Shown piece by piece: positions 1 to 64,000 of a stretch of 64,000 nucleotides of DNA. The position numbers and the translations under genes are program-made. The stretch covers positions 1,773,465 to 1,837,464 of the forward strand of contig NC_020134.1 of the NCBI RefSeq assembly GCF_000331995.1. Reading direction: 5' to 3'. This DNA is from Thermoclostridium stercorarium subsp. stercorarium DSM 8532 (GTDB lineage Bacteria > Bacillota > Clostridia > DSM-8532). The notes below the pieces were generated by a model. The model worked only from the letters and a program-made list of their open reading frames with translations. It was not told where the DNA came from and searched no databases. How positions within the stretch are numbered: position 1 is the first letter of the stretch; each line of letters opens with the position of its first letter.

Positions 1-1455
1 AGGCAACAGCTCATAGATGTCAAAAGCTCCGCCAAGAGGCCTGATGAGAAGTTTCCATATAAACACCGTCGAACCGCCCGCAACCATACCAGCTATCGCA
101 CCGCTTCTTGTCGTCCTTTTCCAGAAAAGCGAGAACAGCATAACAGGTCCGAATGTTGCACCGAAGCCCGCCCATGCAAAGGCGACAACATTGAATATCA
201 CGCTGTCTTCGTCAAGAGCAATGAGCATTCCGGCTACTGCTATTAACAAGAGCACTATTCTTGAAACAATCATAACTTCCCGGTCGGATGCTTTTTTTCT
301 GACAATACCCTGGTATATGTTTTTCGATACCGCAGAAGTAGCTATTAAAAGGTACGAATCCGACGAACTTATTGTTGCTGCAAGAATTCCAGACATAACA
401 ATTCCGGCAGCCAATGGCGGCAACAGATTCGAACTCATAAGCACAAATATGTTTTCCGCATCGCTTTGGGTGAGAAAAATGTTCGGATATAAAATCCTTC
501 CCACAAGTCCTATTGAAACCGCCGAAACAAGTGAAATAACACACCATGTGGTACCTATCACTCTTGACTTGTAAAGTTCATCCGGGTCGCGTATTGCCAT
601 AAATCTTAACAATACATGGGGCATTCCGAAATACCCCAGCCCCCATGACAATGTGGATATGACGGATAAGAAACCATATGAGCCTGCTTCCCCGAAAAGA
701 GGCTGTCCTGTCTCCGACAGCTTTTGCACACCGTTTTCCACCAAAGGTCTGGCTATGCCAAAGAACTCAAGAAAGCCGGGAATATTGCGAATATTGCTTA
801 TTATATTCGATACTCCTCCTGCCGTAACAGTACCGATACCAAGGACTGTAACAAGGGCAAAAATCATTACCACTGCCTGCATAAAATCCGAAGCGCTTTC
901 GGCAAGAAATCCGCCGATTATTACATAAGAAAGCACAAAAAGCGCTCCGATGACCATCATAAACTGATAACTTAACCCAAAAATCGTACTGAACAGCTTT
1001 CCGACGGTAACAAAACAGCTTGCTGCATAAACAGTGAAAAAAATCAGAATAAAAAGAGCCGAAACAGTCATTATTACCTTTTTCTTTTCCTTAAATCTGT
1101 TGCTTAAAAAGTCGGGTATTGTTATAGCGTCGCCGGAAATGGCGGAATAACTGCGAAGTCGTTTTGCCACCACCAGCCAGTTTATATATGTACCCAAAGC
1201 AAGTCCAATCGCAGTCCATATTGCATCGCTCAGCCCAACCCAGTAAGCAACGCCGGGAAGTCCCATTAAAAGCCAACCGCTCATGTCAGAAGCTTCCGCA
1301 CTCAGTGCAGTCATCCAAGGTCCTATGGTCCTTCCTCCCAGAAAAAAATGTTTACTGCTTTCATTTGCACGCCTGGCATAATATAACCCTATAAGTATAA
1401 CGAGGATCATATATGCAGACATTGCAATGAGCATTTGAAACCTGTCTCCGGTCAT
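1..1455 (-). CDS. putP: Sodium/proline-type symporter (SSS family), 3' end outside window
   Basis: Reading the minus strand from an ATG at 1455 gives 485 codons without a stop, running off the left edge. The N-terminus is typical of PutP: a first membrane helix, then a segment containing FFLGGRTIGPWMTALSAEAS and DMSGWLLMGLPG, followed by more hydrophobic helices. A strong AGGAGGA box (1463-1469) precedes the ATG. Family proteins are about 490-500 residues, so nearly the whole gene is present. The expected role is Na+-coupled uptake of proline or a related solute across the cytoplasmic membrane. Substrate assignment rests on family resemblance only; another SSS substrate is possible. Confidence 0.88.
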   Translation of the reverse strand, partial: MTGDRFQMLIAMSAYMILVILIGLYYARRANESSKHFFLGGRTIGPWMTALSAEASDMSGWLLMGLPGVAYWVGLSDAIWTAIGLALGTYINWLVVAKRLRSYSAISGDAITIPDFLSNRFKEKKKVIMTVSALFILIFFTVYAASCFVTVGKLFSTIFGLSYQFMMVIGALFVLSYVIIGGFLAESASDFMQAVVMIFALVTVLGIGTVTAGGVSNIISNIRNIPGFLEFFGIARPLVENGVQKLSETGQPLFGEAGSYGFLSVISTLSWGLGYFGMPHVLLRFMAIRDPDELYKSRVIGTTWCVISLVSAVSIGLVGRILYPNIFLTQSDAENIFVLMSSNLLPPLAAGIVMSGILAATISSSDSYLLIATSAVSKNIYQGIVRKKASDREVMIVSRIVLLLIAVAGMLIALDEDSVIFNVVAFAWAGFGATFGPVMLFSLFWKRTTRSGAIAGMVAGGSTVFIWKLLIRPLGGAFDIYELLP

Positions 1456-1570
1456 GAACCTTTCCTCCTCATAAATAATACTGTATAATTATACTAATAG
1501 GTTAATATAATTTCAACAACTTCTGCCAATCGGCGGAACATAATGAATAATTATACACATGAATTAAAAA

Positions 1571-2368
1571 TCATATATATTTCGCAATAACAACCCTGAT
1601 ACGTCCTTTTCCTGTTTTTCCGCCGACCTGCTGCAAAACTGCCTTTCCCATTCCCCTGACGGTAATAAAATCACCCTCATTTACCTGTTTGTCGGTTTTA
1701 TTGCATTCAAGATAATTTAAAAAAACCCTGCCTGCCTTTATCGCTTCCGCAGCTTTTTCACGGCTGACCGAAAAGGCCGATGAAACTACGCTGTCAAGCC
1801 TGAGCGAAGCCACCGTATCGTTAATAATTTTAAATTTTGCCTCAGGTATGCGAATTTCACTAAGCGGTATAACCGATATTTCAAGTTTGGTTTTACCTGC
1901 CGAACTGAAATTGCTTTCAAGGTAAGGCACTACTTCCTTCATCACAATAATGTCGCTGCTATTACCATTAACCAGAATATCGCCTATAACTTCCCTCTTT
2001 AACCCGGTACCCAGGATGGCGCCAAGAATATCCCTGTGAGTAACGGAATTTACTGATGAATATTTCGCACGAATACAAGAAAGAGGATTTATATCATCAT
2101 CGGTTATTTCTTCCGGTCGGATATAATCAGGCAGAAAAATCAGGACCGCCCTCTGCGCACCTTCATATCCTCCGTAAAAGACATGATCGGGATTTCCAAA
2201 ATCTTTTATAAGCTTTCCAGCAACAGCCCGCTGGTGCTCGTTTAAAAAACCAGTCATGGTAAGTATATTTTTTTGCCGTGTCTTTTCCATTTTATCAAGA
2301 ATCTGAGCCAGAACAAGTTTTACTTCCGGATCAGTTGTGTATTTGCCGGCTATTTCACTTTTGTTCAT
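1571..2368 (-). CDS. ylmH: YlmH-type S4-domain RNA-binding protein
   Basis: A 265-residue protein. The C-terminal third (about residues 190-255) is an S4 RNA-binding domain: 'VVSSAFSVSREKAAEAIKAG' followed by 'VFLNYLECNKTDKQVNEGDFITVRGMG' in two pieces. The N-terminal two thirds match the YlmH family of Firmicutes. The start is supported by GAGGGAG seven bases upstream. In Bacillus subtilis YlmH binds the ribosome and has been linked to ribosome-associated quality control; it is often encoded near divIVA, which is not the case here. The function in this organism is inferred from the family. Confidence 0.88.
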   Translation of the reverse strand: MNKSEIAGKYTTDPEVKLVLAQILDKMEKTRQKNILTMTGFLNEHQRAVAGKLIKDFGNPDHVFYGGYEGAQRAVLIFLPDYIRPEEITDDDINPLSCIRAKYSSVNSVTHRDILGAILGTGLKREVIGDILVNGNSSDIIVMKEVVPYLESNFSSAGKTKLEISVIPLSEIRIPEAKFKIINDTVASLRLDSVVSSAFSVSREKAAEAIKAGRVFLNYLECNKTDKQVNEGDFITVRGMGKAVLQQVGGKTGKGRIRVVIAKYI

Positions 2369-2456
2369 GTCAGCTCCCTCTCATTCGTATTCTTTGGGCT
2401 TAAAAATATATTTATCAAAGAGTTTAACATAATTATTCTTCCACCGGAAGTATATA

Positions 2457-2492
2457 AAAAAGCTTTTACCGGATTTCCGGTAAAAGCTTTTT
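2457..2492 (-). terminator. Rho-independent terminator after the glycerol-1-phosphate dehydrogenase gene
   Basis: A perfect 16-bp inverted repeat (2457-2472 and 2477-2492) with a 4-base loop. On the minus strand it ends in a run of T. It lies 15 bases beyond the stop of the gene at 2507-3877. Confidence 0.85.
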
Positions 2493-2506
2493 CATGTGTA
2501 ACTTTA

Positions 2507-3877
2507 TTACACATAAAACTTCTGTCCCATTTCTTCGGCCAAATCGCCAAGCACTCCCAGATCCCATGCCAGTTGCAGAACCGTATACCTGTTTCTTATT
2601 TCTTTTGCGTACACCAGGCCGTTAAGAACAGTCTCCCTGTCCACGCCGAGCTCCTTTAGCGTTACAGGCGCGCCAATCTTCCGCAAAATATCCCTTATTT
2701 CATTATATGACGGTACTTCAGCCAAAATCTCAACAATTTCATTCCATCTGTCAATAATCCTTTTTACCCTCTTCATCCTTTTGTCATATGAATTTATTCC
2801 TTCCCTCTCATTAAGATCTATAACCTCCGCCGCAGAAACACGGAACAGCCTTTTTACGTCTTCAAGCCATTTGTTTTTGTCAAATTCCGACGCTTTTTTC
2901 GTTACTTCACTGAAATCAGGATTTAATTCAGATATTTTTTCCCTTATGTAATTCACCGCAATGGTATTAAATCCTACTTTAATCCCGTGAGGCGGGGATT
3001 CCTTACCGTCAAACATATAAACCATTTCGATGAAATGAGAAAGGTGATGTTCCGAACCTGAAGCAGGCCTTGAATTTCCGGTGTAGCTCATGGCAATTCC
3101 GGTTAACAGCAAACACTCCATCAGATTCCGAATGGCACTGTCATCCCTTTTTTGAAGTCTGTCCGCCGTCTCCACACATTTTTTTACCGAATACATTACC
3201 ATATCTGAGACAAATTCGCAGTAATATTCATCATTTATGAGCCTTCCAAGTTTCCAGTCATTTATTGCCGAGTATTTTCCAATCACATCCCCAAATCCGG
3301 CCCTGATCATATCCATCGGCGCATTTTTCAAAATGTCAATATCGCCGATAATAGCTTTTGGCACCGTTGCCGATAATGTTGTCTTTAAACCGTTGATTGT
3401 CAGAGGAGCCGCAGTTGATGCATACCCGTCCATTGACGGAGCTGTGGCGACCATTATATACGGTATTTTCAGTTTGTAGCTCATGAATTTGCAAAGGTCG
3501 CTTATTACTCCCGAACCGACTGCGAGGATTACATCGGTGGTTTCAGGTAGATTTATTATAAACTCCCCCATGGCTTTCTCATCCGGTACAAGATTTCCTT
3601 CTCTGATATAAACAAGTTTGTAAAGTTCAAAATCTCCGTTCCTTAAAATTTTTTCAATGCCGGCACCTGCCACATTATAGGTATTTTCGTCCGCAACCAT
3701 AAATATTTTCTTGAAATTAAAAAAAATGAGTATCTCAGGAATTTTAGCAATGGCACCGTTTTCGATAACAACCTTTTCAATATCAACGGAGTGTTCCCTG
3801 CCGCAGTTGCACAAAAAACCTCTTCCCAAATAATCCTGAATTTTGTATTTGCTTATATTTTCCCTCGCAAGTATCAT
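2507..3877 (-). CDS. araM: sn-glycerol-1-phosphate dehydrogenase (AraM/EgsA family)
   Basis: The product has the NAD-binding dehydroquinate synthase/iron-dependent alcohol dehydrogenase fold: 'VILAVGSGVISDLCKF', 'YIMVATAPSMDGYASTAAPL', 'RAGFGDVIGKYSA', and metal-ligand histidines in 'SGSEHHLSHFIEM' and 'SPPHGIKVGF'. These match bacterial AraM, which reduces dihydroxyacetone phosphate to sn-glycerol-1-phosphate. The open frame extends upstream to 3961, but the ATG at 3877 starts the conserved region and has a GGGTGAT box, whereas the upstream 28 residues look untranslated. The resulting 456 residues are somewhat longer than B. subtilis AraM. A strong terminator follows. The enzyme makes the archaeal-type glycerol phosphate enantiomer, used in bacteria for minor ether lipids. 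Confidence 0.88.
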   Translation of the reverse strand: MILARENISKYKIQDYLGRGFLCNCGREHSVDIEKVVIENGAIAKIPEILIFFNFKKIFMVADENTYNVAGAGIEKILRNGDFELYKLVYIREGNLVPDEKAMGEFIINLPETTDVILAVGSGVISDLCKFMSYKLKIPYIMVATAPSMDGYASTAAPLTINGLKTTLSATVPKAIIGDIDILKNAPMDMIRAGFGDVIGKYSAINDWKLGRLINDEYYCEFVSDMVMYSVKKCVETADRLQKRDDSAIRNLMECLLLTGIAMSYTGNSRPASGSEHHLSHFIEMVYMFDGKESPPHGIKVGFNTIAVNYIREKISELNPDFSEVTKKASEFDKNKWLEDVKRLFRVSAAEVIDLNEREGINSYDKRMKRVKRIIDRWNEIVEILAEVPSYNEIRDILRKIGAPVTLKELGVDRETVLNGLVYAKEIRNRYTVLQLAWDLGVLGDLAEEMGQKFYV

Positions 3878-4269
3878 ATGAATCACCCATGTACAATTAT
3901 ACAGCATTTTATAAAGATATGAAATAATTTTATTTTGTATGAAATTTAATATAAATCGCAAACATTAAACACCGTGCAAATATAGAAAGCCAATCGTTTA
4001 GCAAAAAAGCCTAACATTTATTTTTATACAGCACTTTTTTGGCTGACCTATAACCGAACAGGTACTAATTAATCCCATCTTTCTGGTTTTTTGCTTTACT
4101 TACTTGCTATATCCACTTTTCAGTTTAAATCTCGTTAAAGTCTCAATCAGTGGCGTAAATTTCATGGAGGCTTACTTACAAAATAACCTCGATATAATTT
4201 CTGCTCTATTATGAAAAAACCCAAAACTTTTAAATCTGAGGATGTCATACTGTGGCTGCAAATAATAAA
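3878..4269. other. Gap without a recognisable gene
   Basis: About 390 AT-rich bases between the start of araM and the transposase scrap. It must hold the araM promoter, but I see no convincing -35/-10 pair, no structured RNA motif and no coding frame with a ribosome binding site. Confidence 0.4.
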
Positions 4270-4410
4270 ATGACACTTTTAGAACAACTTTGCAAGTATG
4301 TCCTTCCCCGGCTTTCCGAAACCGGTGGAAATGTTAAAGCTCTGGTGAAAATTATCCAGAAGGCTTATGTTCAAGGAGTATGTACCAGAAAACATAATTG
4401 TGAAATATGA
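4270..4410 (+). pseudogene. IS256/mutator-type transposase fragment
   Basis: A 46-codon frame reads MTLLEQLCKYVLPRLSETGG, then NVKALVKIIQKAYVQGVCTRKHNCEI. The segment 'IIQKAYVQGVCTRK' resembles the 'IIQEAYVQGVSTRK' motif near the N-terminus of mutator-family transposases. There is no ribosome binding site, the frame stops at once after the motif and no further transposase sequence follows, so this is a decayed scrap. Too short for certainty. Confidence 0.5.
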
Positions 4411-4513
4411 CAAATCATTTGTTTTTAAGGAAACTTAATGGTAAAATTTTATTTGTAACAAATTATCCAATAGTAGTGTCATGTCTGCATATCCGTTGGA
4501 ATTGGAGGGTAAT

Positions 4514-5395
4514 ATGAAACCTAAATTCACCAATTCTGCAAGATATAAATGTCTTGAATATCTTAAAAAACATTCGGTCGATTTATATCTCTGTTATTGC
4601 GGAATGGAAGAATGTGAACCGGGGCATTATTATGGTCCCGCTACTCGCTCTGAATACTTGATTCATTACATATTAAGCGGAAAAGGTATTTTTCAGGCAG
4701 ACGGAAAAACATATCACCTTGGAGAATATAATGCATTTGTAATATATCCTGATGAAATTACTTTCTACCAGGCAGATACGGAAGATCCATGGACTTATAT
4801 CTGGGTGGGGTTTGGAGGAGCTAAGGCCGAAACCTGCTTAAACTATGCTTCACTTAACAAGGAAAACCGGATTGGTGTATTTAAATGTAAAGAGGAATTG
4901 GTGAATTGTGTTAAAGGAATGCTAAATGCCAGCAAACTGACATATGCAAACGATCTCAAAAGGGAAGGCTTTTTATTCATGTTTCTTTCGGCATTGATTA
5001 ATGAAAATAATGCAAACGAACAGCATAATATCTATGACTATCCTTACCAGATCTATGTTGAACACGCCCTTGAGTTTATCGATCATAATTATGACAAAGA
5101 CATAAAAGTAAATGACATTGCAAATTATATCGGTATTGACAGAAGTTATTTTGCAAACATTTTTAAAAAAATAATGCATGTATCTCCTCAGCAGTATCTG
5201 ATAAATTATCGCTTGGAAAAAGCCCGTAATCTTCTAAAAAAATCAAACTTATCAATAAGTGAAATTTCAGAGCGGATAGGTTATTCCGATCCGCTTTATT
5301 TCTCTAAACTGTTTAAAAAGTACTATAATATAAGTCCAACCGAATACAGAACACAAATCGAAGAATTGGTCAGCGCAAGTAAAAAAGGCGAATGA
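4514..5395 (+). CDS. AraC-family transcriptional regulator
   Basis: The N-terminal half is a cupin-type AraC sensing domain ('YLIHYILSGKGIFQADGKTY', 'WTYIWVGFGG'). The C-terminal hundred residues carry the two helix-turn-helix motifs of AraC ('IANYIGIDRSYFANIFKKIM' and 'SISEISERIGYSDPLYFSKL', ending FKKYYNISPTEYR). The ATG at 4514 is chosen over one at 4481 because GGAGGG sits at 4504-4509. The gene converges with the alpha-galactosidase/ABC block and is the likely regulator of those genes, sensing a galactoside. The sugar is not readable from sequence. Confidence 0.88.
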   Translation: MKPKFTNSARYKCLEYLKKHSVDLYLCYCGMEECEPGHYYGPATRSEYLIHYILSGKGIFQADGKTYHLGEYNAFVIYPDEITFYQADTEDPWTYIWVGFGGAKAETCLNYASLNKENRIGVFKCKEELVNCVKGMLNASKLTYANDLKREGFLFMFLSALINENNANEQHNIYDYPYQIYVEHALEFIDHNYDKDIKVNDIANYIGIDRSYFANIFKKIMHVSPQQYLINYRLEKARNLLKKSNLSISEISERIGYSDPLYFSKLFKKYYNISPTEYRTQIEELVSASKKGE

Positions 5396-5443
5396 TATTT
5401 TATTCTTGCATAAGCTTAACAAATATGTATCATTCGCCTTTTT
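5382..5443. terminator. Bidirectional terminator between regulator and alpha-galactosidase
   Basis: A 16-bp perfect inverted repeat (5382-5397 and 5428-5443) around a 30-base loop, with A and T runs at its ends. It can end transcription of the plus-strand AraC gene, whose stop codon lies in the left arm, and that of the minus-strand alpha-galactosidase. Confidence 0.75.
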
Positions 5444-5455
5444 CCCATTCCGTAT

Positions 5456-7666
5456 TTAGATACTTTTCAAATAAAAGATAATGGACGAAAAGTCATTTCC
5501 GTTTGCACATAATTCTTCATCCTTTAATACAATACCGACATTCATAAGTTCATCACCGTAATAATACCTTTCATTGTCGTTGTCAATAATATATTTCTTA
5601 TCTCTGTCAAGCCCTACAAGTTTAAGCCTTTTCCAGCCTTTGTTAGCATAATTCAGAGTCTTGTAATACGCTGCAATAGCTTCTGATTTATCTTCTGATA
5701 CAACTATCCAGGACGTTTCATTTCCGTCAAACGGGCTTAATATACGGTAAAATGTTCCTTTAAGAAAAAGTTCTCTGTGGAATTTATAAAAAGTAATCTG
5801 TTTTTTTATCTTTTCTTTTTCTTCTTCTGTTAATAAAGTCAAATCAAGTTCATAACCAAACACTCCGAAATAAGCTACATTGGCTCTTGTTTCAATAGGC
5901 GTAATTCTTCCTACTTGCTGATTGGGAACTTCTGAAACATGAGCTCCCATAGTACTTATTGGATAGAGCAGAGAAGTACCATACTGAATCTTCAGTCTCT
6001 CAATTGCATCAGTATTATCGCTTGTCCATACTTGCGGAGCATAATACAGTATTCCGGGATCAAACCGTGCCCCACCGCTTGAGCATGCTTCAAAAAGTAT
6101 ATATGGAAACCTCTCTGTCAATCTTGAAAATAAATTATATACTCCCAGAATATACCGGTGAAAAACCGTTCCTTGGCTGCCGGCTTCCGCCCCCAAAGAA
6201 TAACACTCAGTTATATACCTGTTCATATCCCATTTTACATAGGATATTTTTGCACTGCTCAGAACTTTTTCCATTACGGAATAAATATAATCAACCACTT
6301 CTTTTCTCGAGAAATCCAAAACGTACTGGTTACGTGAAGCTGATGTCCTTCTTCCCGGGGTCGCAATTATCCAATCAGGGTGTTTTCTGTATAAGTTGCT
6401 GTCCTTATTTACTGATTCCGGCTCAAACCAAAGCCCGAATTTCATGCCCATTGATTCAATTTTGTCAGCCAGGCCTTCAATACCATCGGGAAGTTTTTTC
6501 CTGTTAACAATATTCCAATCTCCCAGCCCTGCTTTATCGTTGTCTCGGTTTCCAAACCATCCGTCATCAAGCACAAACAGTTCGATTCCAAGTTCCTTTG
6601 CTATTTCTGCCATTCTTAAAAGCTTTTCCTCAGTAAAATTTGCGCCAGTAGCTTCCCAACTGTTTATAAGAACCGGTCTGGGTTTGTCACGCCATTGTCT
6701 GCTTATAAGATGTTTGCTGAACAGCTTATGGAATGTCTGACTCATCTTATTGAGCCCCTCGTCTGAATAAACAATTATTGCTTCAGGTGTCTGAAAAAAT
6801 TCTCCTTTTTCCAACGGCCACTCAAAAGTATCCGGATGAATACCCAGCATAACTCTTGTCATGTTGTGGGTATCTACCTCAACCTGTTCAAGATGGTTGC
6901 CGCTGTATATTAAGCTGAAACCATATACTTCGCCGCTGTTTTCATCCGTATTTGGTCTTTTTAGGGCAATAAACGGATTATGTTCCGCACTGCTAATACC
7001 GCGCATACTGTAAACCCCCTGTATGCCCTGCTGAAGTTTTCTCGTTTTAATATGCCGTTCCCGTGACCATGCGCCGGAAAGCTGGATCATCTCAAAATCG
7101 CTGTCAATAAAATCAATGCTTGCGCTCATTGCCCTTTCCAGCACAATCGTTTCTTCTCCTTTGTTTATGAACCTTGCGCTTCTGGCTATCGCAGAATAAT
7201 TGTTGAATATTGTATAGCTCAAAACCAGTTCTGTTTTAATAAGTTCATCATACAGCGTTATTTCAAGGGTATCTGCATCGGCTGGTTCTTCCACATAAGT
7301 CGCCGGAAGGCCTTCTAAGCCATTCTTGCCTGCAAAAATTTCATGTTTTTTATATTCAAAACAGGATATTCTGCTCCCATTTTTCTGCTTTATCTCAAAA
7401 GCAGGGCTTCTAAAATCAGTAGTCCCATATGACGGATATTCTTGCATGGTATGCTGAAGTGAAAAAGCCGGATCATCTTCAAAAACATAAGCCGATAAGG
7501 GTCTGGCTTTTTTCTGGAATAAATGTGAAAATGACTTTCTGTCTTTTATAACTTTGCCGAAATAAAGGTTTCCAAGCTGTTTATTAGGCAATATTTTAAT
7601 TATATAGCTGATGCTTTTATTATAAAGATGAAATTCACCAGATTCTTCATGAAAAATAATTGGCAT
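5456..7666 (-). CDS. Alpha-galactosidase, GH36 family
   Basis: A protein of about 736 residues with the three-part layout of GH36: an N-terminal beta domain, a central barrel and a C-terminal domain. The nucleophile motif 'YVKWDMNRYI' and the acid/base region 'FEACSSGGARFDPGILYY' are intact. Other conserved blocks are 'NSWEATGANFTEEKLL' and 'FVLDDGWFGNRDND'. The ATG at 7666 is chosen because AGGGGG lies six bases before it; an upstream ATG at 7684 lacks spacing. No signal peptide is seen, so it probably acts in the cytoplasm on raffinose- or melibiose-type oligosaccharides brought in by the adjacent ABC transporter, whose genes lie directly upstream on the same strand. Confidence 0.93.
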   Translation of the reverse strand: MPIIFHEESGEFHLYNKSISYIIKILPNKQLGNLYFGKVIKDRKSFSHLFQKKARPLSAYVFEDDPAFSLQHTMQEYPSYGTTDFRSPAFEIKQKNGSRISCFEYKKHEIFAGKNGLEGLPATYVEEPADADTLEITLYDELIKTELVLSYTIFNNYSAIARSARFINKGEETIVLERAMSASIDFIDSDFEMIQLSGAWSRERHIKTRKLQQGIQGVYSMRGISSAEHNPFIALKRPNTDENSGEVYGFSLIYSGNHLEQVEVDTHNMTRVMLGIHPDTFEWPLEKGEFFQTPEAIIVYSDEGLNKMSQTFHKLFSKHLISRQWRDKPRPVLINSWEATGANFTEEKLLRMAEIAKELGIELFVLDDGWFGNRDNDKAGLGDWNIVNRKKLPDGIEGLADKIESMGMKFGLWFEPESVNKDSNLYRKHPDWIIATPGRRTSASRNQYVLDFSRKEVVDYIYSVMEKVLSSAKISYVKWDMNRYITECYSLGAEAGSQGTVFHRYILGVYNLFSRLTERFPYILFEACSSGGARFDPGILYYAPQVWTSDNTDAIERLKIQYGTSLLYPISTMGAHVSEVPNQQVGRITPIETRANVAYFGVFGYELDLTLLTEEEKEKIKKQITFYKFHRELFLKGTFYRILSPFDGNETSWIVVSEDKSEAIAAYYKTLNYANKGWKRLKLVGLDRDKKYIIDNDNERYYYGDELMNVGIVLKDEELCANGNDFSSIIFYLKSI

Positions 7667-7703
7667 TGTCATCCCCCTGTACAATTAATTTCCCTGATGA
7701 ACG

Positions 7704-8534
7704 TCACATAGTCAGTCCTGATGTGGTTACACTTTGCATGAATTGCCTCTGGAATATGAAATAAATAAGTATCATTGGCCAGATGGCAAGAACAGAAGCC
7801 GCCATCAGAATGTTATACTTAACGGAATATGCACTTTGAATTTTGGCCAAAGCAGATGCCAATGTCGCATAGTCCGGGCTGGAGTTTACTATAAGAGGCC
7901 ACATAAGGTCTTTAAACGCAAACAATGCAGTAAATATACTCAGCGCCACCATTCCTGACCTGACCAAAGGCAGCATTATTAAAACAAATGTCTGGCCTAT
8001 GTTGCACCCATCAATTCTTGCCGCCTGTTCCAACTCAACCGGAATACTTTTGAAAAACTGGCGCAGTAAAAAGGTCCCGAATGCACTTACCAGTCCGGGA
8101 AAAACCAATGCAAAAATCGTATTCCTTGCCCCAAGTTTATCTACCATAAGGTACTGGGGGATAATGAAAACCTGTGTAGGGATCATCATCTGAAACAGTA
8201 CAATTCCAAAACAGAAATCCCTCCCGGGAAAATTAAGCCTTGCAAATGCATATCCGGCCATCGAACTGAAAGCGACGGCACAGACCACACGCCAGAAGAT
8301 CATTGAAAAAGTATTATAATACAGTCTTAAGAAATTATTCTGCTTAATCACATCAAGATAGTTTTCGATTCTCCATTTAGTAGGGAAAAATACAAAAGGA
8401 TTCATTTGAGTGGCCTCAGTAACGGATTTAAACGATGTCAAGACCATCCAGACAAATGGCATAATCATAATAAATGATCCTATTATAAGAAATATATGTA
8501 TGATAACCCTGTAAACTTTGTTTCTGACTGTCAT
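7704..8534 (-). CDS. Carbohydrate ABC transporter permease (MalG type)
   Basis: 276 residues with six membrane segments and the binding-protein-dependent permease loop 'EQAARIDGCNIGQTFVLIMLPLVRSG' (the EAA motif, given in two halves). Opening 'MPFVWMVLTSFKS' and closing 'FQRQFMQSVTTSGLTM' are typical of CUT1-family MalG-like subunits. AGGGGG precedes the ATG. It starts 11 bases after the other permease ends, so the two are co-transcribed with the binding protein and the alpha-galactosidase. No ATPase gene is present in the block; a shared MsiK-type ATPase elsewhere is likely. Confidence 0.92.
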   Translation of the reverse strand: MTVRNKVYRVIIHIFLIIGSFIMIMPFVWMVLTSFKSVTEATQMNPFVFFPTKWRIENYLDVIKQNNFLRLYYNTFSMIFWRVVCAVAFSSMAGYAFARLNFPGRDFCFGIVLFQMMIPTQVFIIPQYLMVDKLGARNTIFALVFPGLVSAFGTFLLRQFFKSIPVELEQAARIDGCNIGQTFVLIMLPLVRSGMVALSIFTALFAFKDLMWPLIVNSSPDYATLASALAKIQSAYSVKYNILMAASVLAIWPMILIYFIFQRQFMQSVTTSGLTM

Positions 8535-8544
8535 TAAAATCCCC

Positions 8545-9447
8545 CTAGCCCATATAATTAACCCATCTTTTCTGCAGCTTAACTTGTATTACCGTAATAA
8601 CTGAAATTATCAGAAGCAACACCATCACAATGGCTGAACCATAACCCTTGTTCAAATACTTGAATGAATTATTGTAAAAGAGGTAAACCAAAGATACGGT
8701 ACTGTCATATGACGGTCTTGTCACATCAATCATCATGTAAACCACATCAAATACCTGCATGCATTGTATTACCGAAGTGGTAATAACAAAGAACAATGTC
8801 GGCGAAACCAGAGGTATTGTGATTTTAAAAAACTGAGTTATTGCGTTTGCACCATCTATGTTTGAAGCTTCATAATAAACTGTAGGAATATCCTGAAGTC
8901 CGGCAAGAATAAGTACCATATTATAACCCGTTGTACTCCATATACTGATAATTGCTATTGATATCAGGGCTACCTTGGGATCGTCTATCCAATTAACAGG
9001 GTTTAATCCTAATTGTTTCAAAACATAGTTAATAAGCCCGTAATGGTAATTATAAAGCCATCTCCAAACCATTGTAACTGCCGCAGGAGTTGCAATGACA
9101 GGCATGTAATAAATACTGCGGTATATGCCTCTTCCTTTTATATTTTTATTGAGCAACACCGCTATAACAGCAGCTAAAAAAACACTTACCGGAACAACAA
9201 ATAAAGTATACAGCAGAGTATTTCTCACTGCATACCATACCTGTGAGTCATTTATCAGTTTCTTGTAATTTTCTAATCCTATAAATATATTACCCCGACC
9301 GAAATCGCCGCTTTTAAAAAAACTTAAATAAAATGTCTGTATTGCCGGTATAATGTTAAGAATTATAAGTCCAATTACAGCCGGAGCTACCAGGAACCAA
9401 CCCCATAACCATTCATTTATCTTTGATTTGCTCTTTCCATCAATCAT
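8545..9447 (-). CDS. Carbohydrate ABC transporter permease (MalF type)
   Basis: About 300 residues with six membrane helices, opening with 'WLWGWFLVAPAVIGLIILNI' and carrying the permease EAA loop 'YYEASNIDGANAITQFFKIT'. This is the MalF-like partner of the next gene. The frame is open to a TTG at 9492, but that lies without a ribosome binding site; the ATG at 9447 follows GGGAAGGG and gives the usual N-terminus for the family. Expected to form the membrane channel for an oligosaccharide. Confidence 0.9.
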   Translation of the reverse strand: MIDGKSKSKINEWLWGWFLVAPAVIGLIILNIIPAIQTFYLSFFKSGDFGRGNIFIGLENYKKLINDSQVWYAVRNTLLYTLFVVPVSVFLAAVIAVLLNKNIKGRGIYRSIYYMPVIATPAAVTMVWRWLYNYHYGLINYVLKQLGLNPVNWIDDPKVALISIAIISIWSTTGYNMVLILAGLQDIPTVYYEASNIDGANAITQFFKITIPLVSPTLFFVITTSVIQCMQVFDVVYMMIDVTRPSYDSTVSLVYLFYNNSFKYLNKGYGSAIVMVLLLIISVITVIQVKLQKRWVNYMG

Positions 9448-9542
9448 TTTTTCAGCCCTTCCCGAAGCCATTTTGAATAACTGGTACGGCAACTTTGTTC
9501 AAGTTGCCGCACCAATGATATATAACTCCGTTTATTCAAAAC

Positions 9543-10865
9543 TTATCTTTCTTGCGCAAGGCTTTCGTTCATAACTGCTGCGGCATCCCTGCAGGCTTGT
9601 TCGACAGTTTTTTCGCCAGTGAAAGCACCTCTTAATTCTTCATAAACTTTATCTTCCCAAACAGCCGTTGTATTGGAGTACGGTCTTATTACCGCATAAT
9701 CCAGCATATCAATAAAGCATTTGATATTGAAGGTTTTGTTGGATTCAACCCAAGCGTCTGCTGTTCCCTTATAAGCTGAAATTGCGATTCCAAGTTCCGC
9801 CTGTCTGAGCTGGCCTTCTTCAGAAGCAAGATATTCTACCCATTTCCATGCTGCGTCCAATTTCTTGGTATTCGGTGCTATGGCATATCCGAGACCGTTA
9901 TAGATAGAGGCTCTTCCTCCATTTGGTGCTGCGGGGAGCACTGTTACATCAAAGTTTTTAGCCATATACTCGTTAGCGGCAAAACCTGAAAGATTCCATG
10001 AACCGAAGAAACCCATTGCGCAAAGTCCGTTCTGCATTGCCTCCGCCCGTTCTGCGTCACCGAATATTAGAGGGGATAATCCTTCTTTCACAAACCTTAT
10101 ATAAAATTCCATCGCTTCAATGGTCTTGGGGTCATCATATCCGGATTTTTTATCAGGAGTGATCACTGTTCCACCGTTCTGATAAATAAAGTTGTAGAAA
10201 CCTTCCTGGTTATGCAGCGGAGCAAGAAAACCATACTGGGATTTATCGGGTTTCGTCAGTTTCTTGGCTGCTTCATAAAGATCATCCCATGTCCAGTTCT
10301 CATCAGGATATTCCAGACCTGCTTCGTCAAACATTGTTTTGTTGTACCATAATCCAATGGTATCAAAATCCTTTGGTATACAATATTGCTTACCGTTATA
10401 ATTATAGAGGGAAACCAAGCCTTCAGGATAATTCTTCAGGTCTATCTTGTCACTGGAAGCAATCAAATCGTCCAGACTCTTTAACATTTCATTTGAAGCA
10501 TACCGGTAAAAATTGTTGGAATGCATCCAGAAGGTATCAGGCAGGGTACCTGCTGAAGCTGCCGCATCCAATGCTGTCCAGTAATCTGACCATCCGTTCA
10601 GCTGGATTTCAATCTTGATATTGGGATTTTTCTCGGTAAACTCATCTGCCATTTTCTCAAAACCTAATGCCTGGTTGCTGTCCCATAATGCATATGTAAC
10701 AGTAACAGGTTCAGCAGTCGATGTTGTCTTTTCACCTGAAATATTTTTCTGTGTTTTTGCAGGCTCTGTTGACTGCGACTTATCCACCGAAGTATTTCCG
10801 CAGCCTGCCAACATAGTCAATACAAAAATTAGTGACAGCATGGCAGAAAAAACCCTTCTTTTCAT
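9543..10865 (-). CDS. Sugar ABC transporter substrate-binding lipoprotein
   Basis: A lipoprotein signal peptide ends in LAGC (Cys about residue 22). The mature part is an extracellular solute-binding protein of the MalE/family 1 type: 'VTYALWDSNQALGFEKMADE', 'WTWDDLYEAAKKLT', 'YGLGYAIAPNTKK'-like region near residue 325. The ATG at 10865 lies 11 bases after AGGAGG; a TTG at 10874 is too close to it. It is first in the block SBP-permease-permease-GH36, so it probably binds alpha-galacto-oligosaccharides. The sugar is inferred from the neighbouring enzyme. Confidence 0.92.
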   Translation of the reverse strand: MKRRVFSAMLSLIFVLTMLAGCGNTSVDKSQSTEPAKTQKNISGEKTTSTAEPVTVTYALWDSNQALGFEKMADEFTEKNPNIKIEIQLNGWSDYWTALDAAASAGTLPDTFWMHSNNFYRYASNEMLKSLDDLIASSDKIDLKNYPEGLVSLYNYNGKQYCIPKDFDTIGLWYNKTMFDEAGLEYPDENWTWDDLYEAAKKLTKPDKSQYGFLAPLHNQEGFYNFIYQNGGTVITPDKKSGYDDPKTIEAMEFYIRFVKEGLSPLIFGDAERAEAMQNGLCAMGFFGSWNLSGFAANEYMAKNFDVTVLPAAPNGGRASIYNGLGYAIAPNTKKLDAAWKWVEYLASEEGQLRQAELGIAISAYKGTADAWVESNKTFNIKCFIDMLDYAVIRPYSNTTAVWEDKVYEELRGAFTGEKTVEQACRDAAAVMNESLAQER

Positions 10866-11176
10866 AACCCTCAAATCCTCCTTATTACGGTTTTTAAACC
10901 ATTCTCAGTCGTATGTTATAATAAATTTTTTACATGTAGAATGGAATTGTGTGTTTCCTGTATGGAAATATGTGATTTTACAATATTGGCATAAACAGTT
11001 CCATTATGGTTAAATTCAAAGTATGTACGTTCAGTAATTTACCCTACCCTGCAGAGAATTTACGTTATAGTCTTAAATACGTAGAAAAATGTGTAACAAA
11101 TGTCAACGCTGGAATATTTTTACCCAAAGGGGGTGCGGACAAAAACCTGGACTTAAAATAGAGCAGGAGCCCCCAT
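10866..11176. promoter_or_regulatory. Control region of the galactoside block
   Basis: About 310 bases upstream of the binding-protein gene. They hold an AT-rich stretch with TTATAAC-like sequence on the minus strand (a possible -10 near 10915-10922) and a small inverted repeat TTTCC-5-GGAAA at 10954-10968 that could be an operator, for instance for the AraC regulator. From about 11130 the sequence probably belongs to the end of the IS3 relic. No gene seen. Confidence 0.35.
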
Positions 11177-11513
11177 GTGTATTCATATGAGGACAGAATG
11201 AAAGCAGTAGAGTTGTACAAACGAGACTGCAGCTGCCGTTGCTGGGCAATAGGAACCAGCCCGGATGCAGAGATAGTCAATACGATGTTGGATGGAGCCA
11301 TAAGCAGTCTTTCAGATACAGAGCATCCAATCGTACACTCTGAGGGTAGCCACTACAGATGGCCTGGTTGGATTTCCAGGATGGAAGATGCAGGATTTAT
11401 CAGGTCAATGTCCAAAAAAGGGTGTACTGCAGATAATTCCGCTTGTGAAGGGTTCTTTGGGAGGCTTAAAAACGAAATGTTTTACTACCACTCATGGGAA
11501 GATTCAAAGTTAA
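11177..11513 (+). pseudogene. IS3-family (IS150-group) transposase relic
   Basis: The frame joins two distant parts of an IS3-family transposase. The first 13 codons (YSYEDRMKAVELY) match the start of the OrfA helix-turn-helix protein. They jump directly to the catalytic OrfB core: 'SPDAEIVNTMLDGAISSLSD', 'HPIVHSEGSHYRWPGWISRM', 'SMSKKGCTADNSACEGFFGR' and 'LKNEMFY'. The latter holds the second part of the DDE region. Several hundred internal bases are missing, and the C-terminus is lost after about 11510, where the frame runs into the end of the CRISPR array. It is therefore inactive and marks a past insertion at the old end of the array. Confidence 0.85.
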
Positions 11514-11544
11514 TTAGAATTTTTAAGCTTAATCCCACCAAAGA

Positions 11545-14500
11545 ATTTACACTCCAATATGGTTAGATTCAAAGATGTAACCCGGCTGCCTTAATAGCTT
11601 CTTCAGCTTATTTACATTCCAATATGGTTAGATTCAAAGTAAGGCCCGAGACCCACTCCCAAGGCCCATTAAGATTTACATTCCAATATGGTTAGATTCA
11701 AAGCCGGCGATGAAGAGGAAAAAATAAAGAATGATAATATTTACATTCCAATATGGTTAGATTCAAAGCTCGTAGGGAGCTTTTCAGATAAAGGCGGTAC
11801 AGGATTTACATTCCAATATGGTTAGATTCAAAGGAAATACCGCGCGATACTCTTCCCTAAAATGCAATTATTTACATTCCAATATGGTTAGATTCAAAGC
11901 CTATTCCCATGAAGCTGTTTTTTCACTTCTTCCGATTTACATTCCAATATGGTTAGATTCAAAGAGTTTCCCCCCCCTACCCCTTTCAAAATACTAAAAA
12001 ATTTACATTCCAATATGGTTAGATTCAAAGTTACTCTATTATTCCTTACATAATTAATATTATGTAGTGAATGTATGCTATACCATTTACATTCCAATAT
12101 GGTTAGATTCAAAGCTGAATTGCCGCATCTGCAATATGAGCTGACTTAAATTTACATTCCAATATGGTTAGATTCAAAGTTTTTTAAGTCTGAAATTAAA
12201 CTCCTGGGAGATGTAATTTACATTCCAATATGGTTAGATTCAAAGGTGGAACGGTTCTGGCCGATTTTTACAAAGATACTAAATTTACATTCCAATATGG
12301 TTAGATTCAAAGTATAGTATTCATCTCCATGCTCATACTTTAAATCAATTTACATTCCAATATGGTTAGATTCAAAGCCAACCTGTTTGGATGTTATAAA
12401 ATCTATCACCTACATTTACATTCCAATATGGTTAGATTCAAAGTCGTCAACCCATATCTCCATCCTCGTGCTGTCCAGATTTACATTCCAATATGGTTAG
12501 ATTCAAAGAGGAATTGAGGTTGAAGAAAAGAAAAAAAGAAGGAATTTACATTCCAATATGGTTAGATTCAAAGTATGCCTTTATACCGTGATCCGGGAAG
12601 ACAATGAGTATTTACATTCCAATATGGTTAGATTCAAAGAACGCAGGCCCCTTTGATTCATTCTGACCAGTTGAGCTCATTTACATTCCAATATGGTTAG
12701 ATTCAAAGGCTTTTCCAGCCTTGCTGACACCCTCTATTATATATTTACATTCCAATATGGTTAGATTCAAAGTTGTAGGGTGCATCTCAGATAAAGGCGG
12801 TACAGGATTTACATTCCAATATGGTTAGATTCAAAGGAAGAACGCAAAATGGTGTTTCGTTACGTACCCTAAATTTACATTCCAATATGGTTAGATTCAA
12901 AGTATTGCTATTCTATCCCCTAAATTAGCCACAAGAATATTTACATTCCAATATGGTTAGATTCAAAGGGTATCTTCCCAAACACAGCGTCAATTACCTC
13001 GGTAATTTACATTCCAATATGGTTAGATTCAAAGGACTGATGCAGGTAATATCCCTATGGATTTACCATATTTACATTCCAATATGGTTAGATTCAAAGA
13101 TTATAAGGGTATATGGGAAAGATGGGTCAAAGATAATTTACATTCCAATATGGTTAGATTCAAAGTGATCAGGTCTTTTTCTACCCTGAACAAAAATCTT
13201 GATTTACATTCCAATATGGTTAGATTCAAAGTATAAGTAAAGAAAACACATAATCATAATTAAAACATTTACATTCCAATATGGTTAGATTCAAAGGTTC
13301 CAGCCGAAATGGGCCTTAACATAGACGGTTAATTTACATTCCAATATGGTTAGATTCAAAGTCTTTTATGCCCTGCTTTTTATTTTTGCTGGAGTACAAT
13401 TTACATTCCAATATGGTTAGATTCAAAGGGTAAGAACCTACAATGAATACGACGAGGCCAGCGAAATTTACATTCCAATATGGTTAGATTCAAAGGCTGT
13501 TTTTGAGGAACGGGTTCTGAATCCTATTCCTGAATTTACATTCCAATATGGTTAGATTCAAAGTGAATCAAACGCCTTTGCATGGGGCGTTGCAGCTGTA
13601 TTTACATTCCAATATGGTTAGATTCAAAGGACTGGTGCTTTGTTACGTACCCTACACCCCTTCAATTTACATTCCAATATGGTTAGATTCAAAGGCTACT
13701 TCGAGGCGCAGGCGGAGGCCGAGCGCCAGGATTTACATTCCAATATGGTTAGATTCAAAGGTAGAAGGTGGCTTTGTTCATCAGCCATTTGGCGATTTAC
13801 ATTCCAATATGGTTAGATTCAAAGTGTGCTTGAGGCTTGCATCGAAAAGTACCAAAACAATTTACATTCCAATATGGTTAGATTCAAAGCTTGTCGGGTT
13901 CATATCGGCGTCAGCACTTTATATCATTTACATTCCAATATGGTTAGATTCAAAGGGATGACAGCGGTTTTCAATTTACCCGCATAAAAACAAGATTTAC
14001 ATTCCAATATGGTTAGATTCAAAGCCACTTGCCGTTTCCTCGCCATCGAAAAGAATCGAATTTACATTCCAATATGGTTAGATTCAAAGGCAGCTCTTTC
14101 TAACATAAAATGAGTTGCATTGTAATTTACATTCCAATATGGTTAGATTCAAAGGATTTGGTTGCATTCGTAACCATTTCATCAAAAAAAATTTACATTC
14201 CAATATGGTTAGATTCAAAGCAAGCGTTCGTATCATGACGAAATATGTTTCTATCATATTTACATTCCAATATGGTTAGATTCAAAGGGAGCAGGAGGCT
14301 CAAGACATCGACTGGCTGAGTGAATTTACATTCCAATATGGTTAGATTCAAAGCATTATGAACGATGCTGACTGGAATACTCACATTGTATTTACATTCC
14401 AATATGGTTAGATTCAAAGCCTGCGCTTGTTCGCCCGGTTTACTATCTGCAAAAATTTACATTCCAATATGGTTAGATTCAAAGTACTTTTTCTGCCTTT

Positions 14501-15671
14501 ACCCATCTTACATAATCTACATTTACATTCCAATATGGTTAGATTCAAAGGCAACCCTGCACTGCAGCTTGTGATAGCTAAAGCTGAATTTACATTCCAA
14601 TATGGTTAGATTCAAAGGCTTCAACTTTTTCTTGTTTTTTCTTTGCAACTTTTATTTACATTCCAATATGGTTAGATTCAAAGATGGAAAGCCTTAGCCG
14701 TACCGCGTAAGGAGTTTAATTTACATTCCAATATGGTTAGATTCAAAGCACCCAAACACACATCCGAGGTCAAATTTTTGAAAATTTACATTCCAATATG
14801 GTTAGATTCAAAGGTGAGCTGATATGCATTACAACCTTGCCGGTTTTATATTTACATTCCAATATGGTTAGATTCAAAGGAAGGAGGAAGGCATGACATG
14901 ACCAAACAGGAAGCATATTTACATTCCAATATGGTTAGATTCAAAGGCCGAGTTTCGCCACGAGTGCCTCATATTCGGCATATTTACATTCCAATATGGT
15001 TAGATTCAAAGAATAGCTCCAAACATAGATGTAATGTTTCATGATAGATTTACATTCCAATATGGTTAGATTCAAAGCAGTGCTGAGCGCTATACATACG
15101 ACAAACGAGGGCCATTTACATTCCAATATGGTTAGATTCAAAGGTTATCACCTTTTGAGGAACCGGTGGACTATGTAAAAATTTACATTCCAATATGGTT
15201 AGATTCAAAGTGTTTCCGGTGTCATGTATGCGCCGTGTTTTCTGAATTTACATTCCAATATGGTTAGATTCAAAGGCACCCGGTGGAACATTCCCGACTG
15301 GAAACATTTACATTTACATTCCAATATGGTTAGATTCAAAGTCATGGCTGGATGAAGAGGCACAGAAGGTCTGGAAGAATTTACATTCCAATATGGTTAG
15401 ATTCAAAGTCTAACCCTTATCGGTATTATATGGTCTACTTCTGATTTACATTCCAATATGGTTAGATTCAAAGGTTGTATTACGTTTTCCAAAAACTCTT
15501 TTAGAGAAAGATTTACATTCCAATATGGTTAGATTCAAAGTGGTCAAAATACTTTTGTCCTGTCACTTTCGCAATATTTACATTCCAATATGGTTAGATT
15601 CAAAGATTTTCGCGTGAATGCGTTTCCCAATAATTTTCTGAATTTACATTCCAATATGGTTAGATTCAAAG
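11545..15671 (-). CRISPR. CRISPR array, 63 repeats of 30 bp, 62 spacers (type I-B)
   Basis: I counted 63 copies of a 30-bp repeat, the first at 11545-11574 and the last at 15642-15671. Spacers are mostly 34-37 bp; two are 39 and one (12031-12084) is 54. All copies I read are identical except the leftmost, which has T to C at its eighth base. Orientation is inferred as minus: the changed copy lies at the left (old end), the leader and cas2 at the right, and the minus-strand repeat ends in ATGTAAAT, like the 5' handle of Clostridioides difficile I-B crRNAs. The apparent open frames inside the array are translations of the repeat and are not genes. Confidence 0.98.
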
Positions 15672-15958
15672 GCGATTAATTATAATACTTGAATTTCATA
15701 TCTTTTAAGTACAGTTTCTGTCTATGATATAAGGTTAAAAAAATATGTATTACATACAGCTATATAAATTTTTTAAAATTATTCATTTTTCAAAGTCCGA
15801 TACGTCTGTCGATCCCCTATATATTTTATGCTACTCATGATCGACAGATCAAGTCTGAAATTATTTCTTCGTCAAACTCAGAACTACGGTGGTATCCTCA
15901 CGAGTTTTGCTGTAGATGCCATTAAGACTTCTCATTTTCTCACGAGAAAAAACAAAAG
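15672..15958 (-). promoter_or_regulatory. CRISPR leader
   Basis: 287 AT-rich bases between the cas2 stop and the newest repeat, without a gene. On the minus strand TATAAT (15679-15684) lies seven bases before the first repeat, with a weak -35 (TTAAAA) 18 bases further up, so an array promoter here is possible but not firm. CTCACGAG occurs twice (15897-15904 and 15939-15946). An inverted repeat at 15805-15848 is listed separately. The function as leader is inferred from position. Confidence 0.75.
15805..15848. repeat. 10-bp inverted repeat inside the leader
   Basis: TCTGTCGATC at 15805-15814 and its exact complement at 15839-15848, separated by 24 AT-rich bases. It lies about 135-175 bases from the newest repeat. 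It could be a binding site used in spacer integration or a structured element after cas2; neither is shown by sequence. Confidence 0.7.
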
Positions 15959-16237
15959 TCATAAGAAATTTGAAGTTGCATTATCTTCTTTTCCCCAAAA
16001 CTCTTTATCCAGCCATTTCTCGTTCCTGGTTTTGAATACAATTAATGAATCTTTGTCTTTTCTCAAAAGTTTTTTTAAAGACATTTCCAATTTAAAAAGC
16101 TGAGATTCCGATAATTCACCCTCAAATACTGAATTTTGAACATGTACAAGGTATTTTTTACATTCTTTGAAAACTTTTCTTAAAACAGACGGACCTGTTT
16201 CATCAAGAACAATGTCATATACAAGTATAATATACAT
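15959..16237 (-). CDS. cas2: CRISPR-associated endonuclease Cas2
   Basis: 92 residues beginning MYIILVYDIVLDETGPSVLR, the Cas2 ferredoxin-like fold with the catalytic Asp in 'VYDI', and the 'HVQNSVFEGEL' strand typical of the family. The ATG at 16237 follows GGTGGTGAT; an upstream TTG at 16252 would start inside that box. It is the last cas gene, five bases after cas1, and is followed by the leader. With Cas1 and Cas4 it selects and integrates spacers. Confidence 0.95.
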   Translation of the reverse strand: MYIILVYDIVLDETGPSVLRKVFKECKKYLVHVQNSVFEGELSESQLFKLEMSLKKLLRKDKDSLIVFKTRNEKWLDKEFWGKEDNATSNFL

Positions 16238-16242
16238 TTTTA

Positions 16243-17235
16243 TCACCACCAAATTTTAAACGGTTCGTATACTTTTTCTTCCAACAAATGTTTAATGAGT
16301 TTATATACTTCAAGACGAATAAGTCGTAGGTACGATACCGAACGTTTCAGTTCCCTGTGCTCTATTGTCTGTTTTAACCGGATATCAAGTTCTGCAACAA
16401 TTGTCTTTATAGCTGATTCTTTAAGTTGAAGTAATTCAGTTTCCTTATAAAAACTATCCTCATTTATTTGATTCTTATTAAGAAGTGAGAAAATTAGTCT
16501 ATCTACGATAAGTGGTTTAAATATCTCTGATATATCGAGACTTAAAGAAAATCTTCCGGTACCTGGTTCATGTAAGTAGCTTATAGTAGGATTTAGCTGG
16601 GTATTGTAAATTTCACTAAGTGTTTTAGTATATAACATGGAATTTAGAAAAGAAATAAGAGTGTTAATCATATTATCAGGTGGCCTCTTTACACGCTTTT
16701 CAAACTCAACATCCTGATTAATGATTTCATTCCAAGAAGTATAGTACACTTTTCTTATATTTCCCTCTATTCCCATAAGAGATTCAACATTATCACTTAC
16801 ATTTATTTGATTTCTGTAATAATCTATCTCATCAATTATATTCGACAAATCTTTACCTCTGTTTTTATAGTACCTTAAATTACGGTAAATATTAGCTGAA
16901 GCGCCGTCAACAAATGCTTTGGCCAATACAATCCGTTTTTCAGGATTTATATAATGTTCAACTTGTTTAACTAATAACTTTCCTGATACAAGATATTCCC
17001 GTGGGTAAAATGTTCCTGAATAATAGCCGTAATAATTAAACCAATGAACGGCAATATGACATGACGCCAAAAAATTCATCAACGCTGAGTTAACATTTAT
17101 CTGACCAAAGAAATAAAGATCTCTAACCTGTTCAATGGGAATGGTTTTTCTTCCACCGTCTTCAAGATAAAATTCCAACGTGTTATCTTTTCGTTTAAGT
17201 TCTCCATTATTGAATATGTAATAGGATTGTTTCAA
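16243..17235 (-). CDS. cas1: CRISPR-associated integrase Cas1 (type I-B)
   Basis: 330 residues starting MKQSYYIFNNGELKRKDNTL, as in I-B Cas1 proteins. The metal-binding residues lie in 'SLMGIEGNIRKVYY' (Glu), 'YLHEPGTGRFSLSLD' (His) and the Asp/Glu pair of 'SLDISEIFKP'. The start is a TTG at 17235, eight bases after GGGGAGG; the frame is open to 17253 but those codons overlap the ribosome binding site. It lies between cas4 and cas2 in one operon and carries out spacer integration. Confidence 0.95.
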   Translation of the reverse strand: MKQSYYIFNNGELKRKDNTLEFYLEDGGRKTIPIEQVRDLYFFGQINVNSALMNFLASCHIAVHWFNYYGYYSGTFYPREYLVSGKLLVKQVEHYINPEKRIVLAKAFVDGASANIYRNLRYYKNRGKDLSNIIDEIDYYRNQINVSDNVESLMGIEGNIRKVYYTSWNEIINQDVEFEKRVKRPPDNMINTLISFLNSMLYTKTLSEIYNTQLNPTISYLHEPGTGRFSLSLDISEIFKPLIVDRLIFSLLNKNQINEDSFYKETELLQLKESAIKTIVAELDIRLKQTIEHRELKRSVSYLRLIRLEVYKLIKHLLEEKVYEPFKIWW

Positions 17236-17271
17236 TAGTAATTCCTCCCCCAATTACAAAACTAATTATAG

Positions 17272-17775
17272 TTACACAAAGCACAATTCATAATAAGCGC
17301 AATTTTTACATATCTTCATTCTGTTTACAGAAGGAGGTGAAGGATTAGTAACGATTTCGACAATATCGCGAATTATTTTTTCTATTTTTTCTTCATCATT
17401 TTCTTCCAGCTTTACAACTAAATTTTTACGTAAAAGTGGGTAATCGATAATACCTGTGACTTCTTCTATTCCAAGTCTTTTTAAATAGTATAAATAATAT
17501 TTCACCTGCCAGATTGCCGCCTCTTCTATGCTCTTTGATTTTTTAACTTCATGAATTTGTTTATATTTTTTAATAAAATCAATGTTTATAGTTCCGTCGA
17601 TTAAAATATTTCTCTTTTCCTGTATATAAGAGTTTTCATCTATCATTCTACCTATCAAAACATTTTCGTTTTCATTTTCCATTTGAATTTGGTTAGCAAA
17701 ATACCACAATTTTTTCTTGCAAACAAAATAATATTCCATCATAACACCTGTAACTTTTACCATTTTCTCCCTCAT
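17272..17775 (-). CDS. cas4: CRISPR-associated exonuclease Cas4
   Basis: 167 residues. The four iron-sulfur cysteines are present: Cys19 ('YYFVCKKKLWYF') and Cys156, Cys159, Cys165 ('CKNCAYYELC'). The RecB-type nuclease residues fall in 'GTINIDFI', 'IHEVKKSKS' and 'QVKYYLYYL'. The ATG at 17775 begins four bases after the cas3 stop, so translation is probably coupled. In I-B systems Cas4 trims prespacers and helps fix PAM and orientation. Confidence 0.93.
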   Translation of the reverse strand: MREKMVKVTGVMMEYYFVCKKKLWYFANQIQMENENENVLIGRMIDENSYIQEKRNILIDGTINIDFIKKYKQIHEVKKSKSIEEAAIWQVKYYLYYLKRLGIEEVTGIIDYPLLRKNLVVKLEENDEEKIEKIIRDIVEIVTNPSPPSVNRMKICKNCAYYELCFV

Positions 17776-17779
17776 TATT

Positions 17780-20125
17780 TCACAATATTGAATTCATTGT
17801 TTGCATCTTATTCTTTTCCTCACGACTTATTTTCCTTAAAAGGCCTAACCCTTTTTCCTCTTTCTCATTAAAGTCATAAGGGCAATCACAAATTTTAATC
17901 CCTGCATCCGCGAACGCTCGTTTACCAGCTTCTTTTAGTAAAACGTTATTTATATTGGATAATAATTCTCTATCATAAAAATGGGAAACCTGAATAGTAT
18001 GCTTCAGTATCTCGTCCAGGATTTGTCTTTTTTTGATTGAATCCGCCCTTTGAAATTGCTCTTCCATCTGCTGTAAAATTCCAGTATTGTCAAGCTCAAT
18101 ATATATAGATTTGGGAATAATTAAGTCGCTTATAATATCACGGAACTTCGTTTCATATTTCTCCAATTGATACGGTCTATTCTGAATACTTTGTAAATAC
18201 CCGATATAATCTAATATTTCTCTATAATACTTCGACTCCAATATTTGGGGATTTAAATCAGGATCATAAACATTCTGAATTATATTCTGTTTGTCTTCTT
18301 CTGTTAAAATTTGCTGACCGGAAGGCCCCAAAAATTTTCTTAAAGCTTTTAATGAAAATTCATATATTTCTTTGTTGATCACATGCCCTAATCCCGATAC
18401 ATTTTCGGTATATATATGAATATTAGGAGTATGTTCCGACAAAAAACGATCCCTTCCTCTTAAAATTCTTCCCATTCTCTGGAAAAGACTGTCAACAGTA
18501 CACATTTCAGTATGCAAAATGTCAAAATCAATATCAAGACTTGCTTCAACTATCTGAGTGGTTACCCAAACTCCTTTTGCATTCTCATCCTTTGAAAAAT
18601 TAAGAATTTTATTTTCCAGAACGCTTCGGTGTTCTCTTGTAAATAAACTGTGTAATAACCATTTATTTTCAACATTAAGCCTTTGATATATCTCCTGCGC
18701 TTTCGTCACAGTATTTACAATTACCAAAATCTTATGATTCAAACTGTCCTTTTCAATTTGTTCAATATCCAATTCATGTTCATGTAATTTTACGAAGTGT
18801 TTGCTCTTATCACTTCTGTTACTTTCCCTTAAAAAGGGCTGAGGTAGCTCGAATGCTTCCGACACCTTCATATTCAGTTTTTCTTCAAGAATTTTTATAA
18901 AAATTTTCGGCATGGTGGCAGTCATGATCAAAAATTTACCGCCCAACCTGCTTATTTCCCGTAATCCATATAGAATACAGGCTATTATTGTCGGAGAATA
19001 CATCTGAATTTCATCTATAACTACTTTTGAATACATTAATGTGGCCGGTATCATTTCATAACCGTGATAGCGGAAAACAAAGCGAAATAGCTGGTCAACT
19101 GTAGTAATAGTCAATGGAGCGGTAAACAGTCTGGCTTCGCTTTCCATATAAATTGATGATTCATATGAATCATTTTCTTTCAGATATTCATTGAAAGAAT
19201 CCGAATGGAGTATAGCAACAGGAGAATAATTTAATGAGTTTTTTTCAGAACTGCCCTTTATTCTTTTATAAATCGCATTAATTGTAACTCTTAACGGTAA
19301 CGTATAGAATCCTTTTTGCGGACCAATCCACAACAGCGCTCCTTCAGTTTTGCCTATTCCGGTTGAAGCTATTAAAATGATGTTTTTATCCCTGTTTTTA
19401 TATAAATACCACTGTACATCTGCTAAAGAATTACCGTTAGCCGTATACTTTTTCAGTACCTTCTGATCTACCGATTCATTATAACTGTCAAACGGACTTT
19501 TCTCAATTTCAGTAATGCCTGCACTTGCTGAGTAATCAATACGATTGAGTAACCCCTTTATTTTTACGTATGTATTATATAAATTTTTATTTTTAACTAA
19601 ATATTCCAAATTAACTTTTGTATTTGCGTGCTCAAAATCGGGCTCATCGGAAATTAACCCAATTCTGAATTCTCTTTTGAATTCTGAAATATATGGCCTG
19701 ACATTCTCCTCCAGTGTTTTTTTCAATTGATTGTCATCATAATTAACTTTTCTGTAGTGGTGATAGTATATGGACATGGCAAGAAGCAAGATTTCCTCCG
19801 GTAAAAAGCCATACTCCTTTTGAATTCTTTCATAATCAATCATGCATGTGCTAAGATAGCCATGTGGTATCTCAAACACACCATCGAATGTGTCCGGCAA
19901 TGAGATATTCTCCTTTAATCTCACATAAATTTTATTCTGAAATGTAGCGTTTATCTTTCCGATATCGTGGTGAATTATTGCGAGCCTTAACACTTCCCAT
20001 TCTTTTTGGGTCAGTATATCAGGAAACGCGCTTTTTAACTCTTCAAAAAGTTTCAACATCTCAACGGTGTGCTGATATATAGTTACATGATTAAAATCCG
20101 ATTTAGCCAAAAACAGATTGCCCAT
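17780..20125 (-). CDS. cas3: CRISPR-associated helicase/nuclease Cas3 with HD domain
   Basis: 781 residues with the HD nuclease at the N-terminus (HHDIGK, residues 52-57; further histidines at 'IPHGYLS' and 'YYHHYRK') fused to a superfamily 2 helicase: Walker A ASTGIGKT (253-260), DEIQ box (371-374), 'MTATMPK' (401-407) and a C-terminal motif VI region 'LFQRMGRILRGRD'. All key residues appear intact, so it should be able to unwind and degrade DNA bound by Cascade. It lies between cas5 and cas4, in the usual I-B order. Confidence 0.96.
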   Translation of the reverse strand: MGNLFLAKSDFNHVTIYQHTVEMLKLFEELKSAFPDILTQKEWEVLRLAIIHHDIGKINATFQNKIYVRLKENISLPDTFDGVFEIPHGYLSTCMIDYERIQKEYGFLPEEILLLAMSIYYHHYRKVNYDDNQLKKTLEENVRPYISEFKREFRIGLISDEPDFEHANTKVNLEYLVKNKNLYNTYVKIKGLLNRIDYSASAGITEIEKSPFDSYNESVDQKVLKKYTANGNSLADVQWYLYKNRDKNIILIASTGIGKTEGALLWIGPQKGFYTLPLRVTINAIYKRIKGSSEKNSLNYSPVAILHSDSFNEYLKENDSYESSIYMESEARLFTAPLTITTVDQLFRFVFRYHGYEMIPATLMYSKVVIDEIQMYSPTIIACILYGLREISRLGGKFLIMTATMPKIFIKILEEKLNMKVSEAFELPQPFLRESNRSDKSKHFVKLHEHELDIEQIEKDSLNHKILVIVNTVTKAQEIYQRLNVENKWLLHSLFTREHRSVLENKILNFSKDENAKGVWVTTQIVEASLDIDFDILHTEMCTVDSLFQRMGRILRGRDRFLSEHTPNIHIYTENVSGLGHVINKEIYEFSLKALRKFLGPSGQQILTEEDKQNIIQNVYDPDLNPQILESKYYREILDYIGYLQSIQNRPYQLEKYETKFRDIISDLIIPKSIYIELDNTGILQQMEEQFQRADSIKKRQILDEILKHTIQVSHFYDRELLSNINNVLLKEAGKRAFADAGIKICDCPYDFNEKEEKGLGLLRKISREEKNKMQTMNSIL

Positions 20126-20158
20126 ATACTACCACCTTTCCTTTTTCTATGGCATTTT

Positions 20159-21783
<1,625 letters not shown>

Positions 21784-21785
21784 AA

Positions 21786-23486
21786 TTATTCACCCTCCTC
21801 ATTTACAATATTTTCAGCATTTTCTGAATTCAAGCTTTCGCCTTGAAGCCCGGCTATAAATGTATAACCCAGCATCTGGAATTTTTCATCACTTTGCTGC
21901 ATTTCAATCAGTATTTTAGGAATTGATTCATTTCTGCCTACATAAAAACGGAACATAGTATCATTGAACTTTGCCTTGTCTTTTGTTTTCAGTGCAAGTA
22001 ACAACGGATAAACAAAAGAACGCAGACTTTCATTAATTTTCATGTTTTTGTCATTGTCACCTTTCACGTTTGTGACTGTATTCGCATACTCCCGGCGAAT
22101 TCTTAAGCCTTCATTGTATGCTGCATCAAATTCTTTCCGGCTGATATACATAGCCTCACTTCCTCCCTCCTCCGAATAGAATTTTCTCATCCTACGTCTT
22201 TGAATTTGCAGAATATCCCTTACATACGGAGCTCTAAGGTTTTCAGTAAAAACTTTTTGCAGAATGGCATGTACCAATGCATACTGATTTCTGCCTGAAA
22301 AGAAATTATTTGCAACTTCCTGGTACACATTAACATAAGTGTCTTTGTCTTTCTTAAACGTCCAATTTATCAGGTTTTTAAAATTACTTTTGCAGGCCTT
22401 AAGTATTTCTAACAACGGTTTCGAAAGGGTATTGAAGACATATTTTCCTGTATCGGTATCAACAGAAACTCTTCTGATGATTTGAATGTTTTGAATTTCT
22501 CTTGTTTGTTCCTGGGCTGCATCATCTATAAAAGAATATAGTACCTTATAATAAAGCTGATTTAAAGTAGTGTATTTTTCACCGCCCCGTTCAAAAATAT
22601 CCTTTTCCGCCACCAGCGTGTGAATGCTTTCATTGTTGTTTATAAAAATTGCTTCTCCGCCGACTACTGTAAAACCCAGTGGTACGCATGAATATACCAA
22701 TGCACAGACAGGACAGATATAAGTATCAGGATTGAAATTCCAAAAATGAGACCTCTTACGTTCCATGTCAATACCTACATCATTCAGCCATGACATTCCC
22801 ATTCCCAAACTGGCATTGATCGGATTGCCGCATTGAATGCATTGCAACGCTCCTTTATTTTTTCTGTTTAAATATTCCAACGCAGGCTTAACAAAATAAT
22901 TATAGTAACATTCTTTAATATCCTTCCTAATATTTGATCTTTCAAAAAATGCAACGTTTCTCCAGAACATAATTATTTTGGTGTAGATAATATCTTTCAT
23001 GCAAAGGGTTTCTCGATGCTTTTTCATGTACTGAATTAATTCATAGCAGATGCTTACTGACTTTTGAATGTCTTTTTCGGTTTTCAGCATTTTTACACGG
23101 GAAAGAACATCAAAATCATCGCCTTTTTCTGCAATTATTTGATATCCTGATTTATAACTTGCACTTGTTAGCTTATTACATAATTTTTCAATAAAACTTT
23201 TATATTCTTCTTTGGGTATATCTTCCGGCTTTATACCGGCAAAATGCTCAAATTGGTTAATAAGGCTTTGATATAATGTTTCGTTCTGAAAAGTATTCAG
23301 CAATGCTTTTATGTAGTTTTCATGAAAATTTTCAAGTAATGATACCGGAACATGAATTGTATTACCTATATCCTGATCTTCAAGATTAAAGCCTTCCTGC
23401 CGTAAAACCTTTATAAATCCGACCACACCGGCGTTAAACAAGAAATCTTTCAAGGTAATAGTTATGTATCCGGAACTCAACAGCAA
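21786..23486 (-). CDS. cas8b1: Cascade large subunit Cas8b1 (Cst1 type)
   Basis: 566 residues with a zinc-finger made of two CxxC pairs, Cys216/Cys219 ('CIQCGNP') and Cys258/Cys261 ('CPVCALVY'), about 40 residues apart, as in Cst1-type Cas8b. The rest is poorly conserved, as usual for large subunits. The start is a TTG at 23486, four bases after AGGAGG; a TTG two codons later has more normal spacing and is also possible. Cas8 recognises the PAM and recruits Cas3. Confidence 0.9.
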   Translation of the reverse strand: MLLSSGYITITLKDFLFNAGVVGFIKVLRQEGFNLEDQDIGNTIHVPVSLLENFHENYIKALLNTFQNETLYQSLINQFEHFAGIKPEDIPKEEYKSFIEKLCNKLTSASYKSGYQIIAEKGDDFDVLSRVKMLKTEKDIQKSVSICYELIQYMKKHRETLCMKDIIYTKIIMFWRNVAFFERSNIRKDIKECYYNYFVKPALEYLNRKNKGALQCIQCGNPINASLGMGMSWLNDVGIDMERKRSHFWNFNPDTYICPVCALVYSCVPLGFTVVGGEAIFINNNESIHTLVAEKDIFERGGEKYTTLNQLYYKVLYSFIDDAAQEQTREIQNIQIIRRVSVDTDTGKYVFNTLSKPLLEILKACKSNFKNLINWTFKKDKDTYVNVYQEVANNFFSGRNQYALVHAILQKVFTENLRAPYVRDILQIQRRRMRKFYSEEGGSEAMYISRKEFDAAYNEGLRIRREYANTVTNVKGDNDKNMKINESLRSFVYPLLLALKTKDKAKFNDTMFRFYVGRNESIPKILIEMQQSDEKFQMLGYTFIAGLQGESLNSENAENIVNEEGE

Positions 23487-23498
23487 TTCACCTCCTTT

Positions 23499-24215
23499 TC
23501 ACAGTGCTATCATTCCGAAGCCACAACTACGTTTTGAACCTATTCCCTGTTTATAAAAATAATCCAGTAAAACTGGATCTCCTTCCAGCATAAATGTCCC
23601 AAGCGTAACTTCAATATACTGTCCGTAAAACTGCACTACTGTTTTTTGAGGTTTAACAGGAGTCATACGAAAATCTTCCAACAGATATGACGGTATGTCT
23701 TTCAAAATTTCAAGTTGATAACGCAATACTTTCATCAGTTCATTATTAAATTCAGGATGAACAACACTGTAATAAAAATCTTTATTTCCATTATTGTGAG
23801 AACGGACGACTAACGGCGAAATAAACTGAATGAGTATTTTTCTCTCTGTAATTATTTTTTCAGGTACAAGATCGATCTCTTTAAGCAAAATCGTATTATT
23901 GAACGGAATGTTAAACTCTTTCAGTCTCATCTTCAGAAATGAATTATACATGTGTATGCCAAGAATGGTATCACCGGTCGAAAACTGGACCTCCATTCGG
24001 TTGGATTCTAATTGTATAGCATCTGAATTAAAAATGGGCTTGTCCAGCCAAACAGAAAATGTATATTTTTTAGGTATCACGCCGTTTTCATAAAGATTTC
24101 TGTACAGGACTTGATCATACTGAGATATGGAGTATTTAAGGAAGGACAATATAAAAGGCCTGTAATCACATGGAATTATATTTTTTCTTAATTCAAAACT
24201 TAATTTTAATCGCAT
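23499..24215 (-). CDS. cas6: CRISPR RNA endonuclease Cas6
   Basis: 238 residues with two RAMP folds; the glycine-rich loop 'KQGIGSKRSCGFGMIAL' at the extreme C-terminus is diagnostic. AGGAGGTG sits six bases before the ATG. It is the first gene of the cas operon, behind a near-consensus promoter at 24268-24296. Cas6 cuts the array transcript within the repeats to leave an 8-base handle. A second, unrelated-looking Cas6 lies at 47212-47940. Confidence 0.94.
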   Translation of the reverse strand: MRLKLSFELRKNIIPCDYRPFILSFLKYSISQYDQVLYRNLYENGVIPKKYTFSVWLDKPIFNSDAIQLESNRMEVQFSTGDTILGIHMYNSFLKMRLKEFNIPFNNTILLKEIDLVPEKIITERKILIQFISPLVVRSHNNGNKDFYYSVVHPEFNNELMKVLRYQLEILKDIPSYLLEDFRMTPVKPQKTVVQFYGQYIEVTLGTFMLEGDPVLLDYFYKQGIGSKRSCGFGMIAL

Positions 24216-24234
24216 TTCTTCACCTCCTTATCCT

Positions 24235-24268
24235 CCCATAATAATTTTTTATTATATATTCGGCTAAA
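24235..24268 (+). promoter_or_regulatory. Likely Cascade operator: PAM-like CCC plus site matching the pseudo-spacer
   Basis: CCC at 24235-24237 is followed by ATAATAATTTTTTAT (24238-24252), identical to the first 15 bases of the pseudo-spacer at 24383-24369 read on the minus strand. Beyond base 15 the match breaks down. A Cascade footprint here would cover the expected cas transcription start and touch the -10 box. Confidence 0.6.
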
Positions 24269-24296
24269 TTATACACAATATTACATTTAATATCAA
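24268..24296 (-). promoter_or_regulatory. Promoter of the cas operon
   Basis: On the minus strand TTGATA (24291-24296) and TATAAT (24268-24273) are separated by exactly 17 bases, a near-consensus sigma-A promoter. The expected start is near 24261, about 45 bases before the cas6 ATG. Confidence 0.85.
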
Positions 24297-24322
24297 TATT
24301 TGTTATACAAATACCCATATGT

Positions 24323-24413
24323 ATTTGCTCTCCATGCTGGATAGATTCAATATTTTTAATATAAAAATATAAAAAATTATTATTTTTACATTCCAAAATG
24401 GTTAGATTTATCT
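24323..24413 (-). ncRNA. creR: CreR-like RNA: degenerate two-repeat mini-CRISPR upstream of the cas operon
   Basis: Two diverged repeat copies lie on the minus strand: the first at 24384-24413 (24 of 30 bases as in the array repeat; 23 of 24 in the core 24385-24408) and the second at 24323-24352 (21 of 30). Between them is a 31-base pseudo-spacer, a normal spacer length. The first copy keeps the TGGAATGTAAA handle region, so Cas6 could mature a crRNA-like RNA. The first 15 bases of the pseudo-spacer match the cas promoter region (24238-24252) next to CCC. This is the design known for CreR RNAs that guide Cascade to repress cas genes. A 7-bp hairpin (24308-24327) follows. No clear promoter of its own is seen; readthrough from the gene at 24421-26052 is possible. 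I found no toxin RNA of the CreT kind. The repeats are seen; the function is inferred. Confidence 0.68.
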
Positions 24414-24420
24414 TTTTTAT

Positions 24421-26052
24421 TTACCCTGACGGTTCAGAACTGTACCCTCCGGTTATGTTTAAAACTTTAAATCCGTTCTGGCTTAAGATTCTGTCGGCTA
24501 TGTAACCGCGATATCCCACACGGCAGTATACCACAATTGTTTTGCTTTTATCAAGTTCATCAAGCCTTTCCCTCAGTTCATCAACGGGTATGTTAACCGC
24601 CCCTTCAATATGACCTTTGCTATATTCTGCCTCGGTTCTCACATCAACAAGTATATAATCATTCTTGTTAAGCTGCTCGAGCTCGCTCCACGTAATTAAA
24701 TGGGACAAGCCCGTCAGCCGGTTTTGAGCAACATATCCGGCAATGTTGACAGGATCTTTTGCCGATGAATACGGAGGGGCATATGAAAGCTCCAGTTCCG
24801 CAAGATCATTTACCGTACCGTTCAGGCGAATAACAGCCGCAATAACGTCGATCCGCTTATCCACTCCTTCATAACCTACTGCCTGCGCCCCTAAAACTTT
24901 TCCGTCATCATTGAACAAAAGCTTCAAAGTCATTTGGGAAGCTCCGGGATAATAAGAAGCATGAGACATTGGATGGACATATATTACCTCATAAGGTATA
25001 TCTGCCAGCTTCAAATCCTTTTCGTTATTGCCCGTACACGCTGCGGTAAGGTTGAAAACCTTGGTTATGGAAGTTCCCTGAGTTCCCCTGTACACCGAGT
25101 TTATCCCCGCGATGTTATCCGCCGCTATCCTGCCCTGTTTATTTGCCGGACCCGCCAATGGTTTTGCCGTCTTTCTGCCGTTAACAAAATCGGCCACCTC
25201 CACGGCATCACCCACTGCATATATTTCTTTGATATTTGTCTGCATCCTCTCGTTTACAATTATATGCCCTCTTGGGCCAAGCTCGATTCCACTGCCTCTG
25301 AGGAAATCGGTATCGGGAACTATACCCGTGGCAAGAATTACAAAGTCTGCAGTAAGTTTTTCCCCGTTTGACAAAGTTATTTCGATTTTTTCTCCATTTT
25401 CTTCAACTGAATTAACCATGGTGTTTAAAACAAGATTTACGCCATTTTTCTCCAGTTCCCTTTCAATCAGAACGGCAATATCTTCATCGAACTGGGAAAG
25501 GATATGCGGGAACATCTCGACGACTGATACTTCTATTCCCCGTTTCCGAAGATTTTCGGCCATTTCTATACCAATAAACCCGCCGCCGATTATCACCACG
25601 CTTCTTACAGCTTCACTGCATGCTAAAGATTTAACGGCATCGGCGTCATGAAGATTTCTTACCGTGTAAATTTTATCATTGTTAATTCCGGGAATATTAG
25701 GCCTGAAAGGCTTTGCTCCGGGTGCCAGAATGAGATAGTCGTAACTTTCACTATAAATCCCCCTGGCTTTGCTTTTTACGGTAATATTTTTTTCCTGCGG
25801 ATTTACGCTTATAACTTCGCTTTCGGTCCTTACATCGATATTAAATCTGGCCTTCATAGCTTCAGGAGTTTGAACAAAAAGATTGTCCCTGTCTTTTATT
25901 ACATCACCTATGTAATATGGCAGTCCGCATGTCGCGTAGGAAATATGTTCGCCCTTTTCAAACATTATAATCTCGGCGTGTTCATCAAGCCTTCTGAGTC
26001 GTGCGGCTGCCGACGCACCGCCTGCCACACCGCCGACTATTAAAACTTTCAT
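24421..26052 (-). CDS. CoA-disulfide reductase with C-terminal rhodanese domain
   Basis: 543 residues. The N-terminal part is a FAD/NAD(P)-binding disulfide reductase ('VLIVGGVAGGASAAARLRRL') with the single redox cysteine Cys42 in 'SYATCGLPYYIGD'. The last hundred residues form a rhodanese domain with active-site loop 'VVYCRVGYRG'. This CoADR-Rhd architecture reduces CoA disulfide, CoA persulfide or polysulfide with NAD(P)H. The gene may share a transcript with the MgtC-like gene 44 bases upstream. Its 3' end borders the mini-CRISPR. Confidence 0.92.
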   Translation of the reverse strand: MKVLIVGGVAGGASAAARLRRLDEHAEIIMFEKGEHISYATCGLPYYIGDVIKDRDNLFVQTPEAMKARFNIDVRTESEVISVNPQEKNITVKSKARGIYSESYDYLILAPGAKPFRPNIPGINNDKIYTVRNLHDADAVKSLACSEAVRSVVIIGGGFIGIEMAENLRKRGIEVSVVEMFPHILSQFDEDIAVLIERELEKNGVNLVLNTMVNSVEENGEKIEITLSNGEKLTADFVILATGIVPDTDFLRGSGIELGPRGHIIVNERMQTNIKEIYAVGDAVEVADFVNGRKTAKPLAGPANKQGRIAADNIAGINSVYRGTQGTSITKVFNLTAACTGNNEKDLKLADIPYEVIYVHPMSHASYYPGASQMTLKLLFNDDGKVLGAQAVGYEGVDKRIDVIAAVIRLNGTVNDLAELELSYAPPYSSAKDPVNIAGYVAQNRLTGLSHLITWSELEQLNKNDYILVDVRTEAEYSKGHIEGAVNIPVDELRERLDELDKSKTIVVYCRVGYRGYIADRILSQNGFKVLNITGGYSSEPSG

Positions 26053-26096
26053 TCCATGACCCCCTGTCTTTTGTTTTCAGTAAACGGGATATCGTC

Positions 26097-26753
26097 TTAT
26101 TCCATAATTGCGACACCTTTCAACGTTTTCAGCTGTACAATAAGATCACTTTTTGACAAACCTTTCGGGAGCTTTAGAGAGAAGCGGACAAACATAAAAT
26201 CTTCCTCATCTTCGTCAATATCCACATTATTTATGTTGGCGCCCATTCGGCCCATGAAGGATGCCACTTCACCGAGTTTTCCCGGCCTGTTTTCAATTTT
26301 CAGACAAATCTCAATGCTGGCATCCTCTTTACTCATAAGAACATTTTCAAATTTGCTGAGTAATTTCAGCGTTATAAACACTATAGCCGCGGCAATAACC
26401 GCTGCCGTATAAAATCCAGAACCGGCTGCAAGCCCTATGCATGCTACCGCCCACAAACTTGCAGCGGTGGTCAGTCCCCTGACACTAATTCCCTGTTTTA
26501 TTATAGTCCCCGCACCAAGAAAACCTATTCCGCTTATCACCTGAGCGCCCAGTCTTGCAGGATCCACATTTGTTAAACCGCGATATTTATTGAACAAATA
26601 TTCGGACAATACCATTACCAGAGACGACCCCAAGCAAACAAGGACATGTGTCCTGAGTCCCGCCGCACGTTTTTTGTTCTCCCTTTCAAGCCCAACAATA
26701 CCGCCAAGTAATGCTGCCGTTAAAAGACGTAATAAAATAACCCCGAGATGCAA
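26097..26753 (-). CDS. MgtC/SapB family membrane protein with C-terminal ACT-like domain
   Basis: From a TTG at 26753 the protein has 218 residues. 'LLRLLTAALLGGIVGLEREN', 'AAGLRTHVLVCLGSSLVMVL' and 'QVISGIGFLGAGTIIKQG' are the MgtC/SapB core with four to five membrane helices; the C-terminus ('SIEICLKIENRPGKLGEVAS') is an ACT-like regulatory domain. A strong AAAGGAGGT lies nine bases before the TTG. The frame is open upstream into the TPM gene with no stop between them, so a fused product is also possible. MgtC proteins affect growth in low magnesium and membrane ATPase activity; the substrate of this member is unknown. Confidence 0.85.
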   Translation of the reverse strand: MHLGVILLRLLTAALLGGIVGLERENKKRAAGLRTHVLVCLGSSLVMVLSEYLFNKYRGLTNVDPARLGAQVISGIGFLGAGTIIKQGISVRGLTTAASLWAVACIGLAAGSGFYTAAVIAAAIVFITLKLLSKFENVLMSKEDASIEICLKIENRPGKLGEVASFMGRMGANINNVDIDEDEEDFMFVRFSLKLPKGLSKSDLIVQLKTLKGVAIME

Positions 26754-27489
26754 ATTTATTTTACCTCCTTTCCGGCTAAGGAAGAAAAAATTAAAAGAGC
26801 GTTCCGCAGAAGCCGTAAATAATAAAAATTTTGTAATTCTTCCTCTAAAGAAAATCAGATCAATTACTATAAGCGCTAAAAACAACAATATCAGAATCGC
26901 ATCGGATGTATTTTCACTTTCTTCGCCGTAATCATCCACTGTATACCCATACTCCGGCGGCTTATATTTAATATCATATTCTTTGTATATCTGCTGTATA
27001 ACCGCCATAAAACCATTTGCGATTCCCTGTCCATAGTCTCCGTCCCTGAAATGGGGAATCATGTAATTGTCCTGTATCCTGCCCGTCAAACCATCGGGCA
27101 GGGCGCCTTCAAGCCCATACCCAACCTCAATTCTGGACATTCTGTCGCCTACTGATACAAGAATCAGAACACCGTTATTCTCTTTTTTTGAGCCTATCCC
27201 CCATTTTCTGAACAGGGCATTGGAATATTCCTCAATAGCTTCGCCGTTAAGGCTGTTTATTGTTACAACCACAACCTGAGCGCCGGTTTTCATACAGCGA
27301 AACCGCTTCATTCTGTATCAGACGTTCATAATCGGAATTTATGACACCAGCAAAATCGTTTACAAAAAAATCATCGGTCGGTTCAGGCAGAGATACAGAA
27401 GTGGCCACCGCATGTGGCGCCGTTATAGTTGTAAATAAAATAACGAGTGTTAAAATTATAAACAGACTTTTCTGTATATTTCTTTTCAT
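26754..27489 (-). pseudogene. TPM-domain (YgcG-like) membrane protein, frameshifted
   Basis: The N-terminus, from ATG 27489, is a signal peptide plus 'DDFFVNDFAGVINSDYERLI' and 'QNEAVSLYE'. The domain then continues in another frame with 'KTGAQVVVVTINSLNGEAIE' and 'LILVSVGDRMSRIEVGYGLE', up to a membrane helix. The break is at about 27285-27292, in a GAAAACC stretch where two A appear to be missing. The gene also lacks a stop before the MgtC-like gene and has no Gly-rich tail. With LemA upstream it forms the common LemA-TPM pair. Either a pseudogene or a sequence error in an A run. Confidence 0.8.
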
Positions 27490-27557
27490 CTGAACCTTCC
27501 TTTTACATATTTTTCGGCCAAAATGCTATGCGCAGCCACTTCGGTAAAATTCAGTTT

Positions 27558-28120
27558 TCAGAATTTCACTTCCGGAGCCTGTTTTACATTTTCACTTGCT
27601 TCAAAGTATTCATATCTTTCAAAGCCGAAAATTTTTGCGACCAAAACCATCGGAAACCTTCTTATTGCCGTATTGTAGTTTCGCGCCGCATTATTGTAAT
27701 CCATTCTGGCCAATGCTATTCTGTTTTCCGTTCCGGCCAGTTCATCAGAAAGCTGTTTAAAATTCTCATTGGCTTTAAGTTCCGGATAACTCTCAGCTAA
27801 AGCAATAAGTCTGTTCAGAGCGCCGGACAGCTGTTCACTGGCTTCCGCTCTTCCTCCATTGAACCTGCGCCTATAAGCCTGGACCGGGCATCGGCTATGC
27901 TTGTAAAGATTTCCTCCTCATGAGCAGCATATCCTTTAACTGTTTCGACAAGATTAGGAATAAGATCATTCCTCCTTTGAAGCTGATTGTCAATCTGACT
28001 TAGCGCAGTCTCAACTTCCTCACTTAGTTCCACAAGGCTGTTATAAGTTTTAATGACAGGCAAAACAATAACGACTAACAATGCTATGATGACTATAATT
28101 GCAACTGTTCCTTTTCTCAT
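27558..28120 (-). pseudogene. lemA: LemA family protein, frameshifted
   Basis: The first part from ATG 28120 has a membrane anchor and 'ETALSQIDNQLQRRNDLIPN', the LemA signature. At about 27845-27855 ('GSMEEER') the frame changes: the rest of the family sequence ('GRAEASEQLSGALNRLIALA', 'ELKANENFKQLSDELAGTEN', ending 'FEASENVKQAPEVKF') continues in the next frame to a stop at 27558. One base seems to be missing. As the downstream TPM gene is also broken, the pair may be decaying together, or the region may contain sequencing errors. Confidence 0.82.
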
Positions 28121-28333
28121 TTTTCATTCTCCTTCTTGCAATATTTCATTATAAGTGCATATATAACACGACATTAAATAATGCCGATATATATTACGGT
28201 CTTACAGTACTAAAAGTCTTATTTATATTGTAATATATACCCAAAATACAATAATTGCGATCCTGGAATTTAGAAATTCGAATGGTTTACCGATAAAAAA
28301 AATGTAAATATACCGCAAAAGGAGATTAGCATC

Positions 28334-28744
28334 ATGAAGAAAAGCCATATTGCGATACTGACGATAGTGGGACTTTTATTTTTGAGCCTGACCATCTCGA
28401 ATCTGTATTTTATCAAAAAAGTTTTCGAGCTCAATGAACAACTGACAAGGGTTTTTGAGCTTGAAGACACAATAAGGGAACTAAAAGCCGAACATCAGAA
28501 GGAAATCGAAGCAATAAAAGCCGATTATGAAAAACAGATTGAGCAGATTAACAGTGAATATTCCGAAAAATTTGATACCGTCACAAAACAACTCAATGCC
28601 TTTGAATATGAAATTGAAGAATTTTACAAAAACAAGTTTATTATGAAACAAGATTATCTTGAGAACATAAAAAAGATCAACGACATAAGAGCAAAACTTG
28701 AGGAAAGCAATAAAGAGGAAAATAAGGAGGATAGTAATAATTAA
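28334..28744 (+). CDS. Membrane-anchored coiled-coil protein, unknown function
   Basis: 136 residues: a short basic N-terminus, one hydrophobic helix (about residues 5-27), then an almost continuous coiled coil rich in Glu and Lys (residues 30-130). AGGAGA precedes the ATG. The gene is divergent from lemA and convergent with the next gene, three bases from its stop. I do not recognise the family; the layout suggests a single-pass structural or scaffold protein at the membrane. Confidence 0.7.
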   Translation: MKKSHIAILTIVGLLFLSLTISNLYFIKKVFELNEQLTRVFELEDTIRELKAEHQKEIEAIKADYEKQIEQINSEYSEKFDTVTKQLNAFEYEIEEFYKNKFIMKQDYLENIKKINDIRAKLEESNKEENKEDSNN

Positions 28745-28766
28745 ACACTATCCTTCCGTATTTTCC
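28717..28766. terminator. Probable terminator shared by two converging genes
   Basis: Imperfect inverted repeat: GGAAAATA (28717-28724) pairs with 28759-28766 and AGGATAGT (28728-28735) with 28747-28754, with a small internal mismatch. It spans the stop codons of both converging genes. The T run is weak, so this is tentative. Confidence 0.45.
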
Positions 28767-29359
28767 TCCGAAATCATTGAATACTCCACCGACACCACTT
28801 CTCCGTTTTCAATAATAAAGGAAAGAACACAATTGCCATCGCTGTAGGAATATTTGCTGAAAGATTGTTCGTAATCACTTCCGTATGTCGCTATCACATC
28901 ATCCAAAGTGGCGTTCAGCGTAATACCTTCCCTGGTGGTTACGGTGTCGTCAAGAAAAACAAGGGATGCAATGTAGTCCTTGCCATCTTTCGTATAAGTG
29001 GTAAACTCAAACCCGCTGTAGGAATAAATTTTATCCATTCCCTCAAAAGCGCAGCTCGGCGCTTCGAAATAGTTCATCGGTTCGCCAAGCGCCTCAATTA
29101 TCGGAGCTGCTTCATCATTAATGCCTATTTCCACACCTTTGTATTCAAAGTAATATCCTTTTCTTTCCCCAATATTGCCGTTATTTTGCCCAGTTTCACC
29201 CGTATCTTTAACATCTCCGTTTTCATCAGCGTTGCTGCTCACATTCTTATCGCCGATATTCTCATTGCCGTTTCCCTGGTTAATGAAAACTAAAACCGCA
29301 ATTCCCACAGCTATTAATACCGCTGCCGCAATTATAAACGGTGTTTTGTTTTTCTTCAT
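28748..29359 (-). CDS. Membrane-anchored protein of unknown function
   Basis: 203 residues: an N-terminal membrane helix (about 7-26), an Asn/Gly/Glu-rich linker (30-65), then a compact domain with 'YYFEYKGVEIGINDEAAPII' and 'ALGEPMNYFEAPSCAFEGMD', 'YSYSGFEFTTYTKDGKDYIA' and 'GDYEQSF'-like turns. Similar anchored proteins with this linker are common in Clostridia, but I do not recognise a function. It follows the Dlt-like operon on the same strand after about 40 bases. Confidence 0.75.
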   Translation of the reverse strand: MKKNKTPFIIAAAVLIAVGIAVLVFINQGNGNENIGDKNVSSNADENGDVKDTGETGQNNGNIGERKGYYFEYKGVEIGINDEAAPIIEALGEPMNYFEAPSCAFEGMDKIYSYSGFEFTTYTKDGKDYIASLVFLDDTVTTREGITLNATLDDVIATYGSDYEQSFSKYSYSDGNCVLSFIIENGEVVSVEYSMISEENTEG

Positions 29360-29398
29360 TATTTAATCCTCCTCTTTTACTCTTAATTTTCCAGTTGT

Positions 29399-30481
29399 CT
29401 AATTGTCATCTCTTCCGGCGCTGAAGGCCTTAAGATATCCAAATTCCTCCAACTCTGCATATTGTTCTTCCATTTCCCGGTTGTAGCGTTCGCATTTCGC
29501 TTCCCAAACCTCACTCAGCTCTTCATCATTTCGACGGTCGGGAAGGTCAAATTGTTCCTGTAAAATTTTTCCAAAATACCTGGACAGTTTTTCGGCCCCC
29601 GACAGATTCAGGTGCAATCCCGCGTCATAGGTATCAGTTTGGTAATCAATTCCTATTTCATCAACATGTTTTAAAAAGTTAATATACAAAAGATCATTTT
29701 TCCGGGCATATTCCTCAATCTGCTGATCCCATTCATCGTACCAGTGAGGGTAAAGAGTCGGGGCCTTAATCAAAACAAGTTCTATACCGTTTTCCTTGCA
29801 CAGTTTTGTCATTTTATCAAGATATTCATAGCAGGTGTCACTGAATCTGTAATTTGCAAGCTTTTTGGGCTGTGGTATCGAAGTAACTGGCTTTACATCA
29901 ACCCGCATAAGATATCCGTTATGGGTCACATTGTCTTTTCTGAACAGATATTTGAAATCTTCAGTCGAAAGTTCGCTCCACCTTGAATGGTACCTCAAAA
30001 TGGGAAACAGGTAGGTAATAAACTGCTCATCTTCCATCATCGAAGCCTTTATTGCTTTAAGTTTTGACAGCGACAGCGGCATACCGTCCAGCGCCATGCG
30101 GTTATAAGCTTCCTTCTGAGGCTTGTCATACTTCATCGACAGCACATTAAAAACCACAACTTTGGGTTTCTCGTACGCAAGGGTTTCTTCAAGGAGGTAA
30201 TAAGAGTGCCATATAAGCTGTTGTGCACTGCCCCGTATAAAGCTGGTTATACCGTATTCCTGCCAGAGAGTCACAGGCGAAAAATTTTCATACACTTCAC
30301 AGTCACCGATAAAAATTACGTCGTGCTCCTTGTTTTTTTCGCGATAGTATTCGGAAATTAAGGCTCCTTCCAATATTTTTGTCATGTATTTGGGCATTAA
30401 AAGATTCTGAAGCAGTCCCAGCAATACTATTGTAACTAACGCAGACACAACCCACTTTGCGATTTTCTTACCCGTTCTCAT
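29399..30481 (-). CDS. DltD/AlgJ-like SGNH-fold protein with Cys in the nucleophile position
   Basis: 360 residues with one N-terminal membrane helix (about 10-27) and an extracytoplasmic SGNH-like domain. The block that normally reads GDSxx is 'VIFIGDCEVYENFSP', placing Cys61 at the nucleophile position; the C-terminal Asp/His pair lies in 'YDAGLHLNLSG' (Asp286, His290). It is the last gene of an operon with an adenylation enzyme, a carrier protein and an MBOAT protein, so it probably completes transfer of an acyl or aminoacyl group to a wall polymer. Catalytic use of the Cys is inferred. Confidence 0.75.
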   Translation of the reverse strand: MRTGKKIAKWVVSALVTIVLLGLLQNLLMPKYMTKILEGALISEYYREKNKEHDVIFIGDCEVYENFSPVTLWQEYGITSFIRGSAQQLIWHSYYLLEETLAYEKPKVVVFNVLSMKYDKPQKEAYNRMALDGMPLSLSKLKAIKASMMEDEQFITYLFPILRYHSRWSELSTEDFKYLFRKDNVTHNGYLMRVDVKPVTSIPQPKKLANYRFSDTCYEYLDKMTKLCKENGIELVLIKAPTLYPHWYDEWDQQIEEYARKNDLLYINFLKHVDEIGIDYQTDTYDAGLHLNLSGAEKLSRYFGKILQEQFDLPDRRNDEELSEVWEAKCERYNREMEEQYAELEEFGYLKAFSAGRDDN

Positions 30482-30498
30482 ACCTCATCCACTTTCCG

Positions 30499-32088
30499 TT
30501 AAAACTGATTGTAAATAAACTGATTGCTGTCATATCCAATACCATAAGCCCCAAAAACTATTATTGAGATAAACAGTCCGACATAGGCAACATAACGGAC
30601 AATGTACGGCCTTGCCGCCAATTTTTCCCTGATGCTTCCGCTTCTTTGGACAAGGCTTACGGTAATCATAATAATTATACCAAATATCAGAACGTAATAA
30701 TCAGTCTTCTCAAGCCCGAGTTCCAGCAGCGCGCCGTTAAACAGCTCATTAACATTCCATTTGGTTAAAAGTGAACGGTACATCCGGAAAGTTACAGGAA
30801 CATTTCTGTAACAGTCGAGTATTCTTATCGCCGACATCAGAATGAAAGTCCTGCCAACCTGAAACAATTTAAACAGAAACTTTTCACGGACATTGAATCT
30901 GCTGTGGAACCAGGCGTAAAAAGGTTCCAATTCCTGCGATACAATTATTACAAGACAATTCAGGAGCCCCCAGACTATGAAATTCCAGCTTGCACCATGC
31001 CAAATTCCCGTTGCGAACCACACAATAATGGTTGACAGATATACAGGAACCTTTTTCCCGATCTTTTCGCCGAGTTTTTCCCTTGAGAACTTTGAAACCT
31101 TCATCATAAACCCGCTTATGGACACAGGATAAAACACATAATCCCTGAACCATGTTCCCATTGTTATATGCCATCTTCTCCAGTACTCCGCAGTGGATTT
31201 TGAGAAAAACGGACGTTCAAAATTCTCTTTTACTTTAATCCCCAAAACCTCAGCAATACCAATCGTAATATCAATACCTCCGGTAAAATCGGCATAAAGC
31301 TGCACAGCGTAAAACACCATTCCAAGAAGAACATAGATTCCCTGGTAAGTGTCCGGGTTTTGGGTTATCGTCCTGACCGCGGGCAAAATCCGATCCGCTA
31401 TAACAAGTTTCTTGAAAAATCCCCACAGTATTCTCTGAATACCAAACGAAACATTTTTTGCATCAAAAACGTGCCCGCCGTAAAGCTGCCTTCCCAGATC
31501 ATCAAACCGGCTTATGGGTCCCTGTACAAGTTGCGGGAAAAAGGATACGAAAAGGGCAAATTTCCCTAAATTTTTTTCAGGAGGGTACTTGCCGCGGTAT
31601 ACATCAACCAGATATCCCACCGCCTGGAATGTATAAAATGAAATCCCCATCGGTAGGGCTATGTCCAAAAATGATATTTCGCCGGCTTTAAACACCCTCA
31701 GAACTGAATTGATATTGGATATAACAAAATTAGTGTATTTCAGTACCGCCAAAATTCCCAAATCCAGCAAAAGACAAGCAATCAAATATTTCTTTTGCTT
31801 TGACTTCACCTGTTCCCTATATGCCTTTTTCTCCTCTCTCGAAAGCTTGTCCCTGTTCTCCTTAAGGAAAGCTTCCTGCTGACTGTGAAGCTGTCCGATT
31901 TTCGTCGCACCTATATATGTAACAATGATTGTTACAGTGATGTACGCAACATTATCCCAGCCTGAAAAGCTGTAAAAGGTGAAGCTTGCAATCAGCAAAA
32001 GAACCCACTGGTATTTTATGGGTATTGCATAATAAAGTATAAATAATACCAGTAAAAAAAGAATAAACCCATATGATGTAAACAGCAT
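30499..32088 (-). CDS. MBOAT family O-acyltransferase (DltB/AlgI-like)
   Basis: 529 residues with about ten membrane helices, opening 'MLFTSYGFILFLLVLFILYY'. The MBOAT core is present: 'GISFYTFQAVGYLVDVYRGK', 'FFPQLVQGPISRF', 'YWRRWHITMGTWFRDYVFYP' and the active histidine in 'GIWHGASWNFIVWG'. It starts five bases after the carrier protein gene, with GAGGG upstream. Expected to move an activated acyl or D-amino acid group from the carrier protein across the membrane, as DltB does. Confidence 0.92.
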   Translation of the reverse strand: MLFTSYGFILFLLVLFILYYAIPIKYQWVLLLIASFTFYSFSGWDNVAYITVTIIVTYIGATKIGQLHSQQEAFLKENRDKLSREEKKAYREQVKSKQKKYLIACLLLDLGILAVLKYTNFVISNINSVLRVFKAGEISFLDIALPMGISFYTFQAVGYLVDVYRGKYPPEKNLGKFALFVSFFPQLVQGPISRFDDLGRQLYGGHVFDAKNVSFGIQRILWGFFKKLVIADRILPAVRTITQNPDTYQGIYVLLGMVFYAVQLYADFTGGIDITIGIAEVLGIKVKENFERPFFSKSTAEYWRRWHITMGTWFRDYVFYPVSISGFMMKVSKFSREKLGEKIGKKVPVYLSTIIVWFATGIWHGASWNFIVWGLLNCLVIIVSQELEPFYAWFHSRFNVREKFLFKLFQVGRTFILMSAIRILDCYRNVPVTFRMYRSLLTKWNVNELFNGALLELGLEKTDYYVLIFGIIIMITVSLVQRSGSIREKLAARPYIVRYVAYVGLFISIIVFGAYGIGYDSNQFIYNQF

Positions 32089-32093
32089 ATTAC

Positions 32094-32324
32094 CTAACCC
32101 TCATCCTGCAGCCTTTGAATAAGTTTATACAATGCTTCCGCCGAATTAAAGTTTTCGGGTACTATTTCGTCCACAGGTATTCTTACGCCGAATTCTTCAT
32201 TTATTTCGGTAATTAATGTAATGATATCAAAAGAATCCAATATTTTATTATCTATAAGCGCCTTTTCGGTTTTAAAATCCACTTCGGGATGTAATTCTTC
32301 CAGAATTTTCAGTAATGTTTCCAT
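32094..32324 (-). CDS. Acyl/D-alanyl carrier protein (DltC-like)
   Basis: 76 residues, acidic, with the phosphopantetheine site at Ser31 in 'NKILDSFDIITLITEINEEF'. The stop-to-start distance from the adenylation gene is two bases and its AAGGG ribosome site lies in the end of that gene. It would carry the substrate loaded by the adenylation enzyme to the MBOAT protein. Confidence 0.9.
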   Translation of the reverse strand: METLLKILEELHPEVDFKTEKALIDNKILDSFDIITLITEINEEFGVRIPVDEIVPENFNSAEALYKLIQRLQDEG

Positions 32325-32326
32325 AA

Positions 32327-33856
32327 TTAACCCTTCTTTCCGTCCATATATTTTTCCTTCAGCAAAAGCCTGTTTATTTTTCCGTTTGCAGTAAGAGGCA
32401 TCACGTCAAGTTTTTCAACAATATGGGGAAGCATATATCTCGGAAGCTTTTCCTTTGCGAAATTGATAACATCGGCTCTGGAAGGCACGCCGGTATAATA
32501 AAGCACAATTTTCTTATTTACGTCATCGAAAATACAGCAGGCATTTACTATTCCATCCATCCTTCCGACAGCAGCCTCAATCTCCCCCAGCTCAATTCTG
32601 TGTCCCATATGCTTTATCTGATAATCCTTTCTTGAAACAAAAACCAGTTCTCCTCTTTCGTTGTATTTCCCAATGTCCCCGGTACGGTATATGAGTTCGG
32701 GATAGAGGTCATTTAGCGGATTTTGAACAAAAACTTCATTTGTTCTTTCAAAATCCCTGTAATATCCCAAAGTCAACGATGTACCGCGTATGCAGATTTC
32801 CCCCGGTTCGTTTGGAGCCGTTACAGGCTTGTTCTCGTCGTTCAAAAGAATGATATCGGTGTTTTTAAACGGTTTTCCTATCGGTATCACGTCGTTTTCG
32901 GTAAATTCACGATCCACTATATAATAACACGACATCCCCGTAGCTTCAGTAGGACCGTAAAGGTTTATAAATTTCGCATCCGGCAGGGCTTTTCTCCACA
33001 TAAGGAACTGCTTCATCGGGAAAACTTCGCTTCCAAAGGCAATGGTATGAAGGTATTTTGGTTTTATTTTTTCAAACACCCCGAGCCCCGATATCATTGT
33101 TAAGGCCGGAACAACCCAGCATATTGTGTTTATTTTCTTTTCATTCAGAAACTCCACCAGTTTTATCGGAAACATAAACAGTTCCTTGGGGATTATGTAT
33201 GCCGTTGCGCCGAATTTCAGCGTAGGATAGATTTCTTTCAGCGACGCGTCCACGTAAAGCGGAGTCTGGTTTCCGAAAACGGTGTCGGAGCTAACCCCCA
33301 AAACTTCCGAGAAACTTTCAATATAATCGATAACCGAACGATGACATGCCACAACGCCCTTCGGCACACCCGTCGAACCCGATGTAAACACCACATATAT
33401 GGGATCGGTGTCTATGGTTTTGTCAAAAATCTCCTGCAAGGCTTTGTCATCGGGATTTGTCTTAACTATGTCGTCATACAGATAAACTTTTTTATCATAA
33501 TTAAACTTTTTAACCAAATCCGCCGTGGTTTTGTCACATATAACAGCTTCGGGCAACAAGTTGGCAAATATTAATTCAATACGGTGAACAGGCATTTCCT
33601 CATCAATAGGCACATAATAATTTCCCGAATAAACAACCCCGAGAAAGGCTATAATCTCCTTCGGATGTTTCTTCATAAAAACAACCACAGGTTTTCTGTA
33701 GTGTCCCTGATGATGGAGAAAAGTTCCAACAGCTCTTGCACTGTTATATACCTGCCTGAACGTATAACCTTCTGACTCGTTTGCGTAGCAGATTTTGTCG
33801 GGATATATTTTAACAATATTTTCCAGATATTCAAGTATGTTTATTTGCCTTCCCAT
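32327..33856 (-). CDS. AMP-forming adenylation enzyme (DltA-like)
   Basis: About 509 residues of the ANL superfamily: P-loop 'VVFTSGSTGVPKGVVACHRS', 'INLYGPTEATGMSCYYI', 'YRTGDIGKYNERGELVF' and the catalytic lysine near the C-terminus in 'PLTANGKINRLLLKEKY'. The ATG at 33856 is six bases after GAGGTG; a GTG at 33865 overlaps that box. It heads the operon adenylation-carrier-MBOAT-SGNH, a Dlt-like order. The substrate could be D-alanine, as in Dlt, or another amino acid; the racemase-family gene upstream hints at a D-amino acid. Confidence 0.88.
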   Translation of the reverse strand: MGRQINILEYLENIVKIYPDKICYANESEGYTFRQVYNSARAVGTFLHHQGHYRKPVVVFMKKHPKEIIAFLGVVYSGNYYVPIDEEMPVHRIELIFANLLPEAVICDKTTADLVKKFNYDKKVYLYDDIVKTNPDDKALQEIFDKTIDTDPIYVVFTSGSTGVPKGVVACHRSVIDYIESFSEVLGVSSDTVFGNQTPLYVDASLKEIYPTLKFGATAYIIPKELFMFPIKLVEFLNEKKINTICWVVPALTMISGLGVFEKIKPKYLHTIAFGSEVFPMKQFLMWRKALPDAKFINLYGPTEATGMSCYYIVDREFTENDVIPIGKPFKNTDIILLNDENKPVTAPNEPGEICIRGTSLTLGYYRDFERTNEVFVQNPLNDLYPELIYRTGDIGKYNERGELVFVSRKDYQIKHMGHRIELGEIEAAVGRMDGIVNACCIFDDVNKKIVLYYTGVPSRADVINFAKEKLPRYMLPHIVEKLDVMPLTANGKINRLLLKEKYMDGKKG

Positions 33857-33949
33857 TTCAAGCACCTCGCGTATAATTATACACTGTATGTTTTTATAAA
33901 TCTACGGTAAAAACAATGCATTTGGATTAAAAGTGGTAGCGTGTCCTTT

Positions 33950-34672
33950 TCAGGTTATAAGCTTCCGATACTCATTTTTTATTTTTCCGCCACAAAACAG
34001 AACAGATTTCTGAGCCAATACCTCCATTGCATCCAAACAACCCGGCCCTATATCATAGTCCCGGTGTATGACAGACAACTCGGTACACCCCAGCACTATA
34101 ACTTCAGCTTTTGCCTCCAAAAGCTCATTCTTAACGGCGTAAAACTCGTCCATCACAATTGGCATATTGGCTTTTACACCATTGTATATCATATTCATTA
34201 CAAGCTTCTGCCCTGAAGCTGAAGGCTGAACCACTTCCAATCCATATTTTTCGAGACCTTTTCTGAGGAAACCTCCCGTAACGGTGCCGTCCGTCGCCAT
34301 TATACCAACCCTGCTGACACCGCTGTTTTTCAGGTAAATGGCCGTTTCACCGATCATGTCGATAATCGGCACATTAATCTCCCTGCAAAGACGTTCGTAG
34401 AAAAAATATGCGGTTACGCACGGAACGGCTATAAAGTCTGCTCCAAGTTCTTCGAGTATTTTCCCGATTTCCACCATATCAGTGCACGGATCAGCACTGC
34501 TTTTGCCCAAAATAAAATCCGTTCTGTCGGGTATCGAAGGTTTGCTGTATACTATCATAGGTATATGTTCCCTGTCGGTTCGGGCATCCGTCATTTTAAC
34601 CACCATTTCCATAAAGCAGGCGGTGGCTAACGGCCCCAGTCCACCGATTACCCCTAACTTTTTCGTAAGCAT
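33950..34672 (-). CDS. Aspartate/glutamate racemase family protein
   Basis: 240 residues. 'KLGVIGGLGPLATACFMEMV' is the N-terminal motif; the two catalytic cysteines are Cys85 ('VPCVTAYFF') and Cys196 ('LGCTELS'). The usual first motif is PCNTAH; here Asn is replaced by Val and His by Tyr, which may alter the substrate. GGGGAGG lies just before the ATG, with short spacing. It sits about 90 bases upstream of the Dlt-like operon on the same strand and may supply it with a D-amino acid. Confidence 0.85.
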   Translation of the reverse strand: MLTKKLGVIGGLGPLATACFMEMVVKMTDARTDREHIPMIVYSKPSIPDRTDFILGKSSADPCTDMVEIGKILEELGADFIAVPCVTAYFFYERLCREINVPIIDMIGETAIYLKNSGVSRVGIMATDGTVTGGFLRKGLEKYGLEVVQPSASGQKLVMNMIYNGVKANMPIVMDEFYAVKNELLEAKAEVIVLGCTELSVIHRDYDIGPGCLDAMEVLAQKSVLFCGGKIKNEYRKLIT

Positions 34673-34741
34673 TTCCTCCCCTGCATAATTAGAGTCTACT
34701 TTAATTTGCCCGCCCCCTAAAATGCAATAGCGCGGTCGGCT

Positions 34742-36379
34742 TTACTTCTCAGGCGTTGCGGGATATTTGGATTTATCATATCTGTAATAATAACTGTCCT
34801 TGTAAGTTCTCGAATAAGCCTCCAATTCCTCATCAGTCACCATAAATGCCACAAACCTGCGTATTTGCGGGGTGGCATCAAAATGATACCATCCGTCACC
34901 CAAATTCACCATATGCCAATAATGCCGCGCTTCTCCGGGTTTTGTAAGCCTTTCAACACTGAGCGTTTGCGCCCCTATTCTGTTAAGCAGCAGTTGTGAT
35001 ACCGAATAATACGTAAAACAATCTCCGTAACCTTTAACAATACCTTTGTATGCTTCTTTCATCCAGTCAGATTTATCTGAACTTCCGGTGTAAGCTATAT
35101 GAGTATTTACATATTTCCAGATTGCCCATGCTTTCTCTCTCAGTGTCATATCTTCAGTAGTTATCCGGGCAAGTACCTCATCTGCAAGTTTTTCCAGTTC
35201 CTCCATAGTAACCGATGGCTGCCGCACCGATATGGTGACTTCTTTCGTGGCAGTATTCCCGGACGAATCCGTGGCAGTGAATATTGCGGTATATTCGCCC
35301 TCAACCTTTAAATTCACCTGGCTGGCATCCACGGAAACAGGCACTTCCCCGTCCCTGTTGTCCTCAGCATAAACGAGCTTTTTGTAAGAAAAAGGCACAC
35401 CTATAAAAGCTGTTGCTTTATCATCTCCGTAAATTTCCGGCGGTTCGGTGTCTTTTACGGTGGTGAGCCTGGTCTGCAAAACCGTCTCATTTCCTCCCTC
35501 ATCGGTTAAAACAAGGCTTACCTCCTGTTCGCCTTCCATGTTGAAATCGGGTTCTTCCTTATACCTGACGGTGACCGATGTGGCATCGTTAATTTCCTTA
35601 ATGAACTTTTCAGGTTCAACTGCGTCGCCCACCCATGCAGTTACCGGTTCCGCCACTCCCTGCGGAGGTATTGTGTCGGTTACTTCAACGGCTGATTCGT
35701 ATATTTTACCGTCAATATTTATGAAAACAGGGTATTTGCCGACTTTGTCAAGGGAATCAGGGCCACTGACAAGGGTTATTTCCCGGGCATTTACGTTGGG
35801 TTTTAAAAATATATCCAAATCCAGCGACTCCTGACCTGCTTCAACCTGCACAACTTCTTTAAGTTTCGAAATTCTGAGCGTGGCCTCATATTCAGACATA
35901 TTCCCCGACGTATCGGTTAAAACCAGTTTCACGGTCTGGGAGTTTATTTTGTTAAAATCAGGCTCTTCTTTAAAAGACACCGTAACTTCGGTAGCATCGA
36001 TTATGCTTTCAAAAAACGCTTCGGGTGTAACGGTTTCTCCTTCGTACAAATCCACAGTTTTTACCACGCCTTTGGGAGCAGTGGTATCCACAACATTCAC
36101 TTTTGATTTGTAAACCCTGCCGTCAACATTTATTTTAATATCGTACATTCCCGGAACATTCAGCGGTATTGTTGAAATATCGGTAGCATATGTTACATTC
36201 TTCGCCCTGCCGCTGTAAAAAATGCCCGCATCGGGCATTTGCGATCCTGCTTCGACCGTTACTACCTCTGCAACATTGCTTGCCCTAACATAATTTATAA
36301 TAAATATCGAACCGACGCCAATTATACAAATTGCAATGGAAATTGTTAAAATAATTAATTTTTTTCTTTTTAAGTCCAT
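34742..36379 (-). CDS. Membrane-anchored transglutaminase-like protein with Ig-type repeats
   Basis: About 545 residues. After a membrane helix (around residues 6-25) come repeated beta-sandwich modules, recognisable by 'DTTAPKGVVKTVDLYEGETV' and 'DTIPPQGVAEPVTAWVGDAV', each followed by a 'SVTVRYKEEPDFN'-like line, then a DUF5011-like module ('VYAEDNRDGEVPVSVDASQV'). The C-terminal transglutaminase-like domain has Cys in 'GYGDCFTYYSVSQLLL', His in 'RHYWHMVNLGDGWYHFD' and Asp in the same stretch, so the triad looks intact. The ATG at 36379 follows AAGGGGA. Likely acts outside the cell, as protease or cross-linking enzyme on wall proteins. Confidence 0.88.
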   Translation of the reverse strand: MDLKRKKLIILTISIAICIIGVGSIFIINYVRASNVAEVVTVEAGSQMPDAGIFYSGRAKNVTYATDISTIPLNVPGMYDIKINVDGRVYKSKVNVVDTTAPKGVVKTVDLYEGETVTPEAFFESIIDATEVTVSFKEEPDFNKINSQTVKLVLTDTSGNMSEYEATLRISKLKEVVQVEAGQESLDLDIFLKPNVNAREITLVSGPDSLDKVGKYPVFINIDGKIYESAVEVTDTIPPQGVAEPVTAWVGDAVEPEKFIKEINDATSVTVRYKEEPDFNMEGEQEVSLVLTDEGGNETVLQTRLTTVKDTEPPEIYGDDKATAFIGVPFSYKKLVYAEDNRDGEVPVSVDASQVNLKVEGEYTAIFTATDSSGNTATKEVTISVRQPSVTMEELEKLADEVLARITTEDMTLREKAWAIWKYVNTHIAYTGSSDKSDWMKEAYKGIVKGYGDCFTYYSVSQLLLNRIGAQTLSVERLTKPGEARHYWHMVNLGDGWYHFDATPQIRRFVAFMVTDEELEAYSRTYKDSYYYRYDKSKYPATPEK

Positions 36380-36586
36380 TCTGATTTTCCCCTTCCGGTT
36401 ACCGAACAAATAAACGTTAATTCAAATTCCGCGCTGTTCTATGGTCCCTTTGAAATCAATATCTGATTTGACGTTGTTATAATAGCACAATTATTTCAAT
36501 TGTTCCATAATCAAAAAATATTATTATTTCCAAAAATACGTTTGTTCCCGGTTTTGACCAAACAGCAACTGCCCCCCGGACGTTAA

Positions 36587-37501
36587 TCATTCCGAATTAA
36601 ATCTTAACGTTGCTGTAATCAAATCCGTAGCAACTTCTGCGTTCGGAAAAATACATCTCACCTGCGGAATATATTTCCCCGGCTCGGTCAAAGACGGGCT
36701 GTAATGAGTCAGCCACAGGCGCTGAACATTTGCTTTTTTTGCAATTTCGGCAGCTTCGGGAAAAGTCATGTGTTTTTTCTGCGCGGCTTTTTCAAAATCC
36801 TCGTTACTGCCGTACATTCCCTCACATATCAGCAAATCTGCATCCCGGACAAATTCAACCAGGGATTCCGTCGGCCTTGTGTCGGTACAATAACAGACCT
36901 TTATTCCCTTTCTTTCCGGGCCAAGCACCATCTCGGGTTTTATCACCCGATCACCTATTTTTACCTCGCAGCCGTTTTGAAGAAGCTTATAGTACCGAAC
37001 GGGTATGCTGAGCTTTTCGGCTTTCTCCACATCAAATTTCCCCTGCCTTTTAAGAAAAACGCAGTAGCTAAGGCATGTAATGGTGTGATCGGCGGGAATG
37101 CTTCTGATTACCAAACCATTCAGACGGTTCTCGGATATTTTATCCTCCGGAAGCTCAACAATCTGAAGGGCATAGGGAAGTTCCGGAGCTATTACCGTCA
37201 GCCCTTCGACCACTTTTTTCAAACCGGGGGGACCCATTAAAATCAAAGGCTCGGTCCGGCCTGAATTTCCTATTGTAAGGAGCAACCCCGGCAAACCGGC
37301 CACATGATCACCGTGATAATGGGTAAGTAACACAGCATCTATTGCCTTGAAGCCCCATCCCGCCATCTTTACTGGTACCTGTGTTCCTTCTCCGCAATCC
37401 AGCAATATCATTCTTCCGTTGTATCTTATTAACACACTCGACAGCCATCTTTCGGGAAGCGGCATAACTCCGCCCGTTCCCAGCAGGCATACATCAATCA
37501 T
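36587..37501 (-). CDS. rnz: Ribonuclease Z
   Basis: About 304 residues of the metallo-beta-lactamase fold: 'VLLTHYHGDHVAGLPGLLLT' carries the HxHxDH metal site, followed by 'YCTDTRP' and 'LWLTHYSPSL' with the later His ligands. This is tRNase Z, which cuts the 3' trailer of pre-tRNAs. The ATG at 37501 is preceded by AGGGATG at good spacing; another ATG three codons earlier overlaps that box. It follows the FAD protein gene by 27 bases, likely co-transcribed. Confidence 0.93.
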   Translation of the reverse strand: MIDVCLLGTGGVMPLPERWLSSVLIRYNGRMILLDCGEGTQVPVKMAGWGFKAIDAVLLTHYHGDHVAGLPGLLLTIGNSGRTEPLILMGPPGLKKVVEGLTVIAPELPYALQIVELPEDKISENRLNGLVIRSIPADHTITCLSYCVFLKRQGKFDVEKAEKLSIPVRYYKLLQNGCEVKIGDRVIKPEMVLGPERKGIKVCYCTDTRPTESLVEFVRDADLLICEGMYGSNEDFEKAAQKKHMTFPEAAEIAKKANVQRLWLTHYSPSLTEPGKYIPQVRCIFPNAEVATDLITATLRFNSE

Positions 37502-37528
37502 ATAAATCATCCCTAAAAAAGTTTAAAA

Positions 37529-39139
37529 TCATATCGGTGAATACTTTTCCATTACTTTTTCCGCCACTCTTATTCCGTCAACGGCAGACGACATAATTCC
37601 CCCTGCATATCCCGCCCCTTCGCCTACGGGGTAAACGCCGTCTATATTTGCCGTAAAATTTTCGTTCCTGAGTATCCGTACCGGCGATGAACTTCTGGTC
37701 TCAACGCCGGTCAAAACACCGTCCGGCAGGGCAAAACCTTTCAGCTTCCTGTCAAAGTACAGAATTGCCTCCTTCATTGTTTCAACGACATAAGCGGGAA
37801 GGCAATTTTTAAGTTCGGCAGGTACCACACCCGGCCTGTAAGTAGGTACTACGCTGCCGAAACCGGTACTTTTGCGGTCGTTCAGAAAGTCCCCGACAAG
37901 CTGCGCAGGAGCCATGTAACTTTCTCCGCCCAGCTTAAATGCAAGCCTTTCCCACTTTCTTTGGAACTCGACTCCCGCAAGGGGATCATCACTCATAAAA
38001 TCCCCGGGGGTAACGCCAACAAGCAGTGCGGCATTTGCATTTCTCCCATCCCGTTTGTATTCGCTCATGCCGTTCGTCACAACACCGTTATGTTCAGACG
38101 CTGCGGCAACCACATATCCTCCGGGACACATGCAGAAGGTATATGCCGACCTTCCGTTTTTCGAGTGATATGCCAGTTTATAGTCTGCCGCGCCGAGCAT
38201 CGGATGTTCCGCTGCGTCACCATACTGGGCGAAGTTAATCAGCTTTTGCGGGTGTTCTATGCGCACACCTATTGAGAAGGGTTTGGGAATTATATTTACA
38301 CCACGTCTTTTCAGCATTTCAAAAGTATCCCTTGCACTGTGTCCCAGTGCCAGCAAAACAACGCCGCACCGCAGGGTTTCATTGTCGTTAAGCCTTACCG
38401 CATGAATTTTTCCGTCCTTAATTATCAGATCCGTAACCTTTGTTCTGAACCTCACTTCCCCGCCGTTGGCTATAATCTCATTTCTTATGTTTTTGACTAC
38501 GCTTCTCAATAAATCAGTTCCTATATGTGGTTTGTAATGATAGATAATTTCTTTCGGCGCGCCTGCTTTAACAAATTCCTCCAATACTGCGGCGCACCGT
38601 TTGTCATTTATCAGCGTAGTCAGTTTTCCGTCCGAAAAAGTACCCGCGCCCCCTTCTCCGAACTGAACATTGCTTTCGGGATCAAGGATACCTTTATCCC
38701 AGAATTTCTCTATTTTTTCAACCCTTGAATCGACGTCTTCACCCCTGTCGACCAAAATTGGCCTGTAACCATGCCTTGAAAGCATAAGTCCGGCAAAAAG
38801 CCCCGCAGGGCCCATTCCGACTATGACGGGACGCTCTTCCAACCTTTCGCTGCCATGCACTATTATTTCGTTTTCCTTATCGGGGGTATATGTCACATCT
38901 TTAACATCAGCCCTGCGAAAAAGCAATTCTTCGTTTTTTACATCCGCATCCACCGAATATACCAGGCAAATGTCATCCTTTTTCCTGGCATCCACCGATT
39001 TTTTCGCTATTCTGAAATGTTTCAAAGCCTTTTCGGGAATTTTTAATTTTATCAGCAGTTTTTGTTTCAAAACATGCAGTTCATCTTTAGGATCATCAAT
39101 TTCAGCAAGCCTTATTTTTATATTTGAAACCCTAATCAT
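37529..39139 (-). CDS. FAD-dependent dehydrogenase of the COG2509 type
   Basis: 536 residues. An N-terminal alpha/beta domain of about 85 residues precedes the FAD-binding motif 'VIVGMGPAGLFAGLMLSRHG'. 'NVQFGEGGAGTFSDGKLTTL' and 'FCMCPGGYVVAAASEHNGVV' are typical of this group. The ATG at 39139 overlaps the upstream gene stop (ATGA) and has AAGGGG; the frame open to 39217 is not used. The reaction is unknown; the family is annotated only as a NAD(FAD)-utilising dehydrogenase. Confidence 0.88.
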   Translation of the reverse strand: MIRVSNIKIRLAEIDDPKDELHVLKQKLLIKLKIPEKALKHFRIAKKSVDARKKDDICLVYSVDADVKNEELLFRRADVKDVTYTPDKENEIIVHGSERLEERPVIVGMGPAGLFAGLMLSRHGYRPILVDRGEDVDSRVEKIEKFWDKGILDPESNVQFGEGGAGTFSDGKLTTLINDKRCAAVLEEFVKAGAPKEIIYHYKPHIGTDLLRSVVKNIRNEIIANGGEVRFRTKVTDLIIKDGKIHAVRLNDNETLRCGVVLLALGHSARDTFEMLKRRGVNIIPKPFSIGVRIEHPQKLINFAQYGDAAEHPMLGAADYKLAYHSKNGRSAYTFCMCPGGYVVAAASEHNGVVTNGMSEYKRDGRNANAALLVGVTPGDFMSDDPLAGVEFQRKWERLAFKLGGESYMAPAQLVGDFLNDRKSTGFGSVVPTYRPGVVPAELKNCLPAYVVETMKEAILYFDRKLKGFALPDGVLTGVETRSSSPVRILRNENFTANIDGVYPVGEGAGYAGGIMSSAVDGIRVAEKVMEKYSPI

Positions 39140-40377
39140 GATATTCCCCTTAACGCCGCATTTTTTCCTGCAACAAACCCCGACGACCATGCCCATTGGA
39201 GGTTGAAGCCCCCGCACTGGCCGTCTATGTCCATTATTTCGCCCGCAAAAAACAGGCCCCTGACCAGTTTGGATTCCATTGTGTTTTCGTCAATATCTCC
39301 CGTATCGATGCCTCCGGCCGTCACCTGGGCACTGGGCCAGCTTTTCGTGCCGCGAATTTTCATTCTCCAGTCGGTCAGAATTTTTATTATACTTTCCTTT
39401 TCGATTTCAGTCAAAGCCGCGACAGGCTTTTTAATATTATCTATTCCCGCTTTGGCCAATATAACAGGAATAAGCCTTTTGTTCACAAATCCTATGAAAC
39501 TTACATCCAAAGGTTTGTCGCGCAAATCTTCAAAACGTCTTTTTAAAATATTTCTAAGTCTTTCTTCAGGCATATCCATAATGGTTATTTTAACATAAGC
39601 TTCCTTGCCTGCATTAAGAAGCTCTCCCGCTTTCCTGCTTATCTGAAGTATCGGTGGTCCTGATACGCCGTAGTTCGCGAAAAGAATGTCCCCTCTGTCC
39701 TTAGCCACTGACTTGTTGTTGTGTATTACCTCGGCAGTGCCTTCAATTTTTACGCCCTCGATCCGTTTGAAAAACGCCCCCTCAAGCATAATCTGCACCA
39801 GAGCGGGAAATACATCTGTTATCCTGTGTCCCAGCTTTTTTGCAAGTTCATACCCGTTCCCGTCCGAACCTGAGGCCGGCATCGCCTTGCCGCCCGTTGC
39901 CACTATAACACTGTGGGCGGTAAATGAATCGCCCTTTTCGGTATCAATCAGAAATATATCCCCTTTTTTGGTAATATTCGTTACCTTACAGTCACAAACC
40001 ACATTTATTTTTTTGTCATCAAGCTCATATAAAAATACGTCAAGGATACTTGATGCCTGATCAGACATCGGGAAAACCTTTCCGTTTTCCTCCACCTTAT
40101 GCTCTATTCCCAGCTTTTCAAAAAAACGGATTGTATCTTTGACCGTAAAAGCCGATAACGCACCGCTTACAAACCCGGGATTTTTCCCGTTATAATGTTT
40201 CACATCCGCGTATATATTTGTAAAATTGCAGCGTCCGTTGCCGGTGGCAAGAATTTTCTTCCCCACCCTGGGATTCCTTTCAAGTATTGTGACATCGGCT
40301 CCCGTCCTTCTTGCCGAAACTGCAGCCATAAGTCCCGCTGCTCCGCCGCCAACCACTATTACCTTATTCCGCGCCAT
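39136..40377 (-). CDS. Flavoprotein of the HI0933/YhiN (BaiN) family
   Basis: 413 residues beginning 'KVIVVGGGAAGLMAAVSARR' and 'ERNPRVGKKILATGNGRCNF', the diagnostic motifs of HI0933-like flavoproteins; the C-terminus ends 'FFAGEIMDIDGQCGGFNLQW'. It heads the group with the COG2509 gene (4-base overlap) and rnz. The native substrate is not known; some gut members were reported as bile-acid or aminoacetone-related, which does not transfer here. Confidence 0.88.
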   Translation of the reverse strand: MARNKVIVVGGGAAGLMAAVSARRTGADVTILERNPRVGKKILATGNGRCNFTNIYADVKHYNGKNPGFVSGALSAFTVKDTIRFFEKLGIEHKVEENGKVFPMSDQASSILDVFLYELDDKKINVVCDCKVTNITKKGDIFLIDTEKGDSFTAHSVIVATGGKAMPASGSDGNGYELAKKLGHRITDVFPALVQIMLEGAFFKRIEGVKIEGTAEVIHNNKSVAKDRGDILFANYGVSGPPILQISRKAGELLNAGKEAYVKITIMDMPEERLRNILKRRFEDLRDKPLDVSFIGFVNKRLIPVILAKAGIDNIKKPVAALTEIEKESIIKILTDWRMKIRGTKSWPSAQVTAGGIDTGDIDENTMESKLVRGLFFAGEIMDIDGQCGGFNLQWAWSSGFVAGKNAALRGIS

Positions 40378-40489
40378 AATAATCCTCCGTTACGGTATTT
40401 CCCATAACTCAAAATATCAGCTTCATTGTTTTATCCTTTACAATGTTATTTTATCAGAAAAACCGCCCAACAGTTTTAGAAAATAAAAA

Positions 40490-40521
40490 CTTAGACTGTT
40501 ATCCTACAATAACAGCCTAAG
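40490..40521 (-). terminator. Second of two tandem terminators after the acyl-CoA synthetase gene
   Basis: A 13-bp stem (40490-40502 with 40509-40521, one G-U pair on the minus strand) and six-base loop, followed on the minus strand by five T. Confidence 0.65.
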
Positions 40522-40552
40522 TCCGTTAAATTCGTATCAATTCATATTAAAA

Positions 40553-40614
40553 AACGAGGCTCCTTTAGTCCGATTCGGACTTAGGGGGGGGAGAAGAAAG
40601 GTAAGAGCCTCGTT
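40553..40614 (-). terminator. Composite terminator after the acyl-CoA synthetase gene
   Basis: A 10-bp outer stem (AACGAGGCTC at 40553-40562 with 40605-40614) encloses a second hairpin AGTCCG-ATT-CGGACT (40567-40581). On the minus strand it ends in a T run. It lies just past the stop of the gene at 40623. Confidence 0.75.
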
Positions 40615-40622
40615 CTTGATAG

Positions 40623-42257
40623 CTACAGTTGTGTTTGGGTTGCTACTATTTGCGTAGCTCCATACTTTGCTCTAAGCAGTGGCTTTTCAATTTTGCCCGT
40701 AGGATTTCTCGGGACCTTGTCAAAAATTATCTTCCTTGGCCGTTTATAACGCGGTAAGTCCCGGCAATATTCAATTATATCCTTTTCGGTTAAATTTATA
40801 CCTGGTTTTGTTTCTATAATTGCCGCGACTATTTCTCCCTGTCTTCGATCAGGAAGGCCTATGACTGCGGCATCTTTAATTCCGTTGTGGGCACGAAGGA
40901 AATCTTCAACCTGAACAGGATATATATTTTCGCCACCGCTTATAATAACATCTTTTTTCCTGTCAACCAGGTAAATGAAACCGTCTTCATCCATGCGCGC
41001 CATGTCACCGGTCAGAAGCCATCCGTCCTTCAAGACCTCTTCTGTGGCTTTCGGATCCTTGTAGTAGCATTTCATAACCCCCGGGCCTTTAACAGCCAGC
41101 TCGCCTATTTCACCCTGAGGTACCGGGTTTCCGTCCTCATCAACTATTTTGGCTTCCCAGTTATATCCCGGTTTCCCTATTGCGCCAACTTTATGTATAT
41201 TCTCAACACCCAAATGCACACATCCAGGTCCGGTTGATTCACTAAGCCCATAGTTTGTGTCATAAAGGTGGTTTGGAAAATACTTTTTCCACCTGCAGAT
41301 TAAACTGGGCGGAACAGGCTGCGCCCCGATATGCATAAGCCGCCATGACGACAAATCATAATCATGGAGGTTTATGTCACCTCGCTCAATTGCGTCAAGT
41401 ATATCCTGGGCCCAGGGTACCAGAAGCCAAACTATTGTAATTTTCTCTTCTGATACGGTCTTCAGAATCCATTCGGGTTTCACACCCCGAAGCAAAACCG
41501 CCCTGCTTCCCGATATGAGACTTCCAAACCAGTGCATTTTAGCGCCTGTATGATAAAGCGGAGGTATGCACAGAAAATTATCTTCCCGCGTCTGCCCATG
41601 ATGTTTCTGCTCTGTGTAACAAGCCGATACAAGGCTTCTGTGCGCATGCAAAATTGCTTTTGGAAAACCTGTTGTACCCGACGAATAGTAGATTGCAGCA
41701 TCGTCATCGTCGGATATGTCTACCTTTGGCGCTTCCGCCGGGCAGACAGCCGTAAGCCTTTCATAGCTCTCCGCAAATGACGGTGTCTTTTCCCCTACAT
41801 AAATGAACATTTTTACAGCAGGAATATCCTGATAAATCAACTCGATACGTTCTGTAAACTCAGGTCCGAAAATAAGTGCAACCGCATCCGACAAATTTAG
41901 ACAATACCTTATTTCTTCTGCCGTATATCTGAAATTCAACGGTACCGCCACCGCGCCTGCTTTAAGTATTCCGAAGTATATAGGAAGCCACTCAATACAG
42001 TTCATTAAAAGGATGGCTACCTTATCCCCCTTCTTTATCCCACGTTTTAACAACAAATTCGCAAGCCGGTTTGCTTTCTCGTCAAATTCTCTCCACGTCA
42101 TCTCCCTCCGGTATGAACCTGAGGGACTGTTTTCTATAAGTTCATATTCAAGCCAGGTTACATTCTTTTTTCCCTGAACCTCCATGTTTATTTCGGTAAG
42201 ACATTTTTCGTCGCCATATAACCTGGCATTTCGCTCCAGAAATTCGGTAATGGGCAT
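40623..42257 (-). CDS. Acyl-CoA synthetase (AMP-forming, class I ligase)
   Basis: About 544 residues: 'DDAAIYYSSGTTGFPKAILH' (P-loop), 'YDTNYGLSESTGPGCVHLG', 'GWLLTGDMARMDEDGFIYLV' and 'VIISGGENIYPVQVEDFLRA' followed by the C-terminal Lys in 'PRNPTGKIEKPLLRAKY'. This is the medium/long-chain fatty acid or carnitine-CoA ligase group. The ATG at 42257 begins the conserved part ('MPITEFLERNARLYGDEKCL') and follows GGGAGG; the frame is open to 42344. It stands alone between terminators. The acyl substrate cannot be read from sequence. Confidence 0.88.
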   Translation of the reverse strand: MPITEFLERNARLYGDEKCLTEINMEVQGKKNVTWLEYELIENSPSGSYRREMTWREFDEKANRLANLLLKRGIKKGDKVAILLMNCIEWLPIYFGILKAGAVAVPLNFRYTAEEIRYCLNLSDAVALIFGPEFTERIELIYQDIPAVKMFIYVGEKTPSFAESYERLTAVCPAEAPKVDISDDDDAAIYYSSGTTGFPKAILHAHRSLVSACYTEQKHHGQTREDNFLCIPPLYHTGAKMHWFGSLISGSRAVLLRGVKPEWILKTVSEEKITIVWLLVPWAQDILDAIERGDINLHDYDLSSWRLMHIGAQPVPPSLICRWKKYFPNHLYDTNYGLSESTGPGCVHLGVENIHKVGAIGKPGYNWEAKIVDEDGNPVPQGEIGELAVKGPGVMKCYYKDPKATEEVLKDGWLLTGDMARMDEDGFIYLVDRKKDVIISGGENIYPVQVEDFLRAHNGIKDAAVIGLPDRRQGEIVAAIIETKPGINLTEKDIIEYCRDLPRYKRPRKIIFDKVPRNPTGKIEKPLLRAKYGATQIVATQTQL

Positions 42258-42524
42258 CTTCTGCCATCCTCCCGTCCTACGCCCGCGCCTCTGATAAAGC
42301 ATCAACCGTGCTACAGTACTACGTTTAATAACATTATAGGACAAATATCTTGGTTAATCAATAGTATTTATGCCTCTTATACAGGTCTTTAGTCCTATAT
42401 TTTTACCTTTTTCGAAATTTCCATGGGTATTTTTATGTCAAATATTGTCAAATGTTGTTATATATTATCAATTTATATCCAAATATGACTTTATATAACC
42501 ATTCACCGTCGCAGAAACCTTAAG

Positions 42525-43610
42525 TTATCTGTTGATTTTATTCGTATATTCATTAATCAAACTAAAATCATCAAAATAGTTTATCTTCATTGCCTTCTTA
42601 ACTTCCGCAAGCGTACGGGCCGCAACTTCTCTCGCCGCCTCGGTACCCTTGCGCAGGATTTCATATACATAAGGTATATCTCTCTCAAATTCCTTCCTTC
42701 TTCTGCGAATTGGCTCCAATTCTTCCTGAAGGACGGCGTTCAGAAATTTCTTAACTTTAACGTCACCAAGGCCTCCCCTTGTATAATGCGCTTTCATTTC
42801 ATCCAGATTCTTATATTCGGGCAGATATCTTTCGAAATGCTCGTCTCTGCAAAAAGCATCGAGATAGGTGAATACCGGATTTCCCTCAACCCTTCCCGGA
42901 TCTGTCACCCTTATATGGTTCGGATCGGTAAACATGCCCATTACTTTCTGTCTTACTTCCTCTTCGGAATCAGCCAGATAAATGGCGTTGTTCAAAGACT
43001 TGCTCATTTTCGCCTTTCCGTCCGTTCCCGGAAGCCTGAGGCATGCTTTATTATCCGGAAGCAGTATTTCAGGCTCTACGAGTGTTTCACCGTATATCGA
43101 ATTAAACTTCCTCACAATTTCCCTTGTCTGCTCCAGCATCGGCTGCTGATCTTCGCCAACGGGAACGGTTGTGGCTTTAAACGCCGTTATGTCAGCCGCC
43201 TGACTGACCGGATATGCCAAAAATCCAACAGGTATACTTGCTTCAAAATTCCTCATCTGAATTTCGGCTTTAACGGTTGGGTTTCGCTGAAGTCTTGAAA
43301 CCGTGACCAGATTCATGTAATACGCGGTTAATTCAAAAAGCTCGGGAATCTGGGACTGGATGAGAATAGTGGACTTTTCGGGATCAATACCGCAGGACAG
43401 ATAATCCAATGCCACCTCCACAATATTCTGGCGTACCTTCTCCGGATTTTCGGCATTGTCGGTAAGTGCCTGTGCATCGGCTATCATAATATAAATTTCA
43501 TCAAATTCGCCCGAATTCTGTAACTGAATCCTTTGTCTGAGCGATCCTACATAATGGCCGATATGCAGCCTTCCTGTGGGTCTGTCACCTGTTAAAATCA
43601 CCTTTTTCAT
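42525..43610 (-). CDS. trpS: Tryptophanyl-tRNA synthetase
   Basis: 361 residues, class I synthetase: '[20 protein letters not shown]' holds the HIGH motif and '[15 protein letters not shown]' the KMSKS motif. The extent of the protein and '[19 protein letters not shown]' are typical of bacterial TrpRS. The ATG at 43610 follows GGAGG at ten bases; ATGs at 43619 and 43649 have no usable site. I looked for a T-box leader upstream and saw none of its conserved GGTGGNACCGCG-type sequence. Confidence 0.95.
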
Positions 43611-43878
43611 TACTTTCATTCCTCCATAACCACCAATCGGCATTATCATAGTTTCATACGGGTTTATATAGTTGTCTGGCTGACTAAAAATTGCAAATGT
43701 TTTATGTAATTATATAACACCGTTCCGGCACATTTCAAGGTTTATGCATCCTTTCAGCACATATGAAAGCATGCAAATTCAGCTGAATGAATACTTCATT
43801 TCCCGCGCGGCTTTTTGGAAATAAAGCGACAAAACCAGAGTCATGCATACAGAAACCTTTTTTACCATAAAATAATAT
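43611..43878. other. Divergent intergenic region trpS-dinB
   Basis: About 270 bases with the unseen trpS promoter. No coding frame, no T-box and no clear -35/-10 pair on the minus strand. The dinB promoter lies just to the right. Confidence 0.4.
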
Positions 43879-43907
43879 TTGAAAGAACATTTGTTCGGAG
43901 TTAAAAT
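43879..43907 (+). promoter_or_regulatory. dinB promoter with embedded LexA (SOS) box
   Basis: TTGAAA (43879-43884) and TAAAAT (43902-43907) are 17 bases apart. The spacer contains GAACATTTGTTC (43885-43896), matching the Gram-positive LexA/DinR core GAAC-N4-GTTC. LexA bound here would block the polymerase, so the gene should be induced by DNA damage. Confidence 0.75.
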
Positions 43908-43925
43908 AGGTTCGGTGAACACAAT

Positions 43926-45170
43926 ATGAACAGAATTATAATGCATATTGATGTAAATAACGCTTATTTAAGCTGGGAAGCAGTATACCGTCTTCAAATG
44001 GGTGAAAAAACAGACCTGAGGGAAATACCGTCGGTTGTCGGCGGGGATGAGCAGAGCCGCCACGGCATTGTTCTTGCCAAAAGCAATCCTGCAAAGAAAT
44101 ATTCAATTCAAACCGGAGAGGCGCTGTACACCGCCAGAAAAAAATGCCCGAATCTTGTTGTGGTTCCGGTGCGGTACGAGCTTTACATGATGTGCCACAA
44201 TGCGATGACAAACATCCTGCACGATTTTTCGCCCAATGTACAGGTATACAGTATTGACGAGGCTTTCCTTGATTACACCGGTATGGAAAACATCCACGGC
44301 GACCCTGTGGAAGCGGCTTATAAGCTTAAAAACAGAATAAAAACCGAACTTGGTTTTACCGTTAATGTAGGTATTTCCAGCAACAAGCTGCTTGCCAAAA
44401 TGGCCAGTGAACTGAAAAAGCCCGATATGGTCAATACCCTTTTCCCTGACGAGATAAAAGAAAAAATGTGGCCGTTGCCAGTACGGGAGCTTTTCATGGT
44501 GGGTCCTGCCACCGCACCGAAGCTATACCGGCTCAATATATTTACAATCGGGGATTTGGCGCAGGCCAATCCTGAATTATTGCAATACCATCTCAAAAGC
44601 TGGGGAAAGTTAATCCGGGACTACGCCAACGGAATAGAAAACAGCCCTGTTTCAGCGGACGCCCGTCCGCCGATCAAAGGCATTGGAAACTCAACCACAA
44701 TTCCGTTTGATGTGGATTCGGCGGATGAAGCCAGAAAAGTACTGCTGTCCTTGTGCGAAATGGTGGGCATGAGGCTTCGTCAGGCGGGTTACTGTGCAAA
44801 ACTGGTCTCGGTATATTTAAGAAACACAAATTTAACCGGAAAATCCCACCAACGAAAGTTCGCCACAGCCACCGATGACACATATCAGATTTTTAACCGT
44901 GCGTCGCAGCTTATGGAAGAAATGTGGACGGGAGAAGCATTGCGCGGAATGGGTGTTCACGTTTCGGATCTGGTTCCGAACGACTTATTTCAGATTTCAA
45001 TGTTTGAGCCGCTGAATGAACGCAGAAGGCGTTTGGACAAATCCATTGACCAAATACGTATGAAATACGGCCCAAAATCGGTGATCAGATCTGTTTTTGT
45101 CAACTCAGGACTTGCTCCGATTACCGGAGGAGTTATTGAAGATTTTAAAATGATGTCATCCATTCTTTGA
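43926..45170 (+). CDS. dinB: DNA polymerase IV (Y family)
   Basis: 414 residues: 'MHIDVNNAYLSWEAVYRLQM' carries the first catalytic Asp, 'VQVYSIDEAFLDYTG' the SxDE catalytic pair, and 'NVGISSNKLLAKMASELKKP' the next palm motif. The rest contains the thumb and little-finger regions. A weak GGTGA site lies before the ATG. The LexA box just upstream fits a damage-induced translesion polymerase. A strong terminator follows. Confidence 0.95.
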   Translation: MNRIIMHIDVNNAYLSWEAVYRLQMGEKTDLREIPSVVGGDEQSRHGIVLAKSNPAKKYSIQTGEALYTARKKCPNLVVVPVRYELYMMCHNAMTNILHDFSPNVQVYSIDEAFLDYTGMENIHGDPVEAAYKLKNRIKTELGFTVNVGISSNKLLAKMASELKKPDMVNTLFPDEIKEKMWPLPVRELFMVGPATAPKLYRLNIFTIGDLAQANPELLQYHLKSWGKLIRDYANGIENSPVSADARPPIKGIGNSTTIPFDVDSADEARKVLLSLCEMVGMRLRQAGYCAKLVSVYLRNTNLTGKSHQRKFATATDDTYQIFNRASQLMEEMWTGEALRGMGVHVSDLVPNDLFQISMFEPLNERRRRLDKSIDQIRMKYGPKSVIRSVFVNSGLAPITGGVIEDFKMMSSIL

Positions 45171-45173
45171 GCC

Positions 45174-45213
45174 AAAGGTCAAAAACCCACCTTTCGGTGG
45201 GCCTTTGACCTTT
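45174..45213 (+). terminator. Terminator after dinB
   Basis: Two nested stems: CCCACC/GGTGGG (45186-45191 and 45196-45201) inside AAAGGTCAAA/TTTGACCTTT (45174-45183 and 45204-45213). The tail is T-poor on the plus strand beyond the stem. Confidence 0.75.
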
Positions 45214-45253
45214 AGTAAAAGCAGAAATTTATATTTAAAGTAAAAGCAGAAAT
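45214..45253. repeat. Short direct repeat after dinB
   Basis: AGTAAAAGCAGAAAT occurs at 45214-45228 and again at 45239-45253. The remainder of the gap up to 45418 is very AT-rich and holds nothing else that I recognise. Confidence 0.7.
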
Positions 45254-45418
45254 ATTCCTGTATAAAGCTTATATGTTACGCCGCGTGCACCATACACAGG
45301 TACACTTTGTTAAAATATTAACACTCTATCACCTATTATATTATCACATTGTTAAATTATTATCAATATTATTAACTTGGTTTTTTTAACAAAATTTATT
45401 CAATTTTTTTAGTAAAAT

Positions 45419-46774
45419 TTACTTTGTCCTCAACATATTAAACGGATATTCGTCGGGAATTTTCTCAATCTTCGGATTGTTAAACAGGCACTTCTTCAGT
45501 TCGTTAACGTGGTCAATTGCTTTTCGTATGTCCCTGTCCAGACTTTTATTTCCGGAATAACCCGCATGGGCTATTGTGTTCCTTATTCCGTTAATAATCT
45601 TATATTCCAGGCTTATTTTGCAGTACTCCGGATTTTCTTTCAGATACTTTGTTATCAGGTACTTTATTTTCTTTCTGTCATTCTCATCCCAATTGACTGT
45701 TTCGCCTCTGTCCTGATAAAGTTCAAGAAGCCTTGTTCTTATTGATTCGGCCAGACAGATGTATCCCTGGGCATACCGTTTGTTTTCAAAATACCATTCA
45801 GCCAGAGCAAACTGAAGTTCTCCGTTGGTTTTTATTCCTTTAAACCGTTTTGCGAAATCGGACAAATACGGGAACATATGCCTTATCACCGGCTCGGCAT
45901 GTGGACTATTCTCCAGCAGCCGGTTTAAAGCCTTGATATTTTCTCTGAAATCGTCAATATAATTAATATTGACAATTTCCGATATTTTCCTTATATTCTC
46001 CGATAAATCCCTGTTATGAATCAAATCAGCCAGCAGGTATCCGTTCCCGAAATTTATAAAATTATATGCAGCCCTTGCCCACAAAGTCATGTTAAAATAC
46101 GGGCTTAAATCGACAATCGGGGCATATTCCAGTTCTCCTTTTATGTCCAGCATCCCGTAATACAATCCCGACAGTTTAAACGCTTTCTTAAATTTCAGTA
46201 TGCCAATTAAATCCAGCGTTATATAGTTAAACAAAGCGATGGACCTGAAAGCATGGGTTATGTCGAGATAAACCTCATCATCCTCTTCCAGCATATCACT
46301 GATTCGCAGCAAGGTATTGAAGTTGTTCCAGAGTTCTGTTTCGTTCAGGCCGTATTCTATGACGAAACATTTTGAACCGCCGGTTGCGGACTTTCTTATG
46401 CTCTTCAGGTAAAAATCAATTGTCAGATTAAGCTTTCCCAAATCTTCCTCGTTTATCCTGTCTTTATTGCCCTCTGCGTCTTTGACGTTAAAACTTTTAG
46501 CCTTGTCCGCCAGTAAATTTTTATATTTTCTGTCTTCCTGCAGGTTTGCAGCTTCTGTGTAATAGCGGTAAACTTCCTCCCACATCGATTTTGGCGTACC
46601 CACCAGATAAAGCCTGTCCACTTTTAAATGTTCACATAATGCCGCAGCAACAAATGAAGTTTTATATTCCTTGCCCGTACCGGAAAACCTGTAAACCGCA
46701 GGCATGTATTTTCTTTCATTTTCCTCCTGCCGGCTTATTCCCGTTCCCAACGCCGAAATCAGAATTTTGGCCAT
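45419..46774 (-). CDS. csx1: CARF-HEPN CRISPR ribonuclease (Csx1/TM1812, DxTHG type)
   Basis: 451 residues. The N-terminal CARF domain opens 'MAKILISALGTGISRQEENE'; the DxTHG-type motif is 'LDITHAFRSIALFNY' (Asp171-His174). The C-terminal HEPN domain has the R-x4-H motif RNTIAH (Arg398, His403). Such proteins are RNases switched on by cyclic oligoadenylate made by Cas10 of type III systems. The ATG at 46774 follows GGGAGTG; the frame open to 46804 is not needed. No cas10, csm or cmr gene lies in the window, so the messenger must come from elsewhere or the gene is a leftover. A cas6 gene lies upstream on the same strand. Confidence 0.88.
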   Translation of the reverse strand: MAKILISALGTGISRQEENERKYMPAVYRFSGTGKEYKTSFVAAALCEHLKVDRLYLVGTPKSMWEEVYRYYTEAANLQEDRKYKNLLADKAKSFNVKDAEGNKDRINEEDLGKLNLTIDFYLKSIRKSATGGSKCFVIEYGLNETELWNNFNTLLRISDMLEEDDEVYLDITHAFRSIALFNYITLDLIGILKFKKAFKLSGLYYGMLDIKGELEYAPIVDLSPYFNMTLWARAAYNFINFGNGYLLADLIHNRDLSENIRKISEIVNINYIDDFRENIKALNRLLENSPHAEPVIRHMFPYLSDFAKRFKGIKTNGELQFALAEWYFENKRYAQGYICLAESIRTRLLELYQDRGETVNWDENDRKKIKYLITKYLKENPEYCKISLEYKIINGIRNTIAHAGYSGNKSLDRDIRKAIDHVNELKKCLFNNPKIEKIPDEYPFNMLRTK

Positions 46775-47147
46775 GAAAAACACTCCCTCTCCTGACTGAA
46801 ACAAAGTAATGCAAAAATAACAGGTACAGAAGATGAAATAAAACCGGAAACAGCAGTTTTATTTATCCCTCTTATCGGTTTCGGCCTTCAGTCTGTTATG
46901 TTATTTAAACATATTCGGGATTAAAAAGATTTCGTTTTTATGGCGTATTCTGTAAACATGCTTAATGCCTTATCCCAAGGCTTTTCAACCAGGTCTTTAC
47001 AAGTTATGTTTTGAGCGTTTTTCGGAGGATGAACAGCAAAATCCCCTGAAAGTTTTCCGCTTGCCGGAAACCGACGAAAATTTAAAGAGAATTATGAAAT
47101 ATAAAAGCCTATTCATATTGGGCAAACCAGTTTAATACCATCGGGAT
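46775..47147. other. Gap between csx1 and the orphan cas6
   Basis: About 370 bases. A 56-codon plus-strand frame (46965-47135, MPYPKAFQPGLYKLC...) lacks a ribosome binding site and matches nothing I know. On the minus strand the stretch just after the repeat-like site can be read as a short zinc-ribbon-like peptide (TLKELKYPDGIKLVCPI), possibly a transposase remnant. Probably decayed sequence from a former larger locus. Confidence 0.35.
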
Positions 47148-47177
47148 ATTTCAATTCCTTCAAGGTATGTTTATATC
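47148..47177 (-). repeat. Single CRISPR-repeat-like sequence between cas6 and csx1
   Basis: On the minus strand 30 bases end in ACCTTGAAGGAATTGAAAT, resembling the GGAATTGAAAC-ending repeats common in thermophilic Clostridia (I recall about 21 of 30 matching positions with one such repeat). It differs from the array repeat of this window. It is also part of a possible short coding remnant and is bounded by a GGGATAT/ATATCCC inverted repeat, so chance cannot be excluded. Confidence 0.35.
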
Positions 47178-47211
47178 CCCGTGTTTAACCTTTCCTTTCA
47201 CAACTAAGTAA

Positions 47212-47940
47212 CTATTCCGCCAGTTTCACACAGCCAAACCCCTGGCTGTTTTTGCCGCCCAGTCCCGCGTCCACAGCCATCTGGAGAAGTTCGCGAGGCC
47301 CTTCAACACTCAGCCTGCATGTATACCCCTTTACAATGTAGCCCTTGTATTTTACTATATGCAGCCTTGGCTGGGTTATCGGACTGAACCATACCTTTTC
47401 TTCAGGCGGTTGCATTCCTGTGTACGCCCTGTATTTTTTCCGAAGATTTTCTTCAACGATCCTGTTAAAATCTTCTTCACCGGGCTGAAAAAAGCATGTA
47501 TACTTTCTCTGATCGGGCCTTAACAAAGTACTGTATGCCGTTATCGGAGACAGCGTTTTCAGCACTATTTTGTTATCAAGTACGTCCTGCCGGCTTATTT
47601 CAATGCTTTCAATCTCAAGAAGGTTTTTGCCCAGCTTCGCTTCCTTTTTTAAAACCGTGTTCGCAAAAGATTCACAGAAATATTCGTCGGGCGACGATAC
47701 TTCAAGTTTTATCGGGGGTTTGAATGTAATAGTGCCGTTCGCACTGTCTATATTTGACTTTCCCAAAATATTCGAAAAACAGAATAATTTAAACTTCCTT
47801 CCTTCACCATAGCCTTTGCTGTGCAAAAATTCCGCCAGTTCCCTGTCTATCATGTTATAAATAAAGCCCTGCACAATATGGTTGTAATGAACGGGCAAAA
47901 CAATGTCATTTGCCGCATTCAGCCGTATACATATATGCAT
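47212..47940 (-). CDS. cas6: Second CRISPR RNA endonuclease Cas6, isolated
   Basis: 242 residues beginning 'MHICIRLNAANDIVLPVHYN' and ending with the glycine-rich Cas6 loop 'DAGLGGKNSQGFGCVKLAE'. The ATG at 47940 follows GGGGAG at seven bases and gives the usual Cas6 N-terminus; a TTG at 47997 is upstream without support. It is not closely similar to the operon Cas6 at 23499-24215 beyond the RAMP fold. Its only CRISPR-related neighbour is the csx1-type gene downstream. It may process the crRNAs of another array, perhaps one for a type III system elsewhere. Confidence 0.88.
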   Translation of the reverse strand: MHICIRLNAANDIVLPVHYNHIVQGFIYNMIDRELAEFLHSKGYGEGRKFKLFCFSNILGKSNIDSANGTITFKPPIKLEVSSPDEYFCESFANTVLKKEAKLGKNLLEIESIEISRQDVLDNKIVLKTLSPITAYSTLLRPDQRKYTCFFQPGEEDFNRIVEENLRKKYRAYTGMQPPEEKVWFSPITQPRLHIVKYKGYIVKGYTCRLSVEGPRELLQMAVDAGLGGKNSQGFGCVKLAE

Positions 47941-48008
47941 GTGTCTTCTCCCCACGCTCTCATTTACTTTCGGTTGCATCTGCATATTTTCTGGCAAACA
48001 GACAAGAA

Positions 48009-49433
48009 TTACGGTTCAAAATTTTCAAATACATTCATATTAATTTCGTTACTTGCCGTATTGTCATCAACCCATTCTGCTTCCTTCTCTTTTATTTTTC
48101 TAAAAAAACGCACTGCAAACGGAATTGCGGTGAGCATGCTTAACGTATCCGAAATACTTTGCGTAATTTGTATTCCAAACAGCCCCAAAAGGGATGACAG
48201 AATAAAAATTAACGGGATAAAATACAGGCCCTGCCTTGTCAGTGCAAGAAACGTCGCTTCTTTATTCTGTGCAAGGGACTGAAGAAGCATGTTCGTACTT
48301 ACCGTCACAGACATTAACGGAAGAACGGCCGCCTGAACCCTCAGAAGAAATGAGCCAATATTTATTACATCAGGATCATCGGGACGGAAAACCGCCAAAA
48401 TGTTCGGCGCAAAAATAAAGCAAATAACCGCAGCCACACTCATCATTGCGCAGCCGATTAGAAGCGTTACCTTATAAGCAGAGCGTACACGTCTGTAATT
48501 CCGGGCACCGTAATTGTATCCTGCGACAGGCTGAAATCCCTGACCTACGCCGAGCATTATCGCCATTATTATGAATGACACTTTTCCGACAATGGAAAAA
48601 GCTGCAACTGCAGCATCTCCGTAAATTTTCACCCTGTTGTTAAGCAGCGACGAAGAAATGCTTGCCAGACCCTGACGGAAAAAAGACGGCGCGCCTATAC
48701 GGATAATAACGGAATAAACGCCAAATCCCCCGGATATTTTCGCAAGGCTTATTTTCAGAACGCTGTGCCTGCTCTGAACAAATACCAGCAGTAATATCAG
48801 GCTTACAGTCTGACTGAGAATTGTAGCTATCGCAGCTCCCGCTATTCCCATATTGAAAGTAAAAATAAATACCGGATCAAGAAAAATATTCAATATTCCG
48901 CCTGTTGAGATGCCAATCATCGAAAAAGCCGTCTTCCCCTGGCAACGCAGCAAATGATTGAATACAAAAGACGCACACATTATCGGAAAGCCAAGAAGTA
49001 TATAGTTTGCGTAAACTTCCGCATACGGAAGGATTGTTTCGGTAGCTCCGACAAAACTCAGTATCGGTGCCAGAAAAAGTTTGCATAAAACCCCCAGGAC
49101 AATACCGCCCAAAACCGACGCAAAAACCGCCGAAGACGCTACTTTGTCCGCTTCTTCGGTATTACCTTCCCCAAGATATATTGAAATTCTGCTGCCGGCA
49201 CCGCTTCCAATCATAAAACCTACCGCCTGAAGAATTGCGGTAAGGGGAAATACCACTCCGACCGCACCGCTTGCACTTGTTCCCAGCTGAGACACAAAAA
49301 AAGTATCCGCAGTATTGTAAATTGAAGATACCAGCATGCTGACAATGGTCGGCGACGACATCCTCAATATAAGTTTTGTCATCGGAGTTTTCGTCATCAA
49401 ATCATGCTGCTTCTGATTTCTTACCGTATTCAT
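48009..49433 (-). CDS. MATE family efflux transporter
   Basis: 474 residues with about twelve membrane helices in two halves. 'PTIVSMLVSSIYNTADTFFV' and 'GTSASGAVGVVFPLTAILQA' are typical of the first half, and 'FQPVAGYNYGARNYRRVRSA' of the second. It should export cationic compounds or drugs using a Na+ or H+ gradient. It precedes the isolated cas6 by 68 bases on the same strand. The substrate is unknown. Confidence 0.92.
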   Translation of the reverse strand: MNTVRNQKQHDLMTKTPMTKLILRMSSPTIVSMLVSSIYNTADTFFVSQLGTSASGAVGVVFPLTAILQAVGFMIGSGAGSRISIYLGEGNTEEADKVASSAVFASVLGGIVLGVLCKLFLAPILSFVGATETILPYAEVYANYILLGFPIMCASFVFNHLLRCQGKTAFSMIGISTGGILNIFLDPVFIFTFNMGIAGAAIATILSQTVSLILLLVFVQSRHSVLKISLAKISGGFGVYSVIIRIGAPSFFRQGLASISSSLLNNRVKIYGDAAVAAFSIVGKVSFIIMAIMLGVGQGFQPVAGYNYGARNYRRVRSAYKVTLLIGCAMMSVAAVICFIFAPNILAVFRPDDPDVINIGSFLLRVQAAVLPLMSVTVSTNMLLQSLAQNKEATFLALTRQGLYFIPLIFILSSLLGLFGIQITQSISDTLSMLTAIPFAVRFFRKIKEKEAEWVDDNTASNEINMNVFENFEP

Positions 49434-49525
49434 TTTATCCTTTCCAACAAATCCTTTCCAAATGCCGTTTTATCTATATTAAACAACAATCTTACGTATC
49501 GGTCAATACCATAATCTGGATACAG

Positions 49526-50581
49526 TTAGTTTTTATGTATACCACCCTTTTGACACTTGGGCAAAATCACCGTAAAGGTTGTTCCGGCCCCCAGCTTGCT
49601 GTCGACGGTAATTTCCCCCCTGCAGAGCTCCACTATACGCTTCACTATTGAAAGACCAAGGCCGTTACCATGGGTTGATCTGGATTTGTCAGCCTGATAA
49701 AACTTGTCGAAAATGTGTTTTATTGTATATTCATCCATACCCTTTCCGTTGTCACTTATGCGGAAAACTATGTTATCGCCGGTTTCATACAGGGTTATGG
49801 ATATTCTTCCGTTGTCGTCGGTATATTTTACGGCATTGTCTATTAAATTAATCCACAAATGGGACAGCAATTCTTCATCGCTGAAAATTTTAACGTTTGA
49901 AAGGTTCAGGTTCATTTCAAGGTTTTTTTTGCTCCACTGTTTTTCCAGAAGGATTATGCAGTTCCTTATCTGCTCATCCAGATCATACTCGGCCTGATTT
50001 GTAATGAACTGCTGGTTTTCGATTTTTGTCAGCAAAAGCACGTTGGATGACATTTTTGTAAGCCTTTCTGCCTCTGAGATTATAATTTCGGTATACTCTT
50101 TTCTTTTTTCCTCCGAAAGGTTTTCATTCTGAAGTTGTTTCGCAAACCCTCTTATTGAAACTATCGGGGTTTTAAACTCGTGAGAAAAATTATTTATAAA
50201 ATCATTTCTGAACATTTCAATACTGCCCAGTTCTTCAGCCATTTGATTAAAATTCCTGAGCAGTACGGCAATTTCGGAATCGCTGTTAATTTCAGGCACG
50301 CGGACGCTGAAATCCCCCTTTGCTATAATTTTTGTGGCGTCAATTAACTGATGCAGGGGCTTTAAAAATTTTTCGCTGACCATTGCCGACAGTGACGTGC
50401 CTATAATGCTGCTTACAAGAAGTGCAATAAACGGGGAAAGAATAGGCGTAAGGAATGGAAAAGGAAAAAAGTCCAAAGCGTAGAAAAACAGGAAACATAC
50501 CGATGTTAACAGCCCTGAGGATACCATTATAAAAAATATAAAAATTACCATCATAATATTAAGAGATTTTATTCTTTTCAT
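49526..50581 (-). CDS. Sensor histidine kinase
   Basis: 351 residues: two membrane helices (about 10-35 and 42-68), a HAMP segment, the H-box 'FSHEFKTPIVSIRGF' with His134, N-box 'LINLIDNAVKYTDDNGRISI'-like (read as LWINLIDNAVKYTDD), and G-boxes 'FRISDNGKGMDEY' and 'STHGNGLGLSIVKRIVEL'. The two helices are so close that almost no extracellular sensor is present. It overlaps the regulator gene by 23 bases. The signal is unknown. Confidence 0.94.
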   Translation of the reverse strand: MKRIKSLNIMMVIFIFFIMVSSGLLTSVCFLFFYALDFFPFPFLTPILSPFIALLVSSIIGTSLSAMVSEKFLKPLHQLIDATKIIAKGDFSVRVPEINSDSEIAVLLRNFNQMAEELGSIEMFRNDFINNFSHEFKTPIVSIRGFAKQLQNENLSEEKRKEYTEIIISEAERLTKMSSNVLLLTKIENQQFITNQAEYDLDEQIRNCIILLEKQWSKKNLEMNLNLSNVKIFSDEELLSHLWINLIDNAVKYTDDNGRISITLYETGDNIVFRISDNGKGMDEYTIKHIFDKFYQADKSRSTHGNGLGLSIVKRIVELCRGEITVDSKLGAGTTFTVILPKCQKGGIHKN

Positions 50582-51251
50582 TCCTTACCACCGCCTTGTA
50601 TCCAAGCCCCCTTACCGTAACTATCTCAAAATCCGGATTATCCTTGAACCTTTCCCGCAAACGGTTGATATGGACATCCACCGTGCGCTCGTCGGTATCT
50701 GAATTCATATCCCACAGCTCATCCATAAGACTGCGCCGGGTAAAAATCTTGTTCTGGTAAGCCAATAATTTATACAACAGCAAAAATTCCTTATTGGGCA
50801 GCTCCTGAACATTATCCCCGCGTCTTACGGTAAACGAATCATAATCCAAAACAGTTTCACCTATTACAAGTTTCCGCTCATTGACTATCTGCGCCCGCCT
50901 GAGCAATGCCGCAATCCTGAGAAGCATTTCCTCTTCGTCCACGGGTTTTACCATGTAATCGTCGGTTCCGACTATAAATCCTCTCTTTTTATCTTCCTGG
51001 GCCTCTTTTGCGGTTACCATAAGAATTGGGATATTGTTATTGCTCTCCCTTAGCGTTTTTGTAAATTCATAACCGTCCATCCGGGGCAACATAAGGTCAA
51101 GAACAATCAAATCCACATGGTGGCTGTCCATCTTTTCCAGCGCGTCTATTCCGTCGGTTGCAAGAATAACGTCATATCCATTCTGGGTTAATACCGCTTC
51201 CATAAGTTTTCTTGTGTTATAATCATCTTCCACTACCATTATGCTGAACAC
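50559..51251 (-). CDS. OmpR-type response regulator
   Basis: About 230 residues: receiver domain starting 'MFSIMVVEDDYNTRKLMEAV' with the phosphorylated Asp at about residue 52 ('LIVLDLMLPRMDG'), then a winged-helix DNA-binding domain ('RTVDVHINRLRERFKDNPDF'). A GTG at 51251 is preferred: GGAGG lies seven bases before it and it gives the usual N-terminus; the frame is open to 51266. It pairs with the overlapping histidine kinase. Confidence 0.93.
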   Translation of the reverse strand: MFSIMVVEDDYNTRKLMEAVLTQNGYDVILATDGIDALEKMDSHHVDLIVLDLMLPRMDGYEFTKTLRESNNNIPILMVTAKEAQEDKKRGFIVGTDDYMVKPVDEEEMLLRIAALLRRAQIVNERKLVIGETVLDYDSFTVRRGDNVQELPNKEFLLLYKLLAYQNKIFTRRSLMDELWDMNSDTDERTVDVHINRLRERFKDNPDFEIVTVRGLGYKAVVRNEKNKIS

Positions 51252-51457
51252 AGGCGTTCCTCCCATGTGAAATCATTTTTATCCTTGATGAGAATATTTT
51301 ATCAGCAAAATATTAATTGATTATTAACAAATAAAGCGATTTTGTTTAAATTCAGTTTATATTTTCTTTTTATAATATCACCGGCAGGTAATCAGCCACA
51401 ATAATTTATCTGCCGAAACCAAATTCAGAATTCCCGTGTAATTAATTCAGACTTTTG

Positions 51458-51466
51458 TGATATAAT
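51458..51466 (+). promoter_or_regulatory. Extended -10 promoter before the zinc-ribbon membrane protein and plsX
   Basis: TGA-TATAAT at 51458-51466 is an extended -10 element; no good -35 is seen. It lies about 45 bases before the ATG at 51509. Confidence 0.5.
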
Positions 51467-51508
51467 TACACATTAGTGTCCAATATGGCTGACCAGGGAG
51501 AGATGACA

Positions 51509-51919
51509 ATGGGAGCCTTCAGGGAAAAGCTAATAAAGTTCATGTACGGCAGGTACGGGATAGATCACTTGTACTATGCTCTGGCTTTGTTATGCTTTAT
51601 TCTGCTTATCATTAACTCATTTGTGCATTCACCGGTACTTACAATTATAATGTGGTTTGTATTCATAGTGATGATTTCCAGAACATTTTCGAAAAATATA
51701 TATAAGAGACGTCTGGAAAATGAGCGTTTTTTGAATGCGTGGTACCGGGTAAAAAAGGAATGGCTTTTTACAATCCGCAGAATTAAAGAAATCCGTACAC
51801 ACCGGTATCATAGATGCCCTCACTGCAAGGCAATGCTGAGGCTGCCGTATAAGAGGGGAAAACATACCGTGCAGTGTCCCAGGTGCAATAATGAGTTCAA
51901 AATGCGGGTAATCATTTAA
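51509..51919 (+). CDS. Membrane protein with C-terminal zinc ribbon
   Basis: 136 residues: two adjacent membrane helices (about residues 18-55), a basic stretch, and a zinc ribbon made of two CxxC pairs ('CPHCKAML' and 'CPRCNNEF'). The ATG at 51509 follows GGGAG; two earlier ATGs have worse spacing. Similar small proteins occur in many Clostridia, without known function. It precedes plsX by 46 bases and is probably co-transcribed. Confidence 0.78.
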   Translation: MGAFREKLIKFMYGRYGIDHLYYALALLCFILLIINSFVHSPVLTIIMWFVFIVMISRTFSKNIYKRRLENERFLNAWYRVKKEWLFTIRRIKEIRTHRYHRCPHCKAMLRLPYKRGKHTVQCPRCNNEFKMRVII

Positions 51920-51965
51920 ATTCTTATATAGATTCAGAAACTCTTCATAAAAGGAGCTGAGACTG

Positions 51966-52973
51966 TTGAGGATTGTGGTTGACGCAATGGGCGGGGATAA
52001 TGCCCCGAAAGAAATAGTAAAAGGATGCGTGGAAGCAATAAAAGCCCAGGACGGGTTTGAAATAGAGTTACTGGGGGATCCGAGGAAAATTGAGGAATGC
52101 CTTGAAAATGAGACCTTTGACAGAAGCAGGCTTTTTATTACCGAAACATTTGACGAGATAACAAATTCCGACAAACCAACCGAAGCCATTAAAAAGAAAC
52201 AGAATTCCTCACTTATAGTCGGTATGAAAAAGATACAGTCCAAAGCCGCCAATGTATTTATTTCAGCGGGCAGTACCGGAGTATTGCTGGCGGGTTCGCT
52301 GCTGATTGCTGGAAGGATCAAGGGAGTGGTACGGCCCGCGCTGGCACCCGTGGTTCCCTCCATCAGGGGGCAGACGATGATAATAGACGCCGGAATGAAT
52401 ACCCAGATAAAGCCCATTAATTATTTACAGTTTGCCATAATGGGCAGCGAATACATGAAATATGTGTACAATATTGAAAACCCGAAAGTAGGCCTGATTA
52501 ATGTGGGCACAGAGGAAAACAAAGGGAACGAGGTAGTGAAAAGCGCCTATGAGATTTTGAAAAAGGCGGATATAAACTTCGTAGGAAACATTGAAGGAAG
52601 GGACATTCCGGAAGGCAAAGTGGACGTTGTGGTCTGCGACGGCTTTGTCGGCAATACAATGCTTAAGGTTATGGAAGGCACCGGAAGCTATATCATACAG
52701 CAGCTGAAAAAAATGTATTCTTCCAGCATACTGGGGAAAATCAGCTACATGATGATAAGGCACGAACTCAAGAAGCTGATGAAACAGCTTGATCCCGAAG
52801 AAATAGGCGGAACACCGATACTCGGAGTAAACGGTATAATCTATAAATGCCACGGAAATTCAAAGGCAAAAGCGATTAAAAATACAATACTTAAAGCATG
52901 CAGTTCGGCGTGCATGAATTTTATGGAACGCCTGACGGTTACATTTTCACAGATGGAAACCGGTAAAGTTTAA
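51966..52973 (+). CDS. plsX: Phosphate acyltransferase PlsX
   Basis: 335 residues starting 'MRIVVDAMGGDNAPKEIVKG', the PlsX signature, with 'VFISAGSTGVLLAGSLLIAG' and 'ALAPVVPSIRGQTMIIDAGM'. The enzyme turns acyl-ACP and phosphate into acyl-phosphate for phospholipid synthesis. The start is a TTG at 51966, nine bases after AAGGAG. In many Firmicutes plsX sits beside fabD/fabH or rpmF, which are not here. A strong terminator overlaps its end. Confidence 0.95.
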   Translation: MRIVVDAMGGDNAPKEIVKGCVEAIKAQDGFEIELLGDPRKIEECLENETFDRSRLFITETFDEITNSDKPTEAIKKKQNSSLIVGMKKIQSKAANVFISAGSTGVLLAGSLLIAGRIKGVVRPALAPVVPSIRGQTMIIDAGMNTQIKPINYLQFAIMGSEYMKYVYNIENPKVGLINVGTEENKGNEVVKSAYEILKKADINFVGNIEGRDIPEGKVDVVVCDGFVGNTMLKVMEGTGSYIIQQLKKMYSSSILGKISYMMIRHELKKLMKQLDPEEIGGTPILGVNGIIYKCHGNSKAKAIKNTILKACSSACMNFMERLTVTFSQMETGKV

Positions 52974-52992
52974 AACTTTACCGGTTTTTTTA
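52957..52992 (+). terminator. Terminator after plsX
   Basis: AAACCGGTAAAGTTT (52957-52971) pairs with the following complement up to 52987, ending in a T run. The plsX stop codon lies within it. Confidence 0.85.
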
Positions 52993-53014
52993 CAATGTTT
53001 ATCGTTTTTTGTTC

Positions 53015-54709
53015 TTATATTTGCGCTCTCAATTCGTTAAGAAGTTTTTCAATTTTTCCTGCCAGGTCCTTAAGCGCACCGTCCTCAAACGGAGATACAA
53101 GTCCCGCCTCCTTAATCAAATCGGTGAACAAAGCCTCACCACCCTGAGAAGCAAAACGTACATACTTTCTGAAGGCTTCGTTGTAATCTTTCAGCGACTC
53201 AAGCAGGAACTCAAAAGCCACAACCTGGGCAAGGCAATAATCTATATAGTAGAACGGGCTCTCATAAATGTGCATCTGATACTGCCACCGTGTTCCTTTT
53301 TCCAAATACGGTATCCCTTCACTGCTCAGGTAAGGCCGGAATTCAGCCTCCAGCTTTCTCCATGTTTCGTTCCTTTCTTCAGGTGTCATGTCAGGGTTTG
53401 CATAAACAATATGCTGAAAATAGTCCACGATGGTGCCGTAAGGGATAAACGAAAATGCGTCAAAAACGTGCATAAACCTGTATTTTGCCGCATCTTTCCC
53501 GAAAAACTTATCCATATATTTTTCGGCAAAAAATTCCATGCTCATGGAGTGCGTTTCCGCTGTTTCCATTCCTCCGACGTTAAGTTCCACTGCAAATCTG
53601 TTATTCCTTGTCAGGTATGCCGCAAAGGCATGGCCTGCCTCATGTGTAACAACGTCAATATCGGCGGATGTACCGTTGAAGTTTGCCAGGATAAACGGCT
53701 GCTTGTATTTGAAGAAATACGTACAGTACCCTCCACCCCATTTGTTCCTTCGCGATTCTACGTCAAATGCCTCGGTTTCCAGCATCATGTCAAAGAATTT
53801 TCCCGTTTCCTCGCTCATATCGTGGTACATTTCCTGCGCAGCCTTGAAAATTCCGTCCTTGTCAAGAATTGGTTTTGGATCGCCGCCTGGCAGATAAACA
53901 TCATTGTCATACAATTTAAAATCATCTATTCCCATACGCTTTGCATTTTCAAGTTTAAGCCTTGAAACAACAGGCACAATATCCTTCAGAACGTTTTTAC
54001 GGAATTTTTCAACCATCTTTTCGTCAAAACTGATGCGGCCAAGCCTGTAATAAGCCAGCTCAATGAAATTTTTGTAACCCATCTTTTTGGCCATTCTGTC
54101 GCGTACCTTTACCAGCCTGTCATAAAGAGTATCCAGTTCGCCGGAATGCTTCTCAAGGCCCCTGCCCAGTACTTCGTATGCTTCCTTTCTTGTGTTCCTG
54201 TCGTCATCCTTCATATATTTGCGAAGTATTGACAACGGTATTGATTCGCCTCTGAAATCAAACGTCATTTCGGACATTAGTTTGGAATACTCGGTTACAA
54301 GGCGGTTTTCCTCCACCATCTCTTCAATTATTTCAGGGGACATGGATTTGGCTGTGACTTCATAATATTTAAAAAGTACGGGCGACAGTGCCTTTTCAAG
54401 TTCTGCCCTGAACGGGCTTTGAATCATAGCCACTGCATATTGATGAAAGTAATTGTTGAACTTCGGCTCGGTTTCGTTATAATATTCCATTTCCTTTAAA
54501 TAAAATTCATCCACGGTATTTAAAGTATAGCGCATATGGGCAATACTCTTTGCAGTGGTAAACTCCTCCACTGTTTTCAGTATTTTTTCCCGTGCTTTCA
54601 GCACTTCATCAACCGAACCGGCGTTTTTTATCTTCGCCAGATTTTCTTCCAGTTCGTCCTTTACAGCCTCCAAAGATACTCTTTCATACTTCAGTTCAGA
54701 TACCTTCAT
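53015..54709 (-). CDS. pepF: M3 family oligoendopeptidase (PepF type)
   Basis: 564 residues with the zinc motif HEAGH in 'VVTHEAGHAFAAYLTRN' and the downstream Glu ligand in 'GGMETAETHSMSMEFFAEKY'. The helical N-terminal part and length are as expected for oligoendopeptidase F-like enzymes, which cut short peptides in the cytoplasm. GGGGTT precedes the ATG. No signal peptide. Confidence 0.93.
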   Translation of the reverse strand: MKVSELKYERVSLEAVKDELEENLAKIKNAGSVDEVLKAREKILKTVEEFTTAKSIAHMRYTLNTVDEFYLKEMEYYNETEPKFNNYFHQYAVAMIQSPFRAELEKALSPVLFKYYEVTAKSMSPEIIEEMVEENRLVTEYSKLMSEMTFDFRGESIPLSILRKYMKDDDRNTRKEAYEVLGRGLEKHSGELDTLYDRLVKVRDRMAKKMGYKNFIELAYYRLGRISFDEKMVEKFRKNVLKDIVPVVSRLKLENAKRMGIDDFKLYDNDVYLPGGDPKPILDKDGIFKAAQEMYHDMSEETGKFFDMMLETEAFDVESRRNKWGGGYCTYFFKYKQPFILANFNGTSADIDVVTHEAGHAFAAYLTRNNRFAVELNVGGMETAETHSMSMEFFAEKYMDKFFGKDAAKYRFMHVFDAFSFIPYGTIVDYFQHIVYANPDMTPEERNETWRKLEAEFRPYLSSEGIPYLEKGTRWQYQMHIYESPFYYIDYCLAQVVAFEFLLESLKDYNEAFRKYVRFASQGGEALFTDLIKEAGLVSPFEDGALKDLAGKIEKLLNELRAQI

Positions 54710-54812
54710 AATATAACCCCATTTCCGTCATAATTTTTCCATAGAGTCATGCCGTTTACCGGTAAAGTTTGATACCTAATTATAACACACGACCGCGCAA
54801 AAAAACAGGACA

Positions 54813-54837
54813 CCCGTCGGTTTGAAACCCGGACGGG
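54813..54837 (-). terminator. Hairpin after the GH27 gene
   Basis: CCCGTC (54813-54818) and GACGGG (54832-54837) with an inner GGTTT/AAACC pairing; a T run follows about five bases later on the minus strand. Likely ends the gene at 54931. Confidence 0.6.
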
Positions 54838-54930
54838 CGCGGTTTTAACGCTTCTTGCGTCAGCTGCATTATTTAGGAAATTCCGGCAATGCAGGCCGCT
54901 TCATTCAAAAATATATCCGGCAAACATCGA

Positions 54931-56232
54931 TCAGTCGATTTTTGTAAGCTTATAAAGTACAGCTCCGTGAGGGTTTACATTTGCACTCACGTAATCTGAG
55001 ACAACACCCGTATCCTCATGCTTCCAGAGGTTTCTGACCTTATATGTCCCTCTGAGCCCAAGCCTTGAAAGACTTATGGAAGGATTCGTGAACGCGAATG
55101 AAATATTGAAAAACGCCACATATTTGCTTCCGTCAATGCCATTACTTGTCCAGACAATCGTATCACCGGTGCGCATAATCTGCCTTGCACCATAGGAATG
55201 TTTCAGAAGGCCCAGAACCTCATGGTTTGTAAGCAAGTTAAAAGTCCACTCGTCGTTATCGCGCAGTTCCCCTCCTATCATTAACGGGGAGCGGAAAATA
55301 CACCATAACGTCATCATTGTTATTTGCTCGTCTTTCGTCAGGCGGCAGTACCTTGCATTCTGATCATACCCGGGCGTGTTTATGCAAATACGCCCTAAAG
55401 GCAGCATGTCACAGTCAGGCCAGCATCCTTCCCTTACATACGGGCTCCACTGATTGCATTTTTCAAACATCTCATAAATTTGTTCCCAGTTATCCCATAC
55501 ATCTTTCGAAATTCTCCACATATTGGCGTGTTTTGAAAGATGCTCAGCCTCTTCAATTACTGCAGGCCCGGGGGACAGGCTCAAAACCATTGGTCTTCCG
55601 CAGTTATCAATGGCACGGCGGATCATCTCAATCTCACGCTTCGCCGAATACGGGTTTGAGGGACTGAATTCGGTGTTGCATATGTCATCCACCTTGACGA
55701 AATCCACACCCCAGGCGGCATACAGTTCAAAAAGGGAATTATAGTATTCCTGCGCCCCTTCGGCATCCGGGTTCACACCATACATATCGGTATTCCACGG
55801 GCAAATGGAATAACTGTGGGCAATGTCTCTTGCTGTAACATTGGTGCCTTTAATTGGTGTTCCTGCGTGTACCGCCTGTCTCGGAACACCGCGCATGATA
55901 TGTATACCGAATTTAAGACCAAGGCTGTGGATGTAATCGGCAATGGGTTTAAATCCCGCGCCATTTCTGGATGACGGGAAACGGTTTACGGCGGGTATCA
56001 GACGGGAATACTCATCCATTTCAAGGGGATAAAAATGATTGTACTCCGTGGATTTCGCCTTCGGTTCATACCACTGAATATCGCATACGATATACTCCCA
56101 GCCGTATCGTTTCAAATATTTGGCCATGTATTCGGCGTTCCCTATAAGCTGTTCTTCAGTAACCGATGCGCCATAGCAGTCCCAGCTGTTCCATCCCATC
56201 GGCGGCGTTAAGGCAACCTTGTTTTTGTCCAT
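54931..56232 (-). CDS. Alpha-galactosidase, GH27 family
   Basis: 433 residues starting 'KVALTPPMGWNSWDCYGASV', the GH27 signature. The nucleophile Asp is in 'GVDFVKVDDICNTEF' and the acid/base Asp in 'MWRISKDVWDNWEQI'. 'SLSPGPAVIEEAEHLSKHAN' and 'WPDCDMLPLGRI' are further conserved blocks. No signal peptide, so it is cytoplasmic. It is unrelated in family to the GH36 enzyme at 5456-7666; having both widens the range of galactosides used. The gene stands alone. GGAAGGGG precedes the ATG. Confidence 0.93.
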   Translation of the reverse strand: MDKNKVALTPPMGWNSWDCYGASVTEEQLIGNAEYMAKYLKRYGWEYIVCDIQWYEPKAKSTEYNHFYPLEMDEYSRLIPAVNRFPSSRNGAGFKPIADYIHSLGLKFGIHIMRGVPRQAVHAGTPIKGTNVTARDIAHSYSICPWNTDMYGVNPDAEGAQEYYNSLFELYAAWGVDFVKVDDICNTEFSPSNPYSAKREIEMIRRAIDNCGRPMVLSLSPGPAVIEEAEHLSKHANMWRISKDVWDNWEQIYEMFEKCNQWSPYVREGCWPDCDMLPLGRICINTPGYDQNARYCRLTKDEQITMMTLWCIFRSPLMIGGELRDNDEWTFNLLTNHEVLGLLKHSYGARQIMRTGDTIVWTSNGIDGSKYVAFFNISFAFTNPSISLSRLGLRGTYKVRNLWKHEDTGVVSDYVSANVNPHGAVLYKLTKID

Positions 56233-56271
56233 ATAATTCCCCTTCCTTTTTATTTGAAATCAAAAAAGGAA

Positions 56272-56302
56272 GCACGGGAAGCTTTCTGCCGCTTTCCCGT
56301 GC
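56272..56302 (-). terminator. Terminator after the chemoreceptor gene
   Basis: GCACGGGAA (56272-56280) pairs with 56294-56302, with some further pairing inside; on the minus strand TTCC and six T follow. Confidence 0.8.
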
Positions 56303-56312
56303 CAGCCCTCTT

Positions 56313-58445
56313 TTAAACCCTGAACATGGACACGACATTCAGGAGTTTCTCGGTACTCTCCTTCACTTTTTTCGCCTGCTCCATTACTTCACTGGCTTTT
56401 GTGGCCACAATACCGGCTTCATTCGCCATGTCAGTCGTTTCGGCGGAACTTTCCGTAGCGGCTTCCGCCACATCATTAATTGCTTTCATTATACTATGTA
56501 CCGATGAATACAGTTCCTCGGAAGTAGCACTGAAATCGGCCACCATCTCGTCTATCATGCGCGCATCGTTGTTATATTTTTCACCCGTCTCTACAAGCAT
56601 ATCATAGTCCTTTACCACTTTGTTCTCCAGAAAATCCAGAACCTTTTCAGAGCACTCAGAAAGGTTATATACCGATTCGACAACCTGTTTTGTTACCTGC
56701 TGTATTTCTGAAACAGTCTTCCTTGAATTTTCGGCAAGATTCCTTATTTCCCCGGCAACTACGGCAAAGCCTCTCCCCGCATCGCCGGCCTGAGCGGCTT
56801 CAATTGAAGCATTCAGAGCCAAAAGATTTGTACGCTGGGCAATTTCAAGAATTGCATCGGACAGAATGCCTATCCTTTCCACCGCTCTTGCTTTTTCAAT
56901 GGCTTCCCTAAGCTTTGTGGCATTGTTCGTAAATAACTCCAGGGCACTTTTCTGGGAATTCATCGCGTTATCCATCAGCTCATTGGCCCGCCTGCTTACT
57001 TCATTTGCCGACATCGCACCTTCCTGTGCCTTGTTTGCAATCGAATCAATGGCTTTTTCTATTTCGGTCGCAGTGGCATTCATCTCTTCGGCCATTGCGG
57101 ATGTTTCCTCCATTTTCGCAGACAATTCCTGAGTTATGGATGACATCACGTTAATCTGATCGGTCAGTTCGGACATGCTGTCACTTGCGGTAATAATAGC
57201 GTTATCCACGTTGTTGGCTTCCGAGATAACGTTTTTAATAATCTTCGACACGTCTTCGGTTATTTTCCTGAAGCCTCTTGCAAGATCCCCTATTTCATCA
57301 CGCCTTTTGGCATATTTTTCTTTAACGCTTACGGTGAAATCGCCTTTTGACATTGTAATACAGCAATTTGTCAATTCAGTTATCGGTTTTGATATGCTTT
57401 TTCCAATCAGAAATGCCGTAACGGCCCCTGCGGCAAGAATAATAACCGATATGACAATGAAAGTGGTTCTGAGGTTGTCCACTTCTGCCATCATTTCGCT
57501 TTTGTCCACGGCCACTCCCACCGACCAGCCATATTCGGATATCGGTGCAAAACCTACCACTTTCGCAACGCCTTTATATTTATATTCCTCAAAACCCGTT
57601 TCTCCGTTCATCATTTTCCTTTGAACCTCATTGAAATTGTCAAACCCTAAATTATTGCCGCCGTCAGCGTTTTCCGGAGTTGCAGAAGTGACAGAGTCGA
57701 CATTTTGCTCCGATGTTCCGGAGCCATTTCCTGCAGTTAAAAGACCTTTTCTCGCCGGCAGAAGAACCGAGGCTGTTGTCGAAGCATCAACCGTTCTTGT
57801 ATCAATGATTTCCTTAAGCAGTTCGGTATCGGCATGGGCAATGGTCCTTCCCTGTTTATTTATAATAAACGCTTCGCCAGTATCACCGAACTTAATCTTT
57901 TGGGCAAACTCGCTAAGCTCCATCCCGTCCCTGACCGCCATAAGTACGCCTGAAACTTCACCGTCAATTACCACCGGTACTGCATAAGCCATGACTATTT
58001 TAGTCCGATCTTCATTAAACATGGGATCAGATACGGTACTTTCACCTGCCATTGCCGCTTTAAACAACTGGTGTTCCTTCATGTCCAGAATCTTACCCTC
58101 GTCAGTTACAGCGATGCCGTTTTTGTTAATCAGCAGCATACTTTCATGCCCTAATCTCTGCTTTTCCTTTGAAAGCATCGCCACTGCCTTAGAGTAATCG
58201 CCATTCGGATCCTGCAGCACCCTCATTTCTTCCGATGAAGCCATATAACTCAGTATATTCAGATGATTCTGTATACTGTCCCTTATTGTTAATGAAGCTT
58301 CCATCGCATATTTGGGCATTGTATCGCCGAGGACCCTGATTAAGGATTTTGAAGAGGCAAAATATGAAACAGTTCCAAAAGCCACACATACAATCAGAAG
58401 CAAAAGGCCAAAGGAAAAAATAATTCTTGAACCTATACTTTTCAT
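56313..58445 (-). CDS. Methyl-accepting chemotaxis protein with dCache sensor
   Basis: 710 residues: membrane helix (about 8-30), a periplasmic-type dCache sensor, second membrane helix (about 330-350), HAMP segment, and a long signalling coiled coil with the tip '[20 protein letters not shown]' followed by '[20 protein letters not shown]'. The sensor contains an unusual low-complexity insert of about 50 residues ('[20 protein letters not shown]', '[20 protein letters not shown]') between its two halves. The ligand is unknown. Confidence 0.93.
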
Positions 58446-58655
58446 TTACCCCACCCAAACCCTTTCTTTCGTATTTAAGCAACAAACTTAAGCCATATTA
58501 TATTTACTCTTTTTTGCTTTACTATAAACATGCTTTCGGGACATACAAAATTACAGTACATTCACTATATCTTTTTCGGCGGATTTTAATTAAAGTTTTA
58601 AATAACTGACAAAAATCCAAACTAAAAGACTTTTTTTTGCAGAACATCAACAAAA

Positions 58656-58675
58656 AGGGGTGCCATAGCACCCCT
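58656..58675 (-). terminator. Terminator after the aminotransferase gene
   Basis: AGGGGTGC (58656-58663), loop CATA, GCACCCCT (58668-58675), followed by five T on the minus strand. Confidence 0.88.
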
Positions 58676-58710
58676 CATATATTTTATTTCATTACCGCAA
58701 TCAACTTTTG

Positions 58711-59877
58711 CTAATCCAGTATTCCGCTCCTTTTTACAGCTTCAATTGCCTTTTTAATATCCTCTATATCCTGAACCAGTGCAATGCGTACATGCCCCTC
58801 TCCCGAAGGCCCGAAAGCACTTCCCGGGGTTACCATTACGCCAGCACGGTTGAGCATGTCCATTGCAAAATCAATGGATTTTTCATATTTCGGAGGAATT
58901 GGCGCCCAAACAAACATTGTTGCTTCGGGTTTTTTCATATGCCAGCCTATGCTGTTAAAACCGTCACAAAGGATATTTCTTCTTATTTCATAAGCCTCCC
59001 TGGTTCTCGACACACAGCTTTGATCGCCCGTAATGGCCGCAATGGCAGCCTTTTGAATTGGTATGAACATACCGTAATCAAGATTTGATTTTAACATTTT
59101 AAGGCGTGAAACAACCTCTTTGTTACCTACACAGAATCCGATTCTCGCACCGGCTATTCCATAGGTTTTCGACAGTGAGTTAAACTCAACGCCTACATCC
59201 TTCGCGCCGGGGTAGGCAAGGAAACTTCCCCCTCTTTTATTGTCAAAAACCAAATCACTGTAGGCATTGTCATGAAGCACAATTATATCATATTCCTTTG
59301 CAAAAGCTATAAGCTCATGGTAAAACTCATCAGGAGCAACTGCCGTGGTAGGATTGTTAGGGTATGATACTATCATAAGTTTTGCCAGCCTGGCAATATC
59401 CTCAGGAATATCCTTAAGATTTACAATATAACCGTTCTCCCGCTTCTGAGGCATATAATACAGTTTTGCTCCTGCCATACGCGGTCCGTCGGCAAATATC
59501 GGATAGCACGGATCTGGTATAAGGACCAAATCCCCCTCATCCACAACCGTCATTGATATAAGAGGAAATCCCTCCTGAGATCCCATGAGGGAACAGATTT
59601 CGGTTTTCGGATCCAAATCCACGCCATACCTGTTCTTATACCATTTACTCACAGCTTCAAGCAATTCCGGCAAATCGCTTATCGCATAGGTATAATTTCT
59701 TTCATCCGCAGCGGCGGCACATAAAGCATCCAATATATGCCTTGCGGGGGCAATATTCGGAGAACCTACGCTTAAATCTATAACCTGTTCTCCCCTTGCC
59801 AACTTTTCCCTTTTTATTTCCAGCAGTTTGGCAAATATACCCTCATTCAACTGATCGATACGTTTTGAAAATTTCAT
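58711..59877 (-). CDS. Class I/II PLP aminotransferase (LL-DAP aminotransferase-like)
   Basis: 388 residues starting 'MKFSKRIDQLNEGIFAKLLE'. 'IDLSVGSPNIAPARHILDAL', 'MIVSYPNNPTTAVAPDEFYH', the Asp-Tyr pair in 'VLHDNAYSDLVFD' and the PLP lysine in 'EFNSLSKTYGIAGARIGFCV' are the fold type I aminotransferase landmarks. The group resembles LL-diaminopimelate or branched/aromatic aminotransferases. The ATG at 59877 follows GGGGTGG. Single gene, substrate unknown. Confidence 0.88.
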   Translation of the reverse strand: MKFSKRIDQLNEGIFAKLLEIKREKLARGEQVIDLSVGSPNIAPARHILDALCAAAADERNYTYAISDLPELLEAVSKWYKNRYGVDLDPKTEICSLMGSQEGFPLISMTVVDEGDLVLIPDPCYPIFADGPRMAGAKLYYMPQKRENGYIVNLKDIPEDIARLAKLMIVSYPNNPTTAVAPDEFYHELIAFAKEYDIIVLHDNAYSDLVFDNKRGGSFLAYPGAKDVGVEFNSLSKTYGIAGARIGFCVGNKEVVSRLKMLKSNLDYGMFIPIQKAAIAAITGDQSCVSRTREAYEIRRNILCDGFNSIGWHMKKPEATMFVWAPIPPKYEKSIDFAMDMLNRAGVMVTPGSAFGPSGEGHVRIALVQDIEDIKKAIEAVKRSGILD

Positions 59878-60061
59878 ATAAACCACCCCGATAAATTTAA
59901 AACAAATCTCCTGCGAACCATCAACCTGCTGCATATATAGAATAAATTTTAATATAACTGTCCATACTTGGCAACTTAAACCTCTGGCCTTACGCTGTCA
60001 TCCCGCAGCCCGAAAGAAAACATATTTTAGTGACAAAACAAATGCCGCAAAATTTATGACA

Positions 60062-60886
60062 TTACAGTACCTTTGACAAAAATTCTCTTGTCCTGGGATG
60101 CTTCGGATTTGTAAAAATCTCTTCAGGAGTGCCTTCTTCAAGGATTTTTCCTTCGTCCATAAACAAAACCCTTGTAGCAACTTCTCTTGCAAATCCCATT
60201 TCATGGGTGACAATAACCATTGTCATTCCCTCTTCCGCCACCTGCCTTATAAGTTCCAGTACCTCTTTTACCATTTCCGGGTCGAGAGCCGATGTAGGTT
60301 CATCAAACAGCATCACTTTAGGATTCATAGCAAGGGCACGGATTATCGCTATTCTTTGCTTCTGACCTCCCGAAAGAGTGGACGGATAAACATTGGCTTT
60401 GTCCTCAAGTCCAATTCTTTTCAGAAGCCGCATCGCATTATCCCTTGCTTCGGCTTTAATTTTTGCCGGCGTCGTGTTTATTTCGTAAAGCGGTTTTTTG
60501 TTCTTTGCAAACAGATTGCCTATTTTAATAAAAAAATTTCTAACCTTTTTCTTCCGAAGCTCAGAAATGCCTATATGCACCGGCGCAAGCATAATATTTT
60601 CAAGCACTGTTTTGTTATTGAACAGATTAAACTGCTGAAAAACCATTCCCATGTGCCTGCGGTGGATATTTATGTCAACCCTCATATCGGCAATATCCAC
60701 GCCTTCAAAGATTATAGAACCGCTTGTAGGATCCTCCAAACAGTTGAGACAGCGCAGAAAGGTGCTTTTTCCGCTACCCGAAGGTCCGATTATGGCTATT
60801 TTTTCGCCTTTCTTAATTGAAACAGTTATTCCCTTCAATACTTCCACTTTACCGTAACTTTTATGTAAGTCAATTACGTCTATCAC
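60062..60886 (-). CDS. Amino acid ABC transporter ATP-binding protein (GlnQ type)
   Basis: 274 residues: Walker A '[20 protein letters not shown]', Q-loop '[20 protein letters not shown]', signature '[20 protein letters not shown]' and Walker B '[20 protein letters not shown]'. Between Q-loop and signature there is an extra basic segment of about 25-30 residues ('[20 protein letters not shown]') that ordinary GlnQ proteins lack. It overlaps the permease gene by 17 bases. Confidence 0.93.
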
Positions 60887-61580
60887 TTTTCCTGAGGCTC
60901 CTTTCCATGATCCTTACAAACAGCGCTATAATCATGACCATAACAATATAAATCAACGCCATGACAAGATACGGGACCATAAATTCATAGCTGTTGGTTC
61001 CTATGAAATTGAAAGCGACATATAAATCCGCAGCCCCTACAAAACTTACAACCGACGTTTCCTTAATCAGCGCTATAAATTCATTTCCCAGCGTCGGCAA
61101 TATGTTTTTTACCGCCTGCGGTACCACAATTTTCACCATCGTTGTTCCATAACTTAACCCCAGGGCGCGACCTGCTTCCATCTGGCCTGGATCAACCGAC
61201 ATTATACCGCTTCTCATGATTTCAGACACATACGCCCCGCTGTTAAGTCCAAAAACAATAACACAGACATTAAGCGGAGGTATATTTATCTTTACCAACG
61301 GCAGAACCACATAGTATGCCACCAGCAACTGCACCACAATGGGAGAACCCCTGAACAGTCCCACATAAAACCTGCATATTGTATCAAGTATTCTCGGAAG
61401 TTTCTTGTATTTCGGAAATACCTCTATAATGGCTATAATTGTTCCGATGATAATTCCAATAGCCAGTCCCGCAACCGCTATATACAACGTATTTTTCAGG
61501 CCGGTCAGTACTTTTGTGTAACCGCCATTTTCATAAAAAATTTCCCAGAATTTTTCAAGCTTTCTTCCAAAGTTTCCCAT
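60870..61580 (-). CDS. Amino acid ABC transporter permease (HisM/GlnP type)
   Basis: 236 residues with about five membrane helices; the permease loop is '[20 protein letters not shown]', and '[20 protein letters not shown]' (read as [16 protein letters not shown]) is typical of polar amino acid permeases. The ATPase gene overlaps its end and the binding-protein gene lies upstream, giving a complete importer. Confidence 0.92.
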
Positions 61581-61755
61581 ACCATATCCCTTATCAGTAA
61601 TAATTTACATCATTATAACAGCCACAACAGCGGTTTATCAATGCATTTTTTATATATAAAATCAAATATTTTGCCTTCACCCGGGTGCAAAAACCGGTAA
61701 CCGACAAATATTAAAAACGGTCTGTATTTCCTTCCAATTCCGTATAAACGCATAA

Positions 61756-61788
61756 AGGGTCAGTTGGAAAAACATCCAGCCTGACCCT
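61756..61788 (-). terminator. Hairpin between binding protein and permease genes
   Basis: AGGGTCAG (61756-61763) pairs with CTGACCCT (61781-61788), with an inner TGGA/TCCA pairing; TTTAT follows on the minus strand. It may reduce readthrough so that more binding protein than membrane subunits is made. Confidence 0.6.
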
Positions 61789-61812
61789 GCCACCAGGCAA
61801 AAGTTATCTTTT

Positions 61813-62670
61813 TCAGTTTAGCTCATTAATTGCTTTCACTATAAATTCCGCAGGTGCTTCATCAATTATTACGAAATCCACATTTCCGTTAAGCATGTCC
61901 TGAACGGCCAAGGCTCCCGAACTGTAACCCACACATGTAACGTTAAAACCGCTGAAACCCCATTCTTCATCGCCTTCAACATAGAATTGCGCGGTAGTAC
62001 CGTTCTGCACTCCAACTTTAGTATCTTTTCCCATGCCTGAAAGAATTGCCTCAACATCTTCGGCGGTTTTACAGTTATCAAATGTCGTATCATTCTCTTT
62101 CACTATAATCTTTTGCGACGCGTTATAATATTTGTCCGAAAAGTTTACATACTCTTTCCGGTCTTCTTTAATCGTGAGCCCTGCCATTGCAATATCGGCC
62201 TTTCCCTGCCCTACCGCCAGACAAACGGCATCAAAATCCATATTGCTGATTACAAGCTCTTTTCCGAGACGCTCTGCCAGAAGTCTGGCAATTTCCATAT
62301 CGATACCGTAATATTTGTTGCCCTTCATGTATTCAAAGGGCTCAAAGGCTGCATTTGTAGCAACCACAAGCTGATCTTTCGACGGATTCAGCTCTGCCGA
62401 TTCCACCGGCTCAGGTTCACCGTCACCGAAATATTTATTTAATATCTCATCAAATGTGCCGTCGGACATTATATCAGCTATAAGCTTGTTTACTTCCTCA
62501 AGAAGTTTGGGATCACTTTTATTCACCCCGAATGCATATTCTTCCTGAGTTAACGGAATATCAATAACCTTCACCTTTTGGCTTTTGCTTTCCGAACTAC
62601 AGCCCGAAAACACTGCAGCAACCGTCGCCACAATCATTATAACCGTCAAAAGTTTTATAATTTTTTTCAT
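61813..62670 (-). CDS. Amino acid-binding lipoprotein with permuted domain order
   Basis: 285 residues. The signal peptide ends in FSGC (Cys24). The segment 'KVKVIDIPLTQEEYAFGVNK' plus 'DGTFDEILNKYFGDGEPEPV' (about residues 32-90), which in ordinary family 3 binding proteins forms the C-terminus, stands first here. Then follows the usual N-terminal lobe 'LVVATNAAFEPFEYMKGNKY', 'DFDAVCLAVGQGKADIAMAG'. The protein stops at 'VIIDEAPAEFIVKAINELN', just where that C-terminal segment would normally begin. This is a circular permutation. GGGGGAG precedes the ATG. It feeds the permease and ATPase downstream. Confidence 0.88.
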   Translation of the reverse strand: MKKIIKLLTVIMIVATVAAVFSGCSSESKSQKVKVIDIPLTQEEYAFGVNKSDPKLLEEVNKLIADIMSDGTFDEILNKYFGDGEPEPVESAELNPSKDQLVVATNAAFEPFEYMKGNKYYGIDMEIARLLAERLGKELVISNMDFDAVCLAVGQGKADIAMAGLTIKEDRKEYVNFSDKYYNASQKIIVKENDTTFDNCKTAEDVEAILSGMGKDTKVGVQNGTTAQFYVEGDEEWGFSGFNVTCVGYSSGALAVQDMLNGNVDFVIIDEAPAEFIVKAINELN

Positions 62671-63028
62671 TCATTTACTCCCCCTGTAATTGAATATTTA
62701 TGTATAATTATAAATTGTTTTTGTATATTTATAAATTTACAGTATAAATATGCATTTGTCAATAGTTTTATAAAAATTTTTCATAAGTTTTGAACTTCTA
62801 TTTACCGGTGAAATCCCGGGTTGAAATATTTAATAACGCTTTTGGATTGTAAGCTTATAATTTAATGGTATAAATATACATATGATATAAAAGCAATACA
62901 ATTGACAAGCCATTATTTTAAATGATATTATTATTATGCCAACAATTGCTCCCCGGAAATGATCATGTCAAAAATATGCCTTGCCGTTTCATATGTGCCG
63001 GCTAATCTTTCGTGCAGGAGGATTAGAA
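62671..63028. other. Divergent control region
   Basis: About 360 AT-rich bases between the binding-protein gene and the response regulator gene. TATAAT occurs at 62704-62709 and similar AT boxes elsewhere, but no unambiguous promoter pair can be chosen. No gene or structured RNA seen. Confidence 0.4.
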
Positions 63029-63784
63029 ATGATAGGCATGGTAATAGCTGACGACGAACTTATTATAAGACAGGGGCTTACGTCAATTGACTGGAACAGG
63101 TATGGGATTATGGTTCTTGGTACAGCGGAAAACGGCAACGAAGCGCTTTCGATAATAATTTCCAAGCACCCGCAGATTTTAATAACCGATATCCGAATGC
63201 CCGGTATGGACGGTCTGAAGCTAATAGAAGCCGCAAAAGAACAGGTCCCTGAAATTCAGTCAATCCTCCTGACAGGATATGAAGATTTCAACTATGCAAA
63301 AACTGCCATCAGCCTGGGAGCGATAGATTACATCCTCAAACCTTCTGATCCCGATGAAATAATAGAAGCGGTTTTAAAAGCGAAAAGCAAAATCGACGAA
63401 ATCATTCAGCTGCGAAATCTTGGAAACCAGTGTAAACAGCGGAAAATCAACAACAGAATTGTACGGGAAGTACTGGATTATATCGAAAATCATTATTCCG
63501 AAGACATCAGCCTTTTTACCGCAGCCGAACATGTGCATATGAATCACGTCTATTTAAGCCGTCTTTTCAAAAAAGAACTGGGAGAAACATTTCTTGAAAA
63601 CCTTACGAAATACAGATTACAAAAGGCCTGTGAGCTGCTTTCCAATTCTGATTATAAAATTTATGAAATATCGTCCATGGTGGGCATTTTTGATCCGGGT
63701 TATTTCAGCCAGGTTTTTAAAAAATATTACGGACTCACCCCTTCAGAATACAGGGATAAGCTTTCTGCCTCAAAAGGAGTATGA
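63029..63784 (+). CDS. Response regulator with AraC-type DNA-binding domain (YesN type)
   Basis: About 251 residues. Receiver domain: 'MIGMVIADDELIIRQGLTSI', phospho-Asp in 'ILITDIRMPGMDGLKL', Lys in 'DYILKPSDPDEI'. The C-terminal part has two AraC-type helix-turn-helix motifs ('AAEHVHMNHVYLSRLFKKEL' and 'YEISSMVGIFDPGYFSQVFK'). GGAGGA lies just before the ATG at 63029; the frame is open to 62981. Such regulators control sugar uptake genes together with a YesM-type kinase, whose gene begins next. Confidence 0.92.
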   Translation: MIGMVIADDELIIRQGLTSIDWNRYGIMVLGTAENGNEALSIIISKHPQILITDIRMPGMDGLKLIEAAKEQVPEIQSILLTGYEDFNYAKTAISLGAIDYILKPSDPDEIIEAVLKAKSKIDEIIQLRNLGNQCKQRKINNRIVREVLDYIENHYSEDISLFTAAEHVHMNHVYLSRLFKKELGETFLENLTKYRLQKACELLSNSDYKIYEISSMVGIFDPGYFSQVFKKYYGLTPSEYRDKLSASKGV

Positions 63785-63790
63785 AACAAA

Positions 63791-64000
63791 TTGACTAAGC
63801 TGTATGCCATCCGCAAACATTTTCGCGATCTTCCGATTTATAAAAAGCTGGTTTTTTCATTCGTCTTCCTTGCAATCTTCCCCGCGCTTTTTATCGGAAT
63901 TCTTTCCTACTGCCGATCCAGTGAACTTATAAAACACAAAACCGAGCAATATACCAATGATATACTGATGGAAATGGGCAATAATATAGAAAACAAACTG
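63791..64000 (+). CDS. YesM-type sensor histidine kinase, 5' part only
   Basis: From a TTG at 63791 the frame is open for 70 codons to the window end: 'RKHFRDLPIYKKLVFSFVFL' then a membrane helix 'AIFPALFIGILSYCRSSELI' and the start of an extracellular domain. This is the usual beginning of YesM-type kinases. AGGAG lies 12 bases before the TTG. It follows the regulator gene by six bases and would be its partner. Confidence 0.8.
   Translation, partial: MTKLYAIRKHFRDLPIYKKLVFSFVFLAIFPALFIGILSYCRSSELIKHKTEQYTNDILMEMGNNIENKL

Follow-up and report, generated by a model that had tools for sequence, protein, structure and literature searches.

Intact csx1 and cas6 genes at a decayed CRISPR locus of Thermoclostridium stercorarium, likely trans partners of a remote type III-D system

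We begin with the described systems that come closest to the locus considered here. Members of the Csx1 family bind or use cyclic tetra-adenylate (cA4) (PMC11229360), and Csx20 is a ring nuclease that degrades this messenger (PMC12409355). Two cA4 effectors are often seen serving one locus, and effectors that respond to different messengers are found together only very rarely (PMC11229360). Two surveys of type III effectors have limited their search to 4 kb or 6 kb around the locus (PMC11229360, PMC12409355). It has also been documented that crRNAs of type I, made by a type I Cas6, can be used by a type III complex unrelated to them (PMC5576922). The genes that we compare with these systems, a csx1 and a cas6, lie in a 64-kb stretch of the T. 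stercorarium chromosome (the whole stretch is called the window here), at a site where the features of a type III locus are absent: there is no adjacent cas10 and no adjacent array, only one degenerate repeat.

The csx1 gene (window 45419 to 46774, minus strand) is assigned by profiles and motifs to the CARF-HEPN ribonucleases of the TM1812/TIGR02221 family and encodes 451 amino acids. In profile searches it scores 151.6 bits against TIGR02221 (cas_TM1812; cut-off 76.25), and it matches the PADLOC profile CARF2--CARF_HEPN (PDLC01826) over its full length with 484.6 bits (residues 11 to 441 of the longer open frame). The CARF motif DITH (DxTH) at residue 171 and the HEPN motif RNTIAH (R-x4-H, where the family test is R-x4-6-H) at residue 398 are both intact and are conserved across an alignment of four proteins. 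As the alignment of the three closest homologues begins at MAKILIS (MAK[IV]LIS), the start of the gene is likely the ATG at 46774, which is preceded by a ribosome-binding-like AGGAGAGGGAG. The Csx1 sequence has no sequence match in the PDB. A structure model made from four sequences, poor in quality (pLDDT 67.7), has Csx1 and Csm6 enzymes as its top PDB matches, the best being Marinitoga Csx1-Crn2 with an E-value of 7e-10 and a TM-score of just 0.3. A scan of 84,980 species genomes gives three relatives of the gene in other Clostridia, with identities of 56-57%. All three follow csm genes and are themselves followed by csx20; two of these loci have a complete cas10, and in the third the contig ends within the gene.

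The cas6 gene (window 47212 to 47940, minus strand, with its start ATG at 47940) is intact, encodes a Cas6b-like protein of 242 amino acids according to the profiles, and is also preceded by a ribosome-binding-like site. The protein scores 135.2 bits against TIGR01877 in the profile search (cut-off 58.65) and 275 bits against the PADLOC Cas6b profile, and its C-terminal glycine-rich loop, GLGGKNSQGFG, is intact. With the Cas6 of the operon in the window (23499 to 24215) it shares 23% identity over 156 amino acids. The preliminary description of this DNA had claimed a CARF protein with DxTH and intact R-x4-H motifs, and a second Cas6 different from that of the operon; both claims are borne out. 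In relatives, the clade of this Cas6 heads Csh-type I-B operons or adjoins arrays whose repeats end in TACCTAT[AG]AGGAATTGAAAC (L034, L035, L038 and L057), the link between the Cas6 and these repeats being one of co-occurrence. A homologue with 38% identity in G363, another genome of the class, is found within an I-B operon, on the fragment that adjoins an array of the same repeat family. An attempt at dN/dS for the window cas6 against the nearest genomes met saturated synonymous sites. In a second genus of the family, three species (L030, L031 and L032) have solitary cas6 genes of this clade that are intact and give a dN/dS of 0.06-0.10; a lone Cas6 can therefore be kept by selection. A copper ATPase gene lies nearby in all three of these species, and there are no neighbouring cas genes in the stretches read.

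We turn our attention to the site that holds the two genes, which is flanked on the left by polIV (43926 to 45170, plus strand) and on the right by the gene of a MATE transporter (48009 to 49433, minus strand). Between cas6 and csx1 there is a single degenerate CRISPR repeat, GATATAAACATACCTTGAAGGAATTGAAAT (47148 to 47177, minus strand), recognized by alignment with the arrays of relatives and missed in the preliminary description. Allowing up to three mismatches, its 20-base core has one match in the window, compared with an expectation of 0.02 from shuffles, and a search of the whole genome with the 27-base form at the same tolerance gives no second copy. Two species of the same genus (G024 and G026) have a truncated cas6 at the same place, in a MATE-HK-RR-plsX-pepF neighbourhood, with 72-74% identity to the window cas6 over the remaining part. 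The G024 contig reads MATE-cas6'-cas8b-cas7-cas5-cas3'-IS-array, where the array repeat is GTTTTGAGCCTACCTATAAGGAATTGAAAC, the cas3 is cut short beside the insertion element, and the subtype I-B is the PADLOC assignment of a close homologue. The polIV contig of G024 starts inside the same array, the two contig ends overlapping by 136 identical bases, and in G026 the polIV contig likewise begins with array repeats. Since both species have a truncated cas6 at the MATE gene and an array at polIV, the interval between polIV and MATE is the ancestral CRISPR site. It is well shown that the site in the window is a decayed CRISPR locus, of which cas6 and csx1, both intact, and one degenerate repeat are all that is left. 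A short open stretch on the opposite strand (46990 to 47135, plus strand, ending in ...CFERFSEDEQQNPLKVFRLPETDENLKRIMKYKSLFILGKPV*), between csx1 and the relic repeat, has no match among the fetched loci and is possibly a gene fragment.

The next question is whether the genome has a Cas10 at all. The genome consists of a single contig (2,974,379 bases), and the Cas10 profile has exactly one match in it, at 348329 to 348715, about 1.47 Mb from the window csx1 (348 kb against 1.82 Mb). The match belongs to a complete type III-D operon (L002 and L012) that contains cas6, cas10 with GGDD, four Cas7-like genes, Csx10/Cas5, two Cas11-like genes and csx1-csx20, with the Cas5 and Cas11 subunits assigned to III-D by PADLOC. 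The effector of this operon is a CARF-HEPN protein of 617 amino acids with a fused Csx20 domain, and its Cas6 is very different from that of the window. The puzzle of an effector with no Cas10 in sight thus dissolves when the search covers the whole genome: the statement is true of the 64-kb window and false of the genome, where Cas10 exists far off. The same operon also rules out that we have here an orphan CARF effector whose genome lacks Cas10. No array turns up when repeats are sought in about 20 kb upstream of the operon and 10 kb downstream. G363 has a homologous III-D operon (53-73% identical), likewise without an array in its surroundings, of which roughly 30 kb were read, and has many arrays of the TACCTAT[AG]AGGAATTGAAAC family in its genome. 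The preliminary description had held that the csx1 would be an ordinary detached accessory if, elsewhere, a complete type III operon adjoined a matching array; the operon is indeed complete, no array adjoins it, and arrays of the matching family lie elsewhere.

These arrays were sought in the genome by repeat pattern, so that arrays with other repeat types could have escaped. They are found at four places, 206, 785, 789 and 2320-2322 kb, with the repeat GTTT[AG]AAGTTTACCTAT[AG]AGGAATTGAAAC, the family that accompanies the window Cas6 in relatives, and there are no cas genes in the 20-kb stretch read at each. Arrays with a repeat other than that of the window array, for which the preliminary description had suggested a search, are therefore present. 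The I-B array of the window and a small array at 1503 kb have GGAATGTAAAT-type repeats. In the orphan array at 206 kb (positions 8566 to 13909 of the stretch at genome 197000 to 216900), the repeats end in GAAAG up to about the 15th and in GAAAC thereafter; the span of the array contains a transposase gene (12414 to 13484), and a further degenerate repeat lies at 7636. The array at 1503 kb (9384 to 9611 of genome 1494000 to 1513900) is a cas-less array of four repeats, ATTTACATTCCATTATGGTTAGATTAAAAG, related to the I-B array of the window, which has a truncated transposase-like frame just ahead of it (window 11177 to 11566, plus strand). Another decaying CRISPR locus (10534 to 17097 of genome 2060000 to 2079900) comprises a further I-B operon in which cas6 is shortened (132 amino acids), with cas3 and a remnant array of about five diverging repeats, and with no cas4, cas1 or cas2 in the part read.

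Combining the site, the operon and the arrays, we consider it likely that the two genes left at this relic locus work in trans. Csx1 would be a second cA4 effector of the remote III-D system and Cas6 the processing enzyme of the orphan arrays, functions that we infer for the two proteins as follows. The window Cas6, for which the GTTTRAAGTTTACCTATRAGGAATTGAAAC repeat is the candidate substrate, would cut the transcripts of the orphan arrays into crRNAs; of the repeats GTTTGAAGTTTACCTATAAGGAATTGAAAC and CTTTGAATCTAACCATATTGGAATGTAAAT, the first is the predicted substrate, and the crRNAs would carry the AUUGAAAC tag. The III-D complex would load these crRNAs, and in response to target RNA its Cas10 would make cyclic tetra-adenylate, which would bind the CARF dimer of the detached Csx1 and also the CARF-HEPN-Csx20 protein of the operon. 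The HEPN domain would then degrade RNA, and the operon effector, through its Csx20 domain, would end the signalling to both effectors. That cA4 is the ligand of the window Csx1 is suggested by its family only. As Csx20 is part of the operon effector and csx20 adjoins the relatives of the detached Csx1, the two effectors probably read the same messenger. From this probably shared signal, together with the documented use of type I crRNAs by a type III complex, it follows that the pair most likely acts in trans with the III-D system. For the processing step, the operon's own Cas6 may serve the orphan arrays instead. Among the options of the preliminary description, a remote arm of a type III locus elsewhere becomes the best-supported functional reading, with the complete III-D operon and its intact GGDD Cas10 1.47 Mb away as that locus.

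A different reading would have both genes intact by chance, unexpressed or unused, with all the work left to the III-D system and the Cas6 and Csx1 of its operon. Decay of the site is evident in the sister species, where the cas6 is truncated (G024 and G026) and the cas3 is cut short beside an insertion element (G024), and the III-D operon is already equipped with a cas6 and a CARF-HEPN effector. We nevertheless regard a pure relic as unlikely, given that both frames in the window are complete, with conserved motifs and ribosome-binding-like sites, whereas the sister copies of cas6 are broken, and that the solitary cas6 of the same clade in another genus is under strong purifying selection (dN/dS 0.06-0.10). 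It is also conceivable that the Csx1 responds to some signal different from cyclic oligoadenylate and acts independently of any type III system, an option that the preliminary description had raised and for which we find no support. The distance of csx1 from cas10 is the one observation in its favour; the full-length match to the CARF2 CARF-HEPN family, the relatives encoded in csm operons beside csx20, and the Cas10 with intact GGDD in the same genome make it highly improbable.

The origin of csx1 is a separate matter. It has no close orthologue within the family, where the weak matches are, on full comparison, nearer to the Csx1 of the III-D operon. At one fetched locus (L043) a cas10-csm (III-A) operon comes directly after an array, and the strand and order of the genes in the window fit a lost cas6-...-array-cas10-csm-csx1 arrangement. 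The gene thus appears to derive from a type III-A module that formerly lay behind the array. This origin is indirect, because no csm remnant is found in the gap between cas6 and csx1: a six-frame comparison of the gap (46775 to 47215) with all open reading frames of the fetched loci, in search of Csm, Cas8 or Cas7 remnants, gives only chance matches of 5-21 residues, as does the same comparison after csx1 (45171 to 45430) for a Csx20 remnant. The suggestion of the preliminary description that the pair is the residue of a lost type III locus holds as far as a residue is concerned; the sister species show type I-B at this place, and a type III-A part would come in only through the relatives of csx1. 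Alternatively, horizontal transfer brought in csx1 by itself, as an additional effector for the III-D system, and the gene was inserted at the former I-B site without ever having been part of the locus. No csx1 of comparable similarity is found in other genomes of the family, the polIV side of the sister I-B loci is without csx1, and the nearest relatives belong to other Clostridia, all of which would agree with such an acquisition. It is made somewhat doubtful by the match in strand and order to the arrangement above, with the array ahead of the III-A operon in L043, and by the position of csx1 directly adjoining the relic repeat. As it concerns origin, this alternative is compatible with a role in trans.

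If the pair acts in trans, surveys limited to the vicinity of cas10 miss real type III effectors, and the decay of one CRISPR type can, as the site would suggest, leave parts for another; a mere relic would be ordinary erosion of a CRISPR locus. Extending the proposed trans role, we tentatively picture, as a possibility that falls short of even chances, one III-D system scattered over the chromosome, its operon lying array-less at 348 kb and its arrays, devoid of cas genes, at 206, 785-789 and 2320 kb, with a trans Cas6 and a second cA4 ribonuclease kept at the dead I-B site. In that case the decay of type I would have left exactly the parts usable by type III.

Each part of the proposed trans role has precedent. 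The window csx1 resembles the Csx1/TM1812 (TIGR02221) effectors of type III systems in domain order, in its DxTH and R-x4-H motifs, in its full-length match and in having relatives in cas10-csm operons; it differs from them in lying 1.47 Mb away from the genome's single Cas10 and in being without a csx20 partner. Cas6 proteins that are 45-70% identical to that of the window lead cas8b-cas7-cas5-cas3 in Csh-type I-B operons or adjoin GGAATTGAAAC arrays, whereas the window Cas6 stands alone, its operon and array gone. In Marinomonas mediterranea, a type III system uses type I crRNAs and a Cas6 in trans (PMC5576922). Compared with that system, the donor type I operon is gone here, the subtype is III-D instead of III-B and the cross-use is one that we infer, but the two share an array-less type III operon, separate arrays and a type I Cas6.
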